Below are positions 1-41,690 of a stretch of 41,690 bases of DNA, piece after piece (position 1 is the first letter of the stretch; every line of letters begins with the position of its first letter). A program made the position numbers and the translations under genes. The DNA comes from Alphaproteobacteria bacterium (lineage in GTDB: Bacteria > Pseudomonadota > Alphaproteobacteria > Caulobacterales > Aquidulcibacteraceae). The notes under the pieces are model-generated. The model saw only the letters and a list, made by a program, of their open reading frames with translations. It ran no database searches and was not told the DNA's origin. The DNA lies in assembly GCA_027484265.1 (NCBI GenBank), contig JAIXTH010000293.1:1-41690 (forward strand), in the 5' to 3' direction.

Positions 1-896
1 AGGATATCGATCAGGAGATCGGCGCCGTCGCGGGTGGTGCGCACGACCGATCCAGGCTCGACGTCCATCACGATGGCAGTGTGACCGGGGATATTGGTGC
101 GCACGATCGCCCCGATGCGCTGCGGCAGACGCGAGCGCACCTGGCCCAGATCAAAGGCATAGTTGCCGGGGAAGGCAAAGGCAGCGCGGTCACCCCGGCG
201 CCCTTCCACGGGATCCGGGAGCCGCGCACCAGTCAGCCGCAGGCGGGTGAAGCCACTGGCCGCGGCTGCCGAAACCGTAACCCGCGGCGCTCCTTCCCTG
301 GCGGGGTGCATCACCAGTGGCCGCGGCGTGGCCGGCGCGCTTCCGGCCGCGGCCGTAGCGCCAGCCGCGCCAGTGGCTTGCGCCAGTGCTGGCGGGGCAC
401 CCAGGCCTGCCAGCGGGCTGGAGGCGGCGACAGGCGGCGGATCGCCCGCACCATCGGCCAGGATATCGAAGGCCTGCACGGCCCCATCACGGCTCGACAC
501 CACCCGGACACCCTGGACCAGCGCGATGCGGATGGTACGGCGGTCGGCACTGAGTGCCGCCGCAGCGACCCAGTCGGGCGCCTTTGCCGTGAAGACGGCC
601 GGGTCCACATCCAGGGCGCGTGGCAACCGGACCAACAGCAAGGAGCCCCCCAGACTGGCGCGGGCCTCCAGCTGGGCGACGCCGGCGGGCCAGGTCAGCA
701 CCAGCCGCGCATGGTCTGCCCCCTGCGCGGCATCGAGGGTCACACCCTGCATCGCCTGCGCGGCCGGCAGAGGCGCCGGTGCCGCACCGGCCTTGGGCGC
801 AGCCGCCTGACGCCCGGCAGCCTGGGTCCACGCCGGGTGGGGGACCACCAGCGCGAGGCAGACACCTGCAGCGAGGAGCCGGCGCAGCCGCATCAT
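1..896 (-). CDS. Secreted flagellar-cluster protein, N-terminal part only; runs off the left edge
   Basis: Manual translation from ATG at 896 stays open to base 1: MMRLRRLLAAGVCLALVVPHPAWTQAAGRQ...DHARLVLTWPAGVAQLEARASLGGSLLLVRLPRALDVDPAVF...IVMDVEPGSVVRTTRDGADLLIDI. It has a signal peptide, and TGATG overlap with the upstream gene. Absent from the ORF track because no stop lies inside the window. Confidence 0.75.
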   Translation of the reverse strand, partial: MMRLRRLLAAGVCLALVVPHPAWTQAAGRQAAAPKAGAAPAPLPAAQAMQGVTLDAAQGADHARLVLTWPAGVAQLEARASLGGSLLLVRLPRALDVDPAVFTAKAPDWVAAAALSADRRTIRIALVQGVRVVSSRDGAVQAFDILADGAGDPPPVAASSPLAGLGAPPALAQATGAAGATAAAGSAPATPRPLVMHPAREGAPRVTVSAAAASGFTRLRLTGARLPDPVEGRRGDRAAFAFPGNYAFDLGQVRSRLPQRIGAIVRTNIPGHTAIVMDVEPGSVVRTTRDGADLLIDI

Positions 897-1846
897 CAGC
901 CACCGCCTCCCTTGCCCGGGGGCGGGTCAGCCGGTGCCTGGCCGCTGGCGGGGCGCGCCGTCGGCTGCGGTGCGGTGGGGGCGTTCGGCGCGCGGGCTGT
1001 GGGCGCGGTCGGCGGGGTCGGCCCGGCGCCGGTCTGGGCGGGCGGACGGGCTGCGGCCCCCTGACCGGCAGCGCCAGCGGCGGGTGCGGCGGGGGCGGAG
1101 GCAGTGCGTGTCTCGCCGGGACGGGCGGCAGCGCCAGCCGGGCGGGCAGCAGGCGGCGGCGCTGCCGCTGCCGGTGCCCGCGACAGGGCCGACAGGTCGG
1201 GCGCCTCGACTTCCGCCAGCATCACCGTGACCTCACGGGCCCGCTGCGGCTGCATCTGCGCCAGGATCGCACCCAGCACCGTCGGCTTCATCCGGATCAC
1301 GATCTTGCGGAGGGTCTCGTCATCGAGGCCCTCCAGCACCCGGGCGGCATCGCGGGGGCGCATCTTCTCGTAGGTTGCGACCAGCTGGGTGATCCGGGCC
1401 GTCTCTGCCTCGTCCATCTGGCCCAGCAGGCGCTGGATCGAGGCTTCGGCCTCACGCAGGGCAGCCATCCGCTCGGTGATGCGGTCATCGGCAGTCTTGA
1501 GGACCCCTTCGCGGGTGACGATGTCGCGCTCGCGCGCATCCAGCGCCTGGCGGCGCTCCTGCAGGCTCTGCAGCAGGCGGAACTCGGCGGCGCTGATCCC
1601 GGCCTCGCGGGCGAGGTCCACCGGGATGCACATCGGCGGGCCTTCGGCAGCGGCTGTCTCGGTCCCGGCAGCGGCCGCGTCGCCAGCGGCGGGCGCTGCG
1701 GCGGCATCGCCCTTGGTCTCGTCCTTGGCCTCTTCACCGGCGGCAAAGGCGTTGGTGGCGTCCAGCGCAAGACGCCCGGCCTGCACGAGGCCGAGCGCAC
1801 CAAGGCCGATACCGACCGCCGCCAGAAGTCTTGGTTTCCAGCTCAT
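896..1846 (-). CDS. MotE-like / MgtE-N-domain flagellar protein with long Ala/Pro-rich C-terminal tail
   Basis: N-terminal TM segment, coiled coil (LQSLQERRQALDARERDIVTREG), then YEKMRPRDAARVLEGLDDETLRKIVIRMKPTVLGAILAQMQPQRAREVTVML, typical of the MotE/MgtE-N family, immediately downstream of fliM and a DUF6468 gene. Confidence 0.8.
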   Translation of the reverse strand: MSWKPRLLAAVGIGLGALGLVQAGRLALDATNAFAAGEEAKDETKGDAAAAPAAGDAAAAGTETAAAEGPPMCIPVDLAREAGISAAEFRLLQSLQERRQALDARERDIVTREGVLKTADDRITERMAALREAEASIQRLLGQMDEAETARITQLVATYEKMRPRDAARVLEGLDDETLRKIVIRMKPTVLGAILAQMQPQRAREVTVMLAEVEAPDLSALSRAPAAAAPPPAARPAGAAARPGETRTASAPAAPAAGAAGQGAAARPPAQTGAGPTPPTAPTARAPNAPTAPQPTARPASGQAPADPPPGKGGGG

Positions 1847-2313
1847 CGCAATCCGCTCCAGCGCCCCCGCTGCCGCGCCACCAGCTCCGGATCGGGCCTT
1901 GGCCGGTCTTCCTCATAGAGCCACCCCTCCCGGTCAGGGATCGACGGCCGGGCCGCCTGGCCAGGGTCGGCCGGGCGCGGTGCCACGCCCGAGCGGGCAG
2001 CAGGCTCCAGCGCACGGGCTGCTGTGGTCAGGAACTTGAGGGCCTCGCCAGCGCTGCGCGCTTCCTCGACCTGGCGCTCCAGATCGGTGGAGGCAGCTTC
2101 GGTCGCCGCCTTCAGCGCCTTCACCGCAGCCTCGGCACGGCTTACCGCCGCCGCCAGCTCGGCAGCGGTGGCTGCCACGCCATCGCGACCGGCACGCATC
2201 GCCTGCAGGCGCGCGTCCAGCCGCAGGCAGATGATCCCCACCAGCACGAGGGCCACGGTCATCATGATCTGCACAGCCGGTCCGGCCAGGGCACTCACAT
2301 CAGCCAGCGTCAT
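1843..2313 (-). CDS. DUF6468-like flagellar-cluster membrane protein
   Basis: MTLADVSALAGPAVQIMMTVALVLVGIICLRLDARLQAMRAGRDG...; start at 2313 gives an ATGA overlap with fliM. The track ORF start at 2550 would read inside fliM. Confidence 0.7.
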   Translation of the reverse strand: MTLADVSALAGPAVQIMMTVALVLVGIICLRLDARLQAMRAGRDGVAATAAELAAAVSRAEAAVKALKAATEAASTDLERQVEEARSAGEALKFLTTAARALEPAARSGVAPRPADPGQAARPSIPDREGWLYEEDRPRPDPELVARQRGRWSGLR

Positions 2314-3452
2314 CCGAACAGCTCCCGGTGCGCCACCGCCGACAGGGGCTGGTCCACCCGGACCGCGATCCCCCGCCCGACCCGTCCCATCCGGCCACGG
2401 GTCAGCGAAACCTGACCGCAGCGCAGCTCGATGGGAGAATCCGGCGGCGTGTTGAAGAAGACCGTCTGGCCGACCTTCATGTTGATGATGTCGCCCAGCG
2501 GCATGGGCAGCTCGTCGATCACGGCCTCGACCTGCATTTCGGTGGACCACAGCTCGGTGGCGAGGTGGCCTTCCCAGATGTTGTCGCGTCCGAACTTCTC
2601 GCCCATGAACTGCTGGATCAGCATCTTCCGGATCGGCTCGAGCGTGGCGTAGGGCAACAGCAGCTCCACCCGGCCGCCGCGGTCTTCCATGTCGATCCGC
2701 ATCTTGATCATGATGGCGGCGTTGGCAGGGCGGGCAATGGCAGCGAATCGCGGGTTGGTCTCGATCCGGTCGAGTTCGAAGTCCACCTGCTTGAGAGGCG
2801 CGAAGGCGGCCTTCATGTCGTCGAGGATCACGTCCACCATCCGGGTGACCAGCATCCGTTCGATGGTGGTGTAAGGCCGTCCTTCGATCCGCATCGCGGT
2901 GGTGCCGCGCCGTCCGCCCAGCAGCACGTCCACGATCGAGTAGATCAGGTTCGAATCCACCGTCATCAGGCCGTAATTGTCCAGCTGCTCGGCCCGGAAC
3001 ACCGCCAGAACCGCTGGCAGCGGGATCGAATTGAGATAGTCGCCGAACCGGATCGAGCTGATGTGGTCGAGGCTGACTTCGACGTTGTCCGAGGTGAAGT
3101 TGCGCAGCGAGGTCGTCATCAGCCGCACCAAGCGGTCGAACACGATCTCGAGCATCGGCAGGCGTTCATAGGACACCAGCGCCGAGTTGATGATCCCCCG
3201 GATCCCGCCCTTGTCCTCGCCGCTGTCATCGCCGAGGTCGAAGCCCAACAGGCTGTCGATCTCGTCCTGGTTCAGGACCCGTTCTGCACCGATGGTGGAG
3301 GCTGATGAGGTCCGGCCGGTCTCGCCGCCGACCATGGCTTCCCACTCGGCAGCAAAGGCATCGCCACCGCCGCCATCGTCACCACCACCCGCGCCGAGCA
3401 TCTCGGCTTCCCAGGCTGCGGCCATATCGTCCTGATCGAGATCGTCTGCCAT
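2310..3452 (-). CDS. fliM: Flagellar motor switch protein FliM
   Basis: LNQDEIDSLLGFD N-terminal CheY-binding motif; YERLPMLEIVFDRLVRLMTTSLRNFTSDNVEVSLD; C-terminal SpoA-like domain LPMPLGDIINMKVGQTVFFNTPPDSPIELRCG. Confidence 0.95.
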   Translation of the reverse strand: MADDLDQDDMAAAWEAEMLGAGGGDDGGGGDAFAAEWEAMVGGETGRTSSASTIGAERVLNQDEIDSLLGFDLGDDSGEDKGGIRGIINSALVSYERLPMLEIVFDRLVRLMTTSLRNFTSDNVEVSLDHISSIRFGDYLNSIPLPAVLAVFRAEQLDNYGLMTVDSNLIYSIVDVLLGGRRGTTAMRIEGRPYTTIERMLVTRMVDVILDDMKAAFAPLKQVDFELDRIETNPRFAAIARPANAAIMIKMRIDMEDRGGRVELLLPYATLEPIRKMLIQQFMGEKFGRDNIWEGHLATELWSTEMQVEAVIDELPMPLGDIINMKVGQTVFFNTPPDSPIELRCGQVSLTRGRMGRVGRGIAVRVDQPLSAVAHRELFG

Positions 3453-4075
3453 CAGTTGACCAGCATTTCTTCGATCAGCACGGCTTCGACCTTGGCAGGC
3501 GCGACCGCGAGATTGACGCGCTTGAGCAGCTCGAGCTGTAGGCGCTGGTATCCGGCCGAACCGGCCACGTCCTCGGTACGCAGCTCGCGCAGGAAGCCGG
3601 TCAGCTGGTCCTTGATCATCGGCACCGCTGCCTCGAGCGCGGCGGCGACTTCGGTGTCAGCGGTCTTCAGTGTGATCTTGAGCTTGAGATAGGCGGGACG
3701 GTCGCTGCTGGTGGCGATATTGACGAGGATGTCCGGCAGGGTCAGCAGCCCCTCGCCATTGGGCCCCTCGCCCAGCACCGGAACCTGGCCGGGCTCGCCT
3801 TCCTTCTTCTCGCCGCCCTTCTCCTTGTCCTTCTCTTTTTTCTTGTCTTTTTCCTTGTCCTTCTTCTCCTCACCCTTGGCATCGGCGGCCCCTGCGGCAG
3901 CGGGGGGCTTGTTGAAGACGAGGAACCAGGCCGCAGCACCGCCACCGCCCAGCAGCAGCACGGCCGGGGCGACGATGAACAGGATCAGCTGCTTGCCCGC
4001 GAGCTTCTTCTTGGCCGGTGCGCCTTCGGCGCCCTCGCCACCAGCTTCGCTCTCGGGTTCCTTTTTCTCGGACAT
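3452..4075 (-). CDS. fliL: Flagellar basal body-associated protein FliL
   Basis: Single N-terminal TM, charged Lys/Glu linker, then LPDILVNIATSSDRPAYLKLKITLKTADTEV...LRTEDVAGSAGYQRLQLELLKRVN; located directly upstream of fliM. Confidence 0.92.
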   Translation of the reverse strand: MSEKKEPESEAGGEGAEGAPAKKKLAGKQLILFIVAPAVLLLGGGGAAAWFLVFNKPPAAAGAADAKGEEKKDKEKDKKKEKDKEKGGEKKEGEPGQVPVLGEGPNGEGLLTLPDILVNIATSSDRPAYLKLKITLKTADTEVAAALEAAVPMIKDQLTGFLRELRTEDVAGSAGYQRLQLELLKRVNLAVAPAKVEAVLIEEMLVN

Positions 4076-4307
4076 GGCAGAGGCAGGACCTTGGGGTTCG
4101 GACAGACAGACCCCCTCGCGCAGGCGCGTTGGAGTCCCGGGTGTTGGCGCAGATGTCGCCCGGGAATGTTAAGGAAGGGTGGAAAGGGCGGCAGAAACTG
4201 CCGCAATCGGGTCAACCGGGCAGCCGTGCGGCTGTCCTCGCCGGGCAGAACCTGCCGGGCGCACCGAGCTCGTTCACCAACATATTGTAATTGCTGAAAT
4301 TAACTTC

Positions 4308-4323
4308 TGGCCCCGCGCTTGCT
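4308..4323 (+). promoter_or_regulatory. Sigma-54-type (RpoN) promoter for flgF operon
   Basis: TGGCCCCGCGCTTGCT matches TGGC-N7-TTGC-W with GG-N10-GC spacing, just upstream of flgF in an AT-richer patch. Confidence 0.75.
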
Positions 4324-4355
4324 GGCTGATGCGGACGCAACAGAAGTTGGTCGCC

Positions 4356-5093
4356 ATGGACAACACGCTCCTTGTAACACTCTCGGCCCAGAACGCCTTG
4401 CGCCGTCAGATGGATGTGGCGGCCAACAATATGGCCAATGTCTCCACTGCCGGATACAAGGCCGAGGAGGTGCTGTTCGAGCCCGAAACCGTGCGTCCTG
4501 CCTCGATCCGCGAGCGGCCGGGGCCGGTGAACTTCGTGCGCGACTACACGGTGGCACGGGATTTTCGCCCCGGCGCCCTGCAGCGCACCGGCAATCCGCT
4601 CGATGTGGCCCTGACGTCCGATGGCTTCTTTACGGTGCAATCCCCGGGTGGCCCGGCCTATACCCGCGACGGCCAGTTCAAGCTCGATGCCGGCGGACGG
4701 CTGGTGACCGGCGACGGCCTCGCCGTGCTGGACGATGCCGGCCAGGAAATCCGCCTGGATCTTGCCGCTGGCGAGCCGCAGATCGGCAAGACCGGCGAGA
4801 TCACCCAGAATGGCGTGCCGGTGGCGCGCCTCGGGATCGCCACTTTCCAGCGCCCTGGCGCCCTCGACAAGATCGGCGACAATCTGTGGCGTGCCACCAT
4901 CGAACAGCCGGTGATCGCCGCCCAGCCCGACATGGTGCAGGGCATGATCGAGGGCTCGAACGTTGTTGCCGTGCGGGAACTGACCCGCATCATCGAAATC
5001 AACCGCGCCTACGAGAGCATCACGCGGCTGCAGCGCCAGGCCGAAGACCTGCGCCGCAGCTCGATCGAGCGCCTCGCCCGCGTCCAGTCCTGA
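4356..5093 (+). CDS. flgF: Flagellar basal-body rod protein FlgF
   Basis: MDNTLLVTLSAQNALRRQMDVAANNMANVSTAGYKAEEVLFEP; C-terminal VRELTRIIEINRAYESITRLQRQAEDLRRSSIERLARV. Start chosen downstream of the sigma-54 promoter. Confidence 0.92.
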   Translation: MDNTLLVTLSAQNALRRQMDVAANNMANVSTAGYKAEEVLFEPETVRPASIRERPGPVNFVRDYTVARDFRPGALQRTGNPLDVALTSDGFFTVQSPGGPAYTRDGQFKLDAGGRLVTGDGLAVLDDAGQEIRLDLAAGEPQIGKTGEITQNGVPVARLGIATFQRPGALDKIGDNLWRATIEQPVIAAQPDMVQGMIEGSNVVAVRELTRIIEINRAYESITRLQRQAEDLRRSSIERLARVQS

Positions 5094-5112
5094 GAACGGA
5101 GACACCTGACCC

Positions 5113-5901
5113 ATGCGCGCCATGAACATCGCCGCCACCGGGATGCTTGCCCAGCAGCTGAACGTGGAGGTCATCTCCAACAACATCGCCAACATGAACA
5201 CCACCGGCTTCAAGCGGCAGCGGGCGGAGTTCCAGGATCTGATCTACCAGAACCTCGAGCGCCCCGGCGCCTCGACCTCGGATGCGGGCAACATCGACCC
5301 CACCGGCGTGCAGGTCGGCTATGGTGTGCGCGCGGGCAGTGTCTATCGGATCACCGAGCAGGGCTCGCTGACCCGCACCGACAACCGGTTCGACGTGGCG
5401 GTGAACGGCCGCGGCTATTTCCAGGTGGCGCTGCCCGATGGCCGCACCGCCTATACACGCGCCGGCAACTTCTCCTCCTCCGCCACCGGCCAGCTGGTGA
5501 CCGAGGATGGCTTTGTGGTGCAGCCCGAGATCACCGTTCCGGAGAACGCCCTCGATTTTGCCATCAGCCCGGACGGCACCGTGCAGGCGATCATCGCCGG
5601 CCAGACCGCCCCGCAGGACCTCGGCCAGATCCAGCTCGCCAGCTTCGTCAATCCGGCGGGCCTGGAGGCGATCGGCGATAATCTGCTGGTGGAAACAGCG
5701 GCTTCCGGTCCGGCGACCGTGGGCGCGGGCAACTCGCCCGGCTTTGGCTCGATCAATCAGAACTATGTGGAATCCTCGAACGTGAATGCGGTGTTCGAGA
5801 TTTCCGCCCTGATCATCGCCCAGCGCGCCTATGAAATGAATTCCCGCGTGATCTCGGCGGCTGACGAGATGATGCAGGCCACCAGCCAGGCCCTGAGGTA
5901 A
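5113..5901 (+). CDS. flgG: Flagellar distal rod protein FlgG
   Basis: MRAMNIAATGMLAQQLNVEVISNNIANMNTTGFKRQRAEFQDLIYQNLERPGA; ends ISALIIAQRAYEMNSRVISAADEMMQATSQALR. Confidence 0.97.
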   Translation: MRAMNIAATGMLAQQLNVEVISNNIANMNTTGFKRQRAEFQDLIYQNLERPGASTSDAGNIDPTGVQVGYGVRAGSVYRITEQGSLTRTDNRFDVAVNGRGYFQVALPDGRTAYTRAGNFSSSATGQLVTEDGFVVQPEITVPENALDFAISPDGTVQAIIAGQTAPQDLGQIQLASFVNPAGLEAIGDNLLVETAASGPATVGAGNSPGFGSINQNYVESSNVNAVFEISALIIAQRAYEMNSRVISAADEMMQATSQALR

Positions 5902-5905
5902 ACGC

Positions 5906-6772
5906 ATGACCCGCACACGCCTCGCTGCCGGTATCGGCTGGATCGGTCTGGCCGCCCTCGCCTTCACGCTGGTGGCGGGCGGCATGGCGGATGCGCAGCA
6001 GGCGCAGGTACGGCTGCGGGCCGCGCCCGTGGCCGAAGGCAGCCAGATCACGCTGGGCGACCTGTTCGAGAATGCCGGCGCCGCCGCTGGCGTGGTGGTG
6101 GGCAGAGCCCCCGGCCCCGGCCAGCGGGTGGTGTTCTCGGCGCCTGTCCTGCAGAACCGGGCTGCACGGGCAGGCCTGTCCTGGCCCAATGCCGAAGGCG
6201 TGCGCGATGTGGTGGTTCTGGGCGCGGCGCGCGGTGCCGCTGCCGGTCCGGCCACAGCCCCCTCTGCCCAGGCCGCCCCCGGCCTGACCGCCCAGCCCGC
6301 TGCCCAGCAGCTGGCCGAGGATGGCCGCGAGATTGCTGTCCTGACCCGTCCGGTCGCGCGCGGCGAAGCCATTTCCATCGACGATGTAAGCTTCGTGCCC
6401 GCCACACGGGCCACTCCCGCCGATGCCATCACCGAGCTGGACGCGCTGGTGGGCATGAGCGCCCGTCGCAGTCTGGCGGCAGACCGCCCGCTGCGCCCCG
6501 GGGACGTGATGGTGACCCCGCTGGTGAAGCGCGGCGAGCCGGTCACCCTGCTGTTCCAGTCCGGCGCCGTGCGGATCACGCTGCGTGGCCGGGCGCTGGA
6601 GGATGGCGGTGCCGGCGAGACCATCCGCGTCCAGAATTCGGATTCCGAGCGCACCGTCGAAGCGATCGTGGAAGGGCCGGGCCTTGCCCGTGTCCTCGTT
6701 CCCGCCACATCGGCCACCGTTGCCGCAACACCCGCCGGCACGACAGGTCGTGCCCGTACCGGAGGCCTGTAA
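5906..6772 (+). CDS. flgA: Flagellar P-ring assembly chaperone FlgA
   Basis: Signal peptide; SAF-like C-terminus VLTRPVARGEAISIDDV...RRSLAADRPLRPGDVMVTPLVKRGEPVTLLFQSGAVRITLRGRALEDG; position between flgG and flgH. Confidence 0.9.
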   Translation: MTRTRLAAGIGWIGLAALAFTLVAGGMADAQQAQVRLRAAPVAEGSQITLGDLFENAGAAAGVVVGRAPGPGQRVVFSAPVLQNRAARAGLSWPNAEGVRDVVVLGAARGAAAGPATAPSAQAAPGLTAQPAAQQLAEDGREIAVLTRPVARGEAISIDDVSFVPATRATPADAITELDALVGMSARRSLAADRPLRPGDVMVTPLVKRGEPVTLLFQSGAVRITLRGRALEDGGAGETIRVQNSDSERTVEAIVEGPGLARVLVPATSATVAATPAGTTGRARTGGL

Positions 6773-6774
6773 GC

Positions 6775-7521
6775 ATGCGTCTGACTGCCCTGATGCTCGC
6801 GGGCGCCTGCGCCCTGACCGCCGGCTGTGCCGCCACCCGTGAGGAGCTGGCCAATGTCGGCCGCCCGCCGGCGCTGACCCCGATCCAGGATCCGTCGATG
6901 GATGCCACCGGCCGGCGCCAGGTGGTGATGCCGATGCCCGCCAGCCAGACCCAGCAGCGCAGCACCAACTCGCTGTGGCAACCCGGCGCCCAGCAGTTCT
7001 TCGCAGACAGCCGCGCCAGCCAGGTGGGTGACATCCTCACGGTCAATATCGCCATCAACGACCGCGCGCAGCTGTCGAACCAGACCAACCGCACCCGCAG
7101 TTCCGAGCGCTCGGCCGGCGTGTCCAACTTCTTCGGCCTCGAGAACCTGCCCGGTGAAGTGCTGCCCCAGGGCTTCGATCCGTCGAACCTTGTGGGCATG
7201 GAGAGCGAGGGCAGCTTCCAGGGCCAGGGCGGCGTGACCCGCCAGGAGCGGGTGGATCTGACCGTGGCCGCCGTGGTGGTGCAGGTTCTGCCCAACGGCA
7301 ATCTGGTGGTGGCCGGCCGCCAGGAAGTACGGGTCAACAACGAGGTGCGCGAGCTGATCGTGTCTGGCATCGTGCGCCCGCAGGACATCACCGCCGCCAA
7401 CACCGTCCGCCACAACCAGATGGCCGAAGCCCGCATCGCCTATGGCGGCCGCGGCCAGCTGAGCGCCTACCAGCAACCGCCCGTCGGCGACCAGGTCCTG
7501 GGCATCATCTCGCCGTTCTAG
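6775..7521 (+). CDS. flgH: Flagellar L-ring lipoprotein FlgH
   Basis: Lipobox-like LTAGC; FFADSRASQVGDILTVNIAINDRAQLSNQTNRTRSS...NGNLVVAGRQEVRVNNEVRELIVSGIVRPQDI. Confidence 0.96.
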   Translation: MRLTALMLAGACALTAGCAATREELANVGRPPALTPIQDPSMDATGRRQVVMPMPASQTQQRSTNSLWQPGAQQFFADSRASQVGDILTVNIAINDRAQLSNQTNRTRSSERSAGVSNFFGLENLPGEVLPQGFDPSNLVGMESEGSFQGQGGVTRQERVDLTVAAVVVQVLPNGNLVVAGRQEVRVNNEVRELIVSGIVRPQDITAANTVRHNQMAEARIAYGGRGQLSAYQQPPVGDQVLGIISPF

Positions 7522-7665
7522 GCGGGCATTTCTCTCGATCCTTGCATCCCTTGCTCGTGAGCGGATCAGGAGAGCTCGAAGGCGGCCTGAGGACAAACTA
7601 GCCAGACTGCGCCAGAAATGAGATAAAGGGCGAGGTTCGATCTTACTCAGCCCCCGAGGTGAGAA

Positions 7666-8232
7666 ATGGCTTCGATCACGCAGGGCTCCCGCCCGGACAA
7701 AGGAACCATCCTCGAGGATCGGGCTGTCGAATGGCTCAAGAAGCGCTTTCCATCGGCAAAGCTTTACGCTCATGCTGCCCAGATCACACCCGAGACAGCA
7801 AAGAAGCGGCTGGCAAATGATGATCTCGACCGCCGAGGGCTGCGTCTCTCGGAGTTGGGCCGAGCCATCGCTGATGACTGGCAGGACTTTATCGAGGAGG
7901 TTTGGCGGCCAACCTTCGAAACGCCGGACGAGAAACTTGAGAACCGGATTCACGCCCTAAAGCAGCAGCTTGCTGAGCTTGAGACAGTCCATTCCAGTAA
8001 GTCAGTGCTGCACAGGGCAACTTTGCTCACGGATGGCACCAATCAGGCTGTACAGATACCCAACGACTTGCAGTTGCCAGGCTCGACTGTCTCGATCCGG
8101 CGGGTGGGCAATTCGCTCTTGATTGAACCCATGGAGCAAATGGGGCTGGTGGAGTGGCTGGCATCGCTTGAGCCGCTGGATGAGGACTTCCCGGAGATGG
8201 ATGATCGGATACCGGAGCCCTTCGAGCTGTGA
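7666..8232 (+). CDS. VapB-like (swapped-hairpin AbrB/SpoVT-type) antitoxin with about 110-residue N-terminal extension
   Basis: C-terminal HRATLLTDGTNQAVQIPNDLQLPGSTVSIRRVGNSLLIEPMEQMGLVEWLASLEPLDEDFPE is VapB-like. The N-terminal KRFPSAKLYAHAAQITPETAKKRLANDDLDRRGLRLSELGRAIADDWQDFIEEV looks helical/HTH-like, followed by a coiled-coil stretch. GTGA overlap with vapC. Confidence 0.8.
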   Translation: MASITQGSRPDKGTILEDRAVEWLKKRFPSAKLYAHAAQITPETAKKRLANDDLDRRGLRLSELGRAIADDWQDFIEEVWRPTFETPDEKLENRIHALKQQLAELETVHSSKSVLHRATLLTDGTNQAVQIPNDLQLPGSTVSIRRVGNSLLIEPMEQMGLVEWLASLEPLDEDFPEMDDRIPEPFEL

Positions 8233-8633
8233 GCGCTGTTCACCTGCTCGATACCAACGTCATCTCCCACCTGATCCGGTTTCCGGCGGGCATAGTCGCA
8301 CAGCGCATCGCGTCTTTGGGTTCGGGCCGAGTGGCGACCAGCATCATCGTGGCGGCGGAGCTGCGGTTTGGTGCTGCCCGCAGACCAATGCCGGAACGGG
8401 ACAGGCGGATTGATACTCTGCTCACAAAGCTGCCTGTCTTGCCCTGGAGTGAGCCGTGTGATCGCGCCTACGGACGCCTCCGGGCCGATCTGGAGGCCAC
8501 CGGGCAGATGATCGGCGCCAATGATTTGCTCATTGCAGCCCACGCGCAGGCACTTGGCCATATCCTGGTGACCGATAACATCCGGGAGTTCGCGCGCGTA
8601 CCAGGGCTGAATATCGAGAACTGGCTACGATAG
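8229..8633 (+). CDS. vapC: VapC-type PIN-domain ribonuclease toxin
   Basis: LLDTNVISHLIRFP; ATSIIVAAELRFGAARR; MIGANDLLIAAHAQALGHILVTDNIREFARVPGLNIENW: canonical acidic PIN residues. GTG start overlaps the antitoxin stop. Confidence 0.93.
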   Translation: MSAVHLLDTNVISHLIRFPAGIVAQRIASLGSGRVATSIIVAAELRFGAARRPMPERDRRIDTLLTKLPVLPWSEPCDRAYGRLRADLEATGQMIGANDLLIAAHAQALGHILVTDNIREFARVPGLNIENWLR

Positions 8634-8651
8634 CTGTGTATCGAGGAGCGC

Positions 8652-8885
8652 ATGATGGAGCACGACAACGAGAAGATCGATGACGCAGTATTGGCGCTGC
8701 TTTGGCTTGGCGGGCATGGCGAAGGGCGGACCTAGAAGACATTTGACTGGGGCTCGCTGGACCGCCTGCACAAGGCTGGTTGGATATCGAATCCCAAAAG
8801 TGGCGCCAAGAAAGTGGCTTTCAGTGAAACCGGTGCCAAGCGCGCGCAGGAACTCTTCGAGCAAATGTTCACTCGCAGGCAATGA
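8652..8885 (+). pseudogene. DUF6429-like small protein gene interrupted by in-frame TAG at 8733-8735
   Basis: Manual frame: MMEHDNEKIDDAVLALLWLGGHGEGRT*KTFDWGSLDRLHKAGWISNPKSGAKKVAFSETGAKRAQELFEQMFTRRQ*. Homology-like signal continues in one frame on both sides of the amber codon. Confidence 0.75.
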
Positions 8886-9035
8886 GGCGAGGCCCTGCGC
8901 AGCGCAGGCCGTGTTTGCAGCGCATCGAGCTGTGCAGGGCTGGTATCGGACTTTGTTGTCGGATCGACTGTCCGCACTGGCTGGATCAGAGCCCGACCTG
9001 ATTGAGACACACCAACCCTCGCGCCGCACGCCCCA

Positions 9036-9728
9036 TCACACGGCAACAACATCGAACTCCGGCGTGCCGCGCCAGTGGAGCTGCCAGCTGGCTCCGGGCC
9101 GCACATTGCGGACAACAGAGGGCTCGAAGGCAACGAAGCACCGGCCACCTGGATGGCGCACCGACGGGTAGACCAGACCGCCATGCCCCTGTCGCACCAG
9201 CTGACGGGCGATGCTCTGCCCCTCCGGGTAACCGATGGCAGGATCTGCATCGAGTGCCGGGTGAGCCGGCTCGTCGCCAAGGTCGGGGAACTCGCCGATC
9301 ACGTCCGCCAGCAGCTCGACATAGATGGCGCTGTCATGGAACACACCGACGAAGGCCAGCTCGCGGGTGCGGTGAAAGGCCACTTCGGCGATGGATGTCA
9401 GGACGGTCCAGCTGGCATACCAGGCCCCGCGCTCCTCGCCATTGAACCGGTTGCCGCCCCTGCGCGTGTAGGTGAAGGCGGCATTGACGTGCTCCAGTCC
9501 ATAGACGGCCAGGTCGCGGGCGCGGCGGCGCCAGGCCAGTTCACGCCGGTCAATGTGCGGGCTGCGGCCGGCCTCCGCCGTGAGGCGCGCGCTGGTCAGG
9601 CCCTCAAGTGAAGCCAGCACCTCCATCTCGTCATCGCTGTCGACAAGGCCGCGCAATACTGGTGGCCTGTGCGCGGTCTTCGGGATCAGACGGACAAGCC
9701 CGCGCTCTGCCAGCTGTGCGCGCCTCAC
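9036..9728 (-). CDS. RES-domain toxin (NAD-targeting family)
   Basis: GTG start at 9728: (V)RRAQLAERGLVRLIPKTAHRPPVLRG...FTYTRRGGNRFNGEERGAWYASWTVLTSIAEVAFHRTRELAF...YPEGQSIARQLVRQGHGGLVYPSVRHPGGRCFVAFEP. RES signature with GxRFN, W/Y and S-V-R-x-P-G. The track start at 10154 is an out-of-frame extension through the antitoxin. Confidence 0.88.
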   Translation of the reverse strand: MRRAQLAERGLVRLIPKTAHRPPVLRGLVDSDDEMEVLASLEGLTSARLTAEAGRSPHIDRRELAWRRRARDLAVYGLEHVNAAFTYTRRGGNRFNGEERGAWYASWTVLTSIAEVAFHRTRELAFVGVFHDSAIYVELLADVIGEFPDLGDEPAHPALDADPAIGYPEGQSIARQLVRQGHGGLVYPSVRHPGGRCFVAFEPSVVRNVRPGASWQLHWRGTPEFDVVAV

Positions 9729-10123
9729 ATGCCGCCCCGGAGCGCATCGAGATAGGTGCGCACCGACAGGAACTGCGGCAGGCCGAACCGGATCAGGGTG
9801 TCCACGGGCCTTGCACCCTCGAACAGCGGCCCACGATTGGGCAGGACAGGCCAGCGGTCGGCCAGGTCTGGCTCGAAGTAGAGGTGCAGCGCCTTGTAGA
9901 TGCCTACCAGCGCGCTGAGGCGCAGCAGCTGGTCTTGGGTCAGGGCGCCCGCAAAACCGGGCTTGCGGGCCCGCTTCCAGGTGCTTTCCGACATGTCGGC
10001 CAGCGCCGCCGCTTCGGCCGTGCCCAGCTTCCAGGCATCGGCGATCCGGGCAGCAGCCTTCAACGCGATGGCAGTCTGGTCGGGCGCCGACTTCTGACGG
10101 ATGGGAAGTTCCACGACGGTCAT
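9725..10123 (-). CDS. Xre/MbcA/ParS-type antitoxin (toxin-binding domain) of the RES module
   Basis: AARIADAWKLGTAEAAALADMSESTWKRARKPGFAGALTQDQLLRLSALVGIYKALHLYFEPDLADRWPVLPNRGPLFEGARPVDTLIRFGLPQFLSVRTYLDALRGG; stop overlaps the RES GTG start. Confidence 0.9.
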   Translation of the reverse strand: MTVVELPIRQKSAPDQTAIALKAAARIADAWKLGTAEAAALADMSESTWKRARKPGFAGALTQDQLLRLSALVGIYKALHLYFEPDLADRWPVLPNRGPLFEGARPVDTLIRFGLPQFLSVRTYLDALRGGM

Positions 10124-10151
10124 GATGTGCTCCAGACCAGAGGGATGCGCT

Positions 10152-10180
10152 CATATGACCTGAAGATCAAGGCCATATGA
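10152..10180. promoter_or_regulatory. Candidate operator: two CATATGA boxes 22 bp apart upstream of the Xre-RES module
   Basis: CATATGA at 10152-10158 and 10174-10180, between the antitoxin start (10123, minus) and bpt (10257, plus). Confidence 0.4.
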
Positions 10181-10256
10181 ACAAGCCTGGCGATCCCGCG
10201 TGATACGCCGCCAGCCCCCTTCCCAGCCGCGCACTTCGTGGCATAGTCTTGCCCGC

Positions 10257-11015
10257 ATGAGCACCGATCCGTTCTCCCCGGCCGAGCGCATTCGCGCGGC
10301 GAAGAACATCCGGTTCTATCTGACCACGCCGCAGCCGTGCCCCTATCTGCCGGGGCGGCGGGAGCGGAAGGTGTTTGCGGCCCTGGACGGGGCGGACGCG
10401 GTCGAGCTCAATGACAGCCTCACCCATGCCGGGTTCCGCCGCTCGCAGAACATCGCCTACCGCCCGGCCTGCGACATGTGTGCGTCGTGCGTCTCGGTGC
10501 GCATCCCGGTGGCGCGGTTCGAGGCCGGGCGGCGCTGGCGGCGGGTGCTGAGGCGCAATGCGGACGTGGTGCCGGTGATCAAGGACGCCCACGCCACCTA
10601 TGAGCAGTTCGACCTGCTCAAGCGCTATCTGGGCGACCGGCACCTGGGGGCGGGCATGTCAGGCATGGGGCCCTATGACTATGCCGCCATGGTCGAGGAA
10701 AGCGCGGTGCGGACCCACATCTGCGAGTTCAGGCTCGGCGGGCCCAGGGGCCAGCTGGTGGCCTGTGCCCTGGTGGATGTGCTGGCCGACGGTCTGTCGC
10801 TGATCTACTCCTATTTCGATCCCGAGTTCGCCGAGGATTCGCTGGGGTCCTACGTGATCCTCAGCCATGTGGAGCAGGCACGGCAGGCCGGTTTTGCCCA
10901 TGTGTATCTGGGCTACTGGATCAAGGGCGCGCGGAAGATGGCCTACAAGACCCAGTTCCAGCCGCTGGAGATCCTGGGCCCGGAGGGCTGGCAGCCGTTC
11001 GAGGCGCTGGCCTAG
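10257..11015 (+). CDS. bpt: Aspartate/glutamate leucyltransferase (Bpt / ATE family)
   Basis: FYLTTPQPCPYLPGRRERKVFAAL; RRSQNIAYRPACDMCASCVSVRIPV; SYVILSHVEQARQAGFAHVYLGYWIKGARKMAYKTQFQPLE. Confidence 0.95.
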   Translation: MSTDPFSPAERIRAAKNIRFYLTTPQPCPYLPGRRERKVFAALDGADAVELNDSLTHAGFRRSQNIAYRPACDMCASCVSVRIPVARFEAGRRWRRVLRRNADVVPVIKDAHATYEQFDLLKRYLGDRHLGAGMSGMGPYDYAAMVEESAVRTHICEFRLGGPRGQLVACALVDVLADGLSLIYSYFDPEFAEDSLGSYVILSHVEQARQAGFAHVYLGYWIKGARKMAYKTQFQPLEILGPEGWQPFEALA

Positions 11016-11105
11016 CGGCCGCAGCCCCGGCAGGCGCTTAACTTTCATTAACCAATCCGGCGCCACAAACGCTCCAGCGAGAGAATCATCGCGGGAGAAC
11101 CCTTC

Positions 11106-11909
11106 ATGCGCCCGACCCATCTGTGCTCCGGCCTCATCCTGGCTGCCGCGGGCGCCGTGCTGGCAGCCTCACCTGCCGCCGCACAGACCTATTCACCGTG
11201 GTCGTTCGGTGCCACCATCGGGCAGGAAGTGGCCGTGGGCGGCGACGTCATTGGACCGGCCAATTCCGCGGCCCTCAATCTCAACACCCTCAACTCGAAC
11301 CTGACCGGCACGGGCCGGCTGGCGATGCGGGGAACCTCGTGGGACGAGGCCTATGACAGCGCCCTGAGCCTGTCGGTGGAAGTGCGCTATGCCGCCACCG
11401 ATTTCAGCGAGTTCTTCGGCGCCGTGACCTATGCGCAGGCCGATGCGGCGGAAAATGTCGTGGTGGGCTGCCTCGTCACCGTGGTGCCCAATTGCCAGAC
11501 TACCCTGACCGGCAGCTTCTCGGACTTCCGCCAGATCGGGCTCGAGGCCGGCTATCGCCAGTGGCTGGGCTTCTCCGTGCTGGGCGATACGATCAAGCCG
11601 TATTTCGCGGTGCGCGGCGGCCTCGTGCGCACGGACGAGATCCGCTTCCGGGTGAATGCCGGTGCAGCTGGCGGGCTCGGCGACTGGAACCTCTATGAAG
11701 AGGGCTGGACCGCCATGATCGGGGCCGACCTCGGCGCCACCTATGCCATCTCGCAGAATGCCGAGATCGGCGGCGAGATCGGTGTGCGCTACACCACCAG
11801 CCTCAGCGATGATGACAGTGATTTTGGTGCCCTCGGACTGGCTGGCATCAATGACGAGAGCGAGCGACTCTCTGTACCGGTTTCGGTGCGCCTGAACGCG
11901 GTGTTCTGA
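11106..11909 (+). CDS. Outer-membrane beta-barrel protein
   Basis: Signal peptide MRPTHLCSGLILAAAGAVLAASPAAAQ; alternating amphipathic strands; C-terminal RLSVPVSVRLNAVF ending in Phe. Confidence 0.8.
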   Translation: MRPTHLCSGLILAAAGAVLAASPAAAQTYSPWSFGATIGQEVAVGGDVIGPANSAALNLNTLNSNLTGTGRLAMRGTSWDEAYDSALSLSVEVRYAATDFSEFFGAVTYAQADAAENVVVGCLVTVVPNCQTTLTGSFSDFRQIGLEAGYRQWLGFSVLGDTIKPYFAVRGGLVRTDEIRFRVNAGAAGGLGDWNLYEEGWTAMIGADLGATYAISQNAEIGGEIGVRYTTSLSDDDSDFGALGLAGINDESERLSVPVSVRLNAVF

Positions 11910-11940
11910 CGGCGCCCGTCGCCAGCGTTCACAACCGTGG

Positions 11941-11971
11941 AAACAGCCCGCCGCGCCCGGCGGGCTGTTTT
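11941..11971 (+). terminator. Rho-independent terminator downstream of the OMP gene
   Basis: AAACAGCCCGCCG-CGCC-CGGCGGGCTGTTT followed by T: perfect 13-bp stem with 4-nt loop. Confidence 0.9.
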
Positions 11972-12073
11972 CATGTGCGCCCCCGTCTTGCGCCAGCCCG
12001 CCGGTCCGCTAGGTCGGAAGGACAAGGTCCGGAGCTGCCGCCAACAAGGCCGCCCGGCGGGGAGGATTGTTGC

Positions 12074-13792
12074 ATGAGCTTTCCGGCCATGAGCGTGGCG
12101 CAGGCCCACGCATTGCTGTGTGCACCGGGTGCACCGTTCGAGATGGACACCCTGGTGATCCGGGACCTGCCGACCCGGGTCTACAAGAACCAGCCGCCCA
12201 CGCTGCGGCAGATCTTCCAGCTGGGGCGCACCCACGGCGACATCGACTTCCTGGTCTATGAGGACGAGCGCGTCAGCTACCGCGCCTTCTGCAATGCGGC
12301 GGCGAAGCTGTCGCATGTGCTGGTCGAGCGGTTCGGCGTGAGGAAGGGCGATCGGGTGGCGTTCGCGATCCGCAACCTGCCGGAATGGCCGGTGGTGTTC
12401 TATGCCGCGATCCTGGCCGGGGCAATGGTGGTGCCGCTGAATGCCTGGTGGACCGTGGACGAGCTGACCTATGGCTTCGACGATTCCGGGTCGGTGCTGG
12501 CGTTCCTCGATGGCGAACGGGCCGCCCGCATGGGCGCGGCGGCCAGCTCGCTGAAGACCGTGCGCGCCACCATCACGGTGCGCGATACCAGCGGCGCGGT
12601 GCCCGGCGCCATCGCGCTGGACGACCTGATCGGCCCCGCCACCAGCTGGGCGGACCTGCCGCATATCGAGGAAGTGGATGCGGGGCTCGAGCCCGATGAC
12701 CTCGCCACCCTGTTCTATACCTCGGGCACCACGGGCGCGCCGAAGGGGGCCTATGGCACCCATCGCAACTGCCTGACCAATCTGATGAATGCGATGGTGA
12801 ACACTGCCCGCATGTTCCTGCGGCGCGGCGAGATGCCGCCGCAGCCGGACCCGCTGGCGCCCAAGAAGGCATTCCTGCTGGGCATTCCCTTCTTCCATGT
12901 CACCGGCTGCCATTCGGTGCTGATCCCGTCCATCGCCCAGGGCTGGAAGATCGTGATGATGCGCAAGTGGGATGCCGGGCAGGGCCTGAAGCTGATCGAG
13001 CGCGAGCGCATCACGCATTTTGGCGGCGTCCCGGCCATCGCCTGGCAGGTGCTGGAGCATCCGGACCTGGCCACCACCGACACCTCCTCGGTCGAGAGCG
13101 TGTCCTATGGCGGCGCCCCGTCGGCAGCCGAGCTGGTGCGCCAGATCGTGGCGACCTTCCCCAAGGTGCAGCCCGGCCAGGGCTATGGCCTGACCGAGAC
13201 CTCGGCCGCCGTGACCAATATCGGCGGCGAGGACTATGAGCTGCGGCCGCTGTCCTGCGGGCCGATTGCGCCGGTGAACGACGCCCGGGTTGTGGGACCC
13301 GACGGCGAGGAGGTGCCTGACGGTGAAGTGGGCGAGCTGTGGGTGCGCGGCTCGAACGTGATCTGCGGCTACTGGAACAAGCCCGAAGCCACGGAGGCGG
13401 CCTTCGGCGGCGGCTGGTTCCGGACCGGCGACCTGGTGCGGCGCGACGGCGAAGGCTTCATCTTCATCGTCGACCGCGCCAAGGACATGATCATCCGCGG
13501 CGGCGAGAACGTGTACTGCGTGGAAGTCGAGGATGTGCTCTACCAGCACCCGGACATCTCCGACGCCGCCATCATCGGCGTGCCGCACAAGGTGCTGGGC
13601 GAGGAAGTGGGGGCGGTGGTCACCGTCTCGCCTGACAGCACGGTGGAGGAAGCCGAAGTCAGGGCCTGGGTGGCGGCGCGTCTGGCGTCGTTCAAGGTGC
13701 CGGCCCATGTGCGCATCCTGCGCGAGCCGCTGCTGCGCAACGCCAATGGCAAGATCCTCAAACGGGACCTGAAGGCGCTGTTCGAAGCGTGA
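12074..13792 (+). CDS. AMP-dependent acyl-CoA synthetase / long-chain fatty acid-CoA ligase family
   Basis: LFYTSGTTGAPKGAYGTH; GYGLTETSAAVTNIGGEDY; GWFRTGDLVRRDGEGFIFIVDRAKDMIIRGGENVYCVEVEDVL; ends NANGKILKRDLK. GGAGG at 12061. Confidence 0.95.
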   Translation: MSFPAMSVAQAHALLCAPGAPFEMDTLVIRDLPTRVYKNQPPTLRQIFQLGRTHGDIDFLVYEDERVSYRAFCNAAAKLSHVLVERFGVRKGDRVAFAIRNLPEWPVVFYAAILAGAMVVPLNAWWTVDELTYGFDDSGSVLAFLDGERAARMGAAASSLKTVRATITVRDTSGAVPGAIALDDLIGPATSWADLPHIEEVDAGLEPDDLATLFYTSGTTGAPKGAYGTHRNCLTNLMNAMVNTARMFLRRGEMPPQPDPLAPKKAFLLGIPFFHVTGCHSVLIPSIAQGWKIVMMRKWDAGQGLKLIERERITHFGGVPAIAWQVLEHPDLATTDTSSVESVSYGGAPSAAELVRQIVATFPKVQPGQGYGLTETSAAVTNIGGEDYELRPLSCGPIAPVNDARVVGPDGEEVPDGEVGELWVRGSNVICGYWNKPEATEAAFGGGWFRTGDLVRRDGEGFIFIVDRAKDMIIRGGENVYCVEVEDVLYQHPDISDAAIIGVPHKVLGEEVGAVVTVSPDSTVEEAEVRAWVAARLASFKVPAHVRILREPLLRNANGKILKRDLKALFEA

Positions 13793-13796
13793 CGGC

Positions 13797-14279
13797 CTAT
13801 CGGCTCTTGCGCGGCGACAGCGGTACGGCGGTGGTGCGCTTGGTGATGCGGATCACGATCCGGCTCTGCACGTCCGAGACGAGGCCGGTGCCGAGCAGGC
13901 GGTCGCGCAGGAAGCTGTCATAGGCATGCATGTCGGTGGTCACCACGCGGATCATGAAGTCGACCGCCCCGGTCACCGTGACGCAGTCCACCACTTCATC
14001 CCAGCCCCGCACCGAGGCCTCGAACCGTTCCAGATTGTCGCGCGAGGGCAGCGCCAGCTTGACCGAGGCGATCACTTCGAAACCCAGGCCCAACGCCTCG
14101 CGGTTGAGGAGCGTGACCCGCTTGTCGATCACGCCGATCTCTTCCAGCCGTTTGATCCGCCGCCAGGCCGGCGAGGACGACAGGCCCACCTTCTCCGCCA
14201 CATCCGCCACCGAGAGGCCGGCGTCGGACTGGATCAGGTCGAGGATCGACAGGTCGACTGCGTCCAGGTCTGCCGACAT
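13797..14279 (-). CDS. Lrp/AsnC family transcriptional regulator
   Basis: LDAVDLSILDLIQSDAGLSVADVAEKVGLSSSPAWRRIKRLEEIGVIDKRVTLLNREALGLGFEVIASVKL; start at 14279 chosen from family N-terminus. Confidence 0.95.
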   Translation of the reverse strand: MSADLDAVDLSILDLIQSDAGLSVADVAEKVGLSSSPAWRRIKRLEEIGVIDKRVTLLNREALGLGFEVIASVKLALPSRDNLERFEASVRGWDEVVDCVTVTGAVDFMIRVVTTDMHAYDSFLRDRLLGTGLVSDVQSRIVIRITKRTTAVPLSPRKSR

Positions 14280-14572
14280 GATTTTCCGCGCTCCCTCAGG
14301 CTTCATGGCATGTTCGTGCGCGGACCCATGCCAAACGGGGCACAAGGAGGCAAGCGCTTTCGCGGAATGTAGCCAATACCAGTGGACGGGGTGCGGGGCG
14401 AAGCATCACGGGGCCGGGCGCCGCAGCGCGGCATGATCATGCGACCACATCGAGCCGCAAAGGCATGGATCGCTGAGAATTGTGCCTCAGCATGGCAAGA
14501 TTGGGCAAGCTTTTCCAGTCAGGCTGGCATAGACTGCCTCGCAACGAATACAGACTCGGGGACCGTGCCACG

Positions 14573-17500
14573 ATGCTGCACCGCGAAGTGATGCTCGATG
14601 ACAAATATGCGCTGGAGAGCGGGCGCACCTATGTGACGGGCATTCAGGCGCTGGTGCGGCTGCCACTGGACCGAAAGCGGCTCGACAGGCAGGCGGGTCT
14701 GAACACCGCTGGCTTCATTTCAGGTTATCGCGGCTCGCCGCTTGGCGGCTACGACCAGCAGCTCAAGCGGGCTCAGACCTATCTCGACACCCACGACATC
14801 CGCTTTTGGGAAGGCCTCAACGAAGACCTTGGCGCCACGGCTGTGTGGGGCTCGCAGCAGCTGGGCCTGTTTCCGGGCGCGCGCTTCGATGGGGTGTTCG
14901 GGATCTGGTACGGCAAGGCGCCGGGCGTCGATCGCACGGGCGACGTGTTCAAGCACGCCAATTTTGCCGGCACGGCACGGTTTGGCGGCGCGCTTGCCGT
15001 GGCCGGCGACGACCACAGCTGCAAGAGCTCGACCCTGCCCAGTCAGTCGGAATTCGCCTTCATGGATGCCGAGATCCCGGTGCTGTCACCGGCCTCGATC
15101 CAGGACGTGCTGGACTATGGCCTGCATGGCCTGGAGATGAGCCGCTTCACCGGCGCCTGGACCGCGCTGATCGCGCTGGCGGACACGATGGATTCGGGCG
15201 CGGTGATCGACATCACGCCGGACCGCCTGTCCTTCACGAGGCCGCAGCTGGATGACGCCCCCGCTGGCGGGCTGTGGATCCGGCGCGGCGACGAGCCGAT
15301 GGCCAAGGAACGGCGCCTGCGCGACTACAAGCTGCCCGCCGCCATGGCCTATGTGCGGGCCAACCGGCTGGACCGCGAAATCCTGGGACAGGCGGGCAAG
15401 CGGCGGATCGGCCTTGTGGCCACCGGCCAGGCCACCCGCGACATCTTCGAGGCGCTGGATGCGCTGGGGATCACCGCGGCGCAGGCCGAGGATCTGGGGC
15501 TGGCAGTCTACAAGGTGGCGATGCCCTGGCCGCTGGAGCCGGAGGGCCTGCGCGCCTTTGCCCGGGGCCTCGAACGGCTGGTGGTGATCGAGCACAAGCG
15601 CCCGCTGATCGAGCCGCAGGTCAAGGAAGCCCTGTATGGCACCCCCGAGCAGCTGCCCGTCAGTGGCAAGCGCCACCCCGATGGCAGCCGCTTCCTGTCG
15701 GATGTGGCCTCGATCCAGATCCCGGAACTCGCCAAGGCGCTGTTCAGCCTGCTGCCGCAGGACGGCCCGCATGTGGAGCGCGCCCGCACCTATCTCGAGC
15801 GGGTGGACTATTCGCTGGCGAATGCGCCGGCGCTGGAGGGCGATGCCCACCGCAAGCCGCACTTCTGCTCGGGCTGCCCGCACAACACCTCCACCGTGGT
15901 GCCCGATGGCTCGCGGGCGCTGGCGGGGATCGGCTGCCACTACATGGCAACCTTCATGCCCGAGCGCGAAACCGACATGACCAGCCAGATGGGCGGCGAG
16001 GGGATCGGCTGGGTGGGCCAGGCCGCCTTCACCGATGAGGGCCACGTGTTCGTGAACCTCGGCGACGGCACCTATTCGCACTCGGGTTCGCTGGCGATCC
16101 GCGCCGCCGTGACCGCCGGCGTGAACCTCACCTACAAGCTGCTCTACAACGATGCCGTCGCCATGACCGGCGGCCAGCAGACCGAGAGCGGCCAGACCGT
16201 GCCGCAGATCGCCAAGCAGCTGCTGGGCGAAGGCGTGAAGAAGGTGGTCGTGGTGGCCGACGACCCCGACCGCTATACCGGTGTGGCGCTGGAGCCGTCG
16301 GTGGCGGTCTATCCCCGCGCCGACCTCGACCAGGTGCAGCGGCGGCTGCGCGAGACATCGGGCGTGACGGTCCTGATCTATGACCAGATGTGTGCCACCG
16401 AGAAGCGGCGGCGCATCAAGCGCAAGCTGCTGGCGGTCACCAGCACCCGCGCCTACATCAATCCGGCGGTGTGCGAGGGCTGCGGCGATTGTTCCAAGCA
16501 GTCCAACTGTCTGTCGATCCACCCGCTGGAGACCGAGTTCGGCACCAAGCGGAAAATCGACCAGAGCTCGTGCAACCAGGACACCCGCTGCGTTGACGGC
16601 TTCTGCCCCAGCTTCGCCACCGTGGAAGGCGGCACCAATGGCGCCCGTGCCCACGAGCGTCCCACCTTCGACGCCACCAACATCCCCCTGCCCGAACAGC
16701 TGAGCCTCGACCGCCCGCGCTCGATCGTGTTCACCGGCGTGGGCGGCACGGGCGTGACCACCGTGTCCGCCATCGTCGCCATGGCGGCCCATGTGGACGG
16801 CAAGGCTGCCACCGCCCTCGACATGACGGGCCTTGCCCAGAAGGGCGGCCAGGTGCTGTCGCATGTGCGCATCGCCCGCGAGCCCGACGAGATCCGCTCG
16901 GCCCGGGTGCCGCCGGTTTCGGCCGACGTGATGATCGCCGGCGACCTGATCGTGGCCACCAACCTCGATGCCCTGAACCTGACGGCGCGCTTTGCCACCA
17001 AGGCCGTGGCCAACCTCGATATCGCCCCCACCAGCGAGTTCATCCACGCCCGCAACCGCCGCTTCCGCCACGCCCCCAAGCTGGACCTGTTCCAGCAGGC
17101 TGTGGCCGAACTCGACACCATCCACGCCGAGGCACTGGCGGTCGAGTATCTCTATGATGCGATGTACGCCAACATGATCCTTCTGGGCTTTGCCTGGCAG
17201 AAGGGGCTGGTGCCGGTCAGCCTTCGGGGTCTGTACCGGGCGATCAAGCTCAATGGCGTGGCGATCGACGACAACATGCTGGCCTTCGACCTCGGCCGCC
17301 TCGCAGCCCACGAGCCGGGCCGCCTGCGCGAGATGGTGCCGGTGCGCGAGGCCCCGCCGGAAAAGCCGCTGGACGAGCTGATCGCCCACCGTGCCGCGCA
17401 CCTCGAACGCTGGGGCAATGCGGCCTGGGCGCAGCGCTACCGCGATGCGGTGGCCCGGGTACGGGCGCGCGAGACCGGGCTTGGCCTGGGCGAGGCGCTG

Positions 17501-18019
17501 ACCCGCGCCGTCGCCACCAACCTCGCCAAGCTGATGAGCTACAAGGACGAATACGAGGTAGCGCGCCTCTATGCCGACCCGGCCTATCTGACCGGTTTCC
17601 GCGACGAGCTGATCGGCTGGAAGAACCTCAAGATCTGGCTGGCGCCGCCGCTGATCGCGCCCAAGGACCCGCATACCGGCGTGCCGAAGAAGATCGCGTT
17701 CGGCAGCTGGATCCTCGGCGTGTTCAAGGTGATGCAGCATGGCAAGGTGCTGCGCGGCACCCCGCTCGATATCTTCGGGCGCACCGACGAGCGGCGGATG
17801 GAGCGTCAGCTGATCGAGACCTATCTGGGCGACCTCGACACGCTGCTGGCCGGGCTGGCCGATGCGACCCACCGCCAAGCGGTGGAAATTGCTGCACTTC
17901 CTGATGGAATTCGCGGCTTTGGCCATGTGAAGGAGGCTGCGGCTGCCCAGGCCGCCGGCAAGCGCAGTGTGCTGCTGGCACAGTATGCTGCTGGCAGTGC
18001 AGCACCGCTCGCCGCCTGA
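14573..18019 (+). CDS. Indolepyruvate ferredoxin oxidoreductase, fused alpha/beta form
   Basis: [15 protein letters not shown]-type N-terminus; [32 protein letters not shown]; ferredoxin-like Cys cluster [85 protein letters not shown]. Confidence 0.96.
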   Translation: [1148 protein letters not shown]

Positions 18020-18152
18020 TCCGGTTCTGATCGGACCCTTGGAGCCCAAAAAACGTGGCATTCATGCCGCTGTGCTGCGCAACGGCACCTTTGTGCGCGC
18101 AAAAGCGATTGCGTGCTGTTTCCTGTCCTGAATAGTAGGTGTCCTGCGTTCC

Positions 18153-18177
18153 GTGTCGGCCAGCTCTGGCCGGACAC
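18153..18177. promoter_or_regulatory. Imperfect inverted repeat upstream of the TonB-dependent receptor
   Basis: GTGTC-GGCCA-GCTC-TGGCC-g-GACAC: 10-bp arms with one bulge. Confidence 0.45.
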
Positions 18178-18279
18178 TGACGATGCGTGAAAGTCGGTGC
18201 ACGGGCTGTGAGGTCGGCCGGTACGCCGAAGGAATGAATGCCGGCAGCCAGATCAGGGCGCCGCCACAAGGGGGACGAC

Positions 18280-21200
18280 ATGACCAATCTGAAGACACTG
18301 ACCTGTGCCGCGTCCGGCATCGCGCTGGTGGCAGCGCTGGCGCCGGGCGCCGTGCTGGCACAGCAGGCTCCGGCCGAACAGCCGGCGGCTCCGCAGGGGC
18401 GGGTCCTGGAAGAGACCGTGATCGTCACCGGCTCGTCGATCCGTCGCCGGGTCGAGAACAGCCCCTCGCCGATCCAGATCATCACCCCCGAAGAGCTGCG
18501 CCGTGACAGCATCTCGAGCCCGGAACAGTTCGTGGCCTCGCTGTCGGCCAACGTGGCCGGCATGGACAACCTCGCCGCCAATGCCGACGTGACCCCGGCC
18601 GAGAACCGCTCCAACCGGGGCGCCAGCTTCGCCAACCTGCGCGGCCAGGGGCCGGCCGGTACGCTGGTCCTGCTGAACGGTCGCCGCGTGGCGGCACACG
18701 GCATGTCGGGCGGTGCGGTCGACCTCAACCAGTTCCCGCTGGCGGCCATGACCCGGATCGAAGTCCTGAAGGACGGCGCCTCGGCGGTGTACGGCACCGA
18801 CGCGGTGGGCGGCGTGATCAACTTCATCACCCGCGACGACTATCAGGGACTGACCCTCAACCTGTTCGGCGATGCGACCCAGGAAGGCGGCGGCAATATC
18901 TATTCCGGCTCGATCCTGGCCGGCTATGGTGACATCGACACCCAAGGCTTCAACATCATGGGCGTGGTGTCCATGCGCCAGAATGAAGAGCTGCTGGCGA
19001 GTGACCGGGATTTCGTTGATGGCTATCAGGAAGACCGGGGCCTTTCGATCGACACCCGCGGCACCCCGTTCGGCACCATCTTCCCGCTGAACCAGACGAG
19101 CGGTTCGTTCGGTCCGTTCATGCCGGCTGGCGGCACGCTGCTGGGCACGACCAACGGGACGGGCGCGGCCCTCTCGCCCTTCATGCCCGGCTCGACCACC
19201 AAGCGGGCGGTCAACGGCGTGAACCCGCTGGCACTGCCGGGCGGACTGGGCTGCGGCGCGATCGCGGACATGGCCGACTATTTCGAACAGCTGTGGATCC
19301 CGGCTTCCACTTCGGCTGTGGGCGGGCCCGAAACCGCTGCTCTGGCTTGCTCCTGGGATACGGGCGAGCAGGTTTCGATCCAGCAGGAACAGGAAAGCCT
19401 GAACTACCTCGTGCGCGGTACGCTGCGCCTCGGCGAACATGAGATTGCCGCCGAGTATATGGGCTCGCAGGCGACGGCCAATAACCGCTTCTCCCACATC
19501 CAGCTGATCCCGAACTCGGCTTCCATCACCGGGCCGGCTTCGACCTCCAGCAACTTCGCCTATTTCCGCGTGCCGGGCGTGAACGAAGCGGTCTATGATC
19601 GGGTTGCCAACGCCCTGGTGGCGGCGTTCCCCACCGATACCGCACTGGCGGCGCGGCGGGCCCAGAACCTGCCGATCGCCATGCGCTGGCGCTGCCTCGA
19701 GTGCGGCCGACGGGAGCTGGAAACCGAAACCACCACCCGCCGGATCTTCCTGGGCGCTGACGGCCCCCTGGGCATCGGCGACTGGACCTACCGGACCGGG
19801 GTCTCGCAAGCGGTTTCCGAAGCCGAAACCACACTCGGCAGCGGCTACTATTACCGCAACTCGTTCACAGTGAATGGCGTCCAGCGGAACAATGGCCTCG
19901 TCCAGGTGTTCAACTCGGGTGTCCTCAATCCGTTCCTGCTGCCTGGCGAGCGCCAGTCACCGGCGGCTCTCGCGGCTCTCGAGACCGCCTCGGCCCGCGG
20001 CGTGGTGCTGTTCGGTGGCAAGTTCACCGTGACCCAGTTCGACGGTTCGGCCTCCGGCACGCTGTTCACCCTGCCGGCCGGCCCGGTGATGGCGGCTTTC
20101 GGTTTTGACTTCCGCACCGAGGAATATGAGTTCAACGGCGACCAGCGCACCGCACTGGAGCGTCCGGACATCCTCGGCGCCCCCTTCGATCAGGCCAACG
20201 TGCTGTCGGGCGTGAGCCGCGACGTGAAGGCGGTCTATGCCGAACTGCTGATCCCGGTCTTCACCGACTTTGAACTGACGCTGGCGGTGCGGACCGACGA
20301 GTATGACGGCTTTGGCCGGACCACCAACCCGAAGGTGGCGTTCCGCTACAAGGTCAATGACCTGCTGATGTTCCGCGGCTCGTACAACACCGGCTTCCGG
20401 GTGCCGTCGTTCAACCAGATCTACAACGGCGTGACCGACAGCGGCCTGAGCCTCGGCCAGCCGTTGGTGGATCCGTTCAGCTGTCCGTCGCTGGTGTCGT
20501 CCGCAGAACCGGGCTGCGCCAATATCCTGCTGCAGGGCACTCCGCCTGTGGACCGCACGGGCGGCAACCTTGGACTGGGACCGGAAGAGTCCGAGCAGGT
20601 CGGGTTCGGCGTGGTGATGAACTTCGCCCGCAACATGTCGATCCAGCTCGACTGGTGGCGGATCGAGCGGACCGGGACCATCGGCACCCTGTCGCTGGCC
20701 AACCTGTATGCCAATGCGCAGTTCTTCCCGGAGCGGTTCGTCCGCAATGCCGCCGGCCAGATCGTCGTAATCGACCGCCGGATCGCCAATATCGGTGGCA
20801 ACAAGGCCGAGGGTCTCGACATCTCGGTCCGCAACAATGGCGAGATCTGGGGTGGTCGCTGGAGCGCGGCTCTGGACGGTACCTACTCGATCGACCGCCG
20901 CGAGCAACTGTTGCCGTCGCTGCCCTACGGGCCGGATCAGGTGGGGCAATTCACCCTGTTCCGCGATCTGACGCTCGGCTGGCGCCACACCGCCTCGGTG
21001 AACTTCACCCGTGGTGACTGGAGCTTCTCGCTCAGCCAGCTGTTCCGGTCGAGCTATCTGGACAACTTCACCTATCCGGGCCTGGTGTCGGGTGCGGTGC
21101 AGGCCCCGAACCTGAAGCGTCGGGTTCCGGCCTATATCCTGTACAACACCTCGGTGACTTACCGCGGAATCGATGGCCTGCGGGTGACCGCCGGTGTCCG

Positions 21201-21333
21201 CAACCTGTTCAACACCGATCCGCCCTTCACGCTGAACTATGATTCGGGCGGTGGTTCGGGCAGCTCGTGGGAGCCCCGCGTGGCGGACCCGCGCGGCCGG
21301 TCCTTCTCCATCTCGGTGGAGTACGAATTCTGA
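18280..21333 (+). CDS. TonB-dependent receptor
   Basis: Signal peptide; TonB box/plug EETVIVTGSSIRRRVENSPSPIQIITPEELRR; GTLVLLNGRRVA...IEVLKDGASAVYGTDAVGGVINFITR; C-terminal FSISVEYEF. Confidence 0.96.
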   Translation: MTNLKTLTCAASGIALVAALAPGAVLAQQAPAEQPAAPQGRVLEETVIVTGSSIRRRVENSPSPIQIITPEELRRDSISSPEQFVASLSANVAGMDNLAANADVTPAENRSNRGASFANLRGQGPAGTLVLLNGRRVAAHGMSGGAVDLNQFPLAAMTRIEVLKDGASAVYGTDAVGGVINFITRDDYQGLTLNLFGDATQEGGGNIYSGSILAGYGDIDTQGFNIMGVVSMRQNEELLASDRDFVDGYQEDRGLSIDTRGTPFGTIFPLNQTSGSFGPFMPAGGTLLGTTNGTGAALSPFMPGSTTKRAVNGVNPLALPGGLGCGAIADMADYFEQLWIPASTSAVGGPETAALACSWDTGEQVSIQQEQESLNYLVRGTLRLGEHEIAAEYMGSQATANNRFSHIQLIPNSASITGPASTSSNFAYFRVPGVNEAVYDRVANALVAAFPTDTALAARRAQNLPIAMRWRCLECGRRELETETTTRRIFLGADGPLGIGDWTYRTGVSQAVSEAETTLGSGYYYRNSFTVNGVQRNNGLVQVFNSGVLNPFLLPGERQSPAALAALETASARGVVLFGGKFTVTQFDGSASGTLFTLPAGPVMAAFGFDFRTEEYEFNGDQRTALERPDILGAPFDQANVLSGVSRDVKAVYAELLIPVFTDFELTLAVRTDEYDGFGRTTNPKVAFRYKVNDLLMFRGSYNTGFRVPSFNQIYNGVTDSGLSLGQPLVDPFSCPSLVSSAEPGCANILLQGTPPVDRTGGNLGLGPEESEQVGFGVVMNFARNMSIQLDWWRIERTGTIGTLSLANLYANAQFFPERFVRNAAGQIVVIDRRIANIGGNKAEGLDISVRNNGEIWGGRWSAALDGTYSIDRREQLLPSLPYGPDQVGQFTLFRDLTLGWRHTASVNFTRGDWSFSLSQLFRSSYLDNFTYPGLVSGAVQAPNLKRRVPAYILYNTSVTYRGIDGLRVTAGVRNLFNTDPPFTLNYDSGGGSGSSWEPRVADPRGRSFSISVEYEF

Positions 21334-21358
21334 TCTGACGCGGTCAGTCCAGGCATGC

Positions 21359-21386
21359 GAAAGGGCGCCCGATGGGGCGCCCTTTC
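21359..21386. terminator. Hairpin between convergent TBDR and histidine kinase genes, likely bidirectional terminator
   Basis: GAAAGGGCGCCC-GATG-GGGCGCCCTTTC: 12-bp perfect arms. Confidence 0.8.
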
Positions 21387-21416
21387 TGCTTTGGGGGTTC
21401 TCACAAGGGTGGGCCG

Positions 21417-22751
21417 CTACTCCCCCCGTGCCACCGGCAACCGCACACTCGCCCGCAGACCGCCAAGCGGCGAGGCGGACAGGATCAGGTCGCCGCCGTG
21501 GCTGCGGGCTGCGTCGCGGGCGGTGGCGAGACCCAGGCCTACCCCTTTGCGGTTCTGGTTGCGGGCCGGATCGAGGCGCGTGAACGGCTTCATCGCCTCG
21601 GCATAGAGCTCGGGCGCGAGGCCCGGACCGTCATCATCCACATGCAGCCACATCGCATCGGCATCGCGAGTCGAGCTGACGGCGATCCGGGTTCCAAAAC
21701 CGGCTGCATTCTCGATCAGATTGGCCAGGCACCGCTGCAGGGCCCCTGGCCGGACCGTGGCGGGAAGCGAAACCGCCAGCCCCCCGTCATCGATTACAGC
21801 GCCGCTGCGGCGGGCATCATTGATCACGCCGCGCACCAGCTCGGCAAGGTCCAGCTCTTCGGGCTCCTCTGACCACTGCCCCCGGGCGAAGGCCAGATAC
21901 TCGTCGAGCATGCGCTCCATCTGGGCAATGTCGGCCTTGGCCGCCGCGAGGTCGGCATCGGGTGGCAGCATGGCCAGTTCGAGCTTGAGACGCGTCAGTG
22001 GCGTCCGCAGGTCATGGCTGACGCTGGCCAGCAGGTTCGTGCGCTGTTCGATGTGGCGCTGGATCCGGGCCCGCATATGCAGGAAGGCGCTGGCGGCCCG
22101 GCGCACCTCGGCCGAGCCTGCGGGGCGCAGCGCCACGCTCTCACCCCGTCCGAACCGCTCGGCAGCATCCGCCAGCCGCTCCATCGGCCGCACCTGATTG
22201 CGGATGAACAGCACCGACACCGTCGCCAGCAGCACCGTGGCACCGATCACCCACAGAAAGAAGATCACCCCGGTGGAGGCGAACACCCGGTCGCGGAACA
22301 CCAGGAACCGCAGCACCCCGCCCGGCACCGCCACCCGCACGTCAACATACTCCTCATACTGGCTGGTATCGAACCAGAAAGGCCGATCGAGCGAGCCTTC
22401 CAGTGCCCGCTGCAAGGTGCGGTCGAAGGCCGGGATGGCAGCGGACCGGGCCGCTTCTGGCAAGCGTGCGCCGTCCCAGAACCGCACCGACAGCCGCAGA
22501 CGCTCCCGGGCCTGCCGGGACAGCGCCGCTACGGCGGCGGGCGACGTGTCTGCGACATAGAGGTCCGAGACGTGGGCGATGTCGGCGGCGGCAGCCTCCG
22601 ACAGGCGGCGGCTGACGCTCTCCCAGTGCAGGTCGAAGAACACATAGGTGACCACGATCTGCATCAGTGCCACCGGCAGCACGATGATCAGGAGCGAGCG
22701 CGCGAACAGACCACGCGGGGCCCAGCGGCTGAGACTGATATGGATGCCCAT
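21417..22751 (-). CDS. Sensor histidine kinase, EnvZ-like (HAMP, HisKA, HATPase_c)
   Basis: Two TM segments; RPMERLADAAERFGRGE HAMP; LLASVSHDLRTPLTRLKLELAML; NLIENAAGFG; VDDDGPGL; RKGVGLGLATARDAARSHGG. Start placed at MGIHISLSRW (22751). Confidence 0.94.
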   Translation of the reverse strand: MGIHISLSRWAPRGLFARSLLIIVLPVALMQIVVTYVFFDLHWESVSRRLSEAAAADIAHVSDLYVADTSPAAVAALSRQARERLRLSVRFWDGARLPEAARSAAIPAFDRTLQRALEGSLDRPFWFDTSQYEEYVDVRVAVPGGVLRFLVFRDRVFASTGVIFFLWVIGATVLLATVSVLFIRNQVRPMERLADAAERFGRGESVALRPAGSAEVRRAASAFLHMRARIQRHIEQRTNLLASVSHDLRTPLTRLKLELAMLPPDADLAAAKADIAQMERMLDEYLAFARGQWSEEPEELDLAELVRGVINDARRSGAVIDDGGLAVSLPATVRPGALQRCLANLIENAAGFGTRIAVSSTRDADAMWLHVDDDGPGLAPELYAEAMKPFTRLDPARNQNRKGVGLGLATARDAARSHGGDLILSASPLGGLRASVRLPVARGE

Positions 22752-22771
22752 GGACCCGTCCCGTATCGCGG

Positions 22772-23461
22772 TCAGCCGTCCGGCGCCAGACGATAGCCCT
22801 GGCCCCGCACGGTCTGCAGCCACACCGGCTCGGCCGGATCACTCTCGAGTTTGCGCCGCAACCGGGTGACCTGGACATCGATCGACCGGTCGGCCGCCAC
22901 GCCGGCCTTGCGCGCCAGTTCCTCGCGGCTGACGGTGGCACCTGGCCGGGCCGCCAGCTCGCGCATCAGGCTGCGCTCGGCATCGGTGAGACGCACCAGA
23001 ACGCCATCCCTGCGCAGCTCGGCCCGCTTCACGTCCCAGACCACATCGCCAAACGTCAGAGCCTCGGCGGCAGGCGCCGGGCGGGCCCGCTTGAGGATCG
23101 CATTGATCCGCAGGGCAAGCTCCTCCGGCTCGAACGGCTTGGGCAGATAGTCGTCGGCGCCGGCGCTCAGGCCGGCAATCCGGTCGGCCGGCTCGCCCCG
23201 GGCGGTCAGCAGCAGGATCGGGGTGTCGCGCGTGGCGCGCAGCGACCGCGTCAGCGCGATCCCGTCCTCGCCCGGCATCATCACATCAAGCACGATCAGA
23301 TCGAACTCGAACGACAGCAGCATGCGCCGCGCCGCCTCCGCGTCGGCGGCAGTCATGACGGCATGGCCCCGCAATCGCAGGAAACGGGTCAGCAGCTCCC
23401 GGATCCGGTCATCGTCATCGACCACCAGAATATTGGCCGGCGAGCCGTCAGCCGCCTTCAT
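22772..23461 (-). CDS. OmpR-family response regulator
   Basis: ILVVDDDDRIRELLTRFLRLRGH; DLIVLDVMMPGEDGIALTRSLR; PILLLTARGE; GADDYLPKPFEPEELALRI; C-terminal wHTH DVQVTRLRRKLESDPAEPVWLQTVRGQGYRL. Confidence 0.97.
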   Translation of the reverse strand: MKAADGSPANILVVDDDDRIRELLTRFLRLRGHAVMTAADAEAARRMLLSFEFDLIVLDVMMPGEDGIALTRSLRATRDTPILLLTARGEPADRIAGLSAGADDYLPKPFEPEELALRINAILKRARPAPAAEALTFGDVVWDVKRAELRRDGVLVRLTDAERSLMRELAARPGATVSREELARKAGVAADRSIDVQVTRLRRKLESDPAEPVWLQTVRGQGYRLAPDG

Positions 23462-23961
23462 GATCCGGCACCTCCGCCTGGCCCGGGCAGCCGCACCAGC
23501 GCCGCCACCAACCGGTCACAGCCTGCCACCGCCTCGCCCCCCGCCGCTCGATAGGCCGCAGCCAGCGTCTGGCGCATGGGTGCTGTGAGGCTCATCAGCA
23601 GCTGGCTGCCCGCCGGGGTAAGGGTGGTCTGGCGGCGGCGGCGATCACGCGGATCAGCCGTTCGGGCCACGAGGCCGCGGGACTCGAGTTCTTCAAGGGT
23701 GCGGGTCAGGGCTTGCTTTGTGACCGACAGCCGGAAGGCGAGGCCCATGACCGTATCGGGTGCCTGGCTCAACGCCAGCAGCGCCCGCACCTGTCCCCAG
23801 GTCAGTTCGTGGGTGGCCCGCGCAGCCTCGCCCGCCGCCTTCAGCCGCGCCTCGACGTCAAAGAAAGCCGCGATCCCCGCCACCAGTTCCTCATCACGCA
23901 GATACAGGCGTGTCGGTCCCGGCTGGGCTGTGGGCAGGGTGCGGATCGGGTTCAGTGCCAT
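23458..23961 (-). CDS. MarR-family transcriptional regulator
   Basis: LTWGQVRALLALSQAPDTVMGLAFRLSVTKQALTRTLEELESRGLVARTADPRDRRRRQTTLTPAGSQLL; stop overlaps the RR start by ATGA. Confidence 0.93.
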   Translation of the reverse strand: MALNPIRTLPTAQPGPTRLYLRDEELVAGIAAFFDVEARLKAAGEAARATHELTWGQVRALLALSQAPDTVMGLAFRLSVTKQALTRTLEELESRGLVARTADPRDRRRRQTTLTPAGSQLLMSLTAPMRQTLAAAYRAAGGEAVAGCDRLVAALVRLPGPGGGAGS

Positions 23962-24062
23962 GGTTGCCTTGTGCCGCGCGCGGGTGCATCGGAGCAGGCA
24001 GACAAGCACGCGTGGCGCACGCACACCAGTGCCACCGGCAGGCAGAAATCAAGGACCTCTCC

Positions 24063-24941
24063 ATGGACTTCGTTCCGTTTGACGATCGCGACGGCTGGAT
24101 CTGGCTTGATGGGAGCTTCGTGCCCTGGCGCGATGCCAAGATCCACGTCCTCACCCACGGCCTGCATTATGGCTCGTGCGTGTTCGAGGGCGAACGGGCC
24201 TATGGCGGCAGGGTGTTCGAAACCGAGTGGCATGCCCGCCGCCTGATGCGCTCGGCCGAGCTTCTGGGCATGACCCCGACGTTTGGCGTGGACGACATCG
24301 TGGCCGCGAAGGCCGAGGCGATGGCCCGCAATGGCTTCGAGGACTGCTACGTCCGCGCCTTCCTGTGGCGGGGCAGCGAAATGATGGGCGTGTCGGCCCA
24401 GCAGAGCCGGATCCGCGCCTGCGTGGCGGCATGGCAGTGGGGCAGCTATTTCCAGGACAAGATGGCAGGCATCCGCCTGACCCACGCCAAGTGGCGCCGT
24501 CCCAGCCCGGAGACGATCCCCTCGGAAGCGAAGGCCGCCGGCCTCTACATGATCTGCACGCTCTCCAAGCATGCCGCCGAGGATGCCGGCTATGCCGATG
24601 CCCTGATGCTGGATTATCGCGGACATGTGGCCGAGTGCACCGGTGCCAATGTGTTCTTCGTGCGCGGCCGCGAGATCCACACCCCGGTGGCCGACTGCTT
24701 CCTCAACGGCATCACCCGCCAGACCGTGATCCGGCTGGCGCGCGAGCGTGGCTATGAGGTGATCGAGCGCACCATCATGCCCGAGGAGCTGGGTGGCTTC
24801 CAGGAGATGTTCATTACCGGAAGTGCCGCCGAAGTGACCCCGGTGAAGGAACTGGGCGACATCATGTACCAGCCTGGCCGCGCCTGCGAGGAGCTGATGC
24901 ACGCCTATGCCGACCTGGTCCGCGGCAAGATATCCGCCTGA
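24063..24941 (+). CDS. ilvE: Branched-chain amino acid aminotransferase (class IV PLP)
   Basis: WLDGSFVPWRDAKIHVLTHGLHYGSCVFEGERAYGG; SKHAAEDAGYADALMLDYRGHVAECTGANVFFVRGREIHTP; FLNGITRQTVIRLARERGYEVIERTI; FITGSAAEVTPV. Confidence 0.93.
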   Translation: MDFVPFDDRDGWIWLDGSFVPWRDAKIHVLTHGLHYGSCVFEGERAYGGRVFETEWHARRLMRSAELLGMTPTFGVDDIVAAKAEAMARNGFEDCYVRAFLWRGSEMMGVSAQQSRIRACVAAWQWGSYFQDKMAGIRLTHAKWRRPSPETIPSEAKAAGLYMICTLSKHAAEDAGYADALMLDYRGHVAECTGANVFFVRGREIHTPVADCFLNGITRQTVIRLARERGYEVIERTIMPEELGGFQEMFITGSAAEVTPVKELGDIMYQPGRACEELMHAYADLVRGKISA

Positions 24942-24968
24942 GCGGACGGCACAACGGCTGAAGGACTT

Positions 24969-25318
24969 GGAGCGCAGCTGCTTGCAGCTGCGGCAGCGAC
25001 GCAGAGCGGCGCTGCCGCATACGCAAAACACTGGTTTCAGAGCGCTTCGTGCGACGCAGCTGCAAGCAGCCGCGCTCCAGCAGTTCGCTCCGTGGTTGGC
25101 GGTGAGCGGTGGCGGGCCTCCGCCCGCCTTGCGGCCCGGTCAAGGCCGCGCGCATCGGCTGGATCGCTGGACCGCGCGGCTCCGGCCGCGCATCGCCCCC
25201 ACCATGGGCGCGGCAGGAGCCGCGCGGTCCAGCGGGGCCGTCTGCGACCAAAGCCGGACAACAGGTCTGCGCGGCCTCCACCGCAAACCCTCGAGCGCAG
25301 CTGCAAGCAGCTGCGCTC
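24969..25318. repeat. Cluster of palindromic intergenic repeats (REP/BIME-like)
   Basis: Family A, GGAGCGCAGCTGC-TT-GCAGCTGCG, at 24969-24992; inverted at 25055-25078 (CGCAGCTGC-AA-GCAGCCGCGCTCC); and at 25293-25318 (GAGCGCAGCTGC-AA-GCAGCTGCGCTC, perfect palindrome). Family B, GCTGGACCGCGCGGCTCC at 25166-25183, inverted at 25216-25233. Additional hairpins GCGGCAGCG/CGCTGCCGC and GGCGGGC-CTCC-GCCCGCC (25111-25128). Confidence 0.85.
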
Positions 25319-25356
25319 CAGGTGATCGAAGGGCCCCGCCCTCCAACTGAAATCAA

Positions 25357-26313
25357 TCAGGCCAGGTGCGTCGTGCGGATCACACGCGCGGTGCGGGCTT
25401 CCGAATCCAGCACCAGCGTCTCGGTGATCGTGGTAGCGCCCGAGACCTGCACGCCGCGGACCAGCGCACCGTTCGTCACACCGGCAGCGGCGAACACAAC
25501 GTCGGTGGAGACAAGCTCGGCGAGGTCATACTTGCGGCCAAGGTCGGTGATGCCTGCGCGGGCGGCGCGGGCCTTCTCGTCGTCATTGCGGAACACCAGC
25601 CGGCCCTGGAACTGGCCGCCCACACAGCGCAGCGCTGCCGCTGCGAGCACGCCCTCCGGCGCGCCGCCCTGGCCGAGATAGAGGTCGATGCCCGTGGAGG
25701 GATCGGTGGTGTAGATCACCCCGGCCACGTCGCCGTCGCTGATCAGATGCACCCGGGCGCCAACGGCCCGCAGATCCTCGATGATGGCGGCATGGCGTGG
25801 CCGGTCCAGCACGCACACCCCGATTTGGCCGGGCTCCACACCCTTGGCCTTCGCCAGCGCCTTCACATTCTCGGACGGGCTGGCATCGAGATCCACGATC
25901 CCGGCGGGCAGACCCGGGCCAACGGCGATCTTGTCCATATAGGTGTCGGGCGCATGCAGGAGGCCGCCGCGCGGCGCGATCGCCAGCACGCACAGCGCGT
26001 TGGCCATCGCCTTGGCCGTGAGCGTGGTGCCTTCCAGCGGGTCGAGTGCGATATCGAAGGCCGCACCCGTGCCGGTGCCGACTTCCTCGCCGATGAACAG
26101 CATCGGCGCCTCGTCGCGCTCGCCTTCGCCGATCACGATCCGGCCCTGCATCGCGATGCGGTTGAGAGCGGTGCGCATAGCGTCGACGGCCACCTGGTCG
26201 GCAGCCTTTTCGTCACCGCGCCCGGCCATGCGGGCGGAGGCGATGGCAGCAGCTTCGACGGCAGCAACAGCGCCGGCGGAAATCTCGAACGGCAGAGCAC
26301 GCGAACTTGACAT
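25357..26313 (-). CDS. glpX: Fructose-1,6-bisphosphatase class II (GlpX)
   Basis: AAIASARMAGRGDEKAADQVAVDAMRTALNRIAMQGRIVIGEGERDEAPMLFIGEEVG; DPLEGTTLTAKAMANALCVLAIAPRGGLLHAPDTYMDKIAVGPG; GGAPEGVLAAAALRCVGGQFQGRL. Confidence 0.97.
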   Translation of the reverse strand: MSSSRALPFEISAGAVAAVEAAAIASARMAGRGDEKAADQVAVDAMRTALNRIAMQGRIVIGEGERDEAPMLFIGEEVGTGTGAAFDIALDPLEGTTLTAKAMANALCVLAIAPRGGLLHAPDTYMDKIAVGPGLPAGIVDLDASPSENVKALAKAKGVEPGQIGVCVLDRPRHAAIIEDLRAVGARVHLISDGDVAGVIYTTDPSTGIDLYLGQGGAPEGVLAAAALRCVGGQFQGRLVFRNDDEKARAARAGITDLGRKYDLAELVSTDVVFAAAGVTNGALVRGVQVSGATTITETLVLDSEARTARVIRTTHLA

Positions 26314-26483
26314 GGGACAGCCCTCAGACGGGATGATGCAGACCGGTTGCCTGCCTAGCCGGTCAGGGCCGCCAGCGGGAGCCCTACAACTGTCAAACCG
26401 CACTGCAACACACAGGCTTGTGCGCGCGCGGGGCTGTCAGCTGTTGCCAGCAGCGGTGGCGCAGCCCATCTGTGCCACGCGTC

Positions 26484-27143
26484 ATGTCGGATCACTTTCT
26501 CTACCGCCCGAAATACGTGGACATCCGGATCCGCAAGCCGATGCGCCCTGCCGAGCCGCAAGCGCAGACCCCGCGCTGCGAGCATCCCGGCTGCAGCGCG
26601 GAAGCCGTGGCGCGTGCCCCCAAGTCCCGCGACAACCCCAAGGAGATGTGGTGGTTCTGCGCCGAGCATGCGGCGCTGTACAATCGCAACTGGAACTATT
26701 TCGACGGCATGAGCGAAGGTGAGTTCGACGCGTTCCAGCAGGCAGCCGCCCACGGTCATCGCGCCAGCTGGAGTTTCAAGGCCCCGCCGAATGCCCGCCC
26801 CACCGGCAACGGAAGCGGCAGTGGCCCGGGCCGCCGCGGCTGGCAGGCCGGGGCCACAGGGCCGGAGTGGACAGACCCCTATGGTACCTTCCGGGGCCGC
26901 CGGGGTGGCACGGGACGGGCGACACCCGACGAGCCGGACGGCCGCGTGCCAACCCCGATCCGCGAGGCGCTGGAAACCCTGGAACTGCCGGCGGAGGCCA
27001 GTCGCGACGATGTGCGCCGGGCCTATACCGAGCTGGTGCGCCGCTTCCACCCCGATGCCAATGGCGGAGACCGGTCGGCCGAGGGACGGCTGTCGGCTGT
27101 GGTCAAGGCCTACAAGATGCTGAAGACCGCCCGGCGCGCCTGA
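26484..27143 (+). CDS. DnaJ-domain protein with N-terminal Cys/His motif
   Basis: N-terminal CEHPGCSAEAVARAPKSRDNPKEMWWFCAEHAALYNRNWNYFDGMSEGE; C-terminal J domain ALETLELPAEASRDDVRRAYTELVRRFHPDANGGDRSAEGRLSAVVKAYKML. Confidence 0.9.
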   Translation: MSDHFLYRPKYVDIRIRKPMRPAEPQAQTPRCEHPGCSAEAVARAPKSRDNPKEMWWFCAEHAALYNRNWNYFDGMSEGEFDAFQQAAAHGHRASWSFKAPPNARPTGNGSGSGPGRRGWQAGATGPEWTDPYGTFRGRRGGTGRATPDEPDGRVPTPIREALETLELPAEASRDDVRRAYTELVRRFHPDANGGDRSAEGRLSAVVKAYKMLKTARRA

Positions 27144-27255
27144 CCGGCCGGCGCATGCAGCGCGAACAGGGTCGATCTGCGCACGGACTTTGACCGGACA
27201 GGCGGTTCTGTCGCAAAGAGCCCGCTTGCTTCTCTCCGGAACCGCAGTCCGCGAC

Positions 27256-28371
27256 ATGACCGAATCGCCCGCATTCGCAGCCGCCACCGCCCGCGTCATG
27301 TCCGCAGCCGGATTTGCCGAGGCGCGGCGCGACCCGCTGGACCAGGATGCCTCCACCCGTTCCTACGAGCGACTGGTCCGGCCTGACGGGCGCACGGCCA
27401 TGTTGATGAAGGCGCCGCGTGACAATGAAAGCGATGGCCCCTGCGCGCCTCTGGCGACCGAGGCCGAGCGACTGGCCCGCGGCTGGAACTGGACCTCGCG
27501 GCTGGCCGCCAGCCGGGTGGAAGCGTTTGCCGCCGTCTCGGCACATCTGCGTCAGCTGGGTCTGTCGGCACCCGAAGTGCTGGCAGTGGACGAGACCGCA
27601 GGCGTGGCCGTGGTGGAGGATCTGGGCGGGGGCGTGCTCGCCGCCCTGCTTCAGGATCAGCCCGGGGAAGAAGTGGGGCTCTATGCGCTGGCCGGGGAAC
27701 TGCTGGCCAGCCTGCATGCGATGCCGGTACCGGCCAGCCTGCCGGCGCCTGGAGGCGACTGGCACCTGCTGGACTTCGACAGGCTGGCTCTGCGGGTGAA
27801 TGCCGATCTGTTTGTCGAGTGGGTACCGCAGCTGCTGGGGGGGCGACCATATGGTGCGCAGACCTTGCAGACCTACCAGGCTGTGACCGGGACGATCATC
27901 GACAAGATCCTGATGCATCCACGGGCCCTGACGCTGCGCGACTATCACGCCGAGAACCTGATCTGGCTGCCCCGTCGTGCGGGCCTTGCCCAGATCGGGT
28001 TGCTGGACTTCCAGGATGCCGTGCACGGCTATCGCGCCTGGGACTTCACCATGCTGCTGCATGATGCGCGGCGCGATGTGACCCCGGCCGCGCACGAAGC
28101 GGCGCTGGCGGCCTATGTGGCGGCAACCGGTGCCAGCCGCGGCGCCCTGGAGCAGGAGCTGGCGCTGCAGGGCGCCATCAATGTGTTGCGGATCATCGGT
28201 ATCTTCGCCCGGCTGATCCACCGTGACAGCAAGGGCCGGTACCGGCGCTTCATGCCGCGCATGGTGGGGCACCTGCGGGCTGTCCTGCGCGAGCCGATGC
28301 TGGCGGACCTCGCGGCCTGGATCGAACAGCATGCGCCGCTGCAGGCCCTGACGGAGGTGGATCGTGACTGA
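27256..28371 (+). CDS. amgK: Aminoglycoside phosphotransferase-fold amino sugar kinase (AmgK-like)
   Basis: LTLRDYHAENLIWLPRRAGLAQIGLLDFQDAVHGYRAWDFTMLLHDARRDV; overlaps the MurU-like gene by 8 bp. Confidence 0.88.
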   Translation: MTESPAFAAATARVMSAAGFAEARRDPLDQDASTRSYERLVRPDGRTAMLMKAPRDNESDGPCAPLATEAERLARGWNWTSRLAASRVEAFAAVSAHLRQLGLSAPEVLAVDETAGVAVVEDLGGGVLAALLQDQPGEEVGLYALAGELLASLHAMPVPASLPAPGGDWHLLDFDRLALRVNADLFVEWVPQLLGGRPYGAQTLQTYQAVTGTIIDKILMHPRALTLRDYHAENLIWLPRRAGLAQIGLLDFQDAVHGYRAWDFTMLLHDARRDVTPAAHEAALAAYVAATGASRGALEQELALQGAINVLRIIGIFARLIHRDSKGRYRRFMPRMVGHLRAVLREPMLADLAAWIEQHAPLQALTEVDRD

Positions 28372-29116
28372 GGTGCCGAAGGTGGCGATGGTGTTCGCGG
28401 CTGGCCTCGGCACCCGGATGCGGCCCCTGACCAATGACCGGCCCAAGGCGCTGGTGGAGGTGGATGGCCGCACCTTGCTCGATCACCTGCTGGACCGGCT
28501 TGCTGACGCCGGCGTGGAGGTGGCGGTGGTGAACACTTTCCACTTTGCCCCGGCCCTGATCGCCCATCTGGCCGCACGGGCGCACCGCGCACCGCGCATC
28601 GTCATCAGCGATGAGAGCCACCTCGCCGAGCCACTGGAAACCGAAGGCGGGCTGATCCAGGCCCTGCCGCTGCTGGAGGAGGCACTGGCACAGACCGGGG
28701 GCGGGGATGCGATCCTGACCTGCAACGCCGACGCAATCTGGGTCGAGCCCGCGATCCTGCAGCGGATGGCGGCGGCCTGGGATCCTGTCCGGATGAAGGG
28801 CCTCCTGATGCTGGCCAACCTGGAAACATCACTCGGCTTTGACGGACCGGGCGACTTTTTCCAGGATGGGGCCGGGGCGCTGACACGGCGCGGGTCGGCT
28901 CCGGTCGCGCCCTTTGCCTTTGCGGGCACCCAGCTGACCCTGCTGTCGCACTTCCGGGACCGGCCCGCGGGCAAGCGCAGCCTGGCGCGGATCTGGTTCG
29001 ACAGCTGGGCCCCCGCCGGGCAGCTGCACGGCCTCGCACTGGAGGGGCAGTGGCTGCATGTAGGCGATCCGGCGGCCCGTGATGCCGCTGAAGCCTGGCT
29101 GCGCGCCCACGCCTGA
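28364..29116 (+). CDS. murU: Nucleotidyltransferase, MurU-like (N-acetylmuramate-1-phosphate uridylyltransferase)
   Basis: VAMVFAAGLGTRMRPLTNDRPKALVEVDGRTLLDHLLDRLADAG; CNADAIW; paired with amgK. GTG start. Confidence 0.87.
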   Translation: MTEVPKVAMVFAAGLGTRMRPLTNDRPKALVEVDGRTLLDHLLDRLADAGVEVAVVNTFHFAPALIAHLAARAHRAPRIVISDESHLAEPLETEGGLIQALPLLEEALAQTGGGDAILTCNADAIWVEPAILQRMAAAWDPVRMKGLLMLANLETSLGFDGPGDFFQDGAGALTRRGSAPVAPFAFAGTQLTLLSHFRDRPAGKRSLARIWFDSWAPAGQLHGLALEGQWLHVGDPAARDAAEAWLRAHA

Positions 29117-29130
29117 CGCAGGGCCGCCAT

Positions 29131-29883
29131 TCAGGGCTGGGCGGTGATGATCCGCACCGCTCCAACAAAGGCCGCCCGGGTACGCCAATGGCCATGCGCC
29201 CGGTCCCAGCTGCCGTCAGCCAGCATCGCTGCCAGCTGTGCCTGGAACCGCTGCCGCTCGCCGGCCGTCACGAAGCCCCAGGCGGACTGCGCGTCGAGCA
29301 CCGCCGGATCGAGGAACGCTTCGGGGCGGGCAAAGAAGGCCTCGCTGAAGCCATCGGTGCAGTCGGCCGGGACCACCACTGGCGTGACGCTCACCGAGCC
29401 CCCCAGCGCCGCCGCAATCCGGTCGATCGCGGGATAGCGGCGCGCCTCCACCGCAATCACCGCCGGGCACAGGTCAGCGAGCCACCAGCCCGCCAAGAAC
29501 TCGGGGTCGAAAGTGAGGATCACCACCGGTCCCCGGGCCACCCGGCGCATCTGGGCAAGACCCGCCTCGAGGTCAGGCCAGTGATGGACACTGAGAACGC
29601 TGAGAGCGGCATCGAATGCCTTGTCCGGAAACGGCAGCGCGTCGGCCACGGCAGCCACCACTGGCGCGGCCCCCGGTGCGCGGCGGCTGCGCATGTCGCC
29701 AGAGGGCTCGACGGCCACAACAAGCCGGTCGGCTGGCTCGTAGGAACCCGTGCCGGCCCCCACATTCACCACGCTGCGCGCCGGGCCGAGGGCCCTGGCC
29801 AGCTGGGCTGCGATGCGCGGGTCACCCCGGCGTATCCGCGCATAGCGGCCGCCATAGCCCTGATAGTCGAAATCGCCCGTCAT
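29131..29883 (-). CDS. Class I SAM-dependent methyltransferase
   Basis: SVVNVGAGTGSYEPADRLVVAVEPSGDMRSRR; AVADALPFPDKAFDAALSVLSVHHWPDLEAGLAQMRRVARGPVVILTFDP. Confidence 0.9.
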   Translation of the reverse strand: MTGDFDYQGYGGRYARIRRGDPRIAAQLARALGPARSVVNVGAGTGSYEPADRLVVAVEPSGDMRSRRAPGAAPVVAAVADALPFPDKAFDAALSVLSVHHWPDLEAGLAQMRRVARGPVVILTFDPEFLAGWWLADLCPAVIAVEARRYPAIDRIAAALGGSVSVTPVVVPADCTDGFSEAFFARPEAFLDPAVLDAQSAWGFVTAGERQRFQAQLAAMLADGSWDRAHGHWRTRAAFVGAVRIITAQP

Positions 29884-29936
29884 GCTGTCTCCGGACCGGT
29901 CCTCAGCGCGGCACCTGCGGATCGGGCCACAGCAAC

Positions 29937-29966
29937 GAAAAAGGCCCGGGGTTGCCCCCGGGCCTT
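29937..29966 (-). terminator. Rho-independent terminator of the ompA-family gene
   Basis: On the minus strand: AAGGCCCGGGG-GCAA-CCCCGGGCCTT-TTT; located just after the stop at 29990. Confidence 0.88.
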
Positions 29967-29989
29967 GTCCGACTGGATCAGTGAACCGA

Positions 29990-31249
29990 TCACTGGAAGC
30001 TGAAGGTCACTTCCGTGCGGCGGTTCAGCGGCTCCTTGACACCGTCGCCGGTGGCAACGGCCGGGCGGCTTTCACCGAAGGCTTCACCGGTCATCAGGTC
30101 AGCCGGGACGCCGCGCGACACGAGGGCTTCGCTCACCACGGTCACACGACGCTCGGACAGAGCGATGTTGTAACGCGGGTTGCCCGACGTGTCGGCGTGA
30201 CCCTGGATCAGGACCGACGAGTAGATGCAGTTCCGTGCCGCGATGTCGTTCACTTCGTTGGTGATCACTTCGTTGGCCTGATCGGTCAGGAACGACCGGT
30301 CGTGCTCGAAGTACACCACGAACGAGGTGCCGTCGCAGACCACGCGAGCCGGCGGAGGCGGCGGCGGGGGAGGCGGCGGGGGAGGCGGAGGCGGCGGCGG
30401 CGGCGGCGGAGCCACCGGCGGCGGGGGAGGCGGAGGCGGAGGCGGAGGCGGCGGAGCCACCGGCGGCGGCGGCGGCGGCGGCGGAGCCGACAGCTGGTAG
30501 CGCAGGCCAACGCCGAGGATGCCACCACCCGAACCGAAGTCCGAGCCGTAGGTCCCGCCGATGGTCAGCGGCTGCGTGGCAGCCGTGCCGGACTGGTTGA
30601 TGCGGTAGCGACCGAAACCGGCGAACTCGAGGTCCGGAACGGTCAGGTAGCGGAAGGTCACGTCACCGCTGAGGCGGTCCGAGAGCTTCAGGCCAACGCC
30701 GGCCATCACCTGCCAGGCAAAGCCCGAGTCGCTGTCGGAGATGCCGACGGCCGATTGGCGGGACAGGATGCGCGACACGGTGTTGAAGGCCGGGTCACGG
30801 TCGAACGACGAAGCCGTCACATCCACGCGGCCGAGACCGACGCCTGCGCCGATGAACGGGTTGATCGCGCCATCACGGTTGAAGTCGTAGTAGGCATTGA
30901 CCATGCCAGCCCACAGGTTCGCCGCGCCATCAACGCCATCGGTGCCCTTCGGGTTGAAGTCGGTCTGCGAATTCAGGAGCTCGGCCTCCACGCGGAAGCC
31001 GTTCGAGAACGCATAGCCCAGAGCCAGGCTGGCGCCCCAGCCGCCATCGCCGTTCGCGCCACGGCCAATGCCGTAGGGCGCAACGCCGGTGAAGCCAGCA
31101 ACGGCAGCGTTCGGGACGTTGTCGAATTCAACGCCACCATCGAAATTGTAGCCCACCGAAGCGCTGCCATACCAGCCATCGGCCGCGGCCAGGCCGGGCA
31201 CAAGAGCCAGCGCGGCGACGGCCGATGCGCTGAACAGAATTGCTTTCAT
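29990..31249 (-). CDS. OmpA-family outer-membrane protein with proline-rich linker
   Basis: Signal peptide; Opa/OmpA-like barrel; C-terminal OmpA domain VVYFEHDRSFLTDQANEVI...VLIQGHADTSGNPRYNIALSERRVTVVSEALVSRGVPADLMTGEAFGESRPAVATGDGVKEPLNRRTEVTF. Confidence 0.95.
   Translation of the reverse strand: MKAILFSASAVAALALVPGLAAADGWYGSASVGYNFDGGVEFDNVPNAAVAGFTGVAPYGIGRGANGDGGWGASLALGYAFSNGFRVEAELLNSQTDFNPKGTDGVDGAANLWAGMVNAYYDFNRDGAINPFIGAGVGLGRVDVTASSFDRDPAFNTVSRILSRQSAVGISDSDSGFAWQVMAGVGLKLSDRLSGDVTFRYLTVPDLEFAGFGRYRINQSGTAATQPLTIGGTYGSDFGSGGGILGVGLRYQLSAPPPPPPPPVAPPPPPPPPPPPPPVAPPPPPPPPPPPPPPPPPPPPARVVCDGTSFVVYFEHDRSFLTDQANEVITNEVNDIAARNCIYSSVLIQGHADTSGNPRYNIALSERRVTVVSEALVSRGVPADLMTGEAFGESRPAVATGDGVKEPLNRRTEVTFSFQ
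30349..30489 (-). repeat. Low-complexity polyproline-coding tract inside the OmpA-family gene
   Basis: Counted from codons: proline runs of 8, 13 and 20 residues separated by Val-Ala. Confidence 0.95.
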
Positions 31250-31691
31250 GGGTGAGATCCCCTCTCAGTTGATCGCCACGCGGGACGTCACCCGTCTCAT
31301 TAGCCCCAACGACGTAGAGGTCAACTGACTTGGTTGCCGAAACTCATTGGATCGATCGATTAATCGCGTTCGGTTGGCCGCCTGTTGCAGGACAGGCGCA
31401 CTTGAAACTCCCGCATTCGCGGCATTTTCAGCCGCTCACGTGATCTCACGGCGGTCATTTCACGCTATCTGGAGAAATCCGCCCCGCCCGGGTGGCCTGA
31501 GTCTCGCCCCGGGGCTGTTGCACCCCGGCAACGCCATGGTGTGGCGATTCGCACCGGTGACACGGCCGTCCCGGCAGGATCGCCTGTCGCCGAGGTCACA
31601 GGCCGGAATAAGGCATCGAGCTGGTCAAGAAGGTGTGGCTGATACGGCTGCCGCTGCAGTGAAAGCGCGCCGCAGATGCAGATGATGGCAG

Positions 31692-31767
31692 TGGTGAGCC
31701 CGCCGGGGTTCGAACCCGGGACCTACTGATTAAAAGTCAGTTGCTCTACCGGCTGAGCTACAGGCTC
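31692..31767 (-). tRNA. tRNA-Lys (anticodon TTT), 3' CCA encoded
   Basis: Minus strand: GAGCCTGTAGCTCAGCCGGTAGAGCAACTGACTTTTAATCAGTAGGTCCCGGGTTCGAACCCCGGCGGGCTCACCA; acceptor, anticodon and T stems pair; GGTTCGAACCC T arm. Confidence 0.97.
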
Positions 31768-31907
31768 GCGACGTCTGCCGCTGGAGGGGGCGGTACAGGG
31801 TCGTACCGGTGCGGTCAATCTGGACGGCGCATAACGGGGCAAGTGCAGGGACGGCGCAATGGCACCGCCATCTTGCCACGTCACGAGCCAGCCGCCACAA
31901 GCGGGCC

Positions 31908-32513
31908 ATGCAGAAGTTCACCCGCCTCTCCGCGGCCGCCGCGCCCCTGCCGGTGGCCAATGTCGATACCGACCAGATCATTCCCAAGCAGTTCCTGTCC
32001 ACTGTCGAGCGGACCGGCCTGTCAAAGGGGCTGTTCTATGACATGCGCTTCGATGGCGGTGGCGCCGAGAAGCCGGACTTTGTGCTGAACCAACCACATT
32101 ACCGCGGCGCCAGGATCCTGCTGGCCGGCCCGAATTTCGGCTGTGGCTCGTCGCGCGAGCATGCGCCGTGGGCGCTGATGGATTTCGGGATCAGCTGCGT
32201 GATCAGCGCGGGCTTTGCCGACATCTTCTTCAACAATTGCTTCAAGAACGGCCTGCTGCCGGTGGTGCTGCCCGAGGCGGTGGTCGAGCAGCTGATGGCC
32301 CAGGCCACCGGCGACAATGCCCGCTTCGATGTTGACCTCGAGGCCCAGACCGTCACCGCGCCCGACGGCACCGTGCATGCGTTCGAGATCGATCCCGGCC
32401 GCAAGCGCGCCCTGCTGCTGGGCCTCGACGAGATTGGCGAGACGCTCACGCAGGGCAGTGCCATCGCCGCCCATGAGGAGCGGCGCCGCCTCGCCACCCC
32501 CTGGCTGGGATGA
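31908..32513 (+). CDS. leuD: 3-isopropylmalate dehydratase small subunit
   Basis: [86 protein letters not shown]. Confidence 0.97.
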
Positions 32514-32575
32514 AAGCGCGGAATTAACCCTGGCGGTGGCAGGAAGCTGGCGAAACCTCTGCCGGATGCCGCGTC

Positions 32576-34453
32576 TTGGATACCACCACTTCACCCGACC
32601 TGAGCCTGCCCGCCGCCAGTCCGGCCTCTGCCGTGCGCCGCGCGATCCTGGCACTGGCGCTGGTGGCGGTGCTGGTGATGGCCGCCATCCCGGCTGTTGT
32701 GGCGGTGTTCGACTGGCGCCTGCCCGACAATGACGATGCGATGCGGGTGGCGCAGGTGCGCGACTGGCTGGCGGGACAGGCGTGGCATGACGTGCGCCAG
32801 CACCGGTTTGCGCCCCTCGATGATGGCGACATGCACTGGTCGCGCCTCGCGGATCTGCCGATGGCTCTGGTGGCGCTGCTGGCGATGCCACTGATGGGGA
32901 CCGAGACCGGCCTGAAGCTGGCAGCCCTTGTCACCCCGCCGCTGCTGGGCCTGATCACGTGCGCCCTGGCGGTTCGTATTGCCCTGCGGCTCGCGCCGCC
33001 GGGATCCGCGGCTGTTGTGGCGTCCATCACGGTGCCGATGTGCCTGCTGGCCTTTCCCTCGCTGACCTGGTTCCTGCCGGGGCGGGTGGACCACCACGGC
33101 CTGCAGCTGCTGGCGCTGATGGCAGCTGTGGCGGGACTGGCGGGCGGCAGTGTGCGCGGTGCGGTGGTGGCGGGCCTGGCAGTGGCCACATCGCTGCTGG
33201 TGGGGCTGGAGACCGCGCCGGTGCTGGTGGTGGTGACGGGGTTCGTGGCGCTGCGCTGGCTGCTGCGGGGGGCTACGGTCCGGGCCGCCACCATCGCCTT
33301 TGCCCTGGCACTCGGGATCGGGCTCGCCGCACTGTTTGCCGCGACGATCGCACCGGAGCGGTGGCTGGCGCGGCATCATGATGCTTTCAGCCTCATCCAT
33401 CTGGCTCCGGCCCTGGTGGGCGCCGCTGGCCTCGCCGTGGCAGCAGCCATGCTGCGGGGCGAGGCGCTGCTGGCGCGCTGGATCGCGGCGGCCGTCATCG
33501 GCGTGGCTGTGGTGGCGGCCGCCCTGCCCTTCCCCGAACTGCTGCGCAGTCCCTACAGCCAGGTGGACCCGATGCTGCGCGAGATCTGGTTGTCGCGTGT
33601 GGGCGAGACGTTTTCGGCCGTGGCGGGGCTGCAGACCGGCCAGCCGCACCTGGCGATCGCGTTCGGCGTGCCGGCCGTGCTGGCCAGTGGAGCGGCCTGC
33701 TTCATGGCCTGGCGGGCGTGGCACACCGGCTCCGACCGCCTGGACCTCTGGATGCTGCTGGCAGCCCTGCTGCTGGTGACCACTGTGCTGGCGTGGGTGT
33801 GGCAGCTGCGGGTGTCGGGGCAGGCGGCCCTGCTGGGCTCGATCGCAGTGGCGGCCTGCCTGGCCTGGCTGCTGGAAACACGCGGGACGCGGGCATTCCT
33901 GGTGGGCGCTCTTGCCCTCTCGCCGCTGGTCAGCGGCGCCGCAGGGGCCATGCTGTCGAGCCGCCTGGAAGCTGACCATCTGCAGGCGCGTAGCGCCGTG
34001 GCGGGTGAACCTGACGCAGCGACGCCAGCCACCGCACAGGCAACAGCCCTGCCGGGCCAGTGCACCGGCACCCAGGCCTTTGCCGGCCTCACCGGCCTGA
34101 CACCGATGCTGGCAGTGACCTCCATTGATGTGGGCGCACCGATGCTGCTGGCCACGGCGCATACGGTGCTGGCGGCGCCCTATCACCGCAACAACCGCTC
34201 CCTGCGCGCCGCCTATGACATCTTCCTCGCGCCACCTGCACAGGCCGAGGCCAAGGTCCGCGCCCTGGGCGCCGGGCTGATCGTCACCTGTACCGGCGCC
34301 GCCGAGGCCGATGTGCTGGCGCAACGCGCGCCCGGCGGGCTGATGGCTGCACTGGAAGCCGGGCGGGTCCCCGGCTGGCTTGCCCCCTTGCCGAGTCCGC
34401 AGGGGTCGGACATCAGGGCCTGGCGCGTGCTGCCGCCCCGCCAGGGGCAGTGA
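32576..34453 (+). CDS. Multi-pass membrane protein, GT-C/STT3-like glycosyltransferase candidate
   Basis: About 12 hydrophobic segments; first-loop motif LPDNDDAMRVAQVRDWLAGQAWHDVRQHRFAPLDDGDMHWSRLADLP and PGRVDHHGLQLLAL. The start codon is uncertain (TTG at 32576). Confidence 0.7.
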   Translation: MDTTTSPDLSLPAASPASAVRRAILALALVAVLVMAAIPAVVAVFDWRLPDNDDAMRVAQVRDWLAGQAWHDVRQHRFAPLDDGDMHWSRLADLPMALVALLAMPLMGTETGLKLAALVTPPLLGLITCALAVRIALRLAPPGSAAVVASITVPMCLLAFPSLTWFLPGRVDHHGLQLLALMAAVAGLAGGSVRGAVVAGLAVATSLLVGLETAPVLVVVTGFVALRWLLRGATVRAATIAFALALGIGLAALFAATIAPERWLARHHDAFSLIHLAPALVGAAGLAVAAAMLRGEALLARWIAAAVIGVAVVAAALPFPELLRSPYSQVDPMLREIWLSRVGETFSAVAGLQTGQPHLAIAFGVPAVLASGAACFMAWRAWHTGSDRLDLWMLLAALLLVTTVLAWVWQLRVSGQAALLGSIAVAACLAWLLETRGTRAFLVGALALSPLVSGAAGAMLSSRLEADHLQARSAVAGEPDAATPATAQATALPGQCTGTQAFAGLTGLTPMLAVTSIDVGAPMLLATAHTVLAAPYHRNNRSLRAAYDIFLAPPAQAEAKVRALGAGLIVTCTGAAEADVLAQRAPGGLMAALEAGRVPGWLAPLPSPQGSDIRAWRVLPPRQGQ

Positions 34454-34551
34454 AGGTCCAACCGGGCCGATCCCGCGCACCCGATCCCTGACAGGGTCTG
34501 CAACGGCCAACCGGGCCGCCCGCTGGCCCTCACGCGACAGCCGGTACCAGC

Positions 34552-35577
34552 ATGCCCAAGACTGCCCTCAAGCGCATCCAGCTGAACCAGACCGCCCCGG
34601 CACTGCTGGCCCTGTGGCTGCAGGAAACGCCGGTCGTGGTGTGGGGCAGCGGCGTGGTCACGGCGGGCCAGCGCGAGGCGCGCCCCCATGCCGAGGCTGC
34701 AATCCTGGACGCAGCCCTTTGTCCTACCGGCCAGGCGGTCCTGACCCTCGGAGCCGACTGTGTGGTGCGCCGCGTGACAGCGAGCCTCGCCAGCACGCCC
34801 GTTTTCGCGATCGGGGCCGGCTTTGCCGACCGGATCGTGTCCGATGCTGCCAGTGGCCTGGTGGCCATCGCCACCAGCCGCACCGTCGAAGTGCGCACCG
34901 CAGCCACCGGCGAGGTCCTGGCCGTGGTCACACCGCCGCGCGCGCCCACCGCCATCGTGTTGTCGACCGGCACGGCCCGCCGCCAGCGCCAGCTGGCTGT
35001 CGCCCACGGCGGGGGCGTGAGCCTCTACGATCTCGATGCTGCTGCCACCGCCCCGCTGCTGCTGGAGGCACCCGGCGGCCATTCCGGTGTGGCCCTCAGC
35101 CCGGATGGCGCGTTCCTGCTGGCTTCATCGGCCGAGCCGGCCCTGATCGGCTGGCGGCTGGCCGATGGGCAGGGGTTCCGGATGGGCGGCTATCCGGCCC
35201 GGCCCGATGGGCTGGTGTGGATGCCTGATGGCTCCCTGGCAACCACGGGCGGACCGGCAGTCCTGGTCTGGCCGTTCGTGGCGCCGGACGGGCCGATGGG
35301 GCAGAGCGCCCTGATGCTGCGCCCCCGCATGGGGATGCTGACAGCTGTGGCCCCGCGCCGCAGCAAGGTGGCCGCCGGCTGGTCCGATGGCGGGGTCGAT
35401 GTGGTGGACACCGCGACCGGCCGCAGCGCCCATGTGGCTGGCACACCACCACCACAGGAGCTGGACTTCGATCCGCGCCGTACCCCGAACCGGGTCACGA
35501 CACTGGCGTTTTCGCACGATGGCCGGGCGCTGGCCTGGGGCCGCGAGGATGGGCGCGGCGGCGTGGTTCTGCTGTAG
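34552..35577 (+). CDS. WD40-like beta-propeller protein
   Basis: Repeated blade-like units: SGVALSPDGAFLLASSAEPALIGWRLADG; GLVWMPDGSLATTGGPAVLVWPF; TTLAFSHDGRALAWGREDGRGGVVLL. Confidence 0.82.
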   Translation: MPKTALKRIQLNQTAPALLALWLQETPVVVWGSGVVTAGQREARPHAEAAILDAALCPTGQAVLTLGADCVVRRVTASLASTPVFAIGAGFADRIVSDAASGLVAIATSRTVEVRTAATGEVLAVVTPPRAPTAIVLSTGTARRQRQLAVAHGGGVSLYDLDAAATAPLLLEAPGGHSGVALSPDGAFLLASSAEPALIGWRLADGQGFRMGGYPARPDGLVWMPDGSLATTGGPAVLVWPFVAPDGPMGQSALMLRPRMGMLTAVAPRRSKVAAGWSDGGVDVVDTATGRSAHVAGTPPPQELDFDPRRTPNRVTTLAFSHDGRALAWGREDGRGGVVLL

Positions 35578-35593
35578 GCCGCACACGGCAAAA

Positions 35594-35620
35594 GGGCCTC
35601 CGGCGCCAGTCCGGAAGCCC
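35594..35620. terminator. Bidirectional hairpin between the convergent WD40-like gene and rpmJ
   Basis: GGGCCTCCGG-CGCCAGT-CCGGAAGCCC flanked by AAAA on the left and TTT on the right. Confidence 0.75.
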
Positions 35621-35680
35621 GTTTGAGATTGTTCGTCCTGTCAGGTGCGTCAGCGATCAACCGCCGGCGCGCCGCAGCTA

Positions 35681-35806
35681 TCAGCCCTGCTTGGCCTTGT
35701 AGCGCGGGTCCACCTTGTTGATGACGTAAACCTTGCCCTTGCGGCGCACCACCTGGCAGGCAGCGTGGCGGGTCTTGAGGGCCTTGAGGGAGCTCTTGAT
35801 CTTCAT
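35681..35806 (-). CDS. rpmJ: 50S ribosomal protein L36
   Basis: Manual translation: [41 protein letters not shown]; 41 aa, below the length cut-off of the ORF track. Confidence 0.95.
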
Positions 35807-35941
35807 GGGTCTGGTGCCGTGGCGGACAGGCAGGAATCTCCCCGCGCGCCCTGTGTTTGGAAGCCGGGGCCGATAGAGGGTGGCCGGGGGTGAGTCAACC
35901 CGCGCTGGGCTGTTGCGGACAGCGCGGGGCCCCGGGACAGC

Positions 35942-38767
35942 CTAACGCCTGCCGCTGGCGCGGGCCGTCGCGAGCTGGCGGCGGGCAAGCAGGGTGGGTG
36001 CCTCGCCCGATCCGGCTTCCAGTGCGTCTTCCAGCCGCCGCCGCAGCCGCGCCATCAGACGCGGATCCGTCAGTTTGAGGCCTGCCAGTGTGCGCACATA
36101 GAAGGCGTCTGCCGCCCGTTCGCCCGTGTTGCCCACATGGGCGGAGGTCACATTCAGCCCCTCGTCGCGGAAGATAGCCGCCAGCTCGGCCAGAAGGGCC
36201 GGCCGGTCCCGGCCCGACAGCTCGACGATGGTGTCGTTCGCAGCGGCTTCATTGTCGAACACGACAACCGGCGACACCGCGAAGGCCGCAACCCGCTTGG
36301 CCACCGAGCGCGGTGGCAGGGGCGGCACCGCGGCGCCTTCCGGCAGCACATCCGTCAGTCGCGCCAGCAGCTGGTCCAGCACATCGCGGCGGCCGGTGCC
36401 GAACGGTGCCCCGGCAGTATCCTGGACTGCGAACACGTCGAAGGCCTGACCGGTACGGCTGGTGTGGATGCGGGCATCCAGCACATTGGCGCCAGCAGCC
36501 GCGAAGACCGCCGTCAGCGCCTCGAACAGACCGGGGCGGTCGGGACCGATCACCAGGATATCCGTCACCCCGCGCACAGTGTCGGCACGGGCTGCGATCC
36601 GGCTGGCCTGACCCACGCGCAGGGCAGCAGCGACTTCGGCGATGTGCCAGCGGTGCTGCGTGTCGTCGAAGCCGAGCCAGTAGGCGTCTTCCATGGCAGC
36701 AAACCACTCGGCCACATCCGGGTCGGTAACGAGCCGCGCCCGGGTCTCGCCGGCCTGCTCCGACAGGATCCCCCGCACGAAGGCCGTATCGGCCCGTCCG
36801 CCGCGCAGCGAGGCCTCCGTCAGCTTGTAGAGGTCGCGCAAGAGCTGCGCCTTCCAGTCACTCCACACACCGGGGCCGACAGCCCTGATATCGGCTACCG
36901 TCAGCACCAGCAGCAGCCGGAGCCGCTCCAGCGTGCCGACGGTGGCGGCAAAGCCGGCGACCGTGGCGGGATCGCCGATGTCGCGCCGCTGGGCCACATC
37001 GCTCATCACCAGGTGATGGCCAACCAGCCAGGCCACCAGTTCGACTTCCTCGGCTTCCAGTCCCAGGCGGCGGCAGGCGGCGCGGGCGGCACGGGCCCCT
37101 TCGATCTGCTGGTCGCCCTCCCCCTTGCCTACATCGTGGAACAGCATCGCCAGATACAGGGCCCGGCGATTGGAGATGCGGGGAAACAGCTCGGTCGAGA
37201 CCGGCAGCTCACGCGCCAGCCGTCCGTGCTCGATGTCGGATATCCCTGCGATGCCGCGCAGTGTGTGTTCGTCCACGGTGAAGTGGTGATACATGTTGAA
37301 CTGGGTCTGGCCCACGATCCGCCCGAACTCGGGCACATAGCGGCCCAGCACCCCGGTCTCGCTCATCAGGCCAAGGGCTCCGGCCGGATTGCGCCGCGAT
37401 GCCACCAGATCCAGGAACGCCTCCTGGCTGGCAGGATCGTCGCGCAGGCTGCGGACTCGCGCCGCCTCGCGGGTGGCGATCGCCAGCGCCTCCGGGTCGA
37501 TGTCCTTGTCGAGGCGGTCGGCGAGACGGAACAGCTCGATCAGCGCCGACGGCGTGTCAGCCGGCACCTGGGGGCCGGCAAAGCCGATCCGCCCGTTCAC
37601 CTCCACGAACCGCCGGTCCGACAGCGGGCGCGGTCTCATGTCCGGGGTGAAGAAGCGCGACAGGCCGCGCGGACGGGCCTTCTGCTCGCTGGCCTCCAGG
37701 CGCGCCGACAGGATCCGGGTGAGGGCACCCACCTGCTTGGCCACCACGAAATAGTGCTTCATGAAGCGCTCGACGGCGGGGTTCCCCGCCCGCTCGCCAT
37801 AGCCCATCCGGGCGGCCATCTCGGGCTGCAGGTCGAAGGTCAGGCGCTCCTCGGCGCGACCCGTGAGGTAGTGCAGGTGGCAGCGCACCGTCCACAGGAA
37901 CTCGGCTGCCTCGAAGAACTGGCGCAGGTCGGCGGCTGTGAAGTGGCCGGTGGCGGTCAGTTCGCCATCACGGTCGGTGCCATAGAGATACTTGGCGATC
38001 CAGAACAGCGTGTGCAGGTCGCGCAGCCCCCCCTTGCCGTCCTTCACATTGGGCTCGACCATATAGCGGCTCTCGCCGGCCTTGCGGTGGCGGGTGTCGC
38101 GTTCGGCCAGCTTGGCGGCGATGAACTCGGGGGCCGTCAGGTCGAACAGCTCGCGGCGCAGACGCTGTTCCAGCTCCCCGGTGAGGGCGCCGTCGCCCGC
38201 CACATGGCGCATCTCCAGCACGCTGGTGCGGATCGTCATGTCCTCACGCGCGGCGCGCAGGCATTCGGCCACGGTGCGCGAGGCATGGCCCACCTTCAGA
38301 CCCATGTCCCACATCGCATAGAGCATGTACTCGATCACGCTCTCGGCCCAGGGCGCGTCGCGCATCGGGCGGACAAACAGGATATCAACGTCCGAGGATG
38401 GCGCCAGCGAGTTGCGCCCGTATCCGCCAGTGGCGCACACCGCCAGGCGCTCGGCGCTGGTGGGGTTGCGGGCGCGGTACACATGGGTGGTGGTGAAGTC
38501 GTACAGCGCCTGGATCACCTCGTCCTGGACCGCCGCCAGCAGGCGCGAGCAGTCGAGGCCGCCATTGCCTGCCTCCAGCCGCTCCTGCGCAATCAGGCGG
38601 CCGCGGAACAGGGCGCCCTTCAGCAGGTCGATCACGCGGCGCCGCGCCGCCTGTTCCTGGCCGACAGTCTCCAGCCAGGCCGCGGTCAGCTGCACGCGCA
38701 GCCGCCGACCGTCGATCACGTCGTCGATCTTCCAGGGCTTGAGGCGGGCACGGCGCGGAGCGGTCAT
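35942..38767 (-). CDS. glnD: [Protein-PII] uridylyltransferase / uridylyl-removing enzyme
   Basis: ATGGYGRNSLAPSSDVDILFV nucleotidyltransferase motif; EPNVKDGKGGLRDLHTLFWIAKYLYG; HD region LYLAMLFHDVGKGEG; two C-terminal ACT domains. Confidence 0.97.
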   Translation of the reverse strand: MTAPRRARLKPWKIDDVIDGRRLRVQLTAAWLETVGQEQAARRRVIDLLKGALFRGRLIAQERLEAGNGGLDCSRLLAAVQDEVIQALYDFTTTHVYRARNPTSAERLAVCATGGYGRNSLAPSSDVDILFVRPMRDAPWAESVIEYMLYAMWDMGLKVGHASRTVAECLRAAREDMTIRTSVLEMRHVAGDGALTGELEQRLRRELFDLTAPEFIAAKLAERDTRHRKAGESRYMVEPNVKDGKGGLRDLHTLFWIAKYLYGTDRDGELTATGHFTAADLRQFFEAAEFLWTVRCHLHYLTGRAEERLTFDLQPEMAARMGYGERAGNPAVERFMKHYFVVAKQVGALTRILSARLEASEQKARPRGLSRFFTPDMRPRPLSDRRFVEVNGRIGFAGPQVPADTPSALIELFRLADRLDKDIDPEALAIATREAARVRSLRDDPASQEAFLDLVASRRNPAGALGLMSETGVLGRYVPEFGRIVGQTQFNMYHHFTVDEHTLRGIAGISDIEHGRLARELPVSTELFPRISNRRALYLAMLFHDVGKGEGDQQIEGARAARAACRRLGLEAEEVELVAWLVGHHLVMSDVAQRRDIGDPATVAGFAATVGTLERLRLLLVLTVADIRAVGPGVWSDWKAQLLRDLYKLTEASLRGGRADTAFVRGILSEQAGETRARLVTDPDVAEWFAAMEDAYWLGFDDTQHRWHIAEVAAALRVGQASRIAARADTVRGVTDILVIGPDRPGLFEALTAVFAAAGANVLDARIHTSRTGQAFDVFAVQDTAGAPFGTGRRDVLDQLLARLTDVLPEGAAVPPLPPRSVAKRVAAFAVSPVVVFDNEAAANDTIVELSGRDRPALLAELAAIFRDEGLNVTSAHVGNTGERAADAFYVRTLAGLKLTDPRLMARLRRRLEDALEAGSGEAPTLLARRQLATARASGRR

Positions 38768-38836
38768 GGTGCGCCGTGCATGCCCGTTGCCGCGCGCCTT
38801 GTCACGGCAGCGCTACAGACCGCGCGCCATCCGGCT

Positions 38837-39301
38837 TCACCCTTGCGGATCAAGGATGTCGCGCGTCGGCGGGCCAAAGCGGTTGGAGCCCGGCTCGCCG
38901 GCCCGGATCCCCAGCTCCCACAGCAGCCAGATCCCGCCCAGCACCCACCAGGCCGCAAACACCAGCCAGCCGATCCCGACAGTGAACAGTCCGAAGAAGG
39001 GTCCGGCGGCCAGCAGTCCGAACACGCCGGGGATCACAAGGAACCAGCCCATGCCGATCGCGAATGGAACTGCTGCCAGGGCCGCGGTCCAGAACGACCG
39101 GCCCCGGTCGTGGGCCCGGCGCGCCACGGCGGCCAGAAACAGCCAGATCACGGCCAGCCCCAACAGGCCGCCGATGAAGCCATGGTGCTGCTCGGAAAAG
39201 CCGCTCAGCAGCGCCACCAGCACCAGCACCACCCAGAACCGTCCGCGCCCGGTGCGGCCATCGAACGAAAACGCCTCGCGCAGCTCTGCCTGCAGATTCA
39301 T
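38837..39301 (-). CDS. DUF805-family membrane protein
   Basis: FSFDGRTGRGRFWVVLVLVALLSG...LAAVARRAHDRGRSFW...; short helical membrane protein. Confidence 0.8.
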   Translation of the reverse strand: MNLQAELREAFSFDGRTGRGRFWVVLVLVALLSGFSEQHHGFIGGLLGLAVIWLFLAAVARRAHDRGRSFWTAALAAVPFAIGMGWFLVIPGVFGLLAAGPFFGLFTVGIGWLVFAAWWVLGGIWLLWELGIRAGEPGSNRFGPPTRDILDPQG

Positions 39302-39438
39302 GATCTACCCTCCCCGGTCAGCACAGGACCGGCGGCGCAACATGTGTGTCGTGTCCGGCCCCGGCGCAACTGCGCTTTACCTGAGGCTTCGAACCGGATC
39401 ATATCGCCGCGCAAGATCGCAGCGATGCAGGGGGCACA

Positions 39439-39915
39439 ATGTCGGCAGGACGCGGAATTCCCGGGTGGTGGTTCGACGACATCGTGACGGGCCGGACCTA
39501 TGAGTTCGGCGCGGCGGTCGTCAGCGCCGAGGACATTGCGCTGTTCCACGCGCGCTTCGCCCCCAACCTGCCCCTCAAGGCCCCGCGTCCGGGGGAGGAG
39601 GATCTCGGTCCGCAGGCCGCTGAAAGCCATGTCTATGCGCTGTGGCGGCGGATGCTGTGGGAAGAAACCCGCGACTGGCCGGTGCTGCAGCGGATCGGCC
39701 AGGATGCCCTGCGCTATTTCAAGGCCGTGCGGGCGGGCGAGGAGCTGACGGTGCGCCTGACGTTCCTGGCCACCGAAGACCGCAATGACCGCGAAGGCGT
39801 GCTGATCGCCCAGCACGAGGTGCTGGACCGCTCGGGCCTGCTGGTGATGAGCGTGATCACCCGCACCCTGCTCGCCAAACGCCCGCCTGCCACCAATCCG
39901 GACCCGGACCTGTAG
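39439..39915 (+). CDS. MaoC-like / hotdog-fold protein
   Basis: [34 protein letters not shown]...[64 protein letters not shown]. Confidence 0.8.
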
Positions 39916-39982
39916 CGGGCACACACCCTGGCGGGCACGGTGGCTGGACCCCGGCGCCCCTGCCCTGCTAGAGCCCGCGCCC

Positions 39983-40627
39983 ATGATCATTGCCATCGAT
40001 GGACCTGCCGCCGCCGGGAAGGGCACGCTGGCGCGTGCGCTGGCCGCGCATTTCGGCCTGCCGCACATGGATACCGGCGCGCTCTACCGGCAGGTGGGGG
40101 CAGCGCTGCTGGCGGACGGGCTCGATCCGGCCGACCCGGTGGCAGCCGAGCAGGCGGCGCGCACCCTCGACCTCACCCGCTTCACCGATCCGCAGCTGCG
40201 CACCGCAGCGGTGGGCGAGGCGGCCAGCGTGGTGGCGGCGATCCCGGCCGTGCGCCAGGCGCTGTTCGAGGCGCAGCGCGCCTTTGCCCTGCAGCCCGGC
40301 GGCGCCGTGCTCGACGGGCGCGACATCGGCACCGTGGTGTGCCCCGAAGCCGATGTGAAGCTGTTCGTGGAAGCCAGCCCCGAAGCCCGCGCCTGGCGCC
40401 GGGTGGCCGAGCTGGAGGACCGCGGCGAGCATGTCTCGTTCGAAGAGATGCTGGCCCAGGTGCGCATCCGCGACGCCCGTGACAGCGGCCGAGCCGACGC
40501 CCCGCTCCGGGCCGCTGAGGGCGCACACTTGCTGGATACGTCCGATCTGAGTATAGGCGCCGCAGTGGACAGGGCGCGCGCCATTGTGGAGGCGGCCATC
40601 CGGCGCAAGGCTGCCGGGACCGGCTGA
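39983..40627 (+). CDS. cmk: Cytidylate kinase
   Basis: [72 protein letters not shown]. Confidence 0.97.
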
Positions 40628-40843
40628 TCTTCCACGATAATCCAAAGCGCCGCGCTGCTGGTCCGCGTCAACCGTCTGCTGCCCTGCGTTCCCTGCCCGT
40701 TTGCGGCGGGGCCTTTGTGTTTGCGCCTTCGCCGGTGCAGCTGTCCGCGACGTAAAATCCAAGCCCTCAACAGGCCCCGTCCCGGGGCAAGACCGCCGGA
40801 TCCAACCGGCCGGCACATGTCATCACGCAAGGAAACCTGACTT

Positions 40844-41690
40844 ATGAGCGATACGCTCCTCAACCCGTCCCGCGACGATTTCGCGGCCATGTTCGAAGCC
40901 TCAATGGGCTCGCAGCGCATGAATGAAGGCAAGGTGGTGACCGCCACCGTCGTGGCCATCGAGCATGCGCAGGTGGTGGTCGATATCGGTCTGAAGACCG
41001 AAGGCCGCATCGATGTTAAGGAATTCGGCTCCGACGCCGCCGGCCTGAAGCCCGGCGACACCGTCGAAGTCTATCTCGACCGGATCGAGAATGCCCTCGG
41101 CGAAGCCGTGGTGAGCCGCGAGAAGGCCCGCCGCGAGGAAGCCTGGATCCGCCTCGAGAAGCTGTTCGAAGCTGGCGAAGTGGTCAATGGCACCATCACC
41201 ACCCGCGTGAAGGGTGGCTTCACCGTCGACCTCGGCGGCGCCAACGCCTTCCTGCCCGGCTCGCAGGTGGACATCCGCCCGGTGCGCGACGTCTGCCCGC
41301 TGATGGGCATCGAGCAGCCGTTCGCGATCCTCAAGATGGCCCGCACCCGCGGCAACATCGTGGTGTCGCGCCGCTCGATCCTGGAAGCCGACCGTGCCGA
41401 AGCCCGCAGCGAGATCGTGTCGCAGCTGGCCGAAGGCGAGATCCGCGACGGCGTGGTCAAGAACATCACCGACTACGGCGCCTTCGTGGACCTGGGCGGT
41501 GTGGACGGCCTGCTGCACGTCACCGACATGAGCTGGAAGCGCATCTCGCAGCCCAGCCAGGTGGTGAATGTCGGCGACAGCGTCCGGGTGCAGATCATCA
41601 AGATCAACAACGACACCCAGCGCATCAGCCTCGGCATGAAGCAGCTGATGAGCGACCCGTGGGATGGCGCCGAAGCCAAGTACCCGGTGG
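40844..41690 (+). CDS. rpsA: 30S ribosomal protein S1, N-terminal part; runs off the right edge
   Basis: Manual translation from ATG at 40844: [61 protein letters not shown]...[37 protein letters not shown]; cmk-rpsA order is conserved in many proteobacteria. Confidence 0.97.

Follow-up and report, generated by a model that had tools for sequence, protein, structure and literature searches.

Introduction

Toxin-antitoxin families are modular, but how an antitoxin alters its DNA-binding part, step by step, can seldom be observed. In the AbrB-type VapBC system of S. flexneri, the VapB loop residues 8-11 including Arg10 have been modelled as base-reading and Lys18 as a backbone contact (PMC3384007), and cleavage of tRNA(fMet) has been reported for VapC of S. 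flexneri (PMC3384007) as well as of the alphaproteobacterial Bosea (PMC8522696). Two other antitoxin families illustrate how DNA-binding parts may be attached. PezA is postulated to have arisen when an epsilon orthologue gained a repressor HTH at its 5' end by fusion (PMC4803016), and HicB antitoxins are found fused to RHH or Xre domains, the HicB domain itself probably not being DNA-binding (PMC2701414). Here we analyze a vapB gene fused in frame to an N-terminal segment, located in a 41,690-nucleotide stretch of alphaproteobacterial DNA which is called the window in the following. The features of the locus are collected in Table 1.

Table 1 Features of the fused vapB locus in the window.
Feature	Position	Strand	Description
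flgH-vapB intergenic region	7522..7665	+	neither a GGCATATGC/TATGC family operator nor a sigma-70-like promoter match; palindromes not above chance
Shine-Dalgarno GAGGTGA of the fused gene	7656..7662	+	anti-SD duplex energy -10.2 kcal/mol
Fused antitoxin gene	7666..8232	+	ATG start, 188 aa plus stop; C-terminal half matches NF040493; codon usage
Orphan N-terminal segment, residues 1-112	7666..8001	+	all-helical by prediction; searches gave no relatives
Candidate helix-turn-helix, residues 31-51, KLYAHAAQITPETAKKRLAND	7756..7818	+	inference only; helices 31-37 and 42-57, low-confidence AlphaFold2 model
Short coiled coil, residues 89-110	7930..7995	+	L91 I95 L98 L102 L105 in a/d spacing; predicted helix 89-109
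In-frame GTG, suggested internal start	8005..8007	+	without Shine-Dalgarno, +0.6 kcal/mol
AbrB/MazE-type domain, residues 116-155	8011..8130	+	core conserved; six of the seven conserved basic positions gone
VapC-binding tail, residues 160-188	8143..8229	+	matches family conservation pattern
vapC toxin, 134 aa, PIN domain	8229..8633	+	conserved acidic residues D8, E44, D99, D116

Reading frame and start of the fused gene

The open reading frame at 7666-8232 is intact and coding along its full length. Residues 116-188 of its product constitute a VapB antitoxin, with the VapB motif HRATLLTDGTNQAVQIPN beginning at residue 116. The C-terminal half matched the NCBIfam model NF040493 (TA_anti_VapB) with an E-value of 1.4e-10 and 41 bits, which is below the curated cutoff of 60, and PF04014 with an E-value of 0.051, while residues 116-188 aligned weakly (E about 0.02) to the solved VapB proteins of R. 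felis (3zvk) and to VapB1 (6nkl). An in-frame TGA at 7660-7662 is located just 5' of the ORF, and the 113 codons upstream of the VapB motif had a chance of approximately 1.5% of remaining open given the base composition. When codon usage was scored from the other genes of the window, frame 0 was on top among the six frames in both halves of the N-terminal segment, and the Shine-Dalgarno pairing at ATG 7666 ranks within roughly the top 1% of positions drawn at random from the window. Since the N-terminal frame is coding and carries its own start signal, it is by sequence criteria not an unexpressed read-through of a degraded neighbour, which was one of two doubts raised in an earlier note on this DNA. 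The other doubt, that homologues might start near 8005 with no conservation upstream, turned out to describe the relatives correctly, as detailed below.

The same note had pointed at the GTG at 8005 as a second start that could give a short, classical-length VapB beside the long one. This GTG is indeed in frame, but a strong ribosome-binding site precedes only ATG 7666 and GTG 8005 has none, so that the two-isoform antitoxin is unsupported. The gene could also be read as a classical short VapB starting at GTG 8005, with the upstream frame being unrelated. Every relative starts near this position, but the contrast in start signals (+0.6 against -10.2 kcal/mol) and the codon usage of the N-terminal frame make this reading very improbable. 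A single 188-aa protein from ATG 7666 is the likely translation product. The N-terminal segment (57% GC), vapB (59%), and vapC (62%) are all lower in GC than flgH (69%), which is consistent with their joint acquisition.

Relatives of the antitoxin were gathered as two sets, one by VapB similarity (32 loci, including the paralogue L002 in the same genome) and one derived from VapC (87 loci, among which L138 carries another type of antitoxin and L141 is truncated). All VapBs in the relatives begin close to the AbrB motif; about 115 VapB relatives were inspected, and not one carries the N-terminal extension. The N-terminal fusion proposed in the earlier note is confirmed. Long upstream frames at L027, L099, L148, L150, L162, L169, and L170 were considered as other fusions and rejected; where tested, these relatives have a start with a good Shine-Dalgarno sequence 3-15 residues ahead of the AbrB motif, and their upstream extensions do not match the N-terminus in the window. 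The fusion is known from a single metagenome-assembled case in one genome, and no further copy was found in the genomes searched.

Loss of basic residues and of the family operator motif

For the analysis of the AbrB half, we compared VapB with 85 relatives gathered via VapC and hence not selected by VapB sequence. Seven VapB positions are K or R in at least 91% of these relatives. The window retains only R146 from this group, whereas 36 of the 40 other class-conserved positions are retained (Fisher p=1e-4). The six losses are H116, T119, T122, T125, Q130, and S150, and N133 is an additional neutral change at a site that is basic in about half of the relatives. By motif spacing, rather than by alignment of the S. 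flexneri sequence, T125 corresponds to Arg10 and N133 to Lys18 of the S. flexneri protein. The basic count of this VapB is the lowest of all those compared, and its motif region carries a net charge of -1, as opposed to +2 or more in 84 of 87 relatives.

A similar loss was seen in the DNA. In 80 of 86 relatives the 120 nt preceding the AbrB motif contain TATGC or GCATA, with a mean of 2.3 compared to 0.23 in shuffled sequences, and GGCATATGC is matched at 8 of 9 positions or better upstream of vapB in 76 of the 86. Upstream enrichment was also found for GCATAT (62/86 loci), GGCATA (57/86), and CATATG (54/86), compared to about 2 in shuffles. Across L084-L171 the GGCATATGC / TATGC-N4-GCATA motif is conserved in the 120 nt upstream of vapB in about 90% of the family, and its position and symmetry suggest that it is likely to be the family-wide operator. 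Neither TATGC nor GCATA is found anywhere in 7522-8229 of the window, and there is no palindrome above chance in 7522-7665.

When the sequences were grouped by basic residues, the motif was absent in three of the four with three or fewer basic positions (the window, L097, L114, and L170) compared to 3 of the 83 others (p=7e-4), a grouping with small counts that was made after viewing the data. The VapB of L170, on a viral contig, holds 2 of the 7 conserved basic positions yet retains the operator motif, and is the exception to the co-loss.

The fusion and the double loss of basic residues and operator are well supported, and the AbrB half would no longer bind the ancestral operator. The suggestion in the earlier note of an antitoxin with two DNA-binding domains has thereby become doubtful, because with the basic DNA-facing residues and the family operator gone the AbrB half is probably not such a domain, while an HTH in the N-terminus is plausible but unproven. 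Since the basic DNA-gripping residues and the DNA switch are both lost, the control of the toxin pair has probably been rewired.

The VapC partner and the surrounding locus

The GTG start of vapC at 8229 overlaps the stop codon of the fused gene at 8230-8232. VapC matched the PIN domain at 7.1e-17, its residues D8, E44, and D99 are invariant in the alignment, and D116 is present. It is nearest to the models of tRNA(fMet)-specific VapC (1.5e-31, below cutoff) and is predicted to be a PIN nuclease of the tRNA(fMet) type, which the VapB tail, by its conservation, would neutralise. One 3.07 Mb assembly (G000) held 16 PIN-domain matches.

Upstream of the fused gene, flgH ends at 7521. In 14 relatives the roughly 1.5 kb around flgH contain no homologue of vapC, Xre, RES, ate, or the fused gene, and none of these was seen in 14-16 kb loci of three of those relatives. 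Downstream of vapC lies a DUF6429 gene at 8652-8885 (+) (PF20008, 2.2e-21 when the stop is read as X), whose frame is interrupted by a TAG at 8733-8735. An Xre/MbcA/ParS-type antitoxin and RES toxin pair is found at 9045-10123 (-), before ate, so that the flgH-ate interval holds two toxin-antitoxin modules.

With a broken gene adjacent to it, a module that is missing beside flgH in the relatives, and a fusion not found elsewhere, the locus might be a decaying toxin-antitoxin island in which a recent accident fused vapB to an N-terminus without selected function. We consider this improbable, since the ORF is intact with a strong Shine-Dalgarno sequence, the VapB core, the tail, and the VapC residues are conserved, and the loss of basic residues is selective.

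vapBC genes behind gltB

In L097 (Methylorubrum, 1184-1896) and L114 (Aureimonas, 1187-1901) vapBC is located directly behind gltB, which ends at 1170 and 1171, respectively, suggesting transcription from the host gltB promoter. The VapBs of both loci have lost basic residues that are otherwise conserved, and the family operator motif is absent, which is the same double loss as in the window, and neither has an added N-terminal domain. As the DNA-binding face disappeared from these two with no new domain to take its place, domain replacement is not required for this loss.

The N-terminal segment

Residues 1-112 matched nothing in Pfam, PHROGs, NCBIfam, or PDB sequences. An AlphaFold2 model of this segment alone, of low confidence (pLDDT 63), contains helices at residues 12-27, 31-37, 42-57, 61-84, and 89-109, so that the helical and heptad-like blocks described in the earlier note are predicted as helices. 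The full-length model, with a pLDDT of 44, was too poor for use. The stretch YAHAAQITPETAKKRL looks helix-turn-helix-like by eye, K46 K47 R48 are found on the candidate recognition helix, and the first 67 residues of the fused protein are net basic (+5). The HTH-like character that had been proposed for the N-terminus is made plausible by the predicted helices and the TPETAKKRL-like stretch, but it found no profile or PDB sequence match, and Foldseek returned no fold match to the model at E<=0.001. A DNA-binding helix-turn-helix in this domain is thus plausible but unproven.

No relative of the N-terminus was found in overlapping sets of 60 genomes of the family, 249 of the order, 385 of the class, and 399 of the phylum, nor in the plasmids and phages searched; further order-level searches around other genomes covered 3-7 genomes each. 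Scans with peptide patterns, which detect close relatives only, were likewise negative across 84,980 species genomes and 2.9 million viral contigs. Matches in G216 and G084 were coiled-coil matches to a MotB/OmpA-like protein and were rejected, as was a match in G717 that contains a stop and overlies a non-matching place. The weak plasmid and order-level matches were at chance level, in unrelated proteins or in wrong frames. Queries with HTH-coiled-coil sequences found no family of this kind, and the match of the window to one such query was discounted as the query had been composed after viewing the window. We found no description of an HTH-AbrB VapB fusion in the open-licence papers that were searched.

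A real fusion may have brought in an N-terminus that serves dimerisation, stability, or partner binding, with vapBC no longer autoregulated but expressed either from the promoter of the captured upstream gene or through read-through out of the flagellar operon. An HTH match was found nowhere, an operator-like palindrome is missing from 7522-7665, and, judging from L097 and L114, vapBC may survive once the operator and the DNA-binding face are gone. The basic charge of the first 67 residues, with K46 K47 R48 on the candidate recognition helix, and the order of helices followed by a coiled coil, which suits a dimeric repressor, argue weakly against it. We regard an N-terminus without DNA binding as possible but rather doubtful.

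Proposed origin and comparison with known systems

The reading that we prefer starts from a vapB that would have been joined, with the frame kept, to the 3' part of a different small gene, a fusion that would have removed the native promoter, operator, and start of vapB. The 188-aa protein, translated from ATG 7666 as one product, would now owe its start signals and probably also a regulatory domain to the captured upstream gene. Judging from its conservation, the C-terminal tail should still wrap and inhibit VapC, and the AbrB half would be retained as a dimerisation core that, as the loss of residues suggests, no longer reads DNA. In the least certain step, the N-terminal helical domain and the coiled coil most likely give the operon a new dimeric DNA-binding or regulatory function. 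Our confidence in this reading, taken as a whole, is evenly poised. An N-terminus that took over DNA binding is the leading explanation, though unproven. The fuller version, in which the antitoxin swapped its DNA-reading module, so that an undescribed helical N-terminal family took operator binding after the fusion and the AbrB fold is a dimer scaffold only, is offered tentatively, at somewhat less than even confidence.

Compared to the AbrB-type VapBC systems of S. flexneri and R. felis (NF040493), the window shares the gene order, the stop-start overlap, the PIN acidic residues, the AbrB core, and the VapC-binding tail, but it differs by approximately 112 extra N-terminal residues, by the lost basic residues, and by the absence of the family operator motif. 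In the window, both the ancestral DNA-reading residues and the operator motif have disappeared, and the putative dimer core and toxin-binding tail are kept, with a new N-terminal domain alongside. The gltB-linked vapBC genes have in common with the window the loss of basic residues and operator motif, but they were placed behind a host gene without N-terminal addition, whereas vapB in the window was fused instead. Together the window and these two relatives make the joint decay of operator and DNA-binding face under another promoter testable.

The likeness to PezA lies in a gene fusion that adds a domain, regulatory in the window only by presumption, at the N-terminus of the antitoxin. The toxin family is unrelated, and unlike PezA the antitoxin of the window already had a DNA-binding domain, which is now degenerate, while the HTH nature of the new domain is only a candidate assignment. 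HicB differs in fold and in toxin, but resembles the window in the modular use of DNA-binding domains on an antitoxin, the domain in the window being a candidate for such a module.
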